From NCBI RefSeq assembly GCF_000025865.1, contig NC_014002.1, forward strand, positions 496,001-560,000: a DNA stretch of 64,000 bases, in the 5' to 3' direction. A program made the translations under genes and the position numbers. Below are positions 1 through 64,000 of the stretch, piece after piece. Below the pieces are notes generated by a model. That model saw only the letters and a program-made list of their open reading frames with translations. It did not search any database and was not told the origin of the DNA. This DNA comes from Methanohalophilus mahii DSM 5219 (GTDB lineage: Archaea > Halobacteriota > Methanosarcinia > Methanosarcinales > Methanosarcinaceae). How positions within the stretch are numbered: position 1 is the first letter of the stretch; the number at the start of each line of letters is the position of its first letter.

Positions 1-115
1 TTTGTGCTGGTTAATCCTTAATTTATAATTGTGAAGGCTATCTACTTATAATCTCGCTACTTCGAATTTCACCCAAAACACCTAAGTAAGGTAGAGTACC
101 TCGGTTGGCTATGAG

Positions 116-136
116 ATGAGTGAGAACTCGTTTTTA
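116..136 (+). terminator. Hairpin with T-run upstream of the FKBP gene
   Basis: A 6-bp stem (ATGAGT / ACTCGT with one T-G pair) closed by a GAGA loop is followed by five T residues, ending about 20 bases before the FKBP start. It could terminate an upstream transcript that lies outside the window or in bases 1-115, or be a leader structure of the FKBP mRNA. AT-rich TATA-like stretches lie at about 17-29 and 46-55. I see no tRNA or protein gene in bases 1-156. Confidence 0.35.
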
Positions 137-156
137 TACAACACTGAGTTGATATA

Positions 157-588
157 TTGTCAATAAAAGATGGCGACACAATAAAGATCGATTATAAAGG
201 TACTCTGGATGATGGCACAGTTTTCGACAGTTCCGAAAACCATGAGGAGCCTCTTGAATTTACTGTAGGGGCAGGTCAGGTTATCCAGGGATTTGACGAT
301 GCTGTCAGAGATATGAAAGAAGGTGAAGAAAAAGAGTTCAGACTTGAGCCTTCTGAAGCTTATGGTGAATACAATGAGGGTCTTTCCCAACCAGTACCTA
401 AAGACAACATTCAGTCAGATATTGACGTTGAAGTTGGAATGATGTTGCTGGTAAAAACACCTGATGGCCAGGAGCTTCCTGCAAAGATTGTTGAAGTGGG
501 CGATGAGGAAGTCATACTCGACATGAATCATCCTCTTGCAGGAAAGGCATTGAATTTTAATATACAGGTCAAAGAGATATCATCCTGA
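157..588 (+). CDS. FKBP-type peptidyl-prolyl cis-trans isomerase (SlyD-like short archaeal type)
   Basis: This is a predicted cytosolic prolyl isomerase and chaperone of 143 residues. The FKBP core is clear: GTVFDSS at about residues 20-26, VIQGFDDAV at about 42-50, and the GEEKEFRLEPSEAYGEY segment leading into an insert-in-flap domain, as in SlyD and the short archaeal FKBPs. There is no signal peptide and no His/Cys-rich tail. The start is TTG at 157, as often in this genome; only a weak GAGTTGA sequence lies upstream. A strong hairpin terminator overlaps the stop codon, so the gene looks monocistronic. Family assignment is firm; the substrate is unknown. Confidence 0.93.
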   Translation: MSIKDGDTIKIDYKGTLDDGTVFDSSENHEEPLEFTVGAGQVIQGFDDAVRDMKEGEEKEFRLEPSEAYGEYNEGLSQPVPKDNIQSDIDVEVGMMLLVKTPDGQELPAKIVEVGDEEVILDMNHPLAGKALNFNIQVKEISS

Positions 589-600
589 TATCTCTTTTTC
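571..600 (+). terminator. Terminator hairpin over the FKBP stop codon
   Basis: A perfect 12-bp inverted repeat (AAAGAGATATCA / TGATATCTCTTT) with a TCC loop runs into a T-rich tail. The TGA stop codon at 586-588 lies in the right arm. It looks like an intrinsic-type terminator. Confidence 0.7.
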
Positions 601-763
601 ATCTAATTCCCTAATTCCTTTCCTGAAATTACTGCTTTCTGATTAATGTTTTTCCCAATATATTTTAACCAGCGAAGGCTCTGGAAATTTATAATATTAA
701 TTAATATATAAATCCACTATAGATTTAAATCCAGGAAGTAAAAGGAAAAAAGTGGGTGGGGAA

Positions 764-3541
764 TTATTCCCCTTTTGCCTTGTCCCTCAGGAACTTGTGC
801 AGAATTCCACCATTTTTGCAGTAGTCCACCTCTATATCGGAATTGAGATTTACAGTTACATTGAATGTGACTTCATTTCCATCCGGGTGGCGGGCTACAA
901 CCTCGAGTTCTCCGCCGGGTTTCATTTCCGGGATGCCCTTGATGGTGTAGGTTTCATCACCTTCAAGTCCCAGGCTTTCTTTATTTTCACCTTCCCTGAA
1001 CTGCAGGGGGATTACTCCCATTCCCACAAGATTACTGCGGTGAATTCTTTCATAGGACTGTGCGATCACGGCTTTTACACCGAGAAGTTGTGTGCCCTTG
1101 GCCGCCCAGTCACGGGAGCTGCCTGTTCCATATTCCTTGCCTGCGATTACCACCAGTGGAATGTTATTTTCCATGTATTTCATGGCAGCATCATATATTG
1201 GCATCTCTTCTGCCTCAGGGAGGTACACTGTCCATGAACCTTCCTTGCCAGGCACAAGTTTGTTTTTCAGGCGCACGTTACCGAAGGTTCCACGCATCAT
1301 TACTTCGTGGTTGCCCCTTCTGGATCCATAAGAATTGAATTCATTTTCCGCTACACCGTGTTCCATCAGGTACCTGCCTGCAGGATAGTCAGCAGGAATC
1401 GAGCCTGCCGGAGATATATGGTCGGTGGTAATGCTGTCATCCACAACTACAAGTGCTCTTGCATCCTTTATATCTTCCATATTTTCGATATCAACAGGGA
1501 AGTCCTGGAAAAATGGAGGTTCCTGTATGTAGGTAGATTCGTTGTTCCAGTCGTACAGTAATCCTTCCGGAGCGTCAAGTTCCTGCCACCGTTCAGTTCC
1601 CTGGAATACATTGGCATATTCTTTTTCAAACATTTCGGGTTGTACATATTCACCACAATACTGTTCTATCTCACCGTTTGCAGGCCAGATATCCTTCAGG
1701 TAGACCGGTTCACCGTTCGGGTCGCATGCAATAGGTTCTTTTGTGAGGTCAATATCCACCGTGCCTGCCAGAGCAAAGGCAACAACGAGCATAGGGGATG
1801 CTAGGTAATTGGCTTTTACATGGGGACTGATCCTGCCTTCGAAATTCCTGTTTCCGCTGAGTACCGATGCAACGGTCAGGTCACGGTCCTCAATTTCCTT
1901 TACTACCGCTTCATGCAGGGGTCCACTGTTCCCGATACATGTGAGACAGCCGTAGCCCACAAGATGGAATCCCAGGGCTTCCAAGTAAGGTACAAGGCCG
2001 GCTGCTTCCAGATAGTCCATTACTGCCTTTGATCCGGGTCCAAGACTGGTTTTCACGAATGGTTTGACCTTAAGTCCTCTTTCAACTGCCTTTTTCGCAA
2101 CAAGTCCGGCACCGATAAGAACTGACGGATTTGAGGTATTGGTACAGGATGTGATGGAAGCAATAGTGACGGAACCGTGGTTTAAGTCTACCTCTTCTCC
2201 TTCACATTTGATCTTCATGATCCCGCTGTGGTCGGGATGTGTTTTTTCCACAACGTTATAACCACCCTCTTCAAGCCAGCGACTGTAATCCGGATCATTC
2301 TCGAAATCTTCACTTCCCTTTTCCAGAGAGAATACATCTTTCATTGTCTTGTGGAAAGCTGCGGACATATCACTTAGCACAATCCGGTCCTGTGGCCTTT
2401 TCGGACCTGCAAGGGAGGGCTGTACAGTACCCATGTCAAGTCCAAGAGATGAGGTATATTCCGGAACCGGTGCATCACTTTCTGCAAACAGGCCCTGTTC
2501 CTTGCAATATTGGCGAACCATATTCACATGTTCTTCACTGCGGCCGGTCATGCGCATGTAATCCAGTGTAACTTCGTCAACAGGGCAAAATCCCATTGTT
2601 GCGCCGTATTCAGGACCCATGTTGGCAAGGATTGCCCTGTCAGGCAGGGAAAGTTTCCTGTAACCGGGACCATAGAATTCCACGAATTTACCTACAACAC
2701 CGTGTTCCCTGAGCATCTGGGTTACTGTGAGTACAAGATCTGTGGCTGTGATCCCATCTTTCAGTTCTCCTCTCAATTCAAAACCCACAACTTCAGGAAT
2801 TGGCATATAGTAAGGTTGTCCAAGCATAACTGCTTCAGCCTCAATACCACCAACGCCCCATCCCAGGACACCCAGGCCATTGATCATTGTTGTATGGGAA
2901 TCGGTTCCTACAAGAGTATCGGGATAGGCGACAGTTTCGCCGTTTTCTTCCCGCAGATGTACTACATTTGCCAGGTGTTCAAGGTTTACCTGGTGGATTA
3001 TGCCGCTTCCCGGAGGTACTACGTTGAAATTGTCAAAGGCATTCTGAGCCCAATGCAGCAGTTCATAACGTTCTCCGTTTCTCTGGAACTCATGTTTCTC
3101 ATTACAGTTTCTTGCATAGGAAGTGCCATAGCAATCGACCTGTACTGAGTGATCTATAATAAGGTCTGCAGGAATAACGGGGTTAATTTCCTCGGGATTT
3201 CCGCCAAGTCTTTTCATTGCAGACCTGATTGCGGCAATATCAACAACTGCGGGCACGCCTGTAAAATCCTGCAGGATTACCCTTGAAGGGATGTATGGGA
3301 CATCCGTTTTTGGTATATTGCCGGGTTTCCAGCCTGCAAGGTTTTTTACGTCCTCTTCAGTTACAACTTTCCCATCTGTATTCCTTACTAGATTTTCCAG
3401 TAATACCCGGATAGAATAGGGAAGGGAAGAAATTTTGCAAAGGCCATTTTCCTCAAGTTTATCCAGACGGTATATAGTACTCTTCTTACCCATGGTGTCA
3501 AGAGTATCTCTTGCTTTAAAAGAAACTGAATTATTATCCAT
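764..3541 (-). CDS. acnA: Aconitate hydratase (AcnA type)
   Basis: This enzyme converts citrate to isocitrate through cis-aconitate and carries a labile [4Fe-4S] cluster. The 925-residue protein has the cluster cysteines in SITSCTNTSNP and in YGCLTCIGNSGPL, plus the C-terminal swivelling domain with DSITTDHISPAGSIPADYPAGRY, so it is a full-length AcnA/IRP1-type aconitase. I chose ATG at 3541 because AGGTG lies eight bases upstream; a GTG at 3550 is also in frame but would sit inside that ribosome site. It follows the citrate synthase gene by 26 bases on the same strand, so the two probably form an operon making isocitrate toward 2-oxoglutarate and glutamate. No isocitrate dehydrogenase gene is in the window. 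Confidence 0.96.
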   Translation of the reverse strand: MDNNSVSFKARDTLDTMGKKSTIYRLDKLEENGLCKISSLPYSIRVLLENLVRNTDGKVVTEEDVKNLAGWKPGNIPKTDVPYIPSRVILQDFTGVPAVVDIAAIRSAMKRLGGNPEEINPVIPADLIIDHSVQVDCYGTSYARNCNEKHEFQRNGERYELLHWAQNAFDNFNVVPPGSGIIHQVNLEHLANVVHLREENGETVAYPDTLVGTDSHTTMINGLGVLGWGVGGIEAEAVMLGQPYYMPIPEVVGFELRGELKDGITATDLVLTVTQMLREHGVVGKFVEFYGPGYRKLSLPDRAILANMGPEYGATMGFCPVDEVTLDYMRMTGRSEEHVNMVRQYCKEQGLFAESDAPVPEYTSSLGLDMGTVQPSLAGPKRPQDRIVLSDMSAAFHKTMKDVFSLEKGSEDFENDPDYSRWLEEGGYNVVEKTHPDHSGIMKIKCEGEEVDLNHGSVTIASITSCTNTSNPSVLIGAGLVAKKAVERGLKVKPFVKTSLGPGSKAVMDYLEAAGLVPYLEALGFHLVGYGCLTCIGNSGPLHEAVVKEIEDRDLTVASVLSGNRNFEGRISPHVKANYLASPMLVVAFALAGTVDIDLTKEPIACDPNGEPVYLKDIWPANGEIEQYCGEYVQPEMFEKEYANVFQGTERWQELDAPEGLLYDWNNESTYIQEPPFFQDFPVDIENMEDIKDARALVVVDDSITTDHISPAGSIPADYPAGRYLMEHGVAENEFNSYGSRRGNHEVMMRGTFGNVRLKNKLVPGKEGSWTVYLPEAEEMPIYDAAMKYMENNIPLVVIAGKEYGTGSSRDWAAKGTQLLGVKAVIAQSYERIHRSNLVGMGVIPLQFREGENKESLGLEGDETYTIKGIPEMKPGGELEVVARHPDGNEVTFNVTVNLNSDIEVDYCKNGGILHKFLRDKAKGE

Positions 3542-3567
3542 AGTTGGCACCTGTAAATATAAATTCG

Positions 3568-4668
3568 TTATACGAATTTTGCACGTGGTCTTATCAACCT
3601 GTTATCTGAATATTGTTCGAGACAATGTGCAATCCAGCCCGATATCCTTCCAGTGGCAAAAACTGCCGTTGCAAGTTTAGGGGGGATGTCAAGATATTTG
3701 TAGATGACACCGGAATAAAAATCGACATTCGGATATATATGTTTACCCCTATTTTGCACATATTCTTCATATGCGACCCTTTCTATATTCTCGGCAATCT
3801 CAAACCACTTCATGTCGTTCTTCTCCATTGCAATCTCACGTGCAAGCTGCTTGTAAACTCTGGCTCTGGGATCATATGTTTTGTATACACAGTGTCCAAA
3901 TCCCATCAATTTCTCGTGTTTTTCGATTTTGTCCAGAACAAAACTTTGCGCATCTTTTGGAGAGTCAATGTCGTCAAACATATTCATTACTGCCATTCTT
4001 GCTCCACCATGCAGGGGTCCTTTGAGGGTACACAGTCCTCCAATGATGGCTGAATGCAGGTCAGAAAGCGTTGATGTGATGGTTCTTGCCGCAAAGGTTG
4101 AAGGGTTTAATTCATGGTCGGCACTCAGGATGAAATCAGATTCAATGATTCGGGCTTCAAGGTCTGTGGGCCGGGTTCCCCTGAGCATGTAGAAAAAATT
4201 TGCCCCGCGGGACATTTCAAAATCTGGCTCAATTACTTTCAGGCCTCTCTTAAGCCTTGAAAACGATGTGACAATGGTGGGGAATCTTGCTATCATACGC
4301 ATTCTTTTTCTGATATTAGCCTGTGTGTTATTTGTGTTCATATCCGGGTCACAATAGGACATGAAAGATGTAACTGTCCTCAGGGCATCCATTGCTTCTA
4401 TATTGAAATTACAATATCCAAGAACCTCAATCAGATCAATCCCGATACTGCGCTCATCTTTGAGAGTTCTGGAATAATATTCAAGTTCCTAATCTTCAGG
4501 AATTTTTCCATGAATCAGTAAATAGGATACTTCATCATAAGTCAAATTGGCAAGTTTATCTACATCATAGCCACGATATTGTAATATTCCCCTTTCCCCG
4601 TCTATGAAAGTTATACTTGATTCCAAAGCAACTATATTTTCAAGCCCCTTTTCAACTTCTCTTTTCAT
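3568..4668 (-). CDS. gltA: Citrate synthase with an in-frame amber codon at position 60
   Basis: The gene would condense oxaloacetate and acetyl-CoA to citrate. Read straight through, the frame from ATG 4668 to TAA 3568 encodes 366 residues, the usual archaeal citrate synthase length, interrupted only by TAG at 4491-4489 (codon 60). Family sequence lies on both sides: before it the N-terminal IDGERGILQYRGYD and HGKIPED segments, after it the DLIEVLGYCNF helix, the GGLCTLKGPLHGGA catalytic histidine region and GFGHCVYKTYDPRA with the second histidine. There is no shift of frame and no other stop. A TTG codon precedes the ATG. GAGGGG lies ten bases upstream of the ATG. Because this organism decodes UAG as pyrrolysine in mtbB, readthrough is plausible; a nonsense-inactivated gene is the alternative. 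Confidence 0.88.
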
Positions 4669-4690
4669 CAAGATTTCCCCCTCAATTTAG

Positions 4691-4699
4691 TATATATAG
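4691..4699 (-). promoter_or_regulatory. TATA box of the citrate synthase-aconitase unit
   Basis: On the minus strand an ACTATATATAC box lies 23-31 bases before the citrate synthase ATG. Archaeal transcription starts about 25 bases downstream of this box, so the message would have little or no leader, close to the GAGGGGG ribosome site. The box is flanked by an imperfect inverted repeat of C5/G5 tracts (about 4677-4707), a possible operator. Confidence 0.45.
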
Positions 4700-4933
4700 T
4701 TGGGGGATTATTATTAATTCCTTTGTGTATTGATGATTAGGGGGATGGTTATAGTATAATGGTATTATTTTGTTGCAACATTTATCACGACGATGGTGAA
4801 GTGTAAATCCGATAAAGTATTGTATCCGCAACAGTGGCAGAGATATTCTTCTTAAAAAAAGACTTCAACCGGCGATTTACGATATAAACCAACCCGTTTC
4901 CTATTATGCTTTTCCAACAGATGTACAGGAGTT

Positions 4934-5572
4934 TCAGTTTTTCTCATCCTCGAATTCAATGTGCCAGTGACTGCCATCGCAGAATGGTTTATTTTTGGAG
5001 CCACCGCATCTGCACAGGCAATAATGGTCCTGGGTTTCAGGCTTAGAACCATCCGGACCCTCAAGTTCAATATCTCCCACAACATTATAGGAACGGTCCT
5101 TCCCGACAAATACTTCTGAATCATGCGGATAATCTTTGTGCAATTGTCCATCCATGGTGTAACTCAATGCTCCGGACGGGCACATCCTGATAATTCTTGC
5201 GATTTCTTCCGGATCAGCGCCATCAGGGTCGATCCAGGGTTCAATGCCCATCCTGAAAACCGAAGGCAAATTGTCGGTACAGTGGCCCATATGGGAACAT
5301 ACTCCGCGGTTGTCATGGATTGTGATTGCTTTTCCTTTGTAAGTATCCATTTTGTCAGGAACGCGATCTTCTTTCTTATCCCCTGAAAAACCGTTCTTCA
5401 TATGAGTACCATCACAAAAAGGCTTGTTTCCGGATCCTCCACATCTGCACATTACAATGGTGGGCATTGTTTCAATGAATACTCCTTTTGAATTACGCAG
5501 GGTATTGAGATTGCTTACAATGTATGGCCCGTCTTTTGATACTTTTATGATGGTTTTGTCTTCTTTATCCAT
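4934..5572 (-). CDS. CDGSH-ferredoxin-CDGSH iron-sulfur protein
   Basis: The 212-residue protein has two CDGSH-type Fe-S sites, CRCGGSGNKPFCDGTH at about residues 42-57 and CRCGGSKNKPFCDGSH near the C terminus (about 187-202). Each supplies the C-x-C...C-x3-H ligand set of a 2Fe-2S cluster. Between them is a Fer4_19-like segment with GVCSHMGHC and IIRMCPSGAL, suggesting a further Fe-S site. The family is known in archaea and bacteria but its reaction is not; a redox or cluster-transfer role is inference. It is cytosolic, with no signal peptide. It lies 73 bases upstream of nothing obviously related; the CoA-fold gene precedes it on the same strand. Confidence 0.88.
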   Translation of the reverse strand: MDKEDKTIIKVSKDGPYIVSNLNTLRNSKGVFIETMPTIVMCRCGGSGNKPFCDGTHMKNGFSGDKKEDRVPDKMDTYKGKAITIHDNRGVCSHMGHCTDNLPSVFRMGIEPWIDPDGADPEEIARIIRMCPSGALSYTMDGQLHKDYPHDSEVFVGKDRSYNVVGDIELEGPDGSKPETQDHYCLCRCGGSKNKPFCDGSHWHIEFEDEKN

Positions 5573-5645
5573 TGAAATTCCCCTTGCACAGACTTTTATC
5601 CTGAATAGCTTAAGTAATTATTGCAAAATAATGTCTGTGTTTTAT

Positions 5646-6071
5646 TCAATATTTTCCTGCAAATTTAGCGATTGATCTGTGCAGACCATGGATGCTGAAA
5701 TCCTTCCCCAGGTACATCATTGGACATTTCCCCTTGATTATCTGTATATCATGATCCTTTATATCTTCAATTTCGGGAGTTTCGGTGCGCCAGTGTATCC
5801 AGAAATTAGAACATCCTCTGTTTTTGAGGGCCTGCACAAAGTCTGCCGGATTGGAGGTTGTGATTCCCAGTACAGCATTTTCTACATTGTATGGTATATC
5901 ATCAACACTTTTTATGTCCCCTTTATTGGGGTTAGCGGACAAATCAAAAATATACACTTCTTTTCCTCTTTTATTGAGTTCATCTATGGTGTACTTCATT
6001 GCCGGTTTGGTATTGTCAGTTATTATTACAAAGGATTGTTTATCCCAGAAATCTTCCCTGTCGTTGTTCAT
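5646..6071 (-). CDS. CoA-binding (Rossmann-fold) domain protein
   Basis: This is a 141-residue single-domain protein resembling the YccU/CoA_binding family. It has an N-terminal beta-alpha-beta unit (SFVIITDNTKPAMKYTIDEL), an EVYIFDLSANPNKGDIKSVDDIP segment and an AVLGITTSNPADFVQAL segment. The C-terminal GKCPMMYLG stretch contains the cysteine common in this family. The cofactor and role are unknown; binding of CoA or a nucleotide is family knowledge. The ribosome site GGGGAGGG lies just upstream of ATG 6071. It precedes the CDGSH protein on the same strand with a 73-base gap and may be co-transcribed. Confidence 0.8.
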   Translation of the reverse strand: MNNDREDFWDKQSFVIITDNTKPAMKYTIDELNKRGKEVYIFDLSANPNKGDIKSVDDIPYNVENAVLGITTSNPADFVQALKNRGCSNFWIHWRTETPEIEDIKDHDIQIIKGKCPMMYLGKDFSIHGLHRSIAKFAGKY

Positions 6072-6491
6072 GGAAATCCCTCCCCTAAAATAATATTGTA
6101 CTTCTGGTTTATAACAGATGCCGGTTTCAGATGTACTGTTATGTATTATATTGGAGTAAATTGGACCGGATAGTGGAAAACAATATTGATGTTAATCTGT
6201 GCTTTCTGTTAACCCGGGCTGCAAATGCAATCATGTGTTGCAACTGTAGACTGGAAGTGGCCTGATGATTCTTGTTTTGTGATTCATTTACAATTACAAC
6301 TAGTTAATATATTTCAGTCTTTATTTTGGTCTGTTCAATTGGATTTAAATATGTTGAATGCATATAGGTCAACGTTGTGATTGCATAATTTATAATCAGA
6401 AATAGGGTTTGTTTTGAGGATAATTTGTATTAATTCCGTCTTCTGATCACTAAAATAGTATTCCTTCATAAAATCTAAATGAGGTATCGAT
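6072..6491. other. AT-rich intergenic region between divergent genes
   Basis: This 420-base stretch separates the leftward CoA-fold gene from rightward aIF1A. I see no credible gene. TATA-like sequences occur at about 6346-6353 (TTTAAATA) and 6386-6395 (AATTTATAAT), suitable for transcription of aIF1A. The last bases hold TGAGGT, the likely ribosome site of aIF1A. Confidence 0.5.
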
Positions 6492-6827
6492 CTGGCTTAT
6501 AACAACTATAATAAAAAAAAGAATAAGAATAAACAACAGAGCGAGGGAGCACAATTTACTAAAGTCCGGACTCCGCGTAAGGACAAGAATGAAATTGTTG
6601 CTACAGTATCCAGAATGCTTGGAGGCAAAAGACTCGACCTTCAATGTATGGATGGCGTTGTAAGAATGGGAAGAATTCCCGGTTCCCGTAAAAGACGTAT
6701 GAGAATACGGGAAGGTGATGTTGTTCTTGCAATACCGTGGGATATTCAGGATTCAAAAGCCGATGTCGTCTGGAAATACAGAAGACAGGAAGTTGCCTGG
6801 CTTCAGAAAAAAGGTTATCTGAAATGA
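6492..6827 (+). CDS. eif1A: Translation initiation factor aIF1A
   Basis: aIF1A binds the A site of the 30S subunit during initiation. The OB-fold core is clear ([40 protein letters not shown]), followed by the helical tail ending LQKKGYLK. The first ATG in frame (6615) falls inside the OB fold and would delete the basic N-terminal tail (KNKNKQQ...[20 protein letters not shown]), so the real start is upstream. The frame opens after a TGA at 6480-6482 and contains no ATG, GTG or TTG before 6615. CTG at 6492, six bases after GAGGT, gives 111 residues, normal for the family. Product certain, start codon inferred. Confidence 0.88.
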
Positions 6828-7025
6828 TTTTTCACTTAATGTGTTGCAGGGATGGAGTTTTCCATCCATTCACGCAATGCAGTTTTAAATTAGATCTCTT
6901 TTGGGCTTGCCTGGATGTTTTTATTTTGTCTAAATTTGAGCAAAAATACTTGTTCTATATATGGATATCTACCATAAACAATATATTTTATGACTTTTAT
7001 CTCTTGATAAGGAGTATTCACTATA

Positions 7026-8102
7026 ATGAGTGAAGAATGGAAAGATCAAATTACCAATCAAATTAATTCTCTTGAAAAGCTCGAAGAAATAATCAACCTG
7101 ACTGAATCTGAAAGGGAAGCCATAAAAACCCTTGATACACACTGGGGTACTACACCTTATTTTGCTTCCCTTATGGACAAGGATGATCCAGAGTGTCCAA
7201 TCAGGAAACAGGTTGTCCCATCCCTTCAGGAATCACATAACAAGTATGGGATGAAGGATTACCTTGTCTGGAAAGAAAACAGGGCAACCGAAGAAGTACG
7301 GCCTGATAGTATAGCCAGGCAGTATAAGGACAGGGTTGCATTCACTGTTTTCCAGGAATGTGGTATCTATTGTCGCCATTGTTTCAGGAAAGAACTTGTT
7401 GTAAGCCATGATCTGAAACTGGACTTTAATGTGGATGATGGTATTGAATGGATTCGCCAGCATCCTGAGGTCCGGGACGTTCTGATTACGGGTGGGGACC
7501 CTCTCCTTTTATCGGATGAAAAGATTGAATATATTATTGAAAGCCTTCGGGATATTCCCCATGTTGAAATGATCCGTATTGGATCACGTTTGCCTATTGT
7601 TTTGCCTCACAGGATCACCGATAATCTGAAAAGGATACTTGGTGGGTATCATGATGTACCAATTTGGCTGAACACCCAGTGTAATCATCCCAAAGAAATT
7701 ACTGATAAAACAAAACGGGCGGTCTATGACCTTGTATCTGCAGGTGTTAATGTAGGTAATCAGGCCGTATTGTTGAAAGGCATAAATGATGATGTGCAAA
7801 CCATAAGGGATTTGCATCAGAAACTGCTGACTGCAAGAATCAGGCCGTATTATCTGTTCTACTGTGAACCTGCACCGGGTATCGATCATTTCCGTACTCC
7901 GGTAGAAAAAGGCGCTGAATTGATACGCGATGGTCTGCGCGGGCACACAACAGGACTTGCTCAGCCAATGTATGTAATTGCGACCAACGTTGGTAAAATT
8001 CCTTTGATGCCGGATTATTATATGGTAGATAAAGATGAGGAAAAATATGTTCTCAGGAATCATCGGGGTGAATTAACGGAAATCCCGAATATACCCGAGT
8101 AA
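7026..8102 (+). CDS. KamA-family radical SAM aminomutase
   Basis: The protein is a 358-residue member of the lysine/glutamate 2,3-aminomutase family, which moves an amino group from C2 to C3 using SAM, a 4Fe-4S cluster and PLP. The cluster cysteines are C112, C116 and C119 in ECGIYCRHCFRKE. The SAM-binding GGDPLLL and the region around NQAVLLKGIND and LMPDYY typical of the PLP site are present. It is shorter than the AblA proteins of about 400 or more residues, and no ablB acetyltransferase is next to it, so I do not call it ablA. Halophilic methanogens accumulate beta-lysine and beta-glutamate derivatives, so an osmolyte role is plausible. The EF-P-modifying branch (EpmB) is another family branch. 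Ribosome site AAGGAG precedes the ATG. Confidence 0.85.
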   Translation: MSEEWKDQITNQINSLEKLEEIINLTESEREAIKTLDTHWGTTPYFASLMDKDDPECPIRKQVVPSLQESHNKYGMKDYLVWKENRATEEVRPDSIARQYKDRVAFTVFQECGIYCRHCFRKELVVSHDLKLDFNVDDGIEWIRQHPEVRDVLITGGDPLLLSDEKIEYIIESLRDIPHVEMIRIGSRLPIVLPHRITDNLKRILGGYHDVPIWLNTQCNHPKEITDKTKRAVYDLVSAGVNVGNQAVLLKGINDDVQTIRDLHQKLLTARIRPYYLFYCEPAPGIDHFRTPVEKGAELIRDGLRGHTTGLAQPMYVIATNVGKIPLMPDYYMVDKDEEKYVLRNHRGELTEIPNIPE

Positions 8103-8478
8103 AAGGAACTATTTTTCAGATTATACGGTGTCAGTTCGCTGGCACCTATGATCTATAATATTTATATATTTCTCATAAATTTCTATTTTTTAAGTTAGCA
8201 ATAAGCCCGATTTTATATTCAGTTCTAATTAGTTCATATGATGGTTTCATGAGCGACAAGTATATATATTAAAATTGGTGTCTAGCACTCGTTCCAAACG
8301 GGAGGGATTTGCTTGTATCCCTTCCCCAGTTCATTACAGGTTTTTCACTATTTTCTACAGCTGGCAAGCCATCTCTATTTTATTAATTAGTTCAATAATT
8401 AAATTTATATATTATCACCTCGGTTGTTCGATAAACGGATTATTCGGATCTTAAATTATATTGCGGAGATGTTGCGGA
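8103..8478. other. Intergenic region with two hairpins and two TATA-like boxes
   Basis: There is no gene here. A hairpin at 8127-8146 (GGTGTCAG / CTGGCACC, UUCG loop) follows the aminomutase stop and may define its 3' end. A TATA-like run lies at 8260-8270 and a second at about 8402-8413. A second hairpin at 8300-8326 (GGGAGGGAT / ATCCCTTCCC with one bulge) would lie near the 5' end of a transcript from the first box. The region probably carries the promoter of the MarR gene. Confidence 0.5.
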
Positions 8479-8949
8479 TTGGAAATTGTAGATTCCCCAA
8501 AGAAGGAACTGGCAGAATTGAAGTTGGAATATGATATTTTGTCTCATAAAGTCCTGTATGATGCTATAGAGAAAGTTTTTGAGGACAATTCAGGGCCGTT
8601 GCCAAATTTGAAGAACCGTGGTCATGCGATCCTGATACTCGGGCGGGAAAAAGAAATGATGCCTTCCCTTGCCAAGTTCCTTAACTTGAAAAAAAGCAGT
8701 GTTACCAGCATGATAGATTCTCTGGAGAAAGAAGGATTGGTCAAAAGAACATCAGATCCCACAGATAGGAGAAAGGCATGGATATCCCTGACTTCTTCCG
8801 GATACAAATATATGGAAGTTATTGAAGATTGTATGGAAAAAATTGTTGATGTTATGATTAAAGACCTTGAGGATGAAGAGGTTGAAAAAATGCTGGAAAG
8901 CATGCGTTCAGTAGTAAATCTTGAGCGTAAAATCTTGAAATCTATTTAA
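8479..8949 (+). CDS. MarR-family transcriptional regulator
   Basis: The protein has 156 residues with a central winged helix-turn-helix: the SLAKFLNLKKSSVTSMIDSL recognition region followed by the wing EKEGLVKRTSDPTDRRKAWISL, a textbook MarR signature. MarR proteins act as dimers, usually repressing a neighbouring exporter or stress gene until a small ligand binds. The exporter genes begin about 165 bases downstream on the same strand, so they are the likely target. I chose TTG at 8479 because GGAGATG lies seven bases upstream; an in-frame TTG at 8461 overlaps that site. The ligand is unknown. Confidence 0.88.
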   Translation: MEIVDSPKKELAELKLEYDILSHKVLYDAIEKVFEDNSGPLPNLKNRGHAILILGREKEMMPSLAKFLNLKKSSVTSMIDSLEKEGLVKRTSDPTDRRKAWISLTSSGYKYMEVIEDCMEKIVDVMIKDLEDEEVEKMLESMRSVVNLERKILKSI

Positions 8950-9113
8950 TATAATTAAAATAATTGGTATAAACAAATCCTTCTATTAATAAATGATAAG
9001 TTATATATAGTGGAATTGCATGGTCCAGTTTGTCAATATATAGTCAAGGGTTCGTATACAAGAAATCCAGCATATTTGAATAAATACTTACAAATCAAAA
9101 GGAGCGATCCCCC

Positions 9114-11492
9114 ATCAAAAACATCTTTGAGAAACTGGGTATTTTCATAGAGGATCATGCGATTGCCATTGTGATAATTGCAATGTTACTTGTTCTTGTT
9201 TCATTTGAAGGTGCTCAGCTTATCAAGATGGAATCGGGTACCGAAACATTTGTGGATAAGGATTCGCAGCTGTATCAGGATTATGATCACCTTTATCTGA
9301 GTCTTTTCAGTAAGGAAGCCATCGTTGTTATGGTAGAAGGTGGTGATGTACAGGACAGGGCTTTACTGGAAGCGATCGATCGTCTGGACAGGATGTCGTC
9401 CTCGATACCGGGTGTGCTGAGTACGCAAAGTGCCTCTTCGGTTGTAAAGGAAGCCAACAAGCTGGAAAACGGCAGATTTGAGATCCCACAAAATGATGAA
9501 CAGTTTTCCGAATTGATTCCTTATATTCCATCGTCCCTGTCTCCAGATAAAACCCATACACTTGTTTATATTGAAATGGCAGGGGATACCAGTGAGGTCC
9601 GAAAACAGGAAATTCTCAGTGAAGTTGAAACCTCGGTAGACCTGGCAGAGTTCCCCCCTGGGTACAATTTTATCGTCACCGGTGACCCTGCCTTTGAGAT
9701 AGGGATGAATAAGGAAATGATGTCCAGCATGGGTATCTTGCTCTTGCTCTCCGCCTTTTTGATGGTAATTGTTCTATATCTTGTATTCAGACACGTAAGA
9801 TGGAGATTGATGCCACTTGCAATTGTGCTTCTGGGAATAATCTATACGTTCGGTGCAATGGGGTATCTGGGTATACCCATGACCATGGTGTCCATGGCAG
9901 CGTTTCCGGTACTCATTGGTCTGGGCATTGATTATGCCATACAGTTCCATAACCGTATCGAGGAGGAACTGGAAAGGGGTGAATCCCCCAGGGAAGCGGT
10001 TATCGACACGATCAAACATACTGGTCCGGCTGTCATGATTGCGCTTACAATCACATCACTTGGCTTTGTTTCTCTTGCGACTTCCACGGTACCTATGGTG
10101 CAGGATTTTGCAAAACTTCTTCTTATTGGTGTTTTTATGTGTTTCCTGTCCTCTCTTTTTGTAGGTGTGACTGTTATATACGGGCTTGATACTTTTGCAA
10201 AAAAAAAGCAGGAAAAGGCAAAAAAACATCGTGTAGATTCTCTTCGTCACAGGCTTATCACACGCAGGTTCAAAAAACCTGATAAAAAGCAAACCAGCAC
10301 TGATTCAGGCGGCTTTATTGATAATACCCTGCGGTCGGTTGCGACTTTTACAATGAAACATCCCGTTCCCGTACTCATAATCGCAGGTTTGATCTGTGTA
10401 AACGGTCTCTACACAGATACCTTTGTCCCAATCCAGACAGACACTGAAACTTTTGTGCCGGAAGATATGCCTGCCCTGATAGACCTCCAACATCTAGGGG
10501 ATATTACAGGTGGGGATGATGAGCTCAATGTAATCATAAAGACTTCAAATATTGCAGACCCTGACCTTTTACAATGGGTCGATAAGTTCAGTCAGCATGA
10601 AGTTGATAATCGTGATAATGTTTATGCAGCAACAAGTCTAGTCTCGCTCATAAAGGATAATAATGGTGGTGTGCTGCCGGATTCAGAGGCAGGGGTAAAA
10701 CATGTTCTTTCAGAGATTCCTGATTCTGCAAAGGAGCGATACATCAGTGGCCAGAATATAATGGTTGTCAACCTCAACATTGGTGATGCTATGAGCGGTC
10801 TGGGACTGGAAGGTATCGAGACTCTTGCTAATGTCATTGAAAACGATATTCAGTGGCTTGCTCCTCCGCCAGACGTAAGCGTGACGATCACGGGTCATTC
10901 TTTTGTGTTTATCGAGGTCATAGGTGCCCTTACATCCGGAAGGATTTTCATGACATATCTGGGTCTTGGAATGGTTTTCGCCGGTCTGCTTGTGATATAC
11001 AGGGATTTCCTGAAAGCCTTTGTACCTGTCATAACCATGTTTATGGTAATAGGATGGACTGGAGGGCTTATGTACTATCTGAATATGGAATATACACCGA
11101 TGACCGCGACCCTTGGAGCTCTGATTTTGGGTGTTGGTTCGGAATATGCGGTGCTTATGATGGAGCGCTACTTTGAGGAGAGGGAAAAGGGTGCTCTACC
11201 TGAAGCAGCTATGTGTGAAGCCAGTGTTAAGATCGGCAAGGCCATCGTTACTTCCGGGTTGACCACACTATTTGGTTTCCTGGCACTGGTTGCTTCTGCT
11301 TTTGGTATTATAAGCAGTTTTGGCATCATTACTGTAATCGATGTTGCCCTTGCTCTGATTGCTACATTTGTCATTTTCCCTCCTGTAATTGTAACCCTGG
11401 ACAAATGGAGGGATAAACACAGAGCAAAAAAAGCAGGGCATAATATGAATTCATCTGCAAATTATCTTCAAACAGGGGCTGATATCTCATGA
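9114..11492 (+). CDS. MMPL/RND-superfamily exporter (HAE3-like)
   Basis: This is an integral membrane transporter of about 792 residues with the duplicated RND architecture: TM1, a large extracytoplasmic loop, five clustered helices, a cytoplasmic linker near residues 365-400, then a second copy of the pattern. The GLGIDYAIQFHNR and GVGSEYAVLMMER segments in the two halves are the equivalent TM4 sites involved in proton relay in the family. Canonical GTG at 9171 would cut into TM1. Upstream the frame continues to KNIFEKLGIFIEDHAIAI, with GGAG nine bases before ATC 9114; no ATG, GTG or TTG is available there. It overlaps the next gene by ATGA. The substrate is unknown: hydrophobic compounds or lipids are typical. 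Confidence 0.87.
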   Translation: MKNIFEKLGIFIEDHAIAIVIIAMLLVLVSFEGAQLIKMESGTETFVDKDSQLYQDYDHLYLSLFSKEAIVVMVEGGDVQDRALLEAIDRLDRMSSSIPGVLSTQSASSVVKEANKLENGRFEIPQNDEQFSELIPYIPSSLSPDKTHTLVYIEMAGDTSEVRKQEILSEVETSVDLAEFPPGYNFIVTGDPAFEIGMNKEMMSSMGILLLLSAFLMVIVLYLVFRHVRWRLMPLAIVLLGIIYTFGAMGYLGIPMTMVSMAAFPVLIGLGIDYAIQFHNRIEEELERGESPREAVIDTIKHTGPAVMIALTITSLGFVSLATSTVPMVQDFAKLLLIGVFMCFLSSLFVGVTVIYGLDTFAKKKQEKAKKHRVDSLRHRLITRRFKKPDKKQTSTDSGGFIDNTLRSVATFTMKHPVPVLIIAGLICVNGLYTDTFVPIQTDTETFVPEDMPALIDLQHLGDITGGDDELNVIIKTSNIADPDLLQWVDKFSQHEVDNRDNVYAATSLVSLIKDNNGGVLPDSEAGVKHVLSEIPDSAKERYISGQNIMVVNLNIGDAMSGLGLEGIETLANVIENDIQWLAPPPDVSVTITGHSFVFIEVIGALTSGRIFMTYLGLGMVFAGLLVIYRDFLKAFVPVITMFMVIGWTGGLMYYLNMEYTPMTATLGALILGVGSEYAVLMMERYFEEREKGALPEAAMCEASVKIGKAIVTSGLTTLFGFLALVASAFGIISSFGIITVIDVALALIATFVIFPPVIVTLDKWRDKHRAKKAGHNMNSSANYLQTGADIS

Positions 11493-12589
11493 GTAGGATA
11501 CAAAACAATACAATTAATTTCAGAAGACCGCTGGTCTTTCTGTCCCTGATTTCATTAATACTGCTTGCAACTCTATTTAGTGGTATGTCTACGGCCCAAT
11601 CGAAAGAGTACATTCCCCCAACTTATGAATATACTACAAATTATTACAGGGGCTATGGTATGCCGGATATCCATGCTTCGGTGGTAGGGGACACTCATTT
11701 TGAGCGGGGTGAAACGGCTACTCTCAATGTAATTCTCTCTAACAGGGGTATTTTGCATGGGTTTAAATCCGTCACAGATGTGGAGGGCGATAAGGCCGAA
11801 CAAGCCCTTGCCATGAAAGAGCTGGAATATGAAACAAAACGCACGATTGCTTACGGTATAAAGACCCGTCTGGTTTCTCCCACTGATTATATAGAGATTG
11901 ATTCTTCGACCAATGGCCAGGCCCTGGAAAAATTGGTTCCCGGGGATTTACCCTCACGTCCTATGACATTCACGATTGAAATTTCGGATGACGCTCCGGC
12001 AGGGGACTATGTATTGTTCCTTCCTGTAAGTTATGAGTATCAGGAGGATGTCCGTATGACAGGTGGCCGGACGATTCAGCTAGGGTTGCCTGAAATGGAT
12101 CATGCTACCTACTATAATAATTCGAATAAAACTCTGCAAATACCTATCCATATAGAAAAAGCAGCACAATTCGAAGTAGTTGATGTTGCTGGAGATCTGG
12201 TTGCAGGTGAAGATAGGGTTATACAGGTGACTTATCGCAATGTCGGTGAATTGACAGCAGATGGTGCTCTTGCCAGGGTGGTCGTCATGGACCCTCTGAG
12301 TACCGGTAGTTCTACTGCATTGTTGGGTACTCTTGAACCGGGCGAAGAACACACTGTTTCGTTTAATGTGAACTCAGACGTTATGGCTGTTGTCAAGGAT
12401 TATGCAATAGATAGTGAGATACGTTACATTGATGAGGATGGGGATTACGCATTTTCTGAGAACATGAAAATAAATGTGCCACTGCAATCATCAGGTGAAT
12501 GGATTGGTATCACCCAGGTTTCACTTTTATTGACTTTTTTGATAACGATATATCTGATAGTTGACAGTATCCGTAAAAAGAAAAAATGA
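11489..12589 (+). CDS. Secreted, C-terminally anchored COG1361-like protein (exporter companion A)
   Basis: The protein has 366 residues: an N-terminal hydrophobic signal (LVFLSLISLILLATLFSG, about residues 15-32), an extracytoplasmic beta-rich region with a CARDB-like repeat near residues 230-300 (AGEDRVIQVTYRNVG, LGTLEPGEEHTVSFNV), and a C-terminal TM helix followed by RKKKK. It is paralogous to the next gene (shared GYG-PDI motif, shared ER(R)TIA region, shared AQFEV segment). Its start overlaps the exporter stop by four bases, so it is translationally coupled. A scaffold or adaptor role on the outer face of the membrane is inference from linkage. Confidence 0.8.
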   Translation: MSRIQNNTINFRRPLVFLSLISLILLATLFSGMSTAQSKEYIPPTYEYTTNYYRGYGMPDIHASVVGDTHFERGETATLNVILSNRGILHGFKSVTDVEGDKAEQALAMKELEYETKRTIAYGIKTRLVSPTDYIEIDSSTNGQALEKLVPGDLPSRPMTFTIEISDDAPAGDYVLFLPVSYEYQEDVRMTGGRTIQLGLPEMDHATYYNNSNKTLQIPIHIEKAAQFEVVDVAGDLVAGEDRVIQVTYRNVGELTADGALARVVVMDPLSTGSSTALLGTLEPGEEHTVSFNVNSDVMAVVKDYAIDSEIRYIDEDGDYAFSENMKINVPLQSSGEWIGITQVSLLLTFLITIYLIVDSIRKKKK

Positions 12590-12612
12590 CTCTTTAAAGG
12601 AGAGGAGTGAGC

Positions 12613-13710
12613 ATGAACAAAAGAAATTTAATAATTGGAATAATTGCACTGGGAATCTCCCTGATATGCCTGATTCCGGCCTCTGCTGCCGGCTTTTCCC
12701 CACAGAATGATGCACTACCTGACTATTTTGATTTTAGTGATAATTACTACACTGCATATGGCGGTCCCGATGTAAGCGCAACCATCGTTGGTGATAATGA
12801 ATTTTATCGTGGGGATAGTGTCACGTTGAATATTAATCTTATGAATAAAGGGGTGATTACAGGCTTCAGGTCTGAAAAGGATGATGACCCGGTAGATGTA
12901 CTTGATCAGAAACTACAGCAAGAGGAAATGTCTTATGAATCACAACGGACAACTGCGATTGGGATTGTGGCAATTCTTACTTCCCCGGACCCCAACGTAG
13001 AAGTGAAGTCAGGTCCACAGGAAGCCGGCTCACTGGCTACCGGTGAGCAGACTACATCTCCTGTTAAGTTTAATATAGATTTTTCGAATAATGCGCCCTC
13101 CGGTGATTACCCCCTGATTCTCAGTCTTTATTATGGCTACCAGAAGAATGTCCAGGTTTCCGGTGATAATGAAACAAGCCTTGGTGTCACAAATATGGAT
13201 GTGGGACTATGGTATGATGTAGGTTCCCAGAATGTTACCATTCCTGTAAATGTGAAAAGGGAAGCACAATTTGAGGTTACCAATGTTTCCGGGCAGCTGG
13301 CTGTCGGTGAGGAAGGAATGCTGCATGTTACCTATACCAATACGGGTAATGAACCTGTGAAGGATGCCATTGTTCGTATAAGTGCAGCTAATCCTTTCAG
13401 TACCACGGATGACCAGGCATATCTCGGCGATCTGGATGCCGGGGAAAGTGCCGTTGCGGTATTTAAACTTAAAGTAGGGGATTCTGCGGTCGAAAAACCA
13501 TATGCCATAAACAGTGAAATCAAGTATGAGGACACTAAAGGTCATGACAGGGTTTCAGATAATGTGAAAATCAAAACACAGGTATCGGCTTCGTCCAATA
13601 CCTATACAGGTGGATTGATGTTACCTGCGGGTTTTGCTATTGCAGCATTGGTTATAGGTGCTATTGTGTTGTATATGAGGCGTAAACCAGGTCAAAAACC
13701 AGAAGAGTGA
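12613..13710 (+). CDS. Secreted, C-terminally anchored COG1361-like protein (exporter companion B)
   Basis: The protein has 365 residues and the same architecture as its upstream paralogue: signal peptide (LIIGIIALGISLICLIPASAA), beta-rich extracytoplasmic domain with a CARDB-like unit (VGEEGMLHVTYTNTGNEPVKDAIV), and a C-terminal TM helix (FAIAALVIGAIVLYM) followed by RRK. ATG at 12613 is preferred over GTG 12607 because GAGGAGTGA lies just upstream. The gap to companion A is 23 bases, so exporter and both companions form one operon. Tandem duplication of the accessory protein is evident. Function unknown. Confidence 0.8.
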   Translation: MNKRNLIIGIIALGISLICLIPASAAGFSPQNDALPDYFDFSDNYYTAYGGPDVSATIVGDNEFYRGDSVTLNINLMNKGVITGFRSEKDDDPVDVLDQKLQQEEMSYESQRTTAIGIVAILTSPDPNVEVKSGPQEAGSLATGEQTTSPVKFNIDFSNNAPSGDYPLILSLYYGYQKNVQVSGDNETSLGVTNMDVGLWYDVGSQNVTIPVNVKREAQFEVTNVSGQLAVGEEGMLHVTYTNTGNEPVKDAIVRISAANPFSTTDDQAYLGDLDAGESAVAVFKLKVGDSAVEKPYAINSEIKYEDTKGHDRVSDNVKIKTQVSASSNTYTGGLMLPAGFAIAALVIGAIVLYMRRKPGQKPEE

Positions 13711-13738
13711 TGTTTTTATCACTCCTCTCCTTATTTTT
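13705..13738 (+). terminator. Terminator after the exporter operon
   Basis: The GAGTGAT / ATCACTC stem (13705-13711 and 13718-13724) with a GTTTTT loop overlaps the TGA stop and is followed by CTCTCCTTATTTTTG. This is a plausible transcription end for the exporter operon. Confidence 0.6.
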
Positions 13739-13859
13739 GTACAATCCTGTTTTGACAGCAACATTTTTACGTAATTAGAATTATTAAGTGTTTCACGTTC
13801 AATTCATCTTATATCAACTACATTTCTACTTTAGTCCCAAAAGGGAGGGAAATTAAAAA

Positions 13860-15086
13860 TTGAGTCAGCCTTGTGTTAATATCGGCATGGTAGGTCATGT
13901 CGATCATGGAAAAACCACTCTTGTACGTTCATTGTCCGGTGTATGGACTGATAAGCACAGTGAAGAACTGAAAAGGGGTATCTCAATCCGTTTGGGTTAT
14001 GCAGATACAACTTTGATGAAATGCCCCACCTGCCCTGAACCACGGTGTTATTCAGTAAAGAAAGAATGTCCGCATTGTGGCGCAAAAACAGAACAGGTCA
14101 GGACCATATCCTTTGTAGATTCTCCTGGGCACGAAACACTGATGGCTACGATGCTTTCGGGTGCAGCCATAATGGATGGTGCTATTCTTGTCATTGCTGC
14201 CAATGAGGAATGCCCCCAGCCCCAGACCAAGGAACATCTCATGGCTCTTGACATCATTGGCATCAAAAATGTTGTCATAGTCCAGAACAAGATCGATCTT
14301 GTAAACAGGAAAGATGTTATAGAGAACTATAAACAGATAAAGGATTTCGTCAAGGGCACGGTTGCAGAGAACGCTCCCATAATCCCTATTTCTGCCCAGC
14401 AGGATATCAATATCGATGCACTTATAGGCGCAATGGAAAAAGTGATTCCGGCCCCTACCTATAAACTCGATAAAGAGGCGCGAATGCTCATTGCAAGATC
14501 CTTTGATATAAACAGGCCGGGTCTTCCGATCGACCAGATCTCAGGTGGTGTTATCGGTGGTACCCTGACAGAGGGCACATTGAAGGCTGGCGATGATCTG
14601 GAAATAAAACCGGGCAGGAAAGTTGAAAGTGAAGGCGCCATCCACTGGGATCCTATTCATACCAGGGTAACTGGTATTATAGCAGGTACGACTCCTGTTG
14701 ATGAAGCAACTCCTGGTGGTCTTCTGGCAGTGGGTACAGAGCTTGACCCGGACCTGACAAAAAGTGATTCTCTTACCGGGCAGGTAGCAGGTAAACCCGG
14801 GACATTACCCAGTACCAATCATTCTTTCACCCTCCGGTTAAAACTTCTTGATCGTGTTGTTGGAGTGGATGATGAAGGTGAAATTGGTCAGATAAAGACA
14901 AGTGAACCCCTGATGTTAAACGCAGGCACAGCCACAACTGTGGGTATTGTTACAAGTGCCAGGGAAGATGTTGCCGAGGTCAATCTTAAAAGACCTGTTT
15001 GTGCAGACATTGGTTCAATGGTTGCCATAAGTCGCAGGATTGGTTCCCGATGGAGATTGATCGGTATCAGGGTAATTGAGGATTGA
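13860..15086 (+). CDS. eif2g: Translation initiation factor aIF2, gamma subunit
   Basis: This is the GTPase subunit of the aIF2 heterotrimer that delivers initiator Met-tRNA to the ribosome. The 408 residues show G1 [12 protein letters not shown]3 DSPGHETL and G4 NKIDL, plus the gamma-specific zinc knuckle CPTCPEPRC...CPHCG between G1 and G3, and two C-terminal beta-barrels. The start is TTG with GGGAGGG upstream. It heads a run of translation and transcription genes (PIN, rpoE', rpoE'', dephospho-CoA kinase, S24e, S27ae), an order conserved in many archaea. The PIN gene starts inside its stop codon. Confidence 0.97.
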
Positions 15087-15448
15087 AGGTTATCATTGAT
15101 ACAAACGGGATGATGCTTCCAGCACAATTTGGTGTAGACATATTCACAGAACTCAGGAGACTGGGTTATGACCAATTCCTTCTACCCACAGCGATCTTGC
15201 ACGAACTTGATGGTCTTGTAAGGCGTTGTCGGGGTGAGGATAAAATAGCTGCGAAAGTAGCTATTTCATTATCCCAAAGATGTGATGTTATAGAAGGTGA
15301 AGGATTTGCGGATGATGTGATTGTCCGTCTTGCACCTGCTTACGACGCAGCTGTATTGACCAATGATATTGGATTACAGCAAAGGTTGAAAGAAAAGGAA
15401 ATTCCTATTATAAGGCTGAGGCAAAAGAACAAACTTGATTTCCTGTAA
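15083..15448 (+). CDS. PIN-domain protein (Fcf1/Utp24-like, COG1412)
   Basis: This 121-residue single PIN domain has the acidic metal site: D7 in VIIDTNGMM, the glutamate in LHELDGL, and the late aspartate in [11 protein letters not shown]. The archaeal family linked to aIF2-gamma resembles the rRNA-processing nuclease Fcf1/Utp24, so RNA cleavage is the likely activity. No antitoxin partner is adjacent, which argues against a VapC toxin. TTG at 15083 overlaps the TGA of aIF2-gamma, indicating coupled translation. Confidence 0.85.
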
Positions 15449-15526
15449 TCTGAATAATAGCACAATGGTTTATAAGGGATGAGAAGTTCTGGTATTCTTA
15501 TATAATGATATTGCGGAGATAATTAT

Positions 15527-16090
15527 ATGTACAAGAGGATGAAGCTTGTTGATACAGTTCGGGTTGCTCCCCGCCTCCTTGCCGATGATGTAAGGGTCAG
15601 TGTCAAAAATGCTCTCAAAACTAAACTTGAAGGGCGTGTTGACAAAAAGATTGGCTCTGTTGTAGCGATCACTGATATTGATGAGATTGGTGAAGGTCAT
15701 ATTCTTGTAGGAGATGGCGCAGTCTATTATGATGCTACTTTTGAAGCGATCATGTTCATACCGACGCTGCAGGAAGTAATCGAAGGTGAAGTTGTTGAAA
15801 CCGTTGAATTTGGAGCTTTTGTCAGCATAGGTGCAATGGACGGTCTTCTGCATGTTAGCCAGATCACAGACGATTTCATGTCCTACGATGGAAAGAATGG
15901 CCGGCTGATCAGTAAGAACGTAAATAAAGTTCTTTCCGAAGGCGATCGTGTGAGGGCTCGTATAGTGGCTGTGAGTATCAATGAAAGGGAGCCGCGTGAT
16001 AGTAAGATCGGTCTGACAATGCGACAGCCTGCCCTGGGTAAGCTGGAATGGCTCGATGAACAGAGAAAACCCAATGTAACAAATAAATAA
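15527..16090 (+). CDS. rpoE1: DNA-directed RNA polymerase subunit E' (Rpo7)
   Basis: This is the archaeal counterpart of eukaryotic Rpb7. It forms the stalk of RNA polymerase with subunit F and binds the emerging RNA. The 187 residues comprise the N-terminal RNP-like tip domain (MYKRMKLVDTVRVAPRLLADD) and a C-terminal S1/OB fold (EGEVVETVEFGAFVSIGAMDGLLHVSQI). GGAG precedes the ATG by about six bases. It is followed after 14 bases by rpoE'' in the usual archaeal arrangement. Confidence 0.96.
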   Translation: MYKRMKLVDTVRVAPRLLADDVRVSVKNALKTKLEGRVDKKIGSVVAITDIDEIGEGHILVGDGAVYYDATFEAIMFIPTLQEVIEGEVVETVEFGAFVSIGAMDGLLHVSQITDDFMSYDGKNGRLISKNVNKVLSEGDRVRARIVAVSINEREPRDSKIGLTMRQPALGKLEWLDEQRKPNVTNK

Positions 16091-16104
16091 TCAGGAGTTT
16101 TAGT

Positions 16105-16290
16105 ATGGTTGAATCTGTTTGTATGGATTGTCACAGGCTTGTTTCAGGTCAGGAATGCCCAGTTTGTGGCACCACTAACCTTAGTAAGGATTGGAGCGGA
16201 CTTTTGGTTATAGTGGACCCTGAAAAATCCGAAATCGCAAAAAAGATAGGGGTTACGATTCCTGACAAATATGCTTTGAAGGTGCGGTAA
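16105..16290 (+). CDS. rpoE2: RNA polymerase subunit E''/transcription elongation factor Spt4
   Basis: The 61-residue zinc-ribbon protein has C7-x2-C-type ligands in VCMDCHRL and CPVCGT, followed by LSKDWSGLLVIVDPEKSEIAKK, the Spt4 signature. Spt4 pairs with Spt5 to make RNA polymerase processive. ATG follows AGGAG. It sits directly after rpoE' and one base before dephospho-CoA kinase. Confidence 0.95.
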   Translation: MVESVCMDCHRLVSGQECPVCGTTNLSKDWSGLLVIVDPEKSEIAKKIGVTIPDKYALKVR

Positions 16291-16291
16291 T

Positions 16292-16882
16292 TTGGGTGGA
16301 AGGATTTCGATACCCGCATCCCTGCGTCCTTTGTTACGTAAAAAATTTGGAGTCCTTTACAAAGGATCCGGTGAAGAAACAGTTGGAAAAGTATCAGGGG
16401 ATCTTGGCGACCCCATAAAACTTATATCTGTAGGTGATGTTACTACGTTCCACTTGCTCAAATCGAATATTATTCCAGATATACTTGTAATCGATGACAA
16501 AACTCACCGGCAACCTGCTTGTGAGCAGATGATCACAGGTACAAAACAATCAGGTTTCAAGGAACTGGTTGTAAATAATCCCGCCGGTTCAATTACCGAA
16601 GAACTGGTGGATGCATTTGCGGAAGCACTAGATTCAAATCGGCGAGTCAGGATATTTGTGCAGGGAGAAGAAGATCTTGCATCTCTTCCTGCAATAATGA
16701 TGGCCCCTGCAGGATCCGTCGTACTCTATGGACAACCTGGCGAAGGTATGATGTTTGTCCGGATTACTGCTTCCAAAAAGGAAGAGATGACAGAACTAAT
16801 TGACAAGATCATTGATAAACAGCATTGTAAAGAACAATTATACACTATGTGGAGGAAGTTGTATGGATATCAGCATAATTGA
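16292..16882 (+). CDS. GTP-dependent dephospho-CoA kinase (DUF359)
   Basis: This protein would catalyse the last step of archaeal CoA synthesis, phosphorylating dephospho-CoA with GTP. The 196 residues carry the DUF359 signature: the VGDVTTFHLLKSNIIPDILVIDDKTHR segment, NPAGSITEELVDAF, and VQGEEDLASLPAIMMAPAGSVVLYGQPGEGMMFV. TTG at 16292 follows the rpoE'' stop by one base. The 3' end overlaps S24e by 20 bases. Three other CoA-pathway genes lie at 35.6-40.6 kb in this window. Confidence 0.93.
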   Translation: MGGRISIPASLRPLLRKKFGVLYKGSGEETVGKVSGDLGDPIKLISVGDVTTFHLLKSNIIPDILVIDDKTHRQPACEQMITGTKQSGFKELVVNNPAGSITEELVDAFAEALDSNRRVRIFVQGEEDLASLPAIMMAPAGSVVLYGQPGEGMMFVRITASKKEEMTELIDKIIDKQHCKEQLYTMWRKLYGYQHN

Positions 16883-17171
16883 AGAGAAGAACAACACTCT
16901 TCTAAACAGAAAGGAACTGAAGTTCAATGTGACTTTTGAGGGACCAACACCTGCAAGAAATGATATTAAATCAAAACTTGCAGCCATGCTGAATGTACCC
17001 GTTGAACTTATTATAGTCCAGGGCATGAGAAACATGTTCGGTAAGCAGGAATTATCCGGGAATGCCAGGATCTATGAAGATGCGTCCCGCATGAAAAGAG
17101 TTGAAAAGGAATATAACCTCAAAAGAAATGAGCTTCCAGAAACTGAAGCAGAAGAAGCAAGTGAAGAATAA
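16863..17171 (+). CDS. rps24e: 30S ribosomal protein S24e
   Basis: The protein has 102 residues with the S24e pattern IIEEKNNTLLNRKELKFNVTFEG at the start and GNARIYEDASRMKRVEKEY near the end; a charged tail (EAEEASEE) follows. ATG at 16863 is preferred because GGAGGAAGT lies directly upstream; the frame is open further back into the kinase gene, which is only overlap. It belongs to the aIF2-gamma gene run. Confidence 0.95.
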   Translation: MDISIIEEKNNTLLNRKELKFNVTFEGPTPARNDIKSKLAAMLNVPVELIIVQGMRNMFGKQELSGNARIYEDASRMKRVEKEYNLKRNELPETEAEEASEE

Positions 17172-17180
17172 GGTGGTTAC

Positions 17181-17327
17181 ATGGCTGTAAAAGAATATTA
17201 TAAAGTAGACGGCGATAATATCGAACGTACCAGACAGTTCTGTCCCCGCTGTGGTGAAGGTGTATTCCTTGCCGAACATAAGGACAGGTTGACCTGTGGT
17301 AAATGTGGATATACTGAATTCAAATAA
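17181..17327 (+). CDS. rps27ae: 30S ribosomal protein S27ae
   Basis: This short gene encodes 48 residues, [13 protein letters not shown] at the start, with a zinc ribbon whose ligands are in CPRCGEG and CGKCGYTEF. It is the archaeal homologue of the ribosomal half of eukaryotic ubiquitin-S27a. AAGGTGGT lies just upstream of the ATG. It is the last gene of the run. A long T-tract on the plus strand just after it (17339-17353) probably terminates transcription and at the same time encodes the Lys/Glu-rich tail of the convergent receiver gene. Confidence 0.95.
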
Positions 17328-17333
17328 AGATTT

Positions 17334-17729
17334 TCACTCCTTTTTTTCTTTTTCTTTCCTGTAATTGTCCAGAGCTACTTTAATAGTATTTTGCAGAGTT
17401 TTTTCCTCAAAGGGCTTTATAAGATAGCCGTAGGGGTTTGTTTTTTTTGACCTTTCAAGTATTTTATCATCCGAATAAGCTGTAAGGTATACGACAGGTA
17501 TGTCCATGGTGTCATATATTGTTTCAGCTGCTTTAATCCCATCAATTTTACCTTTCAGCATTATATCCATAAGTACAAGATCCGGAAAAGTGATCTCAGC
17601 TTTTTGTATAGCCTCTTCACCTGAGGCTGCTATGCTGGGTACCCTGAAACCCATTCCTTTGAGCATTTTTTTTATGCCAAGGGCTACTATATTTTCATCT
17701 TCTACCACGAGAATTTTTTCACCTGACAT
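17334..17729 (-). CDS. Single-domain response regulator (receiver)
   Basis: This 131-residue CheY-like protein has acidic residues in VVEDE, the phospho-acceptor aspartate in DLVLMDIML (about residue 55), the conserved Thr/Ala in YLTAYSDD and the lysine in GYLIKPFEE. It has no output domain. Its start overlaps the histidine kinase stop by 11 bases, so the pair is co-translated, and the kinase gene is the obvious partner. Such stand-alone receivers in methanogens must signal through another protein; the regulator gene upstream in the same operon is a candidate (inference). The tail KEKEKKE lies over the T-tract terminator of S27ae. Confidence 0.92.
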   Translation of the reverse strand: MSGEKILVVEDENIVALGIKKMLKGMGFRVPSIAASGEEAIQKAEITFPDLVLMDIMLKGKIDGIKAAETIYDTMDIPVVYLTAYSDDKILERSKKTNPYGYLIKPFEEKTLQNTIKVALDNYRKEKEKKE

Positions 17730-19986
17730 CTTCGCCCTCTCTTAGTTCTTGATTTTTTTCCTGGAAAGTAATTTCAAACTTTGTGCCTTTTGATGTGTCT
17801 ATTTCTATTGTTGCATTGATCTGTTCTGCAAGTGTATGGACAAGCAAAAGGCCAAGGGAATCTGTATCTTCGAAATCAATTTCATCCTTCATCCCGATAC
17901 CATTGTCACTGACAACCAGCTTGTGATGGTCATTTATTTTTCGAAGTTCGACTATTATAGTACCTTTTCCTTTATCAAAAGCATACTTTAATGAATTGGA
18001 TACCAGTTCATTAATAATTATTCCAAGTGGCACCGCTGTATCCATTCCCAAAAATATGTTTTCTACATTAATTTTTATATCGACTTCACTTTTTTCCAAC
18101 ACATAGGATTGGGAAAGATAATTGATAAGATTTTTGCTATAGTCTGAAAAATCAATACTCTCCATGTCTTTTGACTGGTAAAGTTTCTCATGTACAAGGG
18201 CCATTGTGCGAACTCTGTCCCTGCTATTATTGAAAGCATCCAGCACATCATCATCCTTGAATTTTTCAGATTCAAGGTACAATAGTGTAGATATTACCTG
18301 AAGATTATTCTTTATCCGGTGATGTATTTCTTTTTTCCGTATATCCTCAATTTTAAGAAGGGCTTCTTCAGCTTGTTTCCTTTCATCGATATTCACTATT
18401 ACGCCCTGGAGATATTTCACATCATGGCATTTGCCTTTCAGGTCAGAAACCTGGCTGTCGATATCATTATCTTTATTAATCATATTATGTATGATTTCAC
18501 GCTGATTTCTCTGGATGAAGGTACGCTCATCGACCCATCGGGTTTCACCGTCTTTTGTCAGTATCCTGTACTCTATATTAAACTGGGTTTCCTTACCGGA
18601 GCATATTTCTCCCAGTTTTGTCTCAACCCCGGGAAGATCATCCGGATGTATAATATCCCCGTAATCAAGACCATTCGGTCCGAAATCTTCCGGAGAATAT
18701 CCAAACTGGGATATGTTCTTTGATACAAATTCAACAGGCCAGTTCTTTTCTGCTTTCCACTTGAATACAATTACCGGGCTGTTGTTGACAACTTTTTCCA
18801 TCTCTTCTCGTAACTGGCTGGCGTTTTCAAGAGCATTGAGTATATCATTCAACCCTTCAGGTATTTCCCTGAAATCAATATCTACATCTGTTTCGGCCCT
18901 TTCATCAAGTTTCCCTCCGATAGCTGCATCAGATATGTTCTTAAAGTCGTTCACTATTTCATTTATTGGGCCTGTCACCGATCTGGTAATCAAGATTGCA
19001 ATAGCTCCCATGAATATCAATGATATTGAGGAAATCAAAAGTAATCTATTCCTGAGGTCTGTTACTCCTGCAAGCATCTCATCCTTTGGTACCACCAGGA
19101 TAAATGCAAATTTTGAAGTCTTTATTGGTTCATAGAACATGACCACATCTTTGCCGGTAATAGGATCGATTGTTTCAATATAGCCGCTTTTGCCGAGTTT
19201 TATTTCATCAGCCATGCGTGTAATTTCCGGTACACCGTAGTCATAGAGGGTTTTTGCTCCCACAAGTTCTTCATTTGTAGGATGGGATATGAGAATTCCT
19301 GTATTCCCAGTCATAATCGCATAGCCGGTATCAAAGGCCTTTACATTGTTTACTACACCATTCAGATGATTCAGGGATACATCGACCCCCCCGATGCCAA
19401 TAAACTCACCCCCTCGCATAACGGGTGTGACATAACTTACAATGAATACACCCTCATAGTAATAGGGTTCAGTAACGATATCCTTCTTTATCTCTTTTGG
19501 CAGCTGGTAATATACTGACGTATCATAATCAAGTAGTGGGTCAAGTGTTATATTTCCCGGTATCCTGTTCCAGTAGGGAATAAACCTCCCGGTTTCATCA
19601 TGGCCGGTTGTATTTACATAACGACTATCCATCCCATCAAATGCATTGGGTTCAAAACAGACATAGGTTCCCAGTAAGTCAGGATTTTCTTCCAGCAGCT
19701 TTAGTAAAATATTGTTTACTTCTGTACGGTTCTCTGAATGATACTGTGAAAGAGAATGTGCAATCGCCTGGCCTGTAGCCTGGTTTGATCGCATTTCAAT
19801 ATCAAACTGATTAGCATAGTTTTTCGCTTTCTGTATTGATTGCTGGTATGCAAGGTCCTCTTCCTGGGTTGTCACTGTTGAAATGATCACTGCAGTGGAT
19901 GTAATCAGTACCACAAGTATCCCCATCAGGATAAAAAACATAAGTTTGGATTTTAGTGGTACATCTTTCCATGTCATTTCAATCAT
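17719..19986 (-). CDS. Membrane sensor histidine kinase (dCache-HAMP-PAS-HisKA_2-HATPase)
   Basis: The protein has 755 residues: TM1 at about 13-33, an extracytoplasmic double-Cache sensor (EPYYYEGVFIVSYVTPVMRGG, GGVDVSLNHL) to about 310, TM2 at about 314-334, a HAMP-like linker, a PAS domain (VEFVSKNISQFGYSPEDFG, IHPDDLPGV) at about 385-520, a HisKA_2 H-box KEIHHRIKNNLQVI at about 555 and a HATPase domain (NELVSNSLKYAF, SDNGIGM). dCache domains bind small extracellular ligands. The gene lies ten bases after the Msr-like regulator and overlaps the receiver. Together they are divergent from the dimethylamine methyltransferase genes, so sensing of methylamines or osmolytes is a reasonable guess. 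A second ATG nine bases downstream is an alternative start. Confidence 0.93.
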   Translation of the reverse strand: MIEMTWKDVPLKSKLMFFILMGILVVLITSTAVIISTVTTQEEDLAYQQSIQKAKNYANQFDIEMRSNQATGQAIAHSLSQYHSENRTEVNNILLKLLEENPDLLGTYVCFEPNAFDGMDSRYVNTTGHDETGRFIPYWNRIPGNITLDPLLDYDTSVYYQLPKEIKKDIVTEPYYYEGVFIVSYVTPVMRGGEFIGIGGVDVSLNHLNGVVNNVKAFDTGYAIMTGNTGILISHPTNEELVGAKTLYDYGVPEITRMADEIKLGKSGYIETIDPITGKDVVMFYEPIKTSKFAFILVVPKDEMLAGVTDLRNRLLLISSISLIFMGAIAILITRSVTGPINEIVNDFKNISDAAIGGKLDERAETDVDIDFREIPEGLNDILNALENASQLREEMEKVVNNSPVIVFKWKAEKNWPVEFVSKNISQFGYSPEDFGPNGLDYGDIIHPDDLPGVETKLGEICSGKETQFNIEYRILTKDGETRWVDERTFIQRNQREIIHNMINKDNDIDSQVSDLKGKCHDVKYLQGVIVNIDERKQAEEALLKIEDIRKKEIHHRIKNNLQVISTLLYLESEKFKDDDVLDAFNNSRDRVRTMALVHEKLYQSKDMESIDFSDYSKNLINYLSQSYVLEKSEVDIKINVENIFLGMDTAVPLGIIINELVSNSLKYAFDKGKGTIIVELRKINDHHKLVVSDNGIGMKDEIDFEDTDSLGLLLVHTLAEQINATIEIDTSKGTKFEITFQEKNQELREGEDVR

Positions 19987-19996
19987 TCAGTGCGGG

Positions 19997-20776
19997 TCAA
20001 TCCCATTCTATCAGAGTTGATTTCTGGCGGAAGTGTTCGTATAATTCAGTGCCCCATTGAAGTGCACTTGCATCAAAACTCATTATTTTCTTGTGATCAT
20101 ACATATCATTCTTATTGAAGAGGCAGAGATAAATGAACCGATCTGTTACAACGGATGTAAGATTGACTTCGTTGCAAATATAGAGATTGGTATGTTCCCT
20201 TTCAACAATGTGGCGGAATTTATCAGTATATTCTTCTTTCATCCGCTTGTAAATTGGCTCAGTAAGTATAAGGTCAATTTGAACGCCGTCATTTGCCAGC
20301 TCATAATATAGATCGGGATAAAGAGGATGGAAATAGGCCATTATTGTCATTACTTTTTGAGACTTGATAAGATTCTTGCTAAATTCTTCGGGCAGGTCAA
20401 AAAGATGGTTCATATCCGGTTCTATTACCATACATTCCCCTATATCGCCCAGTCGTGAATCAAGTTCTTCCGGGATTGAGCTTAAATCCCGGGTTGCCCA
20501 GTAATCATTATTCTCCTCTATGACTCCCAGGGTTTTCAGCAGTGGGACCATATTTTTTACTATAATTTCCCCTATGTCCGAAAGCTGATAGACCCTGTCC
20601 TCTTCAATGATCAGGTTTTGCTCTTTGAGTATTTTTATCTGGGGCATCATTGCCTTGGATGTAACATTAAGGGATGTTTTGATCTGATCTATATTTCTGG
20701 GTCCCTCCATTAGTAGTAAAAGAAGCCTTTTCCTTTTTTCAGAGAGCCAGATAGTATCACTCAATGATGATTGCAT
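19997..20776 (-). CDS. Msr-like winged-helix regulator (DUF1724)
   Basis: This 259-residue protein has an N-terminal ArsR-like winged helix (KRKRLLLLLMEGPRNIDQIKTSL, PQIKILKEQNLI) and a C-terminal DUF1724-type domain with MTIMAYFHPLYPDLYYEL and an IDLILTEPIYKRM segment. Proteins of this type (Msr regulators) control methyltransferase genes in Methanosarcina. Here it lies head-to-head with mtbC, 288 bases apart, and heads an operon with the histidine kinase and receiver. I infer that it controls mtbCBP. ATG 20776 has AAAGGTGAATGT upstream on its strand. Confidence 0.88.
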   Translation of the reverse strand: MQSSLSDTIWLSEKRKRLLLLLMEGPRNIDQIKTSLNVTSKAMMPQIKILKEQNLIIEEDRVYQLSDIGEIIVKNMVPLLKTLGVIEENNDYWATRDLSSIPEELDSRLGDIGECMVIEPDMNHLFDLPEEFSKNLIKSQKVMTIMAYFHPLYPDLYYELANDGVQIDLILTEPIYKRMKEEYTDKFRHIVEREHTNLYICNEVNLTSVVTDRFIYLCLFNKNDMYDHKKIMSFDASALQWGTELYEHFRQKSTLIEWD

Positions 20777-20978
20777 ACATTCACCTTTTAGTTAAGGGGG
20801 CTTTAACTTCTTTTTTTATATTATTTATATCATTTCAGAAGAAGGTCCATTAAAACGAGGTTATGGATTTTAAAACCGTTATAATTTCTCATACCACTGG
20901 TAATCACTCATTCCCCTTGCTAAATCCCATAGGCTTTGCTCATTCTTTTATCTTTCGCAAATTCGGTTCAATTCAGGC

Positions 20979-20987
20979 TATATATAA
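20979..20987 (+). promoter_or_regulatory. TATA box of the mtbC-mtbB operon
   Basis: CTATATATAATT lies about 78-87 bases before the mtbC start in the 288-base divergent intergenic region. It predicts a leader of roughly 50-60 bases. The remainder of the region (20777-20970) holds no gene and would contain the regulator's own promoter and any operator sites. Confidence 0.5.
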
Positions 20988-21064
20988 TTCATATCCTCTT
21001 TTTCATGTGAGTAAGCCGATTAATCCGGTGTTCTCAAAATCTCTATGGAAAGGAGGTTGTAACT

Positions 21065-21703
21065 ACGTCAAAAGAAGAATTATACAAAGAATTGTCTGAC
21101 GCTATTGTCAGTTGCAAGAAAGATCAGGTTCTTGCTGCTGTCGAGAAAGCCCGTGGTGAACTCGAGGCTCCCGACATAATCGAGAATGGTCTTGCAGCAG
21201 GTATGAATGAAGTCGGTACCCTTTTTGAAAGGGGTAAACTTTTCCTTCCACATGTCATGATGGCTGCAGAAGCCATGCAGGCCGGTGTGGACGAACTCAA
21301 AGACGATATGCCTGAAGCATCCGAAAAGGCTGTCAGCGTAATAGTCAATGGTACAGTAGAGGGAGATGTCCATGACATTGGCAAATCCATTGTATCCACC
21401 ATGCTCCAGACCTCAGGCTTCGAAGTTCATGACATTGGCCGTGATACACCTGTAGCGGATTTCATTGCCAAGATCAAGGAAACAGACGCAAACATGGTCG
21501 GCATTTCCGCACTTATGACCACCACTCTCCAGGGCCAGAAGGAAGTAATCGAAGCCCTTGAAGAAGAAGGTCTCCGTGACAAGGTAAAAGTCATGGTAGG
21601 CGGTGCCCCTGCAACCAACTCTTGGGCCAAAAAGATTGGTGCAGATTGTTATGCAGAAAACGCAACAGAAGCTGTCAACAAAGCAAAGGAACTTCTCTTA
21701 TAA
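21065..21703 (+). CDS. mtbC: Dimethylamine corrinoid protein MtbC
   Basis: MtbC carries the corrinoid that accepts the methyl group from dimethylamine and passes it to a CoM methylase. It shows the helical cap (PDIIENGLAAGMNEVG, KLFLPHVMMAAEAM) and the B12-binding domain with the base-off histidine in EGDVHDIGKSIV, then GISALMTTTL and VMVGGAPAT. TTG at 21092 would give 203 residues, but the frame upstream reads SKEELYKELSDA, like the N termini of this family. A strong GGAGGT at 21052-21057 sits seven bases before ACG 21065. No ATG, GTG or TTG is in frame there, so ACG may be the start (212 residues). Product certain, start uncertain. Confidence 0.93.
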   Translation, partial: TSKEELYKELSDAIVSCKKDQVLAAVEKARGELEAPDIIENGLAAGMNEVGTLFERGKLFLPHVMMAAEAMQAGVDELKDDMPEASEKAVSVIVNGTVEGDVHDIGKSIVSTMLQTSGFEVHDIGRDTPVADFIAKIKETDANMVGISALMTTTLQGQKEVIEALEEEGLRDKVKVMVGGAPATNSWAKKIGADCYAENATEAVNKAKELLL

Positions 21704-21714
21704 GGTGATTATTA

Positions 21715-23118
21715 ATGGCAAATGAATATTTCTTAAGAATGGGAGACGGTGAAAGGGTCTCCATGACCAGGGAGCAGATCATTGCAGACCTTCAGGAAGG
21801 TAGTGCAGATGCCGCAGACCTTGGTAACATTCCTGAACTTTCCGGGGATGAACTTGACAAGCTCGCAGATATCATTATGAATCCCAACCGTATAGTCAGT
21901 GTCGAACCAGGTATGGAAATCCCGGTAACTCACGACATTGGTACCCTCAGGATCGACGGTGATCAGGGTAACAGCGGAGTAGGTATTCCTTCCAGCCGTC
22001 TTACTGGCTGTATGATGCACGAGAGAGGTTTCGGTGCAGACACAATGGAACTGGGTCACATCGACTACAGTTTCAAACCAGTCAAACCGGTTATTGCCCA
22101 GGAACAGCAGGCAATGGAAGTCTGCCAGGAAAACATGACCATCCCCCTTCTCTACGGTGCAATGCCAAATCTTGGTCTCTATTATACACCAGATGGTCCA
22201 TTCAAAAACCCTGGTGACCTCATGAAGGCTTTCAAGATCAACGAAGCCCGTGAATCCATCGAGCATGCCGGTGACCATGCAACCCGTGACATGACCTGGA
22301 TCATGCAGCACCTGCAGAAAGTAGGTTGTGACGGTGTCAACTTCGATACCATCGGTGCAGCTGGAGATGGTGATTTTTATGCTTCCCTTTATTCTATCAA
22401 GGCGCTCAGGGAAGAATTCCCTGATATCTACATCGAAGCAGGTATGGCCGGAGAATGTACCCTAGGTATGCACGGCGAACTTGAGTTCGAAGGTAATGTT
22501 CTTGCAGGTCTGTGGCCACATGAACAGGCACCACTTGCAGAAAAGGCTGGTGCAAACGTGTTTGGTCCGGTCTGTAACACCAACACAAGCAAGTCCTCCG
22601 CATGGAATCTTGCCCGTTCAGTAACCTTCACCAAAGCTGCAGTTGAAGCTTCAAACATCCCCTGTCATGTTGACATGGGTATGGGTGTTGGTGGTATCCC
22701 AATGTTCGAGACTCCACCAATCGATGCAGTAACCCGTGCCAGCAAGGCAATGGTCGAGATTGCCGGTGTCGATGGTATATAGATAGGAGTTGGCGACCCC
22801 ATAGGTATGCCAATCTCACATATCATGGCATCCGGTCTTACAGGAATGCGTGCAGCCGGTGACCTTGTTGCCAGGATGCAGTTCTCCGAGAACATGCGCA
22901 TAAATGAAGCCAAGGACTATGTCGCCAAGAAACTCGGTGTTGAATCACTTGACCTGGGAGACGAATATGTCATGAGGGAAATCCGTGAAGACCTTGACAT
23001 TGGTGTACTTACATCCGTACCAGGATGTGCCAAGGGTATCGCATCCAAGATGAATATTGAGAAACTTCTCGATATTGAAATCAACTGCTGCGATAAATTC
23101 AGGGAAATCACAGGCTAA
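21715..23118 (+). CDS. mtbB: Dimethylamine:corrinoid methyltransferase MtbB (pyrrolysine protein)
   Basis: MtbB moves a methyl group from dimethylamine to the corrinoid of MtbC, the entry step of methanogenesis from dimethylamine. The whole frame 21715-23118 encodes 467 residues, the known family length, with TAG at 22780-22782 as codon 356. The sequence on both sides is typical: [13 protein letters not shown] before it, [10 protein letters not shown] and the C-terminal [18 protein letters not shown] after it. In Methanosarcina this amber codon is translated as the 22nd amino acid pyrrolysine, which sits in the active site. The gene follows mtbC by 11 bases with AAGGTGAT before ATG. pyl genes are not in this window. 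Confidence 0.98.
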
Positions 23119-23123
23119 AGTAA

Positions 23124-23150
23124 AAGGCCGGGAAGTTTCCCGGTTTTAAT
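23124..23150 (+). terminator. Terminator after mtbB
   Basis: A CCGGGAA / TTCCCGG hairpin (23128-23134 and 23137-23143), extendable by G-T and A-T pairs, is followed by TTTTAATTTATTAT. It would end or attenuate the mtbCB message before the permease gene. Confidence 0.65.
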
Positions 23151-23198
23151 TTATTATCTTTATAATACATTTCAATAAAAAGGAGCGTGGTGTTTCTT

Positions 23199-24716
23199 AT
23201 GAGCGAAGAAAAAGGTGATGCAGGAGTTGATCTGCATCATGCGGAACAATGTAGTAAAGTCGTGTGCGATGCCAGTGAACTGGAGCGTACCATTGACTGG
23301 AAACAGGGACTTGCTATTGCACTTGGTGTCCCGCTGTTGATTCTGCCTTCTCTGGGATATTTCCCTATGTGGGTATCATCAGCTGCAATAATCGTATGGG
23401 GTCTTTCTGTATTCCAGGGTTTTATGCAAAACCTTGCTTATGGTGAACTTGCAACAGCTTTTCCCCATGCATCGGGTCTTCCCGGATTTGCACAAAATGT
23501 GTTTAAAACAAAAGATTACACGGGCAAATTTGATAAAAGTAAATTGATAGGCGGTTTCAGTGCCTGGAGTTACTGGTTTGCATGGAATCCTGTACTTGCG
23601 ATATTTGCCATCCTTGTCGGTGGCTACTTGTACAATCTTTTCCCCATACTTGCAGAAACATTTACTGAATACCAGCTTTCTCTGGTTGCGGGAATTGTAA
23701 TATTCGGTGGGCTTATCCTTGTAAATTACCGTGGTCTTGAGGGTGGCGCACTTGCAGGCTATATACTAGCAGCCATTTCACTGTTGCCCCTTATTGTCAT
23801 TACTCTGGCACCCTTTGCAACTGGTGATGTGGTAATGTCTAATATCACAAGCCAATGGCTTCCAGCAGATTGGGCATGGGATGCTCATCATATCTTGATA
23901 CTCCTTGGTCTGTTTGCGATGGCCCAATGGAGTGCTTGTGCCTGGGAAACAGCGGCTATCTATGGTCCTGAGTACAGGAAACCGGGTTCTGATGTACCAA
24001 AAGCTCTGTTTGCCTGTGGTGCTGTTTGTTTCTTCTCTTTTGTACTTGTACAGGCTGCAGTAATTGGTGTACTCGGTGTTGAGGGCACAATCGCACAACC
24101 AATATCTCCAATGATTCCTGTGGCACAGGCTGCCTTTGGGTCTGCGGGTGCAATAGTTGCAATCGTCATGCTGATCGCAGCAATGGTGCTGATCATTCAG
24201 ACTGCCTATCTTGGATCTGCAAGGGCTATGCACTCAATGGCAACTGAAGGAAACCTTCCGAAAGTTTTCGGTAAACTAAATTCCTCCGGGACCCCCATTG
24301 TGGCAATGGTAATAATTGGCCTTTTCAATCTCCTGTTGATATCCATGGGTACACCGACTGCAATCCTTGCAGCATCTGCTATTGGTTACACATGTGCAAA
24401 CGGTATCAGCCTATTTGCCTATGTAAAAGCCAAATTGAACCCTGAAATGGCCGCACTCGACAGGCCTTTTAAGGCACCAACAGGCTGGAAGAACATTGCA
24501 CTGCTCTTTGGTCTGTTTAATATTCCTCTCTGTCTTGTGGGTGTTGTTTATCTCAACAGCCTTGAAGTCGGATGGACTTCAACCTGGGTAGGATTCATAG
24601 TGCTGGCACTCTACCTGCCATTGTGGTTCTATTCAAGGAATGAGGCCTACAAGGAAAAAGAAACAATCAGTGCTGTCAGCCTTGTTTCAAGTATCTCCTC
24701 CGGTAAAAAGAAGTGA
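23199..24716 (+). CDS. mtbP: APC-superfamily permease, probable dimethylamine permease MtbP
   Basis: This is an integral membrane transporter of about 505 residues and roughly 12 TM helices, opening with the charged stretch SEEKGDAGVDLHHAEQC and DWKQGLAIALGVPLLILPSLGYF. It has the amino-acid/polyamine/organocation fold. In Methanosarcina a permease of this family (MtbP) is linked to mtbCB, so import of dimethylamine is the likely role. GGAG lies at 23182-23185; ATG 23199 gives the conventional N terminus, though GTG codons at 23187 and 23190 are in frame. It ends in a strong terminator. Confidence 0.85.
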   Translation: MSEEKGDAGVDLHHAEQCSKVVCDASELERTIDWKQGLAIALGVPLLILPSLGYFPMWVSSAAIIVWGLSVFQGFMQNLAYGELATAFPHASGLPGFAQNVFKTKDYTGKFDKSKLIGGFSAWSYWFAWNPVLAIFAILVGGYLYNLFPILAETFTEYQLSLVAGIVIFGGLILVNYRGLEGGALAGYILAAISLLPLIVITLAPFATGDVVMSNITSQWLPADWAWDAHHILILLGLFAMAQWSACAWETAAIYGPEYRKPGSDVPKALFACGAVCFFSFVLVQAAVIGVLGVEGTIAQPISPMIPVAQAAFGSAGAIVAIVMLIAAMVLIIQTAYLGSARAMHSMATEGNLPKVFGKLNSSGTPIVAMVIIGLFNLLLISMGTPTAILAASAIGYTCANGISLFAYVKAKLNPEMAALDRPFKAPTGWKNIALLFGLFNIPLCLVGVVYLNSLEVGWTSTWVGFIVLALYLPLWFYSRNEAYKEKETISAVSLVSSISSGKKK

Positions 24717-24731
24717 GTGGGATTTGTCGAA

Positions 24732-24780
24732 AGCATTTCCGGGTTTCTCCTAACCGGAAATGCTCACTCCTATATTTTCT
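24732..24780 (+). terminator. Terminator after the permease gene
   Basis: A perfect 11-bp stem AGCATTTCCGG / CCGGAAATGCT (24732-24742 and 24754-24764) is followed by CACTCCTATATTTTC. It marks the end of the dimethylamine operon. Confidence 0.7.
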
Positions 24781-24921
24781 AGCTGTCTAAAATCCCATTC
24801 CTTTTATTTTTTATTTGTTTTTATATACAATTTTGTATTTTATTTCTCCTGCAAAAATACATATACATGCCATATCGTTTTCACTTTGTATTCATACCAA
24901 AACTGAATCAGAGCGAAAAAC

Positions 24922-25101
24922 ATGCCAGACATTGAGGATATGATTATCGGGCTACTTCTCACAAGTTTCACAGTTGCACTTGGCCTCTATCTTGTAACAT
25001 CCGGCTCGGAACTCTATATTCCACGGATGGGAGAGGTAATGATGGGAATGGTTCTTGTTTTTGTAGCAACCGGCTATAACAATTTCCTGCGGAATCCCTG
25101 A
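24922..25101 (+). CDS. Small two-helix membrane protein (59 residues)
   Basis: A short frame from ATG 24922 to TGA 25101 encodes 59 residues. The composition is that of a membrane protein: MIIGLLLTSFTVALGLYLV forms one helix and VMMGMVLVFVATGY a second, with a GSELYIPRMGE turn between. I do not recognise the family. It lies between the permease terminator and the U32 gene, with a TATA-like stretch at about 24820-24845 and only a weak GAGCG ribosome site. It could be a real stand-alone gene; support is the intact frame, hydrophobic pattern and position in an otherwise empty 430-base gap. Confidence 0.55.
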   Translation: MPDIEDMIIGLLLTSFTVALGLYLVTSGSELYIPRMGEVMMGMVLVFVATGYNNFLRNP

Positions 25102-25146
25102 TATAAAGACAAAATCTCTATATCATGCCTAATATCTTTTCTACCC

Positions 25147-26373
25147 ATGGATTCTAATTACCCTATGCCTGAACTTGTAGTAGGTGTAAGGGATGAAGGT
25201 ACCCTGTCTGCATGTTCACAGTATGCAGATGCTGTGTATTTTTCCGTAGACCGGCTGAGCCTACGTTCCCGCGCAAAGGCTATTACTGTGGATAATCTTT
25301 CAGGCTTTGTAAGATCAGTACGAGAAAAAGGGTTGAAAGCTTACCTTGTTGTCAATTCTGTCATATATCCTGAAGACACTGCTGATCTATCGACTATCCT
25401 CAACGCTGCCAGGAAGGCAAAAGTGGATGCAATCGTAGCCTGGGATCCTGCTGTGATATTACAGGCATCCTCTATTGGACTTGATATACATATTTCTACA
25501 CAGGCTAATGTTTCCAATGCAAAGACGGCAGAATTTTATGGCTATCTCGGTGCAAGCCGTATTATTTTATCCCGGGAGCTAAGTCTTGATCAAATCAAAC
25601 AAATCAGACAACATACTGCTATTGAACTGGAGGTTTTCGTTCACGGGGCTATGTGTCAGGCGATTTCCGGAAGGTGCTACCTTTCGGCATATCTTCTGGG
25701 TAAATCGGGCAACTGTGGTCAATGTACCCAGCCATGTAGATGGGAATGGACGCTCAATGCGGATGATGGGTCGCAGGTGCAGGTGGGTGGAAAATACCTG
25801 CTAAGTGCCAGGGACCTGTGCATGATTGAACATATCCCCCAACTTGTGGAAGCCGGGATAGATGCCTTCAAGATCGAGGGACGATTACGTGACTCAAGAT
25901 ATATTTCAACTGTATCCCGATGTTATTCAGAGGCTCTGGAGGCCTGTAGAAGTGGGAAGTTTGAAAACAACCAGGTACTTGAATGGAAACAACAGCTTTG
26001 TGCTGTTTATAACAGAGGTTTTTCCACAGGTTTCTATTTCGGGAAACCCTCCCGGGAAGGTTTCATTGTGGAAAAAGACATGAATGCCTCGCAAACCCTA
26101 AAAGAACTTATCGGTGAGGTTGTAAATTATTATAAGAACCAGGGTGCTGCATATGTTAAGCTTACTGATTCTGCCCTTAGTATCGGTGATACTATTCTGA
26201 TTGAAGGGGAGAATACTCATCTTGAACAGCATGTATCTTCCATGCAGGTGGAAGGTAATAATATAAAATCAGCTGAAAAAGGTATGGATGTGGGGCTTGC
26301 GGTAAATGATAGGGTCAGGCCCAATGATAAGGTATTCAGGATAAAATATCCTGATACATCCGGGAGTGAGTGA
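25147..26373 (+). CDS. Peptidase U32-family protein
   Basis: The 408-residue protein carries the U32 signature EVFVHGAMCQAISGRCYLS at about residues 163-181 and further conserved cysteines in GNCGQCTQPCRW. The N-terminal half is a TIM-barrel-like domain with HISTQANVSNAKTAEFYG; a small C-terminal beta domain follows. Although named peptidases, relatives such as TrhP/RlhA take part in hydroxylation of tRNA or rRNA, and the cysteine cluster fits an Fe-S enzyme. The exact substrate is unknown. The cytosine-deaminase-like gene starts two bases after its stop codon. Confidence 0.9.
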   Translation: MDSNYPMPELVVGVRDEGTLSACSQYADAVYFSVDRLSLRSRAKAITVDNLSGFVRSVREKGLKAYLVVNSVIYPEDTADLSTILNAARKAKVDAIVAWDPAVILQASSIGLDIHISTQANVSNAKTAEFYGYLGASRIILSRELSLDQIKQIRQHTAIELEVFVHGAMCQAISGRCYLSAYLLGKSGNCGQCTQPCRWEWTLNADDGSQVQVGGKYLLSARDLCMIEHIPQLVEAGIDAFKIEGRLRDSRYISTVSRCYSEALEACRSGKFENNQVLEWKQQLCAVYNRGFSTGFYFGKPSREGFIVEKDMNASQTLKELIGEVVNYYKNQGAAYVKLTDSALSIGDTILIEGENTHLEQHVSSMQVEGNNIKSAEKGMDVGLAVNDRVRPNDKVFRIKYPDTSGSE

Positions 26374-26374
26374 A

Positions 26375-26818
26375 ATGGACCAATTCATGAAAGAAGCGAT
26401 AAATGAAGCTATGGCCGGCCGCGATAAAGGTGGCATCCCCATAGGCTCTGTACTTGTAAGGGATGGAATGATTATCGGGAGAGGGCATAATCTCAGGGTA
26501 CAGAACGACGACCCACTTGCACATGCGGAAATTTCCTGTATGAGGGATGCAGGTAGAATTGGAAGTTATGCGGATACGGTGTTGTATTCCACCCTTATGC
26601 CCTGCTATCTGTGTGCCGGTGCTGTGGTGCAGTTTGGTATAAAGAAAGTGGTTGTCGGGGAATCAGAAACCTTTGAAGGAGCACAGGATTTCCTGCGTAG
26701 CAAAGGAGTTGAGGTTGTTGACCTGGGTTTATCTGAATGTAAAACTTTGATGAAGGAATTTATTCGGGAATACCCTGAGCTATGGAATGAGGATATAGGG
26801 GAAAGTGGGTCATACTAA
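26375..26818 (+). CDS. Zinc-dependent cytosine deaminase (yeast Fcy1-like)
   Basis: This 147-residue cytidine/deoxycytidylate-deaminase-fold enzyme has the zinc and catalytic site in LAHAEISCM (His and Glu) and MPCYLCAGA (two Cys). The GGIPIGSVLV, IGRGHNLR and C-terminal PELWNEDIGES segments resemble yeast cytosine deaminase more than guanine or tRNA-adenosine deaminases, so cytosine to uracil salvage is the best guess; guanine deaminase is the main alternative. ATG 26375 follows GGAGTGAGTGAA and begins one base after the U32 stop. The resemblance is from memory of the Fcy1 motifs, not an alignment. Confidence 0.82.
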   Translation: MDQFMKEAINEAMAGRDKGGIPIGSVLVRDGMIIGRGHNLRVQNDDPLAHAEISCMRDAGRIGSYADTVLYSTLMPCYLCAGAVVQFGIKKVVVGESETFEGAQDFLRSKGVEVVDLGLSECKTLMKEFIREYPELWNEDIGESGSY

Positions 26819-26907
26819 CAAATATATAAATATATGCTGACTATATTGTAGCGTCTCCTGTGGTCTTAATTTTGCAGGAAATTTGTTTTTAAGGGGATGA
26901 AGGTTCA

Positions 26908-28761
26908 ATGCCAGCACCAATTGCAGAAGAACTTGCAAAAAAACAACAATCAATAAGCGTAGCCGAATTTTTTGAAAAGAACAGACAGATACTGGGTTTT
27001 GATTCGGCCCCCAGAAGTCTTATTACTACGATAAAAGAAGCTGTGGATAACTCCCTGGATGCCTGTGAGGAATCGGGGATACTACCCGATATTATGCTTC
27101 ATATTAAACGCTCGGGTAAAAGCGGAGTCGTTGTGATTATTGAGGACAATGGTCCGGGTATTGTGAAAGATCAGATCCCGAGGGTTTTTGCCAAACTGCT
27201 TTATGGTTCTCGTTTTCATGCGCTCAAGCAGAGCAGGGGTCAGCAGGGTATCGGTATCTCAGCAGCAGTTCTCTATTCTCAGCTGACAGCAGGCCATGCC
27301 ACCCGAATTATTTCCAAGATAGGTCCCCAGTCCCCTGCTCACTATTATGAACTGATGATCAATACCCGTTCCAATGACCCCGAAATCCTGAAAGATGAAA
27401 TAGCAGAATGGGATCGTCCTCATGGAACCCGGGTGGAAATGGAAATGGAGGCTACCTATGTAAAGGGGCGCCGCCAGTCGGTAGAAGAATATCTCAAGGC
27501 CACAGCCATTGTAAATCCCCATGCCCGAATAAAACTCATTGACCCTGAAGGTGATGAGAGAATATTTGACAGGGCTACGGATAAGATACCCGAACCTGCA
27601 AGCGAGATTTTGCCGCATCCGCATGGTATCGAGCTGGGTACCCTTATGAAAATGCTGCGTTATACAGCAAGGCAAAGACTTGCTCCTTTTCTGAGATATT
27701 CTTTTTCCAAGATAGGCTTGCTCACAGCAGAAGAAATCTGTAGTGCCAGTGGACTTGATGTGGATATGGACCCGCAAACCATTGAAAGGGAAGATGCGAA
27801 ACGCCTTCTTGATGCATTCCAGAAAGTAAAAATCATGTCCCCTCCGACAGATTGTCTGTCCCCAATAGGTGAAGAATTGATATATAAGGGTCTGGAAAAA
27901 GAATTCAAAGTCGATTTTATTGCAACTACCACGCGTACTCCTTCCGTATATTCCGGTAATCCCTTTGTTGTGGAAGTTGGGATTGCTTATGGAGGCAATC
28001 TGCAAAAGGATGACAGGGTCAATATAATGAGGTTTGCCAACCGGGTCCCTCTTCTTTATCAGCAGGGAGGCTGTGTGACCACACATGGCGTGGAAGGTAT
28101 CAAATGGAAACAATACGGTATTAACCAGCCGGGTGGGGGACTGCCTATCGGTCCTTTGGTATTGCTTATACATGTGGCCTCCACAAATGTACCTTTTACA
28201 TCTGAATCCAAGGACGCTATTGCGGATATCCCCGAAATCCAGGACGAGGTGGAACTTGCCCTCAAAGAAGTGGGAAGGAAACTAAATCGCTTCCTTAAAA
28301 AGAAAGGTTCCCTTAAAAAACGCAAGGAAAAGGAAGTTATCATTAACAAGGTATTGCCCCGGATGGCGGAAAAACTGGCAGAAACCCTTGATAGGGAAGT
28401 ACCGGATATCAATCCTGTTGTTGCCAGGGTAATGGGCAACCTGCTTGTTGAAAGGCAATTCGATGATGGTAATGCCAATGTATCCCTCATGACAAAGAAT
28501 TTTGGGAGCAAGAAAGTAGAATTCAAATTACATGAGATGTTGCCTTTCCAGATCGAGGCAACCCCATCACCCAAAGTGGTTAGCATGGGCAATGATTATG
28601 ATTACATATGGAAAATTGTTCTCAGGCCAGGTGAGGCTTTTGCCGTGAATTACCAGTTACCTGACCCCTCGGATCTGGATTCTATAAAAGAACCTCCTAT
28701 TGTTGAAGGGGTTGAGGAAGAGATTGTTACAGGTGCCAGAGCGATAAAAGGGGTTGTATAA
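26908..28761 (+). CDS. top6B: DNA topoisomerase VI subunit B
   Basis: This is the ATPase subunit of the type IIB topoisomerase that relaxes and decatenates DNA in archaea. The 617 residues include the GHKL motifs ([32 protein letters not shown]), the helix-two-turns-helix linker, and the transducer domain with [19 protein letters not shown] and the lysine switch loop. ATG 26908 follows AAGGGGATGAAGG. The stop codon overlaps the ATG of top6A by one base (TAATG), so the subunits are coupled. Confidence 0.97.
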
Positions 28762-29864
28762 TGGCTAAGAATGAACACCGTAAGGAGCATGACAGGCTTG
28801 CAGAGCAAAGGTTGACGGGTCTTGCATCGGAGTTGTATTCGCATTTTGTTGATGGACGGATCCCTTATGTGAATATGCCCAGCAGAACCAAGAACAATAT
28901 TGAATTTAATGAAATCAGCGATGTATGGGTGTATGGTGGCCGGGAAAGTGAAAGAAGTGCCAAGACCGTAAAAGGGGCATTCCAGTTATTGAAAACCTCT
29001 CATGTGCTTGATTTTCTCTTAAATAACCATATAGGGAATAACCGCGGTTCAACTTTGAGGGAATTATACTACATCTCCGAGAACTGGGATATTGCCAAGT
29101 TCAAGGAACAACCCGAAAGTGATCGCCTGATTGAGGACCTTGAGATAATTTCCAGTCTCCAGAGGGAATATTTCCACATGCGTCCTGAAGAAGACGGTGC
29201 TACCCTTTTTGGTCCCCTGCAGTTGCGGGAAGAGACCAAGCGAGGTGATCGTGATATCCATTGTCAGGAGGATGTAGGTGAAAGCGGCTATCAGATTCCT
29301 TTTAATGTGGAGAATATCGATTTCATAGACCATGACGCCAAATTTATAATAGCCATTGAGACCGGTGGTATGTATGCCCGTCTGATTGAGAATGGTTTTG
29401 ATGAACTAAATGATGCTATACTTGTACATCTCAAAGGCCAGCCCGCTCGCTCGACCCGGCGTATGATCAAAAGGATGAATGAAGAACTGGGTATTCCGGT
29501 TGTGGTATTTACTGACGGTGATCCATGGTCCTATCGTATATATGCTTCAGTTGCATATGGTGCCATCAAGAGTGCCCACCTTTCCGAGTTCATGGCAACT
29601 CCTGCGGCCAAGTTTGTCGGGGTGCAGCCTTCGGATATCGTGGAGTATGAATTGTCCACCGATAAATTGACCGATAAGGATGTCGATGCCCTGCGCAGTG
29701 AACTTACAGACCCGAGGTTTGAAACCGATTACTGGAAAGAACAGATCAACCTGCAGCTTGACATTGGGAAAAAGGCAGAACAGCAGGCCTTTGCGGGCAA
29801 GGGCCTTGATTTTGTCACAAAGACATACCTGCCCGACAGGCTTTCAGATATGGGTATAATTTAA
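28761..29864 (+). CDS. top6A: DNA topoisomerase VI subunit A
   Basis: This is the DNA-cleaving subunit, related to Spo11. The 367 residues have the winged-helix (CAP-like) domain with the catalytic tyrosine in [13 protein letters not shown] (about residues 100-110) and the Toprim domain with the acidic residues in [12 protein letters not shown] and [14 protein letters not shown]. It is translated in overlap with top6B. The gene ends five bases before a convergent small gene. Confidence 0.97.
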
Positions 29865-29868
29865 AAAT

Positions 29869-30117
29869 TCATTCGAAGAATTTTGTGCGTTGGAGCAGGT
29901 CGTCAACACTCTTTTTTGTATGGAGGCCTTCCAGCATCCTGTCCCTGTCAATCCACATATCAGCTGCGCTCTGAAGGCCGCTTGTTTTGTGGGGGACATA
30001 ATTAATGCCCTCATCAGGTGTGGCCAGGCGGTCGGAAAAACCCATTTCCCCTATCTTCCATTCTTTTACGGAAACCTGTGCCTCTGTTTTTGTTTGCTCG
30101 GTTTTCTCTTCTGACAT
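29869..30117 (-). CDS. Conserved-looking hypothetical protein (82 residues)
   Basis: I do not recognise a named family. The 82-residue acidic protein opens MSEEKTEQTKTEAQVSVKEW, then IGEMGFSDRLATPDEGINYV and LQSAADMWIDRDRML, ending VDDLLQRTKFFE. There is no signal peptide, TM helix or metal motif. ATG 30117 has AAGGGATG upstream; the frame is open to 30189 but those codons cover a TATA-like TTATATATTC and are probably the promoter. It is convergent with top6A and divergent from kae1. Confidence 0.68.
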   Translation of the reverse strand: MSEEKTEQTKTEAQVSVKEWKIGEMGFSDRLATPDEGINYVPHKTSGLQSAADMWIDRDRMLEGLHTKKSVDDLLQRTKFFE

Positions 30118-30218
30118 GACATCCCTTTTTGCATTTCCCTGAATATATAACTTACCTGGGTTTGAATCAGTAAACTTAATATTCCCCACTTCCCATTACC
30201 GCAAAGGAGTTATTGCAA

Positions 30219-31211
30219 GTGACGCTGGTTCTTGGCATAGAGGGCACCGCATGGAATTTGAGTGCGGCAGTTGTTAACGAAGATGAAGTGGTCTGTGAGG
30301 TAACACATACCTACAAACCTACAACCGGAGGCATTCATCCCCGCGAAGCTGCTCAACATCATGCTCAGTTTGCTTCCTGGGTGATTTCCAATCTTTTTGG
30401 AGAACTGGCTGAGAAAAACATAAATCCCAAAGATATTGATGCGATCTCTTTTTCACAGGGCCCGGGCCTAGGTGCCTGCTTGAGGACCGTGGCAACTGCT
30501 GCCAGGGCCCTTTCCCTCTCCCTTGAAATTCCTCTTGTAGGGGTGAACCATTGCGTAGCCCATGTGGAGATCGGGAGGTGGAAAACACCTGCAAAGGATC
30601 CTGTGGTGCTTTATGCAAGCGGGGCCAATACCCAGGTGCTGGCCTACAGGCGGGGAAAATATCGCGTATTTGGGGAAACCCTGGATATAGGTGTAGGAAA
30701 TGCCCTTGATAAGTTTGCCCGCAGTGCAGGCCTGTCTCATCCCGGTGGTCCGCAGATCGAGATGTATGCAAAGGATTCGGTGAATTATGTAAACCTGCCC
30801 TATGTGGTGAAGGGTATGGATTTCTCCTTCTCCGGGCTTTCAACTGCAGCCACCGATGCCCTGCAAAAACATACGTTAGAGGATGTGTGTTATTCCTTGC
30901 AGGAGAATGCTTTTGCAATGCTTGTGGAGGTTACCGAACGGGCTCTGGCACATACCGGTAAGAATGAGGTGTTGCTTGGAGGCGGGGTAGGGGCGAACAT
31001 GCGCCTGCGTGAGATGCTTGACATTATGTGTGATGACCGTGGTGCATCCTTTTATGTGCCCGAGAAACGTTTCATGGGAGATAATGGTGCTATGATAGCC
31101 TGGCTCGGTCTTCTTATGTATAAGGCAGGCGATACAATCAGGGTCGACGATTCTCATGTAAATCCCAATTATCGTCCTGACATGGTGGATGTGACATGGT
31201 TGAAGGAGTAA
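30219..31211 (+). CDS. kae1: tRNA N6-threonylcarbamoyladenosine synthesis protein Kae1
   Basis: Kae1 is the catalytic subunit of the KEOPS complex that makes t6A at tRNA position 37. The 330 residues show the ASKHA fold: GIEGTAWNLSAAVV at the N terminus, the metal-binding histidines in NHCVAHVE, the nucleotide loop VLYASGANTQVL, and GGGVGANMRLREML. GTG 30219 is preferred because GGAG lies nine bases upstream; TTG at 30213 is too close. In several methanogens Kae1 is fused to the kinase Bud32; here the frame ends with TAA and Bud32 follows as a separate gene in another frame. Confidence 0.95.
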   Translation: MTLVLGIEGTAWNLSAAVVNEDEVVCEVTHTYKPTTGGIHPREAAQHHAQFASWVISNLFGELAEKNINPKDIDAISFSQGPGLGACLRTVATAARALSLSLEIPLVGVNHCVAHVEIGRWKTPAKDPVVLYASGANTQVLAYRRGKYRVFGETLDIGVGNALDKFARSAGLSHPGGPQIEMYAKDSVNYVNLPYVVKGMDFSFSGLSTAATDALQKHTLEDVCYSLQENAFAMLVEVTERALAHTGKNEVLLGGGVGANMRLREMLDIMCDDRGASFYVPEKRFMGDNGAMIAWLGLLMYKAGDTIRVDDSHVNPNYRPDMVDVTWLKE

Positions 31212-31216
31212 ATGAA

Positions 31217-31786
31217 ATGCTCAGGGATGGTGCAGAGGCAACTGTCATCCGGAGGAATAATCGTCTGGTCAAGAGTCGTATCCCCAAACGTTATCGTGTT
31301 CGGGAACTGGATGAGCGGATTCGCAGGGAACGCACCCGGGCAGAGGCCCGTTTGATCTCGGAAGCCCGCAGGGCCGGTGTGGCGACACCCGTTATCTATG
31401 ATATTTATAATTCCATCATTGAGATGGATTACATTGATGGTAAGCCATTAAAATATGTCATTTCTGAAACTTTGTGTGAAAAACTCGGGGAACTTGTGGG
31501 CAGGCTCCATTCTGCAGGTATAATTCACGGAGACCTTACTACCTCGAATGTCATCTGGGATGGAAGCAAGATGTGGCTTATCGATTTTGGGCTTGCTTTC
31601 AGTGCAGAAGACCTTGAATCCCGCGGCGTAGATATTCATGTGCTCTTCCAGACCCTTGAAAGCTCACATCCCAACCACGAGGTACTCATAGATGCCTTCT
31701 GTAAGGGTTATTATCGCACTCTTGAATCTGCGAAAGATGTACTAGAAAGGGTTATTGAAATTGAAACAAGAGGAAGGTACGCCTGA
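31217..31786 (+). CDS. bud32: KEOPS complex kinase/ATPase Bud32
   Basis: This small RIO-like kinase stimulates Kae1 in t6A synthesis. The 189 residues contain GAEATVIRRNNRLVKSRIPKRYR with the ATP-binding lysine region, RRERTRAEARLI, the catalytic loop GIIHGDLTTSNVIW and the IDFGLAF metal motif. I chose ATG 31217 because GGAG at 31205-31208 is eight bases upstream; ATG 31196 in the same frame overlaps the kae1 stop and is the alternative. The kae1 and bud32 genes are adjacent and coupled but not fused. Confidence 0.93.
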   Translation: MLRDGAEATVIRRNNRLVKSRIPKRYRVRELDERIRRERTRAEARLISEARRAGVATPVIYDIYNSIIEMDYIDGKPLKYVISETLCEKLGELVGRLHSAGIIHGDLTTSNVIWDGSKMWLIDFGLAFSAEDLESRGVDIHVLFQTLESSHPNHEVLIDAFCKGYYRTLESAKDVLERVIEIETRGRYA

Positions 31787-31853
31787 GTAATCTTTCTCAT
31801 TCATTTTTTTGTACAGTCAGAAATAATCTATTAACAACTCATAATGTGATAAT

Positions 31854-32408
31854 ATGCGCAAAATTGTATTCGTTACCGGCAACAGTGGCAAGTTCAGGGA
31901 AATTAAGGCAATTCTGGAGAAGAGGGGAATTGAGGTCCTCCAGAATACGGATGGTTATCCTGAGTTACAGGAAGATGATCTGGAACCAATCGCAGCCGAT
32001 GGTGCCCGCCTGTCCTGTGAAAAGCTGGGATTGTCCGTGATGGTGGATGATTCCGGACTTTTCATTGATGCCCTGAATGGTTTTCCGGGCCCTTATTCTG
32101 CCTTTGTGGAAGATCATCTTGGCAACCCCAAAGTCCTGAAATTGATGGAGGATGAAGAAAATCGCCGTGCTTATTTCAAATCCGTTATTGGCTACTGTGA
32201 GCCCGGAAAAGAACCCCTGACGTTTACCGGTATTGTTGAAGGCAACATCGGTTATGAAGAAAAAGGGAAAGGCGGTTTTGGCTATGATCCTATATTCCTG
32301 TATGGTGATCGTACATTCGGTGAGATGGGAGATGAGGAAAAGAATAAAGTATCCCATAGAAAGCGTGCTGTGGATAAGTTTGTGGAATGGATTGACTCAA
32401 ACTTATGA
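31854..32408 (+). CDS. XTP/dITP diphosphatase (Ham1/RdgB family)
   Basis: This house-cleaning enzyme hydrolyses non-canonical purine nucleoside triphosphates such as dITP and XTP. The 184 residues show the family landmarks TGNSGKFREI at the N terminus, the catalytic VMVDDSGLFIDALNGFPGPYSAFVED and the C-terminal GFGYDPIF and VSHRKRA. It lies 67 bases after bud32 and overlaps the convergent cyclase gene by six bases. Confidence 0.95.
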   Translation: MRKIVFVTGNSGKFREIKAILEKRGIEVLQNTDGYPELQEDDLEPIAADGARLSCEKLGLSVMVDDSGLFIDALNGFPGPYSAFVEDHLGNPKVLKLMEDEENRRAYFKSVIGYCEPGKEPLTFTGIVEGNIGYEEKGKGGFGYDPIFLYGDRTFGEMGDEEKNKVSHRKRAVDKFVEWIDSNL

Positions 32409-33014
32409 CCGGAGAAGTATTGCTCGTGCCGGTGCCCCGTCACACCCTTTTATTTTTAGTGGCAGGCAGACAAATCCATAATAACCCGGGTCAACATTTT
32501 TAAGATCCAGGTTCTCAATGATATTGATTTCTTTTCTAAGCAACATCATGTGATTTTCCAGTCCTTCCCCGGAATCCACTGACTCCGAATCGATTCCCAC
32601 TGTCATGAATCCTTTTTTGGCAATCCATTCTGCAGTATCGGGAAGTATTCTTGTAAATCTTTGGTCGGATGATTCAGTTTTCAGCAATATGATTTCACAT
32701 CTGTTTTTGTCTTTGAAGGGAAAGGCTTCTTCCATGTCTTCGTATCCGATTTCGGTTTTCCCGGAAAAATCAATCAGATAAGCCCTGCCCACAAGAGAGG
32801 ATAATTCCAGTTCATCTACTGTGCGCCCGCCCTCAAATATATGGGCAGGAGCATCGATATGGGTGGCAGTGTGACTACCTATTTCGAGTTTTGAGACACT
32901 GTATCCGCAGGATTCTATAGAAGTGACCCTTTTGACAGTAACTTTTGGATCACCCGGATAAACTCTGGTTTCAGGAGCAATGGATTGTGTAATGTCAATA
33001 ATTTCCTATGTCAT
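32403..33014 (-). CDS. Cyclase-family metal hydrolase (kynurenine-formamidase-like) with an amber codon at position 3
   Basis: The full protein is about 203 residues. Family features start near the N terminus: IIDITQSIAPETRVYPGDP, then the metal site GSHTATHIDAPAHIFEGG (HxGTHxDxPxH type), and later IKGCDGAPARAI. The first canonical start inside the open frame (GTG 32792) would remove the metal site. An ATG at 33014, two bases after the upstream gene's TGA, is in the same frame but is followed by ACA and then TAG (33008-33006) before the conserved sequence. Either UAG is translated, as pyrrolysine, or translation starts at a non-canonical codon such as ATT 33002 or 32999. The substrate is unknown. 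Confidence 0.82.
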
Positions 33015-33016
33015 TT

Positions 33017-33652
33017 TCAGATAAGGGCCCTTGAATTTTCCAGCACCTGCTTTGCTTCATCCTTTTCAAGCCCTGCTCCCATTGCCACTTTCAATGCAGT
33101 GCTTGTTGTTATCAGGTCAGAAGGGTGGTGTGAATCGGTATCCACGACCATTGTTGCACCGCTAAGTTTTGCGATTTTGACAACATGGCCATTGGTGCGG
33201 TTATGCCCACCTCTTGAGGTAATTTCCAGACATACATTGTTATCCGTTGCAATTTTAGCTTCTTCTTCAGTGATAAATCCGGGGTGTGCCAGGATATCTA
33301 CATCCGAACATTGTGCAGCAGCAAGGTTTGTGCCGGGCAAAACAGGCTCAACCGGGCTTTCTCCGTGTACAACAACAATCTCGGCTCCCAGTTCTCTTGC
33401 AAGTTTTGCAAGGGATGCTATTTTTTCAGGGGGCACATGTGTTATCTCAATGCCGGGAAGTACCTTTATCTCCATTGGCTCTTCTAGGTATTTTGCCTTG
33501 GTAACACAGTTGAGGATGTGTTCTACATTGGTGAAATCGGCATGGTCTGTAAGCCCGATTGCCTCATAGCCGAGGGTTTTTGCCCTGCGGACCTGCTCGC
33601 TTGGAATAAGTTCTCCATCGCTGAATATTGTATGTGTATGCAGATCTATCAT
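33017..33652 (-). CDS. PHP-domain phosphoesterase (histidinol-phosphatase-like)
   Basis: The 211-residue PHP protein has all the usual metal motifs: IDLHTHTIFSDG at the N terminus, LTDHAD at about 37-42, the GIEITH segment, VVHGES, DILAHPG and the final DTDSHHP. PHP enzymes use a trinuclear metal site; this archaeal group is annotated as histidinol-phosphatase-like, but the substrate is not proven. ATG 33652 follows CAGGAATTATT. The frame is open for 84 further codons upstream, without similarity. Its TGA is two bases before the ATG of the cyclase gene, suggesting coupled translation. Confidence 0.88.
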   Translation of the reverse strand: MIDLHTHTIFSDGELIPSEQVRRAKTLGYEAIGLTDHADFTNVEHILNCVTKAKYLEEPMEIKVLPGIEITHVPPEKIASLAKLARELGAEIVVVHGESPVEPVLPGTNLAAAQCSDVDILAHPGFITEEEAKIATDNNVCLEITSRGGHNRTNGHVVKIAKLSGATMVVDTDSHHPSDLITTSTALKVAMGAGLEKDEAKQVLENSRALI

Positions 33653-33785
33653 AATAATTCCTGTTGTGTTTTGTATAAAGTATTTATTGTTTGCATTGAT
33701 AATATCTTCTGTGGTAGATGTCCATATTTTTATATTATGTGCATGGAATGGATATCTAAATAATTCTTCATATTGGAGATAATGA

Positions 33786-34088
33786 ATGATGAATAATAAG
33801 TCAGGGATTCGCAGGTTGGTTCTGGATGTTCTTAAGCCACATAATCCTTCCATAGTTGAGCTTGCAGGTGTGTTGGGTGATGTGGAAGGAGTTGATGGTG
33901 TCAATCTTAGTTTATATGAAATGGATCAGAAAACCGAAAATGTAAAAATCACCCTGGAAGGGATGGATCTTGACTATGAACTTATCCGTCAGGAAATAGA
34001 GAATATGGGTGCGGTGGTCCATAGCGTAGATGAGATTGCAGCCGGTAAAAAAATCATCGAAGAAGTGGAGACTCACCAGGACAGGTGA
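33786..34088 (+). CDS. DUF211 family protein
   Basis: This 100-residue protein with a ferredoxin-like fold pattern ([66 protein letters not shown]) matches the archaeal DUF211 family, whose members resemble small ACT-like regulatory domains. No enzymatic motif is present. The function is unknown. It is transcribed alone, divergent from the PHP gene and convergent with rlmE; the two stops are three bases apart. ATG 33786 is followed immediately by a second ATG. Confidence 0.85.
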
Positions 34089-34091
34089 TTC

Positions 34092-34886
34092 TCATTTTTC
34101 TTCTTCTTCAGGACTTTCCAGTCTCTGTATAACATCTGCAAAAGCAAAATTGGGTTTTACATCTCTTACCTTTATGCGCACTTTTTCTCCTTTTTCAGTA
34201 TCACAGATGAATACTACAAATCCTTCCACAAAAGCAGTACCGTCGCCACCGGATCCCATTCTTTCGATAACAACGTCATATTCTTCCCCTTTCCTGATTG
34301 GTGCGGTAAGGAATTTTTTGCCTACGACATATATTTCCGCACTTTCTGACCTTGAAGCCTCTGGCGAATGGGCCCGAACATATGTAAATTCGCCTCTTAC
34401 TTTATCCAGGTATTCCTTGAACATATCTCCCTGGAATACTTTTACAACAAAATTTCCCTGCGGTTTAAGGATGCGGGTTGCACATTCAAGTGCTGATTCG
34501 GCCAAAGCGATGGAGCGTGCATGATCAAGGTTCCAGTTTCCTGAAAGATTGGGTGCAGCATCACATATAACAGCATCTGCTCCATCTTCCCCTACTGCTT
34601 CCTTGATCTGGCTTACAGTCTCTTCCCGGGTTATGTCGCCGCGGATGATGGTTATTCTGTCCATTGGCTTGATGCGCAATATGTCTACACCGACAACTTT
34701 CCTTTTCGTCAGCTCTCTTGCGACTTCAAGCCACCCACCGGGAGCGGCTCCGAGGTCTACGACATCACTGTCTTCTCTGATTACATTAAATTTCTTGTTA
34801 ATCTGCTGGAGTTTGTACGCTGCTCTTGAGCGATAACCTTCGGCTTTTGCACGCCAGTAATATGTATCTCTTCTATGCCTTGCCAT
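34092..34886 (-). CDS. rlmE: 23S rRNA 2'-O-uridine methyltransferase RlmE (FtsJ) with TRAM domain
   Basis: The 264-residue SAM-dependent methyltransferase begins MARHRRDTYYWRAK and has YRSRAAYKLQQIN, the SAM motif DLGAAPGGWLEVA and AVICDAAPNLSG, followed by a FVVKVFQGD catalytic lysine region; these give the K-D-K-E site of FtsJ enzymes. Residues from about 195 (KGEEYDVVIERMGSGGDGTAF) form a TRAM RNA-binding domain, common in the archaeal version. It methylates the ribose of a uridine in the large-subunit rRNA A loop (family knowledge). The start lies 35 bases after the upstream hypothetical gene on the same strand. Confidence 0.93.
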   Translation of the reverse strand: MARHRRDTYYWRAKAEGYRSRAAYKLQQINKKFNVIREDSDVVDLGAAPGGWLEVARELTKRKVVGVDILRIKPMDRITIIRGDITREETVSQIKEAVGEDGADAVICDAAPNLSGNWNLDHARSIALAESALECATRILKPQGNFVVKVFQGDMFKEYLDKVRGEFTYVRAHSPEASRSESAEIYVVGKKFLTAPIRKGEEYDVVIERMGSGGDGTAFVEGFVVFICDTEKGEKVRIKVRDVKPNFAFADVIQRLESPEEEEK

Positions 34887-34920
34887 TGGATTGCTCCCTT
34901 CATTATGTAAGTATAAAAGG

Positions 34921-35484
34921 TTATGCCTCTTTGAGTTCCTCTATTTGTGCACTCAATGAGAATATATTTTCTTCTATCTCAGTGAGTGCATCAGGGACCC
35001 ATGAATCAAAATCGTAGTAAATATTCACAAGGTCCATGTATTTTTGCTCCAGCTCCTGTATGTATTCAGGTTCTGCAGGGGTTTGCACTTCATTGATCAG
35101 GTTCTCCAGATGTGTGGTTCTCATCTTCAACCTTCTTTTAAAGCGGGTTGCTACTTTTCCCATGTCAAGTTCTCTTTTTTCGTAACCAAGCAAATCAAGT
35201 GCATCACTCAATTCCTGTGGGTATTCAGGAAATGCATCTGGCCCCAGAATAAAATATACCGCCACTTCTGTGTTTTCCATCCCTATTATTTCTTCACAGG
35301 TTACCTTTTCCAGGAAATGCCTGGAGCAGGCCTTTTCACACATATTGAGTATATCTTTCTCTATAGGGGGTTCATAATCCCTTGCATAGGTGACCTCCTG
35401 GGCAGTGCAGGTTATCTCGTGTACTGTGGCGGCTCCGAGGACATCAATAATCCCGGAAAGTTCTTCGATTGAAATCATGATCAT
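34921..35484 (-). CDS. Hypothetical protein, helical, cotranscribed with rlmE
   Basis: I do not recognise the family. The 187-residue acidic protein opens with ISIEELSGIIDVLGAATVHEI, has ILNMCEKACSRHFLEKVTCEEI with three cysteines, YPQELSDALDLLGY, and a long C-terminal helical part (TRFKRRLKMRTTHLENLI, IQELEQKYMDLVNIYYDF, IEENIFSLSAQIEELKE) with coiled-coil character. There is no TM segment. ATG 35484 has no ribosome site but an AT-rich box close upstream, so the message may be leaderless; ATG 35478 is possible. It precedes rlmE by 35 bases and diverges from coaBC. Confidence 0.72.
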   Translation of the reverse strand: MIMISIEELSGIIDVLGAATVHEITCTAQEVTYARDYEPPIEKDILNMCEKACSRHFLEKVTCEEIIGMENTEVAVYFILGPDAFPEYPQELSDALDLLGYEKRELDMGKVATRFKRRLKMRTTHLENLINEVQTPAEPEYIQELEQKYMDLVNIYYDFDSWVPDALTEIEENIFSLSAQIEELKEA

Positions 35485-35595
35485 TTATGTATAATTTTAT
35501 GGCTTAATAATGTCATGCCTCTGATATTCAAGTGTTTATCAGGCTATTTTTAAATAATTAGAGACTTACACTCTTCCATAACACAGGCGAAAATC

Positions 35596-36804
35596 ATGCA
35601 TTCTACACTATGGATCAAAGGAACTAAAAGTAAATCCCTTGAGGGAAAGACCGTTGTGCTGGCAGTTACTGGCAGTATTGCAGCCGTACGTGTTGTGGAA
35701 CTGGCACGTGAACTAATACGCAACGGTGCAAATGTCTATGCTGTGATGAGTGAAGCGGCAACGCGTATTCTCCATCCTGATGCATTACATTATGCCACCG
35801 GTCATGAAGTGATTACGGATATAACCGGGGGAGTGGAGCATGTGGGAATGTGCGGACTGCAGGGTATGGCAGATCTCTTATTGATAGCTCCGGCAACGGC
35901 GAATACTATAAGCAAAATTGCAATGGGGATTGATGACACACCTGTAACGACTTTTGCAACTACTGCTATTGGTAGTGGGGTGGCCACAATAGTTGTACCT
36001 GCAATGCATCAATCGATGTATGATCATCCTGCAGTGAATTCCAATCTCGAAAAACTTGGAAGTTATGGTATCAGTCTAGTTGGTCCCCGTGTAGAGGAAG
36101 GGATTGCCAAGATAGCTCCAAATGATGATATTGTCCTGGCAGTTGAACGTGAACTTATGGGTAAAAAACTTGCAGGCAAGAAAATAGTGCTGACATCCGG
36201 TGCAACTGCTGAAGCTATTGATCCTATCCGTATAATCACAAACAGGGCTTCCGGTAAAACAGGTCAGGAATTGGCCAGGGAGGCTTTCCGGCGGGGGGGA
36301 GATGTTACAATAATCCACAGGAATGAACTGGATGCGGATGGTATAAATGAGGTTTATGCAGAAAGTGCAGCCAGTATGCTGGATAGTTGCATGGAAGAAA
36401 TAGGCAGGGGTTGTGATGTATTCATAAGTTCGGCTGCGATTTCGGATTATACACTTGATTCTTTGGGGTCCAAAATAAAATCAGGCCAGAAGCTTATCCT
36501 CGAAATGCATCCCACTGAAAAGATTTTGCCACAGGTAAGAAGTAATTATCCTGCAATAGTGACTGTGGGATTTAAAGCTGAAACTGGTGTTGGTGAAAAA
36601 GAGCTTGTGGGAAGTGCGACCCGTATGCTTGAAGAATACGGCCTTGATATGGTCGTTGCCAATGATGTGATGGCAGGTGGAATGGGCACCTCTGAAAATT
36701 CCATATATATCCTGCAGGATGAATCGTCAGCATCTCATTATAGTGGTTCCAAACGTTATCTTGCATCTATAATAATGGACCGGGTTGAGCAAATCCTGTT
36801 GTGA
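35596..36804 (+). CDS. coaBC: Bifunctional phosphopantothenoylcysteine decarboxylase/phosphopantothenate-cysteine ligase
   Basis: CoaBC joins cysteine to 4'-phosphopantothenate and decarboxylates the product to 4'-phosphopantetheine in CoA synthesis. The 402 residues comprise the FMN-binding decarboxylase half (VVLAVTGSIAAVRVVELAREL, the LLIAPATANTISKIAMG motif, VPAMHQSMYDHPAV) and the ligase half (KKIVLTSGATAEAIDPIRIITN, AAISDYT, VGFKAETG, DMVVANDV). It overlaps the pantoate kinase start region, so two CoA-pathway genes are coupled. Confidence 0.96.
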   Translation: MHSTLWIKGTKSKSLEGKTVVLAVTGSIAAVRVVELARELIRNGANVYAVMSEAATRILHPDALHYATGHEVITDITGGVEHVGMCGLQGMADLLLIAPATANTISKIAMGIDDTPVTTFATTAIGSGVATIVVPAMHQSMYDHPAVNSNLEKLGSYGISLVGPRVEEGIAKIAPNDDIVLAVERELMGKKLAGKKIVLTSGATAEAIDPIRIITNRASGKTGQELAREAFRRGGDVTIIHRNELDADGINEVYAESAASMLDSCMEEIGRGCDVFISSAAISDYTLDSLGSKIKSGQKLILEMHPTEKILPQVRSNYPAIVTVGFKAETGVGEKELVGSATRMLEEYGLDMVVANDVMAGGMGTSENSIYILQDESSASHYSGSKRYLASIIMDRVEQILL

Positions 36805-36812
36805 GGGTTTCT

Positions 36813-37688
36813 ATGGATCCAAGACAAAAATGTGTAACATGCTTTGCTCCTGGCCATATCACAGGTTTTTTCACAATCCATGATAACGATGATCCGGCCT
36901 TTAAGGGCACTACAGGTTGCGGTATAGTTCTTAACAGAGGGGTCACTGCAAAAGTATGTGTGGGTCCTGATATTACAGGGACAGAGATTTTCCTGAATGG
37001 TTCAAAGAAGCAAGCATCTGTAACTTCCCATCTGGTTGCCTCCCTCTCCTGTGAACCCGTAAGGATAGAATCCCATGCTGATATCCCTGTTGGCTGTGGT
37101 TTTGGTGCTTCCGGTGCAGGTGCACTGGCAATTTCCTATTGCTTAAATGATCTTTTCTCATTGGGCCTGACACAAAATGAAATCGTGGAAGCCGCCCATA
37201 TTGCCGAAGTTGTAGGGGGAGGCGGGCTGGGCGATGTGGAAGCTCAGGCATACGGTGGACCTGTCATCAGGAAAAGACCTGCTCCGATTACAAAAGGAGG
37301 CCTGCTGGATCGCATCGTTTCTCCCTCTTTTAGTGTACACTGTGTGGTTCTGGGAAAGTTGTCTACAAAAACGACCCTTGCCGATTCCTCTGTGACTGGA
37401 AAGATCAATATTGCAGGCAAAACCGCAATGAAAAACTTGCTACAGAGTCCGACCATTGAAGAATTTATGCGCCAATCCCGCAGTTTTAGTTTTGAACTGG
37501 GCCTTTTGAGCAAGGGTGCAGAAGATATTATAGAGGCTGTGGAAAATGTCGGTGGCTTTGCTTCACAGGCTATGCTTGGAGATGCGGTTTTTGCGGTTGC
37601 TGGCCCGGAGTGTACAGATACTGCCATCTGGGAAGTGATGAGTGAATTCGGAACAGTATTTAGCAGCACGGTTGCAGGTACTGATTAA
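36813..37688 (+). CDS. Pantoate kinase (GHMP family, archaeal CoA pathway)
   Basis: The enzyme phosphorylates pantoate to 4-phosphopantoate in the archaeal variant of CoA synthesis. The 291-residue protein has CFAPGHITGFFTIHDN at the N terminus, the GHMP phosphate loop IPVGCGFGASGAGALAISY and AHIAEVVGGGGLGDVEAQAYGG. I chose ATG 36813 with GAGGGT upstream; GTG 36801, overlapping the coaBC stop by four bases, is in frame and also possible. The partner enzyme phosphopantothenate synthetase is encoded at 39893. Confidence 0.92.
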   Translation: MDPRQKCVTCFAPGHITGFFTIHDNDDPAFKGTTGCGIVLNRGVTAKVCVGPDITGTEIFLNGSKKQASVTSHLVASLSCEPVRIESHADIPVGCGFGASGAGALAISYCLNDLFSLGLTQNEIVEAAHIAEVVGGGGLGDVEAQAYGGPVIRKRPAPITKGGLLDRIVSPSFSVHCVVLGKLSTKTTLADSSVTGKINIAGKTAMKNLLQSPTIEEFMRQSRSFSFELGLLSKGAEDIIEAVENVGGFASQAMLGDAVFAVAGPECTDTAIWEVMSEFGTVFSSTVAGTD

Positions 37689-37715
37689 TATCTCTGCAAA
37701 TCCCATCCTTCTCTT

Positions 37716-38567
37716 TCATATTGACATAAGAATTATTGCAAAAAGGGCGGATGCTACTCCTAACCACTGTCTGGGGGCAAGTTTTTCTTTTAGTATGAAA
37801 TATGCAAGCAGTACCGTGGCACCGGGGCTTAATGAGGATAGAATTGTGGTAATATCCAGCCTGCCCGCTTCTGAAGCCAGTGCAAAGAACGTACCTCCTC
37901 CGGTATTGAAAAGTCCTGCAAGAACAATTACGGGCAGTACGTCAATGGAAGGGGGTTTCACTTTCACTGATCCTGTCAGTATGACAAAAACTAAAAACAT
38001 TAATAGGGCTGTTCCTCTGGCAAAGGCCAGTGGCCAGAATATGGCAGTTTCACTGAAATTATCTATGGATATAAAAAAGAGTCCAAACCCCATTCCCGCA
38101 ATCAGAGGATACTTCAGGTCATTTATTTTGACTTTTGGCCCGTTATCCATACTGACAATAAACCACACTGCGATAAAAGCAAAAATGAATCCTGCAATTC
38201 GCAGGATTTCCGGAAATCCTTCATAAAATGCAGAGTAAATTACCGGGACGATGGCAGATATCACTGCAGCCACCGGAGCAACTATACCCATTTTTCCTTC
38301 AACCAATCCCTGATAAAGGGCTAACAATCCGGATGTTCCAAAAAAACCTGCCAGACATCCCCATACCAATTTACTTAATGGGGGCAGATTCTCTGAGAAA
38401 ACAAATGCAAGTATGGGGAAAAGTACAACTCCTACGATCTGGGTTACCAGAACAACTGAATATACGTTTGTCCTCCTTGAAGCACAACCACCGGTGAAAT
38501 CTCCTGCTCCCCAGGAAACGGCAGATGCTAGACCAAAAAAGATTGCCATAAGTTCAACAGGGATCAT
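37716..38567 (-). CDS. EamA/DMT-superfamily transporter
   Basis: The 283-residue membrane protein of about ten TM helices has the duplicated EamA pattern: FFGLASAVSWGAGDFTGG opening the first half and an IAGMGFGLFFISIDNFSETAIFW opening the second, ending APRQWLGVASALFAIILMSI. DMT transporters move metabolites such as amino acids or nucleotide derivatives; the substrate cannot be told from sequence. It is transcribed toward the convergent pantoate kinase gene, 27 bases away. Confidence 0.88.
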   Translation of the reverse strand: MIPVELMAIFFGLASAVSWGAGDFTGGCASRRTNVYSVVLVTQIVGVVLFPILAFVFSENLPPLSKLVWGCLAGFFGTSGLLALYQGLVEGKMGIVAPVAAVISAIVPVIYSAFYEGFPEILRIAGFIFAFIAVWFIVSMDNGPKVKINDLKYPLIAGMGFGLFFISIDNFSETAIFWPLAFARGTALLMFLVFVILTGSVKVKPPSIDVLPVIVLAGLFNTGGGTFFALASEAGRLDITTILSSLSPGATVLLAYFILKEKLAPRQWLGVASALFAIILMSI

Positions 38568-38767
38568 TTTGGATTCTCCGGGTCATTTTGGAATTCACAT
38601 TGGCTGATTGTTGTATTTGGTGTTAAATCTGCGCTTAAGTCGATAGATTGAAGTAGTCTTCAGGCCAAATCATTTGATAAAATTACCTGCAGATAATCAC
38701 GTCTGAATTTCATACTTGGATCTCCTTAGAGAATTGGGTTTTAATAATTTGTATCCAGAGGCATTTC

Positions 38768-39808
38768 ATGACAGGCATCACACTAAAACAAAGATTTTTG
38801 GATTCCCTTGCAGGAAAGGATGTTGACAAGGTACCGGTATGTTCGGTAACCCAGACAGGTACCATTGAACTGATGGAAGCCACTGGCAGCCATTGGCCAG
38901 AGGCACATTATGATGCTGAAAAAATGGCTTCACTGGCTATTGGTGGGTATGAGGTGGCCGGCCTGGAAGCTGTACGCTATCCTTTTGACGGTACGGCTAT
39001 AGCCCAGACTCTGGGATGCACTATAAAGGAAGGAACTTTTGATTCGCAGCCATCTGTTCTTGATAATCCCTGTAGCAATAAGGAGGATGTAGGCAAGTTC
39101 AATCTGCCTGATAATTTCCTGGAAAGCCAACGCATATCCACCATACTGGATGCCACGGAAATTGTCCGGGAAAGGGTTGGGGAAGACATTCCTGTTGTTG
39201 CAGGCATGCTTGGCCCTGCAGCGATTGCGATCTCCCTTGTGGGTGCAAAGAATTACCTTATGTGGTCCCTTACAGAGCCGGAAACTATACGTGAACTGCT
39301 TGGTATGGGTGTAGAAATATGTGTGGAATATTCCAATGCTCTTTTCGAAAGGGGTGCGGATGCAATTTGTATGCCTGATTCCGAAGCCGGACCTGACCTG
39401 TTACCTCCCGAAATCTTTGAATCCCTGGTACTTCCGGAATATGATAAAATCTGTTCCAGTACTGACGGGCCAATGATATTGCACATGTGCGGAGATGCTA
39501 CTGCAATCCTTGAACCGATGGCCTGTTCAGGATTTGAGGGCTTGAGTATTGAAGAAAAAGTTGATGCCAAATATGCCAAAAGGATAATTGGGGACAGGGC
39601 TTGTTTAATAGGCAACGTCTCACCTGTGGACATCCTTCTTTCAACTCCTGCGGAAGAAGTGAAGAGGCAGGCTAAGATGTGTGTTGAAGATGGTGTGGAC
39701 ATTCTTGCACCGGGCTGTGGACTTGCGCCATATACTTCGCTTGAGAACCTGAAAGCCTTCGTGGAAGCAAGGGACGAATACTATAAAGGTTTAAATCCCG
39801 AGTTATAA
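38768..39808 (+). CDS. Methylcobamide:CoM methyltransferase, MtaA/MtbA family
   Basis: The 346-residue protein of the uroporphyrinogen decarboxylase fold moves a methyl group from a methylated corrinoid protein to coenzyme M. The zinc ligands are visible: His and Cys in ILHMCGDAT (about residues 238-242) and Cys in LAPGCGLAP (about 316). The segments VPVCSVTQTGTIELME, EGLSIEEKVDAK and SLENLKAFVEARDEYYKG are, as I remember the families, closer to the methanol enzyme MtaA than to the methylamine enzyme MtbA, but I cannot settle this without alignment. No corrinoid-protein gene is adjacent. A terminator follows. Confidence 0.88.
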   Translation: MTGITLKQRFLDSLAGKDVDKVPVCSVTQTGTIELMEATGSHWPEAHYDAEKMASLAIGGYEVAGLEAVRYPFDGTAIAQTLGCTIKEGTFDSQPSVLDNPCSNKEDVGKFNLPDNFLESQRISTILDATEIVRERVGEDIPVVAGMLGPAAIAISLVGAKNYLMWSLTEPETIRELLGMGVEICVEYSNALFERGADAICMPDSEAGPDLLPPEIFESLVLPEYDKICSSTDGPMILHMCGDATAILEPMACSGFEGLSIEEKVDAKYAKRIIGDRACLIGNVSPVDILLSTPAEEVKRQAKMCVEDGVDILAPGCGLAPYTSLENLKAFVEARDEYYKGLNPEL

Positions 39809-39835
39809 GCAGGTACAAATACCTGTTTTTCTTTT
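39809..39835 (+). terminator. Terminator after the CoM methyltransferase gene
   Basis: CAGGTA / TACCTG (39810-39815 and 39820-39825) with a CAAA loop is followed by TTTTTCTTTT. A short stem but a strong T-run. Confidence 0.65.
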
Positions 39836-39892
39836 GAAGCAACGATTTATTGATCTATTTATGTTTGTTCTGATTATTGAGGTGTAAAATAA

Positions 39893-40636
39893 TTGACTGG
39901 CATTCCCCGAACACATCCCCGGTATCATTCCCTGATTGCAAGGGAAAATATCGTTGAAGGTGTGAATAAAGGTATTACGAGTATGCAGGGTCTTGTGGCT
40001 CAGGGCAGAGGTGAATGTTTTGACTATCTGCTTGGTGAAAGGACTCTTCCTTCGGCTTTACTTGCCGAAAAGATAGCTTCTGCATTGCTTCTTCTGGCAG
40101 ATAGGCCTGTAATTTCGGTAAATGGAAATACATCGGCCCTTGTTCCTGAAAAAATGGTTGAGCTTGCATCTGTCACAGGGGCATCCCTTGAAGTCAATCT
40201 TTTCCACCGTACTGAAGAGAGAGTTTCTCGTATAATCTCTCATCTGAAATCCTTTGGTGCGACCTGTGTGCTTGGGGCACGAGGGAATGGTAGGCTTGAC
40301 CTTGAACATGCCCGGGCGATTGTGGATCAGGAAGGAATATACAGTGCGGATGTTGTTCTTGTTCCCCTGGAAGACGGGGATAGATGCCAGAAGTTGGTGG
40401 AGATGGGTAAAACTGTTATTGCAATTGATTTGAATCCATTCTCTCGCACATCAAAAACAGCCACTCTTACGGTTGTGGACAATGTGAGTCGTGCGATGGC
40501 AAATCTAATCCACTATTCCCGGGAATTTGAAAACTGTAACCATGAAGAGCTTGGGGAAATAGCAGGGGATTTTGATAACGCTACCTTTCTCAGCGACGCT
40601 GTTGAGGAACTAATGGAGAATCTTAAGAACCAGTGA
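39893..40636 (+). CDS. 4-phosphopantoate-beta-alanine ligase (phosphopantothenate synthetase)
   Basis: This archaeal enzyme (DUF137) ligates 4-phosphopantoate and beta-alanine with ATP to give 4'-phosphopantothenate. The 247 residues carry the family sequences IPRTHPRYHSLIARE, LVAQGRGECFDYLLGE, PVISVNGNTSALVPE, LEVNLFHRTEER, YSADVVLVPLEDGDRC and AIDLNPFSRTSKTA. TTG 39893 begins the protein. It overlaps the HD-domain gene by four bases. With pantoate kinase, CoaBC and dephospho-CoA kinase elsewhere in the window, nearly the whole archaeal CoA route is present. Confidence 0.94.
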   Translation: MTGIPRTHPRYHSLIARENIVEGVNKGITSMQGLVAQGRGECFDYLLGERTLPSALLAEKIASALLLLADRPVISVNGNTSALVPEKMVELASVTGASLEVNLFHRTEERVSRIISHLKSFGATCVLGARGNGRLDLEHARAIVDQEGIYSADVVLVPLEDGDRCQKLVEMGKTVIAIDLNPFSRTSKTATLTVVDNVSRAMANLIHYSREFENCNHEELGEIAGDFDNATFLSDAVEELMENLKNQ

Positions 40637-41280
40637 AGGTGATTGTTCTGGATATTATTGAAATCACAAGAGATTACGTGTCAGATGTGCTCTCCTATGA
40701 ACCCAGTAGTCATGATATGGGTCACGTGGAGCGGGTGGAATCCCTTTGCGTGCATATAGGGGAAAAGGAAGGAGGAAATCCTGATGTATTGAGGCTTGCC
40801 GGCCTTTTGCATGACGTCGGGGTTGTCCGGGAATATGAGGAAGGTGGTGATCATGCATTGTATGGTGCTGAAATCGCAGGTTCTTTTCTGGCTGACAAAG
40901 AAGTTGACGAAAAAACCATCAAACATGTTGTGTCCTGCATACGTACTCACAGGTTCAGTCGGGGTATGGTTCCCGAATCACTCGAAGGGCAAATTTTACA
41001 GGATGCGGATAGGATTGATGCCCTGGGGGCGGTGGGAATTTTCAGGTCACTGCTTTCAATGGGAGCTTTGAGAGGATTAAAACATGCTTCAGGTATGGTG
41101 AAAGAAAGTTCCATGAATGCCTATGCACAAAATCCATTTGAAGGTTTTGAAGAATATATGGAAAGGAAGCCTTTTAAGATAATGGCTAGTCTGAATACCT
41201 GCACTTCCAGGGATATTGCAACAGAGAGGCTGAAAATTATGGAATATTTCCTTGAACAGCTCAGAAAGGAAGTTTATTGA
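40633..41280 (+). CDS. HD-domain phosphohydrolase
   Basis: The 215-residue protein has the HD metal motif: HDMGHVERV, then LAGLLHDVGVV with the His-Asp pair, SCIRTHRFSRG and ILQDADRIDALG. It belongs to the archaeal HD group sometimes annotated as YedJ-like. HD enzymes hydrolyse phosphate esters of nucleotides; the substrate is unknown. GTG 40633 overlaps the stop of phosphopantothenate synthetase (GTGA), so the two are coupled. The deaminase gene follows after 15 bases. Confidence 0.87.
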   Translation: MKVIVLDIIEITRDYVSDVLSYEPSSHDMGHVERVESLCVHIGEKEGGNPDVLRLAGLLHDVGVVREYEEGGDHALYGAEIAGSFLADKEVDEKTIKHVVSCIRTHRFSRGMVPESLEGQILQDADRIDALGAVGIFRSLLSMGALRGLKHASGMVKESSMNAYAQNPFEGFEEYMERKPFKIMASLNTCTSRDIATERLKIMEYFLEQLRKEVY

Positions 41281-41295
41281 TATTGGAGGGGTTTT

Positions 41296-42630
41296 ATGGC
41301 TGATATTTTGATAAAGAACGGTTACATCCTTACTATGGATCCTGATACAGGAGATCTCAAAAAAGGGGAAGTTGCCATTGAAAATGGCAGAATCATCTAT
41401 GTGGGTCTTTCTTATAATGGCAAGGCAGACAAAATAATAGATGCAAGTGGTTCGGTGGTCATGCCTGGACTGGTAAATACCCATAATCATGCAGGTATGA
41501 CACTCTTAAGGGGTTATGCCGATGATCTGCCACTTGCAGAATGGCTTGAAGATTATATCTGGCCCGTGGAAGAAAAATTGGGTCCGGAAGAAATCTATGC
41601 AGGGGTTAGGCTGGCATGCCTGGAGATGATAAAATCCGGAACAACCACCTTTGCTGACATGTATATTCATGAGCAGGCAGCTGCCCGTGCAGTTGAGGAT
41701 TGTGGTATGCGTGCAGCTCTTTCCTATGGTATGATTGATTTTGGAGATCCTCAAAGGGCAGAATCTTCCCTTTTAAAAGGCAGGAATTTTGTAAAGGATT
41801 TCAATGGTGCAGCCAATGGTCGCATATCTGCTATGTATGGTCCTCATGCTCCTCATACTTGCTCTCAGCAATTCCTGCAGGATGTGCGTAAGCAGGCTCG
41901 CAAGGATGATGTAAAAGTTCACATCCATGTGCTTGAAACCGAAGCTGAACTGAACCAGATGAAAGAGAAGTATGGCAAGTGTTCGGTTAACATGCTTCAT
42001 GACATTGGTTTTTTTGACAGTGATGTACTTGCTGCTCATTGTATATGGCTTTCAGAGGGGGATATGAATATTTTGGCTGAAACCGGGGTTCATGTGAGCC
42101 ATGATCCTGTGAGTAATATGAAAACGGCAGCAGGTATAGCACCGGTGCCACAACTGCTTGAAAAAGGTGTGAATGTGTCCCTGAGTACGGATGGCTGTGC
42201 TTCAAACAATAATCTTGATATGTTCGGGGTAATGAAAACGGCTGCATTGCTCCATAAGGTAAACAGTATGGACCTAACTGTCATTGATGCCCGGAAAGTG
42301 CTTGAGATGGCCACTGTATACGGTGCAAAGGCACTTGGTATTGAGGCCGGTATGATCAAAGAGGGCTACTATGGTGACTTAATTGTTGTGGATATGAAAC
42401 GTCCGCATCTCACTCCATTGTATGATGTTGATTCACATCTGGTCTATTCGGCTCGTGGTAGTGATGTAACAACAGTTTTGGTGGATGGGAAAGTGCTCAT
42501 GGAAAACGGCAAGGTTCTATGTATGGATGAATATGAAATAATGATGGAAGCTTCTAAAGCTGCAAAAAAAACCGACAGTCAGCATCTGATTGATGTTCTG
42601 GGTTTGAATGATCCTTCAGTTGATCAATAA
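41296..42630 (+). CDS. dadD: 5'-deoxyadenosine/S-adenosylhomocysteine deaminase (DadD type)
   Basis: This zinc amidohydrolase deaminates S-adenosylhomocysteine, methylthioadenosine and 5'-deoxyadenosine to the inosine forms, the first step of the methanogen route for recycling SAM by-products. The 444 residues have MPGLVNTHNHAGMTLLRG (first metal motif), AMYGPHAPHTCS, VKVHIHVLETEAE, VLAAHCIWLSEGD and VSLSTDGCASNNNLDMF. AGGGG lies upstream of ATG. In archaea its inosyl product is cleaved by the archaeal-type hydrolase, whose gene is at 49037. The betaine cassette lies between the two. Confidence 0.92.
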   Translation: MADILIKNGYILTMDPDTGDLKKGEVAIENGRIIYVGLSYNGKADKIIDASGSVVMPGLVNTHNHAGMTLLRGYADDLPLAEWLEDYIWPVEEKLGPEEIYAGVRLACLEMIKSGTTTFADMYIHEQAAARAVEDCGMRAALSYGMIDFGDPQRAESSLLKGRNFVKDFNGAANGRISAMYGPHAPHTCSQQFLQDVRKQARKDDVKVHIHVLETEAELNQMKEKYGKCSVNMLHDIGFFDSDVLAAHCIWLSEGDMNILAETGVHVSHDPVSNMKTAAGIAPVPQLLEKGVNVSLSTDGCASNNNLDMFGVMKTAALLHKVNSMDLTVIDARKVLEMATVYGAKALGIEAGMIKEGYYGDLIVVDMKRPHLTPLYDVDSHLVYSARGSDVTTVLVDGKVLMENGKVLCMDEYEIMMEASKAAKKTDSQHLIDVLGLNDPSVDQ

Positions 42631-43002
42631 TTTTTCCATGATCTATTTTAATGAAGATTGCCTGAAACTACAATCGGGCAATTCTATTTCTTTACACTCG
42701 CAGTATTTGGTCAGAAGATCATAAAAATAGGTTTTATTTATTATTTTTAAAATAAAATATATATTTGCTTTCTTGTATACTGTAAAAATAATTTAAAAAC
42801 CTTCAATTTGAAAACACATATATAGTATGGCGTAGTATGTGATGTCAATCAGTTACGATTACATTATAGTGGAATGATTTTGTTCATGGTAAACAATGAT
42901 TTTCATTGATGCCAGAACTTCCCACTATGTTATGCTATAGGGATGTTAAGTGTGGATTTTTCCATTCTTGGCGTTTGATTGCGAATTCAAATAAAATGTA
43001 TG
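42631..43002. other. Upstream region of the betaine cassette
   Basis: There is no credible gene in this AT-rich stretch. A weak ATTGCC / GGCAAT inverted repeat at 42657-42682 may end the deaminase transcript. TATA-like boxes lie at 42756-42765 (AAATATATATTT) and 42817-42825 (CATATATAG). If either drives metK, the message would have a leader of about 270-330 bases that includes the repeat array that follows. Confidence 0.4.
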
Positions 43003-43097
43003 TCCGTTCATCCGGGCCTCTAAACGTATCCGTTCAATCGGACCTTAAACGTATCCGTTCATCCGGACCTTTAGTGTATCCGTTCAATCGGACCTTG
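43003..43097 (+). repeat. Four-copy 25-bp tandem repeat upstream of metK
   Basis: The core CCGTTCA occurs at 43004, 43030, 43055 and 43080, a period of 26, 25 and 25 bases. Each unit contains a short dyad TCCG-N6-CGGA (CGGG in copy 1). Copies 1 and 3 have TTCATC between the arms, copies 2 and 4 have TTCAAT, so the array alternates. Units are joined by CCTTAAACGTA-like spacers. The array ends 22 bases before the metK ATG, next to the ribosome site GGAGTG. It is either an array of operators or a series of small hairpins in the mRNA leader. Confidence 0.85.
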
Positions 43098-43119
43098 AAG
43101 ATAAAACAGGAGTGTGAAA

Positions 43120-44319
43120 ATGAGCAAACTCAAATATGACCATGTATTTACTTCAGAATCGGTCGGTGCAGGGCATCCAGATAAGATCTGTGATCAGGTA
43201 TCTGATGCAGTTCTGGATGCATGCCTGGAATTTGATCCTAACAGTCGTGTGGCATGTGAAACACTTGTAGCCCATGACCTTGTGGTAAATGCAGGTGAAA
43301 TTACCTGTAAGGGTATGGAAAAGATTGATACAGAGAAAATAGCACGTGAAGTTGTTCGTGATATAGGATATGATCATAAGGACCTTCTTTTCTGGGACAA
43401 ATCCTTTGAATACATATCAAAGATCCATGAACAATCTCCTGATATATCAATGGGAGTTACAGAGGGTACGGGGCTATATGAAGAGCAGGGTGCAGGGGAC
43501 CAGGGTATGATGTTTGGTTATGCTACCAATGAAACAGATGAATACATGCCTGCTCCAATTGCGTATAGTCACAGGCTCCTCAGGTATCTGGACTCTATCC
43601 GTCAGGAAGGTAGGGTATCCTACTTAAGGCCGGATGCCAAATCACAGGTTTCAGTGAAATATGTAAATGGAAAACCTGACCACATAACAGCTGTAGTGGT
43701 TTCACAGCAAACTGATGACATCCCACTTGAAACAGTTCGTAATGAAATGGTAGGATTTATCAATGAAGTCCTTGAGCCAACCGGTATGTTGAGGTCAGAT
43801 ACCGAGTATTACATAAACCCAACCGGCGCATTCGTCCTGGGAGGTCCCTATGCGGATGCAGGAGTTACCGGACGTAAGATCATCGTGGATACCTATGGAG
43901 GAGTAGGCAGCCATGGAGGGGGAGCTTTCTCGGGTAAGGATCCATCCAAGGTTGATCGTTCAGCAGCATACTATGCAAGATATGTCGCCAAAAACATAGT
44001 TGCAGCAGGTCTTGCCGATAAATGTGAAATCCAGGTGGCCTATGCCATTGGTGTCTCAAAGCCTCTCAGTATCAATGTTGATACCTATGGTACAGGTGTA
44101 ATAGAAGACCAGGAAATCCAGGATGTACTGGAATCCGGTGAAATATTTGATTTCCGACCGGCAGCCTTGATAGAAGATCTGAATTTGTTGCATCCTAAAG
44201 GTTGGTCATACAGGCAGGCATCTTCTTATGGTCATTTTGGCAGGAATATTTTCCCATGGGAACAACTTGACAAGGTTGATAGCCTCAAAGGAAAATTCAA
44301 TCTCAACGTCGTGAAATGA
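43120..44319 (+). CDS. metK: S-adenosylmethionine synthetase, bacterial MetK type
   Basis: The enzyme makes SAM from methionine and ATP. The 399 residues have the bacterial/eukaryotic MAT signatures: [36 protein letters not shown] and the P-loop-like [19 protein letters not shown]. Archaea normally carry a divergent MAT instead, so this copy points to transfer from bacteria. It heads the betaine cassette, where three SAM are consumed per glycine betaine. ATG 43120 follows GGAGTGTGAAA. The 25-bp repeat array immediately upstream suggests special control. Confidence 0.96.
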
Positions 44320-44425
44320 TTTTTGTCTGAATCGCAATAGTCGCTATTTGGATTGGGACTATGGATTTAGAAGTATATTTGGAATATTAGCATTGCTAAG
44401 AAGATGGTTAATTACTGGTGAAAAC

Positions 44426-45832
44426 ATGGTTACAAACAATGATTATAAAGTTAAGGATATTGGACTTGCTGACTCCGGTCGCAAGCAGTTAAATATAGCT
44501 GAACAGGAAATGCCGGGTCTTATGGCCACACGTGAAAAGTACGGGCCTATGAAACCACTCAAAGGAGCACGTATAAGTGGCAGTCTTCACATGACTGTTC
44601 AAACTGCAGTTCTTATTGAAACACTGGTTGAACTCGGTGCAGATGTGCGCTGGGCATCATGTAATATTTTCTCGACCCAGGATGAAGCAGCAGCCGCAAT
44701 AGCAGATACAGGTGTTCCGGTTTTTGCATGGAAGGGTGAAACACTTGATGATTACTGGTGGTGCACCAAACAGGCATTGACCTGGCCAGATGGTAAAGGC
44801 CCAAATCTCATTGTGGATGATGGTGGAGATGCCACCCTGATGATGCATCGTGGGTATGCAGCAGAAGATGACCCCTCAATCCTTGATGAACCTACAGACA
44901 ACAAGGAACTTATAGCCCAGAATGAAGTGCTTAAAAAATCCCTGAAGGAAGACCCTCAATTCTGGCATAAAGCAGTTGCTGATTGGAAGGGTGTGTCCGA
45001 GGAAACAACCACCGGTGTGCACAGATTGTATCACTGGGAGAGGAAGGGAGAACTTCTTACACCTGCTATAAATGTCAATGACTCTGTAACCAAGAGTAAA
45101 TTCGATAATGTCTACGGATGCAGGGAATCCCTTGTAGATGCCATAAAGCGTGGTACTGATGTGATGATTGCAGGTAAGGTTGCAGTGGTTTGTGGCTATG
45201 GTGATGTCGGTAAAGGCTCAGCAGCAGCACTGGCTAATCACAAGGCAAGAGTAATTATTACAGAAACCGATCCAATCTGCGCACTGCAGGCATTGATGGA
45301 AGGCTATGATGTTATGACTGTTGAGGATGCACTGCCCTATGGGGATATTTATGTGACCACAACAGGAAACTGTGATGTCCTTACGACTGAACATATGTCT
45401 AACATGAAAGATCAGGCAATCGTCTGTAATATAGGCCATTTTGATAATGAGATTCAGGTTGATGCACTTAACAAGATGGATAATGTGAAAAAGGTCAACA
45501 TCAAGCCACAGGTAGATGAATACCAGTTCCCTGATGGGCATTCTATATATGTGCTGGCAGAAGGCAGACTTGTCAATCTGGGTCTTGCAACCGGTCACCC
45601 GAGTTTTGTCATGTCAAACAGTTTCACAAACCAGACACTTGCACAGATCGATCTTTGGGAAAGTCCAAAGGAAGTTGGTGTTTATCGATTGTCAAAAGTG
45701 CTGGATGAAGAGGTTGCAAGGTTACACCTCGAAAAACTGGGTGCTAAATTGACCAAGATGTCACAGGAACAGGCTGAATACATCGGTTTCCCGGTTGAAG
45801 GACCGTACAAACCAGAACACTATCGCTACTAA
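44426..45832 (+). CDS. ahcY: Adenosylhomocysteinase, long bacterial type
   Basis: This NAD-dependent enzyme splits S-adenosylhomocysteine to adenosine and homocysteine, relieving product inhibition of the two methyltransferases downstream. The 468-residue protein is the long form: it has the extra segment around the [16 protein letters not shown] region, the NAD site [15 protein letters not shown], and the C-terminal PYKPEHYRY that reaches the neighbouring subunit's cofactor in bacterial and eukaryotic enzymes. The archaeal hydrolase at 49037 lacks these. ATG 44426 follows GGTGAAAAC. Length and features suggest bacterial origin with the rest of the cassette. Confidence 0.96.
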
Positions 45833-45859
45833 ACAATTAAGTTATGGATGTTCTGGTGA

Positions 45860-45893
45860 GGGCTCCCGGGGTGGGAGTCCTTATTTAATTTCA
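45860..45893 (+). terminator. Hairpin between ahcY and gsmt
   Basis: An 8-bp GC-rich stem GGGCTCCC / GGGAGTCC (45860-45867 and 45873-45880, one G-T pair) with a GGGGT loop is followed by TTATTTAATTTC. It could be a terminator, or an attenuator or mRNA-processing site that sets the ratio of cycle enzymes to methyltransferases. Confidence 0.55.
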
Positions 45894-45994
45894 CTTAATC
45901 CATTCTGGATTCATGAAATGCATGAGCCAGACGAATAGCAACAATCGACTGCATTTGTAAATATACTACATTAAATAACAATAGGAGGATCTAC

Positions 45995-46786
45995 ATGAAC
46001 CAATACGAAAAACAGGATTTTGGAGATAATCCAATAGAAGTAAGGGAATCGGACCATTATGAGGAAGAGTATGTATCTGGATTTGTTGATAAATGGGACG
46101 AACTCATCGACTGGGAGAGCCGTGCCAAGAGCGAAGGGGATACTATCATAAACATCCTGAAAGAAAGGGGTGTTAAGAAAGTACTCGATGTGGCAACAGG
46201 CACCGGTTTTAATTCTGTTCGTTTACTTCAGGCGGGTTTTGATGTCGTAAGTGCAGATGGCAGTGCTGAAATGCTTGTCAAGGCTTTTGATAATGCCCGT
46301 GACCATGGATATTTGATGAGGACCGTCCAGGCGGATTGGAGGTGGATGAACAAAGATATCCATGACAAATTCGATGCTGTTATATGCCTGGGTAATTCTT
46401 TTACACACCTTTTCGATGAAGGTGACCGCAGAAAAGCCCTGGCTGAATTTTATACTCTGCTGAAACATGATGGGGTATTGCTTCTTGACCAGCGTAACTA
46501 TGATGCCATACTGGATGATGGCTATTCCAGTAAACATGCCCATTATTATTGTGGCGATACTGTATCAGTCTTTCCGGAACATGTTGATGAGGGGCTTGCA
46601 CGTTTCAGATATGAATTCTCGGATGGTTCAGTCTACAATCTCAATATGTTCCCATTGAGAAAAGATTACACCAGGAAACTTCTGTATGAAGTTGGTTTCC
46701 AGGAAATAACAACCCTTGGGGACTTCAAAGAGACCTACAAAGAGGATGATCCGGATTTCTTCCTCCATGTTGCAGAAAAAAGTTAA
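45995..46786 (+). CDS. gsmt: Glycine/sarcosine N-methyltransferase (betaine synthesis)
   Basis: GSMT methylates glycine to sarcosine and then to dimethylglycine with SAM. The 263 residues begin MNQYEKQDFGDNPIEVRESD with HYEEEYVSGFVDKWDELIDW, typical of GSMT from halophiles, followed by SAM motif VLDVATGTGFNSVRLL, SADGSAEML and VICLGNSFTHLFDEG. A perfect ribosome site AGGAGG lies before ATG. The next gene, SDMT, follows after 24 bases. Betaine made this way is a compatible solute; this route is known in Methanohalophilus and a few halophilic bacteria. Confidence 0.96.
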   Translation: MNQYEKQDFGDNPIEVRESDHYEEEYVSGFVDKWDELIDWESRAKSEGDTIINILKERGVKKVLDVATGTGFNSVRLLQAGFDVVSADGSAEMLVKAFDNARDHGYLMRTVQADWRWMNKDIHDKFDAVICLGNSFTHLFDEGDRRKALAEFYTLLKHDGVLLLDQRNYDAILDDGYSSKHAHYYCGDTVSVFPEHVDEGLARFRYEFSDGSVYNLNMFPLRKDYTRKLLYEVGFQEITTLGDFKETYKEDDPDFFLHVAEKS

Positions 46787-46810
46787 AAAATATGGGAAGA
46801 TGAAATCAAC

Positions 46811-47647
46811 ATGTCTGAAAATCAAAAAACTGCAGTAGATAAAGCACAGGAATACTACAATAGCGATGACGCCGACAATTTCTATTTTACCATCTGGGGT
46901 GGCGAGGATATCCATGTCGGTCTCTATGATTCAGAAGATGAACCAATATTTGATGCCAGTCGACGTACAGTTGAAAGAATGGCATCAAAAATAAGCAATC
47001 TGGATAAGGATAGTAAGGTTTTGGATATTGGGGCCGGTTATGGTGGAGCTGCCAGATATCTGGCCAGAAAATATGGGTGTCAGGTAGTTGCTCTGAATTT
47101 GAGTGAAGTAGAAAATGAACGTGATCGGGTTATGAATAAAGAACAGGGACTTGACCATCTTGTAACAGTTGAAGATGGCAGTTTTGAAGATTTGCCATAT
47201 CCCGATTACTCTTTTGATGTGGTGTGGTCCCAGGATGCTATTCTCCATAGTGGTAATCGTGAACAGGTACTCAAAGAAGTCGCACGTGTCTTAAAAAGTG
47301 GTGGAGACTTCGTTTTTACCGATCCGATGCAGACCGACGATTGTCCGGAAGGAGTTTTGCAGCCAATTCTTGACCGTATACATTTGGAGTCCCTCGGTTC
47401 TCCCGGTTTCTACAGGGAATCTGCCAAAAAATATGGTCTAAATGAAATTGAATTTGAGGAACATGCCTCACAGCTGCCGATTCATTACGGAAGAGTGTTG
47501 AAAGAAACTGAGAATCAGGAAGACAACCTCTCCGGGGTAGTCAGTCAGGACTACATCAATAATATGAAACAGGGTCTCAAACACTGGATAGACGGTGGTA
47601 ATGGCGGATATCTCACCTGGGGTATATTCCACTTACGTAAAAAATAA
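46811..47647 (+). CDS. sdmt: Sarcosine/dimethylglycine N-methyltransferase (betaine synthesis)
   Basis: SDMT completes betaine synthesis by methylating sarcosine and dimethylglycine to glycine betaine. The 278 residues show AQEYYNSDDADNFYFTIWGG and EDIHVGLYDSEDEPI at the N terminus, the SAM motif VLDIGAGYGGAARYLA, VWSQDAILHSGNREQVLKE and the C-terminal GNGGYLTWGIFHLRKK. It is adjacent to GSMT and clearly part of the same unit. Confidence 0.96.
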   Translation: MSENQKTAVDKAQEYYNSDDADNFYFTIWGGEDIHVGLYDSEDEPIFDASRRTVERMASKISNLDKDSKVLDIGAGYGGAARYLARKYGCQVVALNLSEVENERDRVMNKEQGLDHLVTVEDGSFEDLPYPDYSFDVVWSQDAILHSGNREQVLKEVARVLKSGGDFVFTDPMQTDDCPEGVLQPILDRIHLESLGSPGFYRESAKKYGLNEIEFEEHASQLPIHYGRVLKETENQEDNLSGVVSQDYINNMKQGLKHWIDGGNGGYLTWGIFHLRKK

Positions 47648-47727
47648 TTGGAATAATTACCTTTTTTATTTATTTTATATAGATGGTCTGTAATTCAAAC
47701 TAGAATCATATTTTAGGAGTATATATA

Positions 47728-48663
47728 ATGGATAAAGCTTTAATTTGTGGATCGTTTGCTTTTGATAATATCATGGTATTTAATGACCAGTTCAAGAATC
47801 ATATTTTGCCGGATAAAGTGCATATATTAAATGTGTCATTCCTCGTTCCTGAATTGCGTCGTGAATTTGGTGGTTGTGCGGGAAATATAGCCTATAATCT
47901 CAAGTTACTTGGTGGCGATCCCCTCCCAATGGGGACGGTTGGTACAGATTTTGAGCATTATGCAAAATGGATGGATGAAAAGGGTATCAATCGGGAATAT
48001 GTGAATGTGGTAAATGATACATTTACAGCACAAGCTTTCATTACAACAGATATGGATGACAACCAGATAACTGCCTTCCATCCCGGGGCAATGGATTATT
48101 CCCATAATTATTCAGTACTTGATGTAAATGATCCTGTAGTGGGCATTGTAGCACCGGATGGAAGGGAAGGGATGCTTCAACACGCCTCTGAATTTGCCGA
48201 AGCTAAAATCCCATTCATATTCGATCCGGGTCAGGGACTTCCCATGTTCAATGGAGATGAACTGATGGAATTCATTAAACAGGCGACCTGGCTTACAGTT
48301 AATGATTATGAGTGGCAACTGATAAAGGAGCGCACCGGTAAGAGTCAGGAAGAAATTGCTACATATCTGGATGCTCTAATAATCACAAAAGGTCCAGAGG
48401 GTTCGTTGATATATAGCAACGATGAAATAATTCAAATCCCTGCTGCCAAACCCAATGTATTGAAAGATCCCACTGGTTGTGGGGATGCATATCGTGCAGG
48501 TTTGCTTTATGGTTTAATAAATGATATGGACTGGGATACTACAGGAAGGATTGCCTCTCTTATGGGCGCTATAAAAATAGAGTATCAAGGTACCCAGAAC
48601 CATCATTTTAAGCTAGCAGATTTCAAGAGGCGTTTCAAGGAATCCTTTGGTACGGTCTTTTAA
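47728..48663 (+). CDS. PfkB-family adenosine kinase
   Basis: This 311-residue ribokinase-fold enzyme has the N-terminal GSFAFDNIM, the substrate-site GGCAGNIAYNLKLLGG and the C-terminal signature DPTGCGDAYRAGLLYG with the catalytic aspartate. It resembles adenosine kinases found beside SAM-cycle genes in proteobacteria. Removing the adenosine released by the bacterial-type AhcY pulls that reversible reaction forward, which explains its place in the cassette. Phosphorylation of another nucleoside or sugar cannot be excluded from sequence. Confidence 0.88.
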   Translation: MDKALICGSFAFDNIMVFNDQFKNHILPDKVHILNVSFLVPELRREFGGCAGNIAYNLKLLGGDPLPMGTVGTDFEHYAKWMDEKGINREYVNVVNDTFTAQAFITTDMDDNQITAFHPGAMDYSHNYSVLDVNDPVVGIVAPDGREGMLQHASEFAEAKIPFIFDPGQGLPMFNGDELMEFIKQATWLTVNDYEWQLIKERTGKSQEEIATYLDALIITKGPEGSLIYSNDEIIQIPAAKPNVLKDPTGCGDAYRAGLLYGLINDMDWDTTGRIASLMGAIKIEYQGTQNHHFKLADFKRRFKESFGTVF

Positions 48664-49036
48664 ACAAAACAGGGCAAATCTCAGATTGAAGAAGTTCTGG
48701 TATATTACACCATAATTTCTTCTTATTTTGTTTATTCGGGGCTATTTGAATCTGTATTGATGGGACTGCTTAGTTATAATTTCATATGCAAATGAATGAG
48801 AATTATGGGGATATTTGCATTTTTGGTCTATTTACAGGTGCAGGTTGGAATATTCCAACTTGTCGCGACTTTTATGATTGTATTGATAAGATTTAAGTAT
48901 TTTACAGATAAAGTATATTCATTCATCAGTTTTTAATTTTCCCAAATGTTGTCGGTGTTTTCCTTTGTGTGGACTTATGGGGGATTAGAAGTTGTAAATA
49001 GTTTTTTTATAGAGCCATTATCAAATGAGGTATTAA
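48664..49036. other. Intergenic region with palindromes upstream of the archaeal hydrolase
   Basis: No gene. An imperfect stem GAAGAA / TTCTTC around 48688-48722 followed by TTATTTTG may end the cassette transcript. A perfect 16-bp palindrome GTTGGAATATTCCAAC lies at 48844-48859, and an 8-bp palindrome GTCGCGAC three bases after it at 48862-48869. AT-rich boxes nearer the start (about 49008-49014) could serve as promoter for the downstream hydrolase gene. Confidence 0.5.
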
Positions 49037-50272
49037 ATGATCGATGAGGATCTTATTGAATCTGGTGAACAAAAAATCGAGTGGGCCAGGAATCACATGC
49101 CTGTTCTCTCTATTATCAGGAAAGAATTTGAAGAAGAAAAACCTCTGAAAGGCCACAGGATAGCAATGGCACTTCATGTAGAGGCAAAGACTGCTGTATT
49201 GGTAGAAACCCTTGCTGCAGGAGGTGCCGAGGTTGCTATTACCGGCTGTAACCCCTTAAGTACCCAGAATGATGTGGCTGTGGCTCTGGACATGAAGGAT
49301 AATATCGATTGTTTTGCAAAATATGGTTGTTCCAGCAAGGAATATTACGATTCTATAGACAGAGTACTTGATATTGATCCGGATATAACAATCGATGACG
49401 GTGCGGACCTGATTTTCAAGCTTCATACGGAAAGAACCGAACTTCTTGACTCAATTCTGGGGGGATGCGAGGAAACTACCACAGGAATCCACCGCCTCAG
49501 GGCAATGGAAGATGAAGGGGCCCTGAAGATGCCGGTAATTGCCGTAAACGATGCTATGACCAAATTCCTTTTTGATAACCGTTATGGTACGGGACAGTCT
49601 TCCTGGGATGGGATCATACGGACCACCAACCTGTTAGTGGCGGGTAAGACCGTTATCATTGGCGGCTATGGATGGTGTGGTCGTGGTGCTGCCATGCGGG
49701 CTTCAGGTCTGGGTGCAAATGTTATTGTGACAGAAGTGGATCCGATACGTGCTCTTGAAGCAAAAATGGATGGCTTCAGGGTCATGCCTATGCAAAAGGC
49801 GGCTCTTTATGGTGACATTTTTGTGATGACTACCGGAAACACCGATGTATTGACCAGGGATCACTTTGAAGTAATGAAAGATGGTGCAATACTTGCCAAT
49901 TCCGGACATTTCAATGTGGAAATAAATCTGGAGGATCTTGTTGCATTGTCTTCTTCAGTAAGGGATGTCAGGAAAAATATCAAAGAATATAAGGTAGGCG
50001 GTAAACATATTCATGTTCTTGCAGATGGCAGATTGGTAAACCTCGCTGCAGGTGATGGTCATCCGGCTGAAGTGATGGATATGAGTTTTGCTAACCAGGC
50101 TCAATGTGCGCGTTACATTGCTGAGAATAAACTCGAGGTAGGCGTACATGCGGTTCCTCAAGATCTGGATGTGCGTGTGGCCAGGCTCAAATTGGAATCT
50201 CTTGGTGTAGAAATAGATTCGTATTCTCCCAAACAGGCAGAATATATGTGTGGCTGGAAATGCGGAACATAA
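49037..50272 (+). CDS. Archaeal-type adenosylhomocysteinase / S-inosylhomocysteine hydrolase
   Basis: The 411-residue NAD-dependent hydrolase is of the short archaeal form: ALHVEAKTAVLVETLAAGGA, SILGGCEETTTGIHRLRAME, the NAD motif VIIGGYGWCGRGAAMR, and an end QAEYMCGWKCGT without the bacterial KPxHYRY tail. In methanogens this form acts on S-inosylhomocysteine produced by the DadD deaminase (gene at 41296). It is therefore the native counterpart of the bacterial-type AhcY at 44426. The true substrate preference here is inference. Confidence 0.92.
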   Translation: MIDEDLIESGEQKIEWARNHMPVLSIIRKEFEEEKPLKGHRIAMALHVEAKTAVLVETLAAGGAEVAITGCNPLSTQNDVAVALDMKDNIDCFAKYGCSSKEYYDSIDRVLDIDPDITIDDGADLIFKLHTERTELLDSILGGCEETTTGIHRLRAMEDEGALKMPVIAVNDAMTKFLFDNRYGTGQSSWDGIIRTTNLLVAGKTVIIGGYGWCGRGAAMRASGLGANVIVTEVDPIRALEAKMDGFRVMPMQKAALYGDIFVMTTGNTDVLTRDHFEVMKDGAILANSGHFNVEINLEDLVALSSSVRDVRKNIKEYKVGGKHIHVLADGRLVNLAAGDGHPAEVMDMSFANQAQCARYIAENKLEVGVHAVPQDLDVRVARLKLESLGVEIDSYSPKQAEYMCGWKCGT

Positions 50273-50418
50273 ACAGTTAACTTTGTAAAGTTGGAAAATG
50301 ATGCTATAAATATCTTGTTTGTAGTAGTGTTCTAATGCTTCCTTTGTTGCCGGAATCACGGTTTACTTTTATGCTTTGGAGGCATTTGATTTTCTGGAAA
50401 CACGGTCCTACAATAAAC

Positions 50419-50427
50419 CTTATATAC
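50419..50427 (+). promoter_or_regulatory. TATA box upstream of tRNA-Lys
   Basis: CTTATATAC lies about 64-72 bases before the tRNA. Just after it, ATGCCAC (50429-50435) and GTGGCAT (50459-50465) form an inverted repeat that would fold the short leader. Confidence 0.4.
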
Positions 50428-50490
50428 AATGCCACTCATGTATTGGCGCTGCCTAAGGGTGGCATGAATGGTGTATGCGTCAAATATTGT

Positions 50491-50567
<77 letters not shown>

Positions 50568-50615
50568 CAAAATTATGGGAAAAAATTACCTGCAGATTTT
50601 TTAGGAGGATATTAT

Positions 50616-50852
50616 TTGAGTAAGTTCAGCCTGCTTGATCATGAATTCATTCCCCGTCATGAAATTATTGATGAGGATGAAATAAAATCTGTTCTTAAGA
50701 AGTATAACATTGGTAGGGAACAGCTACCTAAAATCAAGATAGAAGATCCTGTTATTAAAGAAATCGGTGCTGAAGTGGGAGATATAGTAAAAATTACCCG
50801 CAAGAGCCAGACTGCAGGAGAGGCCCTTTATTACCGGTATGTAATTGAATGA
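50616..50852 (+). CDS. rpoH: DNA-directed RNA polymerase subunit H (Rpo5)
   Basis: Rpo5 is the homologue of the C-terminal domain of eukaryotic Rpb5, part of the lower jaw of RNA polymerase. The 78 residues (MSKFSLLDHEFIPRHEII..., IGREQLPKIKIEDPVIKEIGA, GDIVKITRKSQTAGEALYYRYV) cover the whole family. TTG 50616 lies six bases after AGGAGG; upstream codons in frame belong to the tRNA. It begins the rpoH-B2-B1-A1-A2 series. Confidence 0.96.
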   Translation: MSKFSLLDHEFIPRHEIIDEDEIKSVLKKYNIGREQLPKIKIEDPVIKEIGAEVGDIVKITRKSQTAGEALYYRYVIE

Positions 50853-50979
50853 TATGCATCACTCACATTCGCCGGGTCCTATCCCGTTCATTGATTTTGT
50901 TCTTACGCCTACATTCGCATGCGTTACGTTGTTTGCCTGAATATTCTATATTAACTTAAAAGAAGGTGCTAGCATCGCT

Positions 50980-52617
50980 TTGGATACCAGTTTTCTGTCG
51001 GAAGCCTATTTTACAAGGGATAAAATCGTACAACACCATATCGATTCATATAACAAGTTCTTAAGCAGCGGTCTTCAGAAAGTTATCGATGAACAACATC
51101 TCATCGAGACTGACATTGAGGATATATACGTCAAGTTAGGCCGCATCAGAGTTGAAAAACCGGTTGTCAAGGAGGCAGATGGTGCAATTGAAAACCTCTA
51201 CCCCAATGAGGCCAGACTCCGTAACCTTTCCTATTCTGCTCCGCTTTTCCTCGAAATGTCCGTGGTCAAAGGTGGAGAAGAATCCGAACCAAGGGAAGCC
51301 AAAATTGGACAACTGCCAGTTATGATCAAATCTGAGATATGTAATCTTGTTGGAATCGATGATGAGGATATGATCGAACACGGCGAGGATCCGCTTGATC
51401 CCGGGGGCTACTTTATCGTTAATGGTACCGAAAGGGTAGTTATGACCCTTGAGGATCTTGCACCCAACAAGATACTGGCCGAAATCGGAGAGCGTTACGG
51501 GGATCGCATAGAAGTCTCAAAGGTTTTCTCCCAGAGGAGGGGCTACAGGGCACTTGTGGTAGTTGAAAGGGGCAGGAAAGCCCTGCTGGAAGTTTCTTTC
51601 CCCTCTATTTCCGGAAGGATAAATTTCATAACTCTTCTCCGGGCTCTTGGTATTGAAACTGATGAGGATGTCGTCAAGACGGTTTCAACAGATCCGGAAA
51701 TTATGAAGTTCATGTTCGAAAACCTCGAAGAGTCGGAAGTCGATACAGTAGAAGAAGCGGTTGAGAAGATCGGTATGAGGGTGGCCTCCGGTCAGGCAAG
51801 CGAGTATCAGGTCAAGAGGGCAAATTATGTTATTGACAGGTATCTGCTTCCTCATCTTGGTAATGAACCAGAGGACAGGGTTGCAAAAGCTCATTTCCTG
51901 GGTCGTATGGCCGAATCATGTTTTGAACTGGCTCTTGGGCGTCGTAGTGCTGACGATAAGGATCACTATTCCAACAAGCGCCTGAAACTAACAGGTGACT
52001 TGCTGGAAGATCTCTTCAGGGTGGCCTTCAACCGCCTGACACGTGATGTCAAATACCAGCTTGAAAGGGCAAATATGAGGAACAGGGAACTGAATGTTTC
52101 CACACTGGTCAGGGCAGATGTCCTTACAGACCGTCTCCAGCACCCACTTGCAACAGGTAATTGGGTTGGAGGAAGAAGTGGTGTATCCCAGTTGCTTGAT
52201 CGCACTGATTACATTTCTACACTTTCCCACCTGAGACGAGTAATATCTCCTCTCTCCAGGGCACAACCTCACTTTGAAGCCCGTGATTTGCACTCTACTC
52301 AGTGGGGCAGATTGTGTCCTTCAGAAACACCAGAAGGTCCCAACTGTGGTTTGGTGAAAAATTTTGCCCAGATGGTGGAACTCTCCACAGGGGCGAATGA
52401 TTTCGATAAAGTGAAAAACGTTCTTTATGGTCTTGGTGTGGCACCGGCTCAGCTTCATGTGCCTGAAAAGATCCTTAAGTATTCCAATGAACTAGGAACT
52501 GATACAGAGGAACATGAAATGCCAGTAGATGATTTGATCAAATCTCCGGGTTATCAGGATATTACTGATGATAGTGATAAGAAACCTCTCGGTAATGGGG
52601 GCATTCTTGGTGACTGA
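50980..52617 (+). CDS. rpoB2: DNA-directed RNA polymerase subunit B'' (RpoB2)
   Basis: This is the N-terminal half of the second-largest RNA polymerase subunit, which is split in methanogens. The 545 residues include the protrusion and lobe regions ([32 protein letters not shown]), [17 protein letters not shown] and the fork region [29 protein letters not shown] 50980 is preceded by AAGGTG. The 3' end overlaps the start of rpoB1 by eight bases in another frame. Confidence 0.96.
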
Positions 52618-54424
52618 TGCCAAAGTATTCCTGAATGGTGAATTAATAGGCACACATCCTGATCCTGTCAACCTTGTGGAAGACATTCGTAAGCAGAGAA
52701 GGGCAGGTATGCTTTCCAGACAGGTGAATGTGGCTCTTTATGAAGATATTCATGAAGTAATTATCAATTCCGATATAGGAAGGGCAAGAAGGGCGCTTGT
52801 AGTGGTGGAAAACGGTTTGCCTCTTGTAACTGAAGATCATATTGATAAGCTCAAAAGCGGAGATTTAACGAGTGAGGATCTTATCAGACAGGGTCGCATT
52901 GAATATCTGGATGCTGAGGAAGAAGAAAATTCTTATGTGGCCCTTTATGAGGAGGATATTACTCCCAAGCACACTCATCTGGAAATTGATCCGTCACTTA
53001 TCCTGGGAATCTGTGCAGGTATGGTTCCGTACCCGGAACACAATGCTTCCCCAAGGATTACAATGGGTGCAGCTATGCTCAAGCAGTGTATCGGTGTATC
53101 CACATCCAATCTGAAACTCAGGCCTGATACCCGTGCTCATGTGTTGCATTATCCGCAGAAAGCCCTTACTCGTACCCAGACCTGTGACTCTATTCATTTC
53201 GATGAAAGGCCGGCCGGCCAGAACTTTGTCGTGGCGGTCATGTCCTATGAGGGTTATAATATTGAAGATGCACTGGTTTTCAATAAAGGATCAATTGAAA
53301 GAGGTCTCGGTAGAAGTCACTTCGTAAGGACTTTTGAGGGAGAAGAAAGACGTTATCCCGGTGGTCAGGAAGATAAGTTCGAGATCCCGGATTCCGAGTA
53401 CAGGGGTGCACGCAGTGCGGAAGCCTATGCAAACCTTGATGTTGACGGTCTTGTAAACCCTGAAACAACAGTAGGTCCAAATTCGGTACTGATCGGTAAG
53501 ACCAGTCCGCCCCGTTTCCTTGAAGAACAGACCGACTTTGGTATTACCGTGGAGCAAAGAAGGGAAAGTGCAATTACGATGCGCTCCAACGAAAAAGGTG
53601 TAGTTGACACTGTACTGCTAACTGAATCGATCAATGGTACAAGACTTACAAAGGTAAAGGTAAGGGATCAGAGAATTCCTGAAATAGGTGATAAATTTGC
53701 TTCAAGACACGGTCAGAAAGGAGTAATCGGACTGATTGTCCCCTATCAGGACATGCCATTCACAGAATCCGGGATGGTCCCGGATCTGGTGCTAAACCCC
53801 CACGCAATTCCCTCACGTATGACTGTTGGGCATGTTCTGGAAATGATTGGCGGCAAGGTGGGTTCCATAGAAGGACGACGCATTAAAGCAACTGCCTTTT
53901 CAGGTGAAAACGAAGACGATCTGCGTGCAGGCCTGCAGAACCACGGTTTTTCACATACGGGTAAAGAGGTATTTTACGACGGTGTGACCGGAAAGAAAGT
54001 TCAGGCTGATATTTTTGTAGGTGTTATCCTTTATCAGAAACTGCATCACATGGTAGCATCCAAGATGCATGCCCGTTCCCGTGGTCCGGTGCAGGTTTTG
54101 ACCCGGCAGCCAACCGAAGGACGTGCCCGTGAAGGTGGTTTGAGGTTCGGTGAAATGGAAAGGGATGTAATGATTGGACATGGGGCTGCAATGACTCTTA
54201 AGGAAAGATTGCTCGATGAGTCTGATAAAGTTGAAGAACTGGTCTGTGGCAACTGTGGTATGATAGCGACCTTTGACCGCAGACGCAATGTCAGGTACTG
54301 TTCGAATTGTGGATCTGAAACCGACATCCACCGTGTCGAAATGAGTTATGCATTCAAGCTTTTGCTGGATGAAATTAAGTCTCTAGGAGTAGCTCCGAGG
54401 CTTAGACTTGACGATGCTGTATGA
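52610..54424 (+). CDS. rpoB1: DNA-directed RNA polymerase subunit B' (RpoB1)
   Basis: This is the C-terminal half of subunit B. The 604-residue protein has [12 protein letters not shown], the lysine-bearing hybrid-binding region [35 protein letters not shown] and a C-terminal zinc ribbon [13 protein letters not shown]...YCSNCG. GTG 52610 begins [14 protein letters not shown], the usual N terminus; TTG 52607 and ATG 52595 are in frame alternatives. The start overlaps rpoB2, and the stop overlaps the rpoA1 frame (ATGATG). Confidence 0.95.
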
Positions 54425-54435
54425 TGGTGATATCA

Positions 54436-57081
54436 ATGGATAATACTATTCCCTCTATTCCCCAGAGAATTGGTGCGATCAGATTCGGTCTCCTGTCTCC
54501 GCGGGAAATCCGTAAGATGAGTGTTACTTCAATTATTACTGCTGATACATATGACGACGATGGTTATCCAATTGACATGGGTTTAATGGATTTGAGACTG
54601 GGTGTTATAGACCCGGGTTTGAAGTGCAAAACCTGTGGAGGTAGGGCCGGTGAATGTCCGGGTCACTTCGGTCATATTGAACTCGTGGCACCGGTACTCC
54701 ACGTAGGATTTAATAAGATAATAAGAAAAATACTTCGATCTACATGTCGTAACTGCAGCCATCTTCTTCTTGAGGATAAACAGAAAAAAGCCTATATTAA
54801 TCAGTTTGCCAAACTGGATGTAATGAGTCATCTGCCTGATGATCTGATTAATAATGTATTCAAGGAAGCACGAAAGACCAAAATATGTCCTTATTGTGGG
54901 GAAGAGCAACTTGAGATAAAATTCGAAAAACCCTCAGATTACATAGAGAATGATTACAAGCTGACACCGACTGAAATCCGTGATCGTCTTGAACGTATCC
55001 CGGATGATGACCTAAAGGTCATGGGTATGGACCCGGAGTCTGCAAGACCCGAATGGATGGTTCTGACAGTGCTAGCAGTTCCTCCTGTAACTGTTCGTCC
55101 TTCCATTACTCTGGAATCAGGTCAGCGTAGTGAAGATGATTTAACTCATAAACTTGTGGATATTATTCGTATTAATCAGCGTTTCCAGGAAAATCGTGAT
55201 GCGGGTGCACCACAACTTATTATAGAGGATCTCTGGGAACTTTTGCAGTATCACCTTACTACGTTCTTTGATAACGAAGTTTCAGGTGTCCCTCCGGCAA
55301 GACACAGGTCTGGCCGCCCTCTAAAGACTCTTACACAGCGTCTTAAAGGAAAGGAAGGTCGTTTCAGGGGAAGTCTTTCCGGTAAACGTGTGAATTTCTC
55401 TGCACGTACGGTTGTATCTCCAGATCCCAACCTTAGTATCAATGAAGTGGGTGTTCCCTATCAAATTGCCAAGCATATGACAATTCCTGTAAGGGTAATC
55501 TCCAGAAATCTGGAAATGATGCGTGCATATGTTGCAAGGGGTGGAGAAACTCATCCGGGTGCTAATTATGTATTCCGTGAAGATGGGCGCCGGCTTAAGA
55601 TCACCGAAGCCAACAAGGAAGAACTTTCTGAAAAACTTGAACCTGGTTGGACAGTTGAAAGGCAGATGCAGGATGGAGATATTGTTCTCTTTAACAGGCA
55701 GCCTTCTCTTCACAAAATGAGCATAATGGCACATAAGGTCAAGGTATTGCCAAATAAGACTTTCAAACTTAATCCAGCTGTATGTCCTCCTTACAATGCG
55801 GACTTTGACGGCGATGAAATGAACATGCATGTTCTGCAAACGGAAGAATCCCGTGCAGAAGCCAACATTTTAATGCAGGTTCAGGAGAATATCCTTTCTC
55901 CCCGTTTTGGAGGTCCAATTATTGGTGGTATCCACGACCACATTTCAGGTATGTTCCTGCTGACACGCAATGAAAATATGATCAGTAAGAACGATGCTCT
56001 GGAACTATTACGTAAATCAGAAGTGCGTGAGCTTCCGGAGCCTGCCGGTTATACTGATGTGGGGGATCCTTTCTGGACGGGCAAACAGATTTTCAGCCAG
56101 ATTCTTCCAAAGGATCTCAATCTTGAATTTAAAGCCAATGTATGTTTCAAGTGTGATGTCTGTAAGGGCAGGGACTGTGAATATGATGCCTATGTGGTAG
56201 TTGAAAACGGCGAACTGGTGACAGGGACGATCGATGAAAAGGCAATCGGGGCCTTTAAGGGCAAAATCCTTGATTCTATTGTGAAAAGATATGGTACAAC
56301 AGAGGCTGCTCAGTTTGTGGACGATATGACCAGGCTTGCGATTCGTGGTGTGATGCGTACTGGCCTTAGTTTTGGTATCAGTGATGAGGACATTCCTCGT
56401 GAAGCAAAACTGAATATCGATGAGGAACTTGAGCGTGCTGAAAACGAAGTCGCAGAACTCATTCAAGCTTATGAAGCAAAAGAACTTGAACCCCTCCCGG
56501 GTAGAACTCTCGCTGAAACCATCGAGCTTAAGATCATGCAGTCTCTGGGTAAAGCAAGGGACCATACCGGTACGATTGCAGGAAACCATCTGGGTCTGGA
56601 AAATTCTGCTGTGATTATGGCAAAATCCGGTGCACGTGGTTCTATGTTGAACCTGACACAGATGGCAGCCTGTGTAGGTCAGCAGGCTGTACGTGGTGAA
56701 CGTATCAGGAGAGGTTATGAAGGCCGTACCCTGCCACACTTTGATAGAGGTGATCTTGGGGCTGATGCACATGGTTTTGTAAAGTCCAGCTATAAGAGCG
56801 GTTTAAATCCTACGGAATATTTCTTCCATTCAGTAGGAGGCAGGGAAGGTCTTGTTGATACTGCGGTGCGTACATCCCAGTCCGGTTATCTGCAGCGTCG
56901 GCTTGTAAATGCGTTGCAGGATCTTGAAGTACAATACGATCGATCAGTACGTGAAACACGTGGTGTCATCGTACAGTTCAAGTACGGAGAGGATGGTATA
57001 GATTCTACCAAGAGTGATTATAGTAGTGAGGAAACGGTGCATAACATAGTGCGTTCGGTCACAGGTAAGGAGGTGAAATAA
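54436..57081 (+). CDS. rpoA1: DNA-directed RNA polymerase subunit A' (RpoA1)
   Basis: This is the N-terminal part of the largest subunit and carries the active site. The 881 residues include zinc sites CKTCGGRAGECPGHFGHI and CPYCG, the lid and rudder region GRPLKTLTQRLKGKEGRFRG, and the absolutely conserved catalytic motif NADFDGDEMN. ATG 54436 has GGTGAT five bases upstream; ATG 54421, overlapping the rpoB1 stop, is also in frame. The stop codon is directly followed by rpoA2. Confidence 0.96.
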   Translation: MDNTIPSIPQRIGAIRFGLLSPREIRKMSVTSIITADTYDDDGYPIDMGLMDLRLGVIDPGLKCKTCGGRAGECPGHFGHIELVAPVLHVGFNKIIRKILRSTCRNCSHLLLEDKQKKAYINQFAKLDVMSHLPDDLINNVFKEARKTKICPYCGEEQLEIKFEKPSDYIENDYKLTPTEIRDRLERIPDDDLKVMGMDPESARPEWMVLTVLAVPPVTVRPSITLESGQRSEDDLTHKLVDIIRINQRFQENRDAGAPQLIIEDLWELLQYHLTTFFDNEVSGVPPARHRSGRPLKTLTQRLKGKEGRFRGSLSGKRVNFSARTVVSPDPNLSINEVGVPYQIAKHMTIPVRVISRNLEMMRAYVARGGETHPGANYVFREDGRRLKITEANKEELSEKLEPGWTVERQMQDGDIVLFNRQPSLHKMSIMAHKVKVLPNKTFKLNPAVCPPYNADFDGDEMNMHVLQTEESRAEANILMQVQENILSPRFGGPIIGGIHDHISGMFLLTRNENMISKNDALELLRKSEVRELPEPAGYTDVGDPFWTGKQIFSQILPKDLNLEFKANVCFKCDVCKGRDCEYDAYVVVENGELVTGTIDEKAIGAFKGKILDSIVKRYGTTEAAQFVDDMTRLAIRGVMRTGLSFGISDEDIPREAKLNIDEELERAENEVAELIQAYEAKELEPLPGRTLAETIELKIMQSLGKARDHTGTIAGNHLGLENSAVIMAKSGARGSMLNLTQMAACVGQQAVRGERIRRGYEGRTLPHFDRGDLGADAHGFVKSSYKSGLNPTEYFFHSVGGREGLVDTAVRTSQSGYLQRRLVNALQDLEVQYDRSVRETRGVIVQFKYGEDGIDSTKSDYSSEETVHNIVRSVTGKEVK

Positions 57082-58239
57082 ATGGTACTTCAAGAAGCAA
57101 CAATTGAAGGTATGGTCAAAGACTTACCTCTTCCCAGTGATGTAAAGTTGACTCTCATTAGCGATTCGGTGAAAGCAGGTGTAAATAAGAAACAGATGGG
57201 GGAGATCATTGAAAAACTCCTGGAAACTTATGATAAATCCTGTGTGGAACCCTGTGAAGCTGTAGGTGTTATTTCTGCACAATCAATCGGTGAGCCCGGT
57301 ACACAGATGACAATGCGTACTTTCCACTATGCGGGTGTGGCTGAGATCAATGTTACACTGGGTTTGCCCAGGTTGATTGAGATTGTCGATGCACGTAAAC
57401 GTCCCAGTACACCAATGATGACCGTGCATCTTGACAAGGAGTATCTTGAAGACAGGGATTTTGCAAACAAGATTGCCTGGATGATTGAAGCTACACATGT
57501 TGAGCATCTTGCCGATGTCACTACTGATCTTCCCAATATGCAGCTTGTTATTGATTTGAATGAAAAAGCCATGAATAAAAGGGAAGTAGGTATTGAATCG
57601 GTAATGGAGAAACTTGAACATGGCCTGGGTGTTTCCGTAGTTCAGGCAAAAGAAGTTTCCAACCAGCTACTTATAAAACTGAAAGAACCTTCCTACCGTG
57701 AGCTATTACAACTTGCAAAAAAAATCAATACCATTACATTGAAGGGTATTGATGGCATCAAGAGAGTAGTTGTCAGAAAAGAGGATGGTGAATACAGACT
57801 CTATACAGAAGGCTCCGAACTCAAGAAAGTTCTTGAGATTGATGGTGTAGACCCCACAAGGACAAGTACCAATAATATCGGGGAAATCTATGAGGTCTTT
57901 GGAATTGAAGCTGCAAGAAATGCAATAATCAAAGAGGCTACAGATACCCTTCGAGAACAGGGTCTTGAAGTTGATGTGAGGCATATTATGCTGGTGGCGG
58001 ATATAATGTCCTGTGACGGTGAAGTAAAACAGATAGGTCGTCATGGTATATCCGGTGAAAAAGCCAGTGTGTTTGCACGTGCAGCTTTCGAAGTAACTGT
58101 AAATCATTTGCTTGATGCAGGTTTGCGTGGAGAGGTTGATGAATTGAGTGGTGTTACTGAAAATATTATTGTCGGCCAGCCAATCAAACTCGGAACAGGT
58201 GATGTTCATCTCGTTTCCAGAAATCCTCTGCAGGGATGA
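57082..58239 (+). CDS. rpoA2: DNA-directed RNA polymerase subunit A'' (RpoA2)
   Basis: This is the C-terminal part of the largest subunit. The 385 residues contain [28 protein letters not shown] (trigger-loop region), [16 protein letters not shown] and the end [22 protein letters not shown] lies before ATG, inside the last codons of rpoA1; the two genes abut with no gap. Confidence 0.97.
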
Positions 58240-58313
58240 AACTGTAACCAGAAACTAGATATAAGGAATCAGGTATTAAAGTACCAATCTTAAATTCAAA
58301 AGGGTTGATCTAT

Positions 58314-58601
58314 ATGGATATTAATGTTGATAAGGCACTGTTGAAAGTCATTAGGACAGGAGATGTTGTGATCGGGGCAAACAGGACCATTGATGTAGCT
58401 ACAAATGGAGATGCAAAAATGGTAGTAGTTTCTGCAAACTGTCCGGCATACATCAGGGAAAAGATCGAGGAAACAGATTTACCAGTAATTAAATACGCAG
58501 GTTCAAGTATGGACCTTGGCACTGTTTGTGGTAAACCGTACACTATCACCACCATGGCAATCGTTGATGCTGGTGAATCTGATATTATAGGATTAGTTTA
58601 A
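58314..58601 (+). CDS. rpl30e: Ribosomal protein L30e
   Basis: The 95-residue L7Ae/L30e-family protein has [28 protein letters not shown] and the SANCPAY segment. L30e binds the large subunit rRNA; archaeal copies sit between RNA polymerase and NusA genes, as here. ATG 58314 has AGGGTTGAT upstream; TTG 58305 is in frame but covers that site. Confidence 0.95.
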
Positions 58602-58620
58602 AATAGAGGGTGTTTTATTT

Positions 58621-59046
58621 TTGAGTGATATCAAACTTTCAACAGATGCTATCAGATATATAGCCTTGTTTGAAAGTATGACCGGGGCACCCATTAAGGA
58701 TTGTCTTATAGACGATGATCGAATTATCTGCGTGGTCAACAATGGCGATATGGGTGCTGCAATCGGGAAGCATGGAGATAATATTAACCGCTTCAAAAAA
58801 GCAGTCGACAAGCACGTGGATTTGATTGAGTATTCCGATGATCCGATAACCTTCATCAAGAACGCATTTGGCACGATTCCTACAAAATCTGTAGAAATCA
58901 GCGACAAAAACGGCAAAAAAGTTGCCTATGTTGAGGTTTCCAGTATGAATAAAGGTCTGGCCATCGGGAAAAGCGGTCGAAATATTGATAAGATAAAAAG
59001 GATTGTAAACCGTCATCATGATATCGAAGATTTAATATTACAATAA
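58621..59046 (+). CDS. nusA: Transcription factor NusA (archaeal short form)
   Basis: The 141-residue archaeal NusA consists of two KH-type RNA-binding domains (GDMGAAIGKHGDNINRFKKAV and MNKGLAIGKSGRNIDKIKRIV each with the GxxG loop). It lacks the N-terminal polymerase-binding domain of bacterial NusA. TTG 58621 starts the gene; GAGGGTG lies upstream. It is linked with L30e and S12 in the conserved string. Confidence 0.95.
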   Translation: MSDIKLSTDAIRYIALFESMTGAPIKDCLIDDDRIICVVNNGDMGAAIGKHGDNINRFKKAVDKHVDLIEYSDDPITFIKNAFGTIPTKSVEISDKNGKKVAYVEVSSMNKGLAIGKSGRNIDKIKRIVNRHHDIEDLILQ

Positions 59047-59088
59047 TCCGGGTTTCAAATATTTAACTCATCTATTGGAGGATACTAA

Positions 59089-59517
59089 ATGACAAATGGA
59101 AAATATGCAGCTCATAAACTTAAAGCGGCACGTAAAAATGCAAGGTGGAAAGATACTCGCTACAGCAGGCGAACCCTTGGACTGAATGTGAAGTCCGATC
59201 CTTTATCTGGAGCTCCTCAGGGGCGCGGTATAGTGCTCGAGAAAGTGGGTGTTGAAGCCAAACAGCCAAACTCTGCTATCAGGAAATGTGTAAGAATTCA
59301 ACTGATCAAGAACGGTAGGCAGGCAACTGCCTTTTGTCCCGGAGACGGTGCTATCAATTTCATTGATGAGCATGACGAGATAACCGTGGAAAGGATTGGT
59401 GGACGCATGGGTGGTGCAAAGGGTGATATTCCCGGTGTGCGCTTTAAGGTCACAGCTGTAAATAACGTCAGTTTGAATGAGATGGTCATCGGCAAAAAGG
59501 AGAAGCCAAGGAGATAA
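59089..59517 (+). CDS. rps12: 30S ribosomal protein S12
   Basis: The 142 residues contain the decoding-site loop [19 protein letters not shown] and [14 protein letters not shown] typical of the archaeal/eukaryotic S23/S12 family. GGAGG precedes ATG by about eight bases. It is followed after five bases by S7. Confidence 0.97.
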
Positions 59518-59522
59518 TTCTT

Positions 59523-60083
59523 ATGAATAAATTATTCGGTAAATGGGATATGACTGAGGTTGAAGTGGTCGATGCCGGTCTCAGAAGATATGTGAATGTC
59601 GATCCAATCGCAATTCCCAACACAGGTGGCAGGCACGCAAGACAGCAGTTCAATAAGTCTGATCTTTCAATTGTAGAAAGGCTTATTACCAGTCTGATGC
59701 GCGGAGAAGAGAATACAGGTAAAAAGCAGTGCACAATGACTGCTGTAAAGGAAGCTTTTGATATTATCCATTCAAAGACTGATAAAAATCCTGTTCAGGT
59801 ACTTGTTGAGGCAATTTCCCATACCGGTCCAAGGGAAGAGGTAGTACGTCTTAAATACGGTGGAATCTCTGTACCAAAAGCGGTGGATACCGCACCTCAG
59901 AGAAGGGTTGACTCTGCACTTAGGTACATTGCTATGGGTACCAAGCAGACATCTTTCAAATCCAAACGTTCATTTGCCAGCTGCCTTGCAACAGAACTTA
60001 TAGCAGCATCAAACGGAGATGCAAAGTGCTTCTCTGTGAACAGAAAAGATGCAAAAGAAAGGGTCGCAAAGGCTGCACGTTAA
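59523..60083 (+). CDS. rps7: 30S ribosomal protein S7
   Basis: The 186-residue protein has [19 protein letters not shown], the [26 protein letters not shown] core and the C-terminal [17 protein letters not shown]7 binds the head of the small subunit rRNA. The ribosome site AGGAGAT is within the end of the S12 gene. Confidence 0.97.
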
Positions 60084-60120
60084 TCTAATATTATAGTGAA
60101 TTACTGCGTAGGTTGTAGTT

Positions 60121-62313
60121 ATGGGACGAAGGAAAAAAATGGTAGAGCGTGTAAAAGCGCTTATGAGTAATCCCGATATGATTCGAAATATCGGTATTGT
60201 AGCACACATCGATCATGGTAAAACCACTTTATCAGATAATCTTCTGGCAGGTGCAGGGATGATTTCCCAGGACCTTGCAGGAAGGCAACTTTTCATGGAT
60301 TCTGATGAGGAAGAACAGGAAAGAGGTATTACCATTGATTCAGCTAACGTTTCAATGGTGCACGAATATGATGGCAATGAATACCTCATTAACCTCATAG
60401 ACACCCCCGGTCACGTTGACTTCGGTGGCGATGTTACACGTGCCATGCGTGCAGTGGATGGTGCAGTTGTTGTAATAGATGCTGTTGAAGGCACAATGCC
60501 GCAGACCGAAACTGTTCTGAGGCAGGCACTTAAGGAACACGTCAGGCCTGTACTTTTCATTAACAAAGTTGATCGTCTGATTAATGAACTTCAGGAAGGC
60601 GGACAGGAAATGCAGATCCGTCTCGGAAAACTTATTGATCTTGTTAATAAACTCATCAAAGGTATGAATGAGGAACGTTATAAGGCCGGCTGGAAAGTCG
60701 ATGCTTCAGGTGGTACTGTTGCATTCGGTTCAGCTCTTTATAACTGGGCAATCAGTGTCCCGATGATGCAGAAGACCGGTGTAAGTTTCAGTGACGTTTA
60801 TGAATACTGCCGCAATGAAGATATGGAGACACTTGCGGAAAAGTGCCCTCTTCATGAAGCAGTTAATGATATGGTAATCAGGCACCTTCCAAGTCCAATC
60901 GAGGCACAGGAAGGACGTGTTGGTGCTATCTGGCATGGCGATAAGACCTCTGAAATCGGCAAGTCAATGAAAGATGCTGATGCAAACGGAGATCTTGCTT
61001 TCATGGTAACAGATATTGCAATGGATCCACATGCAGGTGAAGTTGCTACGGGGAGGCTCTTCAGTGGCTCTTTAACAAGGGGCATGGAGGTTAGTGTTTC
61101 AGGAATAACAGTCAAAAACAGGATCCAGCAGGTTGGTGTTTTTATGGGTCCTGAAAGGCTGGAAGTGGAGAGGATTCCTGCGGGCAACATTGCTGCTGTA
61201 ACAGGTCTCAAAGATGCTATCGTAGGTTCTACTGTCACAACCCTGGAAGATATGATGCCATTTGAAAGCATCCAGCATGCAAGTGAACCTGTGGTGACAG
61301 TGGCGGTTGAAGCCAAGCATATGAAGGATCTTCCAAAACTGGTAGAAGTCTTGCGTCAGGTAGCGAAGGAAGACCCAACCCTTCAAATCAAACTTGACGA
61401 AGAAACCGGTGAACACCTTCTGGCAGGAATGGGTGAATTACACCTTGAAGTCATTGGTCACAGGATTGAACGTGATAAGGGTGTAGAAATCACTACCACC
61501 CCTCCAATAGTTGTTTACCGTGAATCTGTAAAATCCCATGCAGGTCCGGTTGAAGGAAAGTCTCCTAACAGGCATAACAGGTTCTATATAGAGATTGAAC
61601 CTCTTGACCCTGAAATTATCAAGCTAATCAAGGAAGGCGAAATCACAATGAGGATGCCTGAGCTTGAAAGAAGGGAACTGCTTATGAATGCCGGTATGAG
61701 CAAGGAAGAGGCCAAAGGTCTTGTAGATATTTATGAGAGTAATATCTTCCTTGACATGACCAAGGGTATTCAGTACCTGAATGAAACAATGGAATTAATT
61801 CTTGAAGGTTTCACAGAGGTTATGAAAGAAGGTCCTCTTGCCAGGGAGCCATGTATGGGTGTAAAAGTCAAACTCGTGGATGCCAAGCTCCACGAAGATG
61901 CTGTCCACCGTGGTCCTGCACAGGTAATTCCTGCATCAAGACAGGCTATCCAGGCGGCAATGCTTCTGGCAGAAGATGTTCTCTTTGAACCGTACCAGAA
62001 AGTATTTATTCAGGTGCCCCAGGAACAGATGGGCGGCGCAACCAAAGAAATACAGGGCCGTCGTGGAATCATATTAAATATGACATCTGAAGGTGACACT
62101 ACAGTGATCGAATCCAAGGCTCCGGTATCAGAACTTTTCGGTTTTGCAGGTGACATACGTTCTGCAACCGAAGGACGTGCCATGTGGAGTACTGAATTTG
62201 CAGGATTTGATTCTCTGCCTACCAATATGGTCGCAGAGATTGTTAATGAGATAAGAGAAAGGAAAGGTCTCAAGGCAGGCGTTCCACAGCCAGAGGACTA
62301 TCTGAGTATGTGA
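60121..62313 (+). CDS. fusA: Translation elongation factor EF-2
   Basis: EF-2 drives ribosomal translocation. The 730 residues have G1 [16 protein letters not shown]3 [12 protein letters not shown] and G4 NKVDRLI, domain II, and domain IV with [14 protein letters not shown], whose histidine is the diphthamide site in archaea. The size fits archaeal EF-2. A hairpin directly after the stop may separate it from the EF-1A transcript. Confidence 0.97.
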
Positions 62314-62330
62314 GAAGGTATGACCTTCTT
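62313..62330 (+). terminator. Hairpin after EF-2
   Basis: AGAAGGT / ACCTTCT (62313-62319 and 62323-62329) with an ATG loop is followed by TACTTTTC. The stem begins at the last base of the stop codon. A weak terminator or 3'-end stabilising hairpin; a TTTAAACG-like promoter for EF-1A lies about 20-30 bases further on. Confidence 0.45.
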
Positions 62331-62420
62331 ACTTTTCGCCGTTAGAAAGATTTAAACGTCTTAACAACTATTACAGACAAAAACCCTATAATAACATCAA
62401 ATTAAAAGGAGAATCGATAT

Positions 62421-63689
62421 ATGGCAAACAAACCACATATGAACTTAGCGGTTATCGGTCACATTGACCACGGAAAGTCCACCCTTGTCGGTAGGCTCAT
62501 GTACGAGACAGGTGCTATCCCACAGCACGTTATCGACAAATTCAGAGAAGAAGCAAAAGATAAAGGAAAAGAATCCTTTGCTTTCGCATGGGTTATGGAC
62601 TCTCTCAAAGAAGAGCGTGAGAGGGGTATCACTATTGATATCGCCCACAAAAGGTTTGACACTGATAACTATTATTTCACAATCGTTGACTGTCCCGGTC
62701 ACCGTGACTTTGTCAAGAACATGATCACCGGTGCATCCCAGGCAGATGCCGCAATCCTTGTGGTAGCAGCAACAGATGGTGTAATGGCACAGACAAAGGA
62801 ACACGTATTCCTTTCCAGGACCCTTGGTATCAACCAGCTAATTATCGCTGTCAATAAGATGGATGCAACTGGCTACAGTGAGGATAAGTACACCCAGGTC
62901 AAAAAGGACGTATCCGAACTTCTGGGTATGGTTGGTTTCAAGGCTGCAGATGTCCCATTCATCCCAACCTCTGCCTTTGAAGGTGACAATGTTTCTAAGA
63001 ACAGTTCCAATACCCCATGGTATAACGGTCCAACTATCCTCGAGTGCCTGAACAACCTTAAAGTTCCAGAGCAGCCAGATGACCTGCCTCTCCGTGTGCC
63101 TGTACAGGACGCATACACAATTTCCGGTATCGGTACTGTACCTGTCGGTCGTGTAGAAACCGGTGTAATGAAGAAAGGCCAGATGGTTACCTTCATGCCA
63201 AGTGGGGCAAGCGGTGAAGTAAAGTCTATTGAGATGCACCACGAAGAAGCAAACGAAGCCAGGCCCGGTGACAATATCGGATGGAACGTCAGAGGTGTCG
63301 GTAAAGCTGATGTCAGGCGTGGGGATGTATGTGGTGAATCCAAAAATCCGCCAACCGTCGCAGAAGAATTCACAGGTCAGGTTGTTGTGCTCCAGCACCC
63401 ATCCGCAATCACAATTGGTTACACACCTGTATTCCACTGCCACACAACCCAGACTGCATGCACACTGATGTCAATTGACAAGAAACTGGATCCAAAATCC
63501 GGACAGGTCAAGGAAGAAAATCCAACCTTCATCAAGGCTGGTGACGCAGCAATCATAACAGTCAAGCCAACAAGGCCAATGGTCATTGAACCTGTCAAGG
63601 AAATCCCACAGCTTGGAAGGTTCGCTATCCGTGATATGGGTATGACCATTGCTGCCGGTATGTGCATGAGTGTTAAAGAGAAACAGTAA
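62421..63689 (+). CDS. tuf: Translation elongation factor EF-1 alpha (aEF1A)
   Basis: This GTPase delivers aminoacyl-tRNA to the ribosome. The 422 residues show G1 [19 protein letters not shown], the switch region [15 protein letters not shown]3 [13 protein letters not shown]4 NKMDA and the domain II/III sequences ending [24 protein letters not shown] lies before ATG. S10 follows after 35 bases, as in most archaea. Confidence 0.97.
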
Positions 63690-63724
63690 ACACTCTATTT
63701 ACCCTTTTTAAGGGGGAATGAATT

Positions 63725-64000
63725 ATGGCACAGAAAGCAAGAATAAGACTGTCGGGAATTGATCCGATAAACCTGGACGGTGTCTGCGATCAGGTAAAAT
63801 CCATCGCTGACCGCACAGGTGTAAGTATAGCCGGACCTGTCCCGCTGCCCACCAAAAAAATGGTGGTACCAGCACGCAAAAGCCCAAGTGGTGACGGAAC
63901 CGCTTCCTGGGATCACTGGGAAATGCGTGTACACAAGCGCCTGATAGACATAGCTGCAGATGAGCGTGCTCTCAGGCAGCTAATGCGCATTCAGGTGCCC
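63725..64000 (+). CDS. rps10: 30S ribosomal protein S10 (truncated by the window end)
   Basis: The first 92 residues are present: [63 protein letters not shown]. The family usually has about 102 residues, so only about ten C-terminal residues are missing. AAGGGGGAATGAATT lies upstream of ATG. Confidence 0.96.

Follow-up and report, generated by a model that had tools for sequence, protein, structure and literature searches.

A likely pyrrolysine codon in a probably dispensable Si-citrate synthase gene of Methanohalophilus mahii

The Si-citrate synthase gene of Methanohalophilus mahii (Mmah_0479) is interrupted by a single in-frame amber codon, which we read, with a probability of about 0.6, as a near-neutral change from a sense codon to a pyrrolysine codon in a dispensable gene, citrate being supplied by a candidate Re-citrate synthase. 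The gene lies in a 64,000-nucleotide stretch of the M. mahii DSM 5219 genome (NC_014002.1, positions 496,001 to 560,000 of the forward strand), here called the window, to which coordinates refer unless a genome or locus is named. Both the amber codon and the pyrrolysine hypothesis have been known since 2010: the M. mahii genome paper names Mmah_0479, places the amber codon at position 177 of its coding sequence, labels the gene a pseudogene and proposes pyrrolysine at this codon on the grounds that 2-oxoglutarate is indispensable (Spring et al., 2010; PMC3017947). An earlier inspection of the DNA, referred to below as the sequence-only reading, reached the same idea independently.

Mmah_0479 occupies positions 4668 to 3568 on the reverse strand and encodes a Si-citrate synthase of 366 residues that ends in TAA and contains one internal stop, a TAG at codon 60 (4491-4489). 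Translation of the frame and a PF00285 match from end to end (406 bits, cut-off 27, E 6.5e-122, covering all 357 profile positions, with the TAG read through inside the match) bear out the earlier description of a full-length citrate synthase frame broken at this codon only. Citrate synthase sequence is recognizable both in codons 1-59 (4492-4668) and in codons 61-366 with the terminal TAA (3568-4488), and no further stop (TAA or TGA) or frameshift was found in the 366 codons. Alignment to solved citrate synthases places the catalytic motifs LHGG, GFGH, PNVDFYS, DPR and RPRA in the protein, and no other PF00285 gene is present in the complete 2,012,424-bp M. mahii genome.

The accompanying statement that the gene bears no other lesion holds for the reading frame but not for the protein, which carries replacements private to M. 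mahii at four nearly invariant family sites (H154R, L159F, R260C and P310H). Of the family sequences, 28/28 have His154 (codon at 4207-4209) and 28/28 have Arg260 (codon at 3889-3891). The five best solved citrate synthases have both residues too, and the M. mahii protein departs from all of these at both positions; R260C falls inside the GFGHRVYK motif and H154R outside the motifs.

Codon 60 itself sits at a hypervariable position, as had been supposed. In 29 Methanosarcinaceae relatives this column is occupied by N, E, Q, T, G, R, A, K or F, and the closely related genome G034, which has an intact gene, carries GAA (Glu). TAG occurs in M. mahii alone among the 30 aligned sequences, so that the UAG position is not conserved in homologues. 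A bulky residue could plausibly be tolerated here, with the variability of the column as the evidence for a surface position. A single-sequence structure prediction of the read-through protein gave a pLDDT of 38 and was set aside.

A TATA-like stretch (4698-4691) and a Shine-Dalgarno-like GAGGGGG (4683-4677), read from the sequence, precede the start codon on the reverse strand; similar elements occur at a similar position in G034, and they may act as the expression signals of Mmah_0479. An intact and constrained aconitase gene, acnA (Mmah_0478; 764-3550, reverse strand), lies 17-27 nt downstream and is probably part of the same operon, and a gene for a CDGSH-type protein, named by eye from its motifs, lies upstream (4934-5572, reverse strand).

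That the organism can decode UAG, as the sequence-only reading assumed, is supported by a pyrrolysyl-tRNA synthetase (PylS) and a tRNA-Pyl with a CTA anticodon in its genome, and by mtbB (21715-23118, forward strand), whose known in-frame TAG (22780-22782) provides an example of pyrrolysine decoding within the window. PylS was found in 8/8 Methanohalophilus genomes searched. In a 442-kb sample of the M. mahii genome, at most 4 of 258 open reading frames of at least 200 codons end in TAG, a count that includes mtbB, itself read through; for frames of at least 100 codons the figure is 13/396, and these counts include several shadow frames or read-through genes. By inspection, the apparent true TAG terminators are those of pylB, a Toprim-like gene and an ABC ATPase. 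TAG in M. mahii therefore hardly functions as a terminator. In the pyrrolysine cluster beside tRNA-Pyl, the pylB frame (L071:8386-9447, reverse strand) that ends in TAG stays open for 39 more codons to a TAA. Because PylS and tRNA-Pyl are present and TAG is nearly unused as a terminator, the UAG of Mmah_0479, flanked by homologous sequence on both sides, is likely to be read through as pyrrolysine.

Single in-frame TAGs are also found in further genes that are otherwise intact. In M. mahii, a thioredoxin-fold gene of about 680 codons outside the window (G000:569910-571955; L170) has one at G000:570411, where G034 has CAG. An MFS-type transporter frame (L080:11431-12297, reverse strand) has a single TAG followed by 91 more open codons. 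A histidine kinase gene of G032 contains an in-frame TAG and is otherwise intact. Two aconitase genes are affected as well: that of G031 at codon 377 (L068, G031:C11:14987-17770), where the closest relatives have Gln, and that of G037 at codon 150 (L070, G037:C10:27986-30757). Both are otherwise full length and conserved, and the G031 gene is still constrained (nonsynonymous/synonymous differences of 0.27-0.32). Counting internal stops automatically in 4 x 200 kb of sequence gave a noisy result, most TAA and TGA hits being over-extended 5' ends or shadow frames; clear mid-gene stops identified by eye in the same sequence amounted to three TAG and one TAA, too few for a statistical test.

The aconitase TAGs support the idea of UAG as a drifting sense codon. 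We tentatively suggest, at somewhat less than even odds, that UAG is a general low-frequency pyrrolysine sense codon in Methanohalophilus that moves through housekeeping genes, having arrived in the citrate synthase of M. mahii and independently in the aconitases of G031 and G037. Enzymes of the oxidative branch would then contain pyrrolysine in three species with no catalytic need for it. Archaea that read all TAG codons as pyrrolysine were reportedly described in 2025.

The fate of the citrate synthase gene in sister species suggests that it can be dispensed with. Between the CDGSH-type gene and aconitase, where M. mahii has citrate synthase, G031, G032, G035 and G036 retain only a 3' remnant of about 50-80 codons. 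It measures about 79 codons in G035 and in G036 and carries frameshifts in G031 and in G032. In the more distant G037, one piece of 12 codons and another of 32 (about 44 in all) are left. Apart from the single TAGs of G031 and G037, AcnA is full length and unbroken in all five of these genomes, the four close sisters showing 95-97% identity and G037 79%. The CDGSH-type gene forms the left flank of the deletion, and its breakpoints are common to G035, G036 and G031. A weakly supported tree places the intact G034 within the group of deletion carriers, so the gene is likely to have been lost repeatedly, or its alleles to have been exchanged between species.

Two further features of this locus were observed. 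The last ~50-79 citrate synthase codons have been kept upstream of aconitase in four sisters (L032-L035), and such retained remnants may hold expression signals for aconitase. The CDGSH-type gene adjoining the deleted citrate synthase in G035 has a mid-gene TAA (G035:C2:655491; L206), aligned with GAA in M. mahii.

Constraint on the citrate synthase of the M. mahii/G034 pair is relaxed. A codon model assigned omega of 0.238 to these two branches against 0.0395 for the background (2dlnL 41.5); in the same branch test, AcnA (0.057 against 0.053) and the gene described below as HMGL-like (0.057 against 0.037) showed no significant change. Omega was also raised for the CDGSH-type neighbour (0.100 against a poorly estimated background of 0.007), so part of such rises may be a short-branch effect. 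Pairwise fits nonetheless gave citrate synthase the highest omega (0.24) among nine genes compared, and the citrate synthase genes of M. mahii and G034 differ by 41 nonsynonymous and 41 synonymous codon differences, compared with 34 and 157 in their acnA genes (Fisher P 1e-7).

Saturation of the outgroups prevents separate omegas from being identified for the two branches (fits ranged from 0.16 to 12), and only the pooled value is used here. Changes derived in M. mahii and in G034 number 19 and 11, an excess that is not significant. G034, which lacks the TAG, probably shares the relaxed constraint, and the relaxation is then not specific to the TAG-bearing gene. An omega well below 1 implies some selection on the gene along most of the branch. 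The sequence-only reading had looked to relatives for TAG alternating with lysine or other sense codons and for low dN/dS as signs of read-through. Sense codons, Lys among them, do occupy column 60 and the M. mahii frame has no frameshift or second stop, but relatives have deleted the gene, some remnants are frameshifted and omega stands at 0.24 over a background of 0.04. Taken together, the checks named in that reading tell largely against the strong form of its proposal.

A candidate for the replacement enzyme is encoded outside the window by an HMGL-like gene of 450 codons (G000:604789-606138; L042:1420-2772), which is convergent with the isocitrate dehydrogenase gene at a distance of 40 bp. 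The protein combines an HMGL-like domain (PF00682, 123 bits) with a homocitrate-synthase-type domain (PF22617, 51 bits). Over the shared domain, three other paralogues are much better matches to the isopropylmalate, citramalate and homocitrate synthase models, which leaves the HMGL-like gene free for another role. The protein reached the cut-off of no curated equivalog model: its best NCBIfam score was 244 against a cut-off of 485, and the matches included no Re-citrate synthase model. No solved Re-citrate synthase structure was found, and a scan of the genome collection for the family yielded archaeal relatives almost exclusively and did not bring up a characterized Re-citrate synthase.

The distribution of the HMGL-like gene complements that of Si-citrate synthase. 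Seventeen of the 86 good family genomes have no Si-citrate synthase match, and all 17 encode the HMGL-like protein (69-82% identity), as do three good genomes with citrate synthase remnants only. The gene is present in all five remnant genomes described above, and the five closest sisters share it at 95-97% identity. Among the good genomes only G011 lacks it; there, a divergent citrate synthase gene directly adjoins that of isocitrate dehydrogenase. In most family genomes that have both, and also in ANME and Methanocellales contigs, the HMGL-like gene adjoins isocitrate dehydrogenase; in the genera g7 and g10, some genomes are without this isocitrate dehydrogenase. Domains, neighbourhood and distribution together point to a probable Re-citrate synthase as the simplest role for the protein.

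These observations are most readily accommodated by a model in which a genuine and probably recent substitution, confined to M. mahii, created the TAG in a variable column of the Si-citrate synthase gene. With tRNA-Pyl charged and TAG hardly serving as a terminator, codon 60 would most likely be decoded as pyrrolysine in at least some rounds of translation, and a full-length protein with pyrrolysine at residue 60 would be produced and would probably fold. The HMGL-like protein beside isocitrate dehydrogenase would provide citrate for 2-oxoglutarate and make the Si gene dispensable. Selection on the Si enzyme has relaxed in the genus, its gene has been deleted repeatedly, and Mmah_0479 may itself be on its way out.

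The closest competitor, which we consider unlikely, is that Mmah_0479 is a young pseudogene, as it is annotated: function would already be lost in M. mahii, with UAG mostly terminating or the product inactive, and the TAG would be the first visible lesion on the way to deletion. The deletions and frameshifted remnants of the sisters, the omega of 0.24 compared with 0.06 for AcnA and the four private changes at invariant sites are all in keeping with this, but the open 366 codons, the intact catalytic motifs, an omega that is still only 0.24 and the organism's means of reading UAG speak against it. An artefact, either a sequencing error or a culture variant at codon 60, is very improbable. A single assembly of the species was compared, but the authors of the finished genome remarked on the codon (PMC3017947), and similar single TAGs recur in other genes and species where clear mid-gene TAA or TGA codons are rarer.

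The view shared by the sequence-only reading and Spring et al. (2010), that UAG60 is pyrrolysine and the resulting enzyme serves as the citrate synthase of the cell, tying 2-oxoglutarate to pyrrolysine supply, seems to us less probable still than a pseudogene. It draws on Mmah_0479 being the sole PF00285 gene of the genome, on the retention of aconitase and isocitrate dehydrogenase, on the pyrrolysine machinery and on the reported growth of M. mahii with methanol as sole carbon source (PMC3017947). Against it stand sisters that live without the gene and keep aconitase, a candidate Re-citrate synthase that is universal apart from G011 and strongly constrained, the relaxed constraint on Mmah_0479 and a TAG that is not conserved. 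Given sisters without the gene and a candidate Re-citrate synthase, the argument from indispensability fails, and a dependence of anabolism on pyrrolysine through Mmah_0479 is unlikely. Nor does it follow that the cell would lack the enzyme activity if UAG were untranslated. An intact second citrate synthase gene, with the present copy untranscribed, had been named as evidence that would count against the proposal; a second PF00285 gene is absent, and a highly constrained candidate of the Re type sits beside isocitrate dehydrogenase.

The favoured reading, a near-neutral pyrrolysine codon in a dispensable gene, has several consequences. The published inference, that M. mahii probably translates the amber codon because it would otherwise have no route to 2-oxoglutarate, is unsafe. 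A probable Re-citrate synthase beside isocitrate dehydrogenase would correct the annotation of carbon entry into glutamate synthesis in Methanosarcinaceae. A constrained aconitase and a released citrate synthase in one operon offer a natural test of the spread of UAG as a pyrrolysine sense codon, and single TAGs wandering through the housekeeping genes of the genus, aconitase included, are the more interesting lead.

Comparison with known systems places Mmah_0479 among several precedents. Spring et al. (2010) described the same gene, the same codon and the same pyrrolysine hypothesis (PMC3017947); the difference lies in the indispensability argument, which loses its force in view of the deletions in sister species and of a candidate Re-citrate synthase. 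The HMGL-like gene, with its HMGL-like and homocitrate-synthase-type architecture, resembles the Re-citrate synthases of Clostridium kluyveri (Li et al., 2007, as cited in PMC3087415) and Dehalococcoides (Marco-Urrea et al., 2011, as cited in PMC3971608); homocitrate and isopropylmalate synthases are relatives of the known enzyme. The methylamine methyltransferases MtmB, MtbB and MttB of pyrrolysine-decoding methanogens likewise have full-length genes with one in-frame UAG. Their pyrrolysine position is conserved and catalytic, whereas that of Mmah_0479 is variable and its TAG private to one species. In this respect Mmah_0479 is more like the neutrally arisen in-frame UAG genes of pyrrolysine-decoding archaea (PMC3639795), which carry a species-private single UAG absent from homologues; it differs from them in that its host gene is also seen being lost in the genus.
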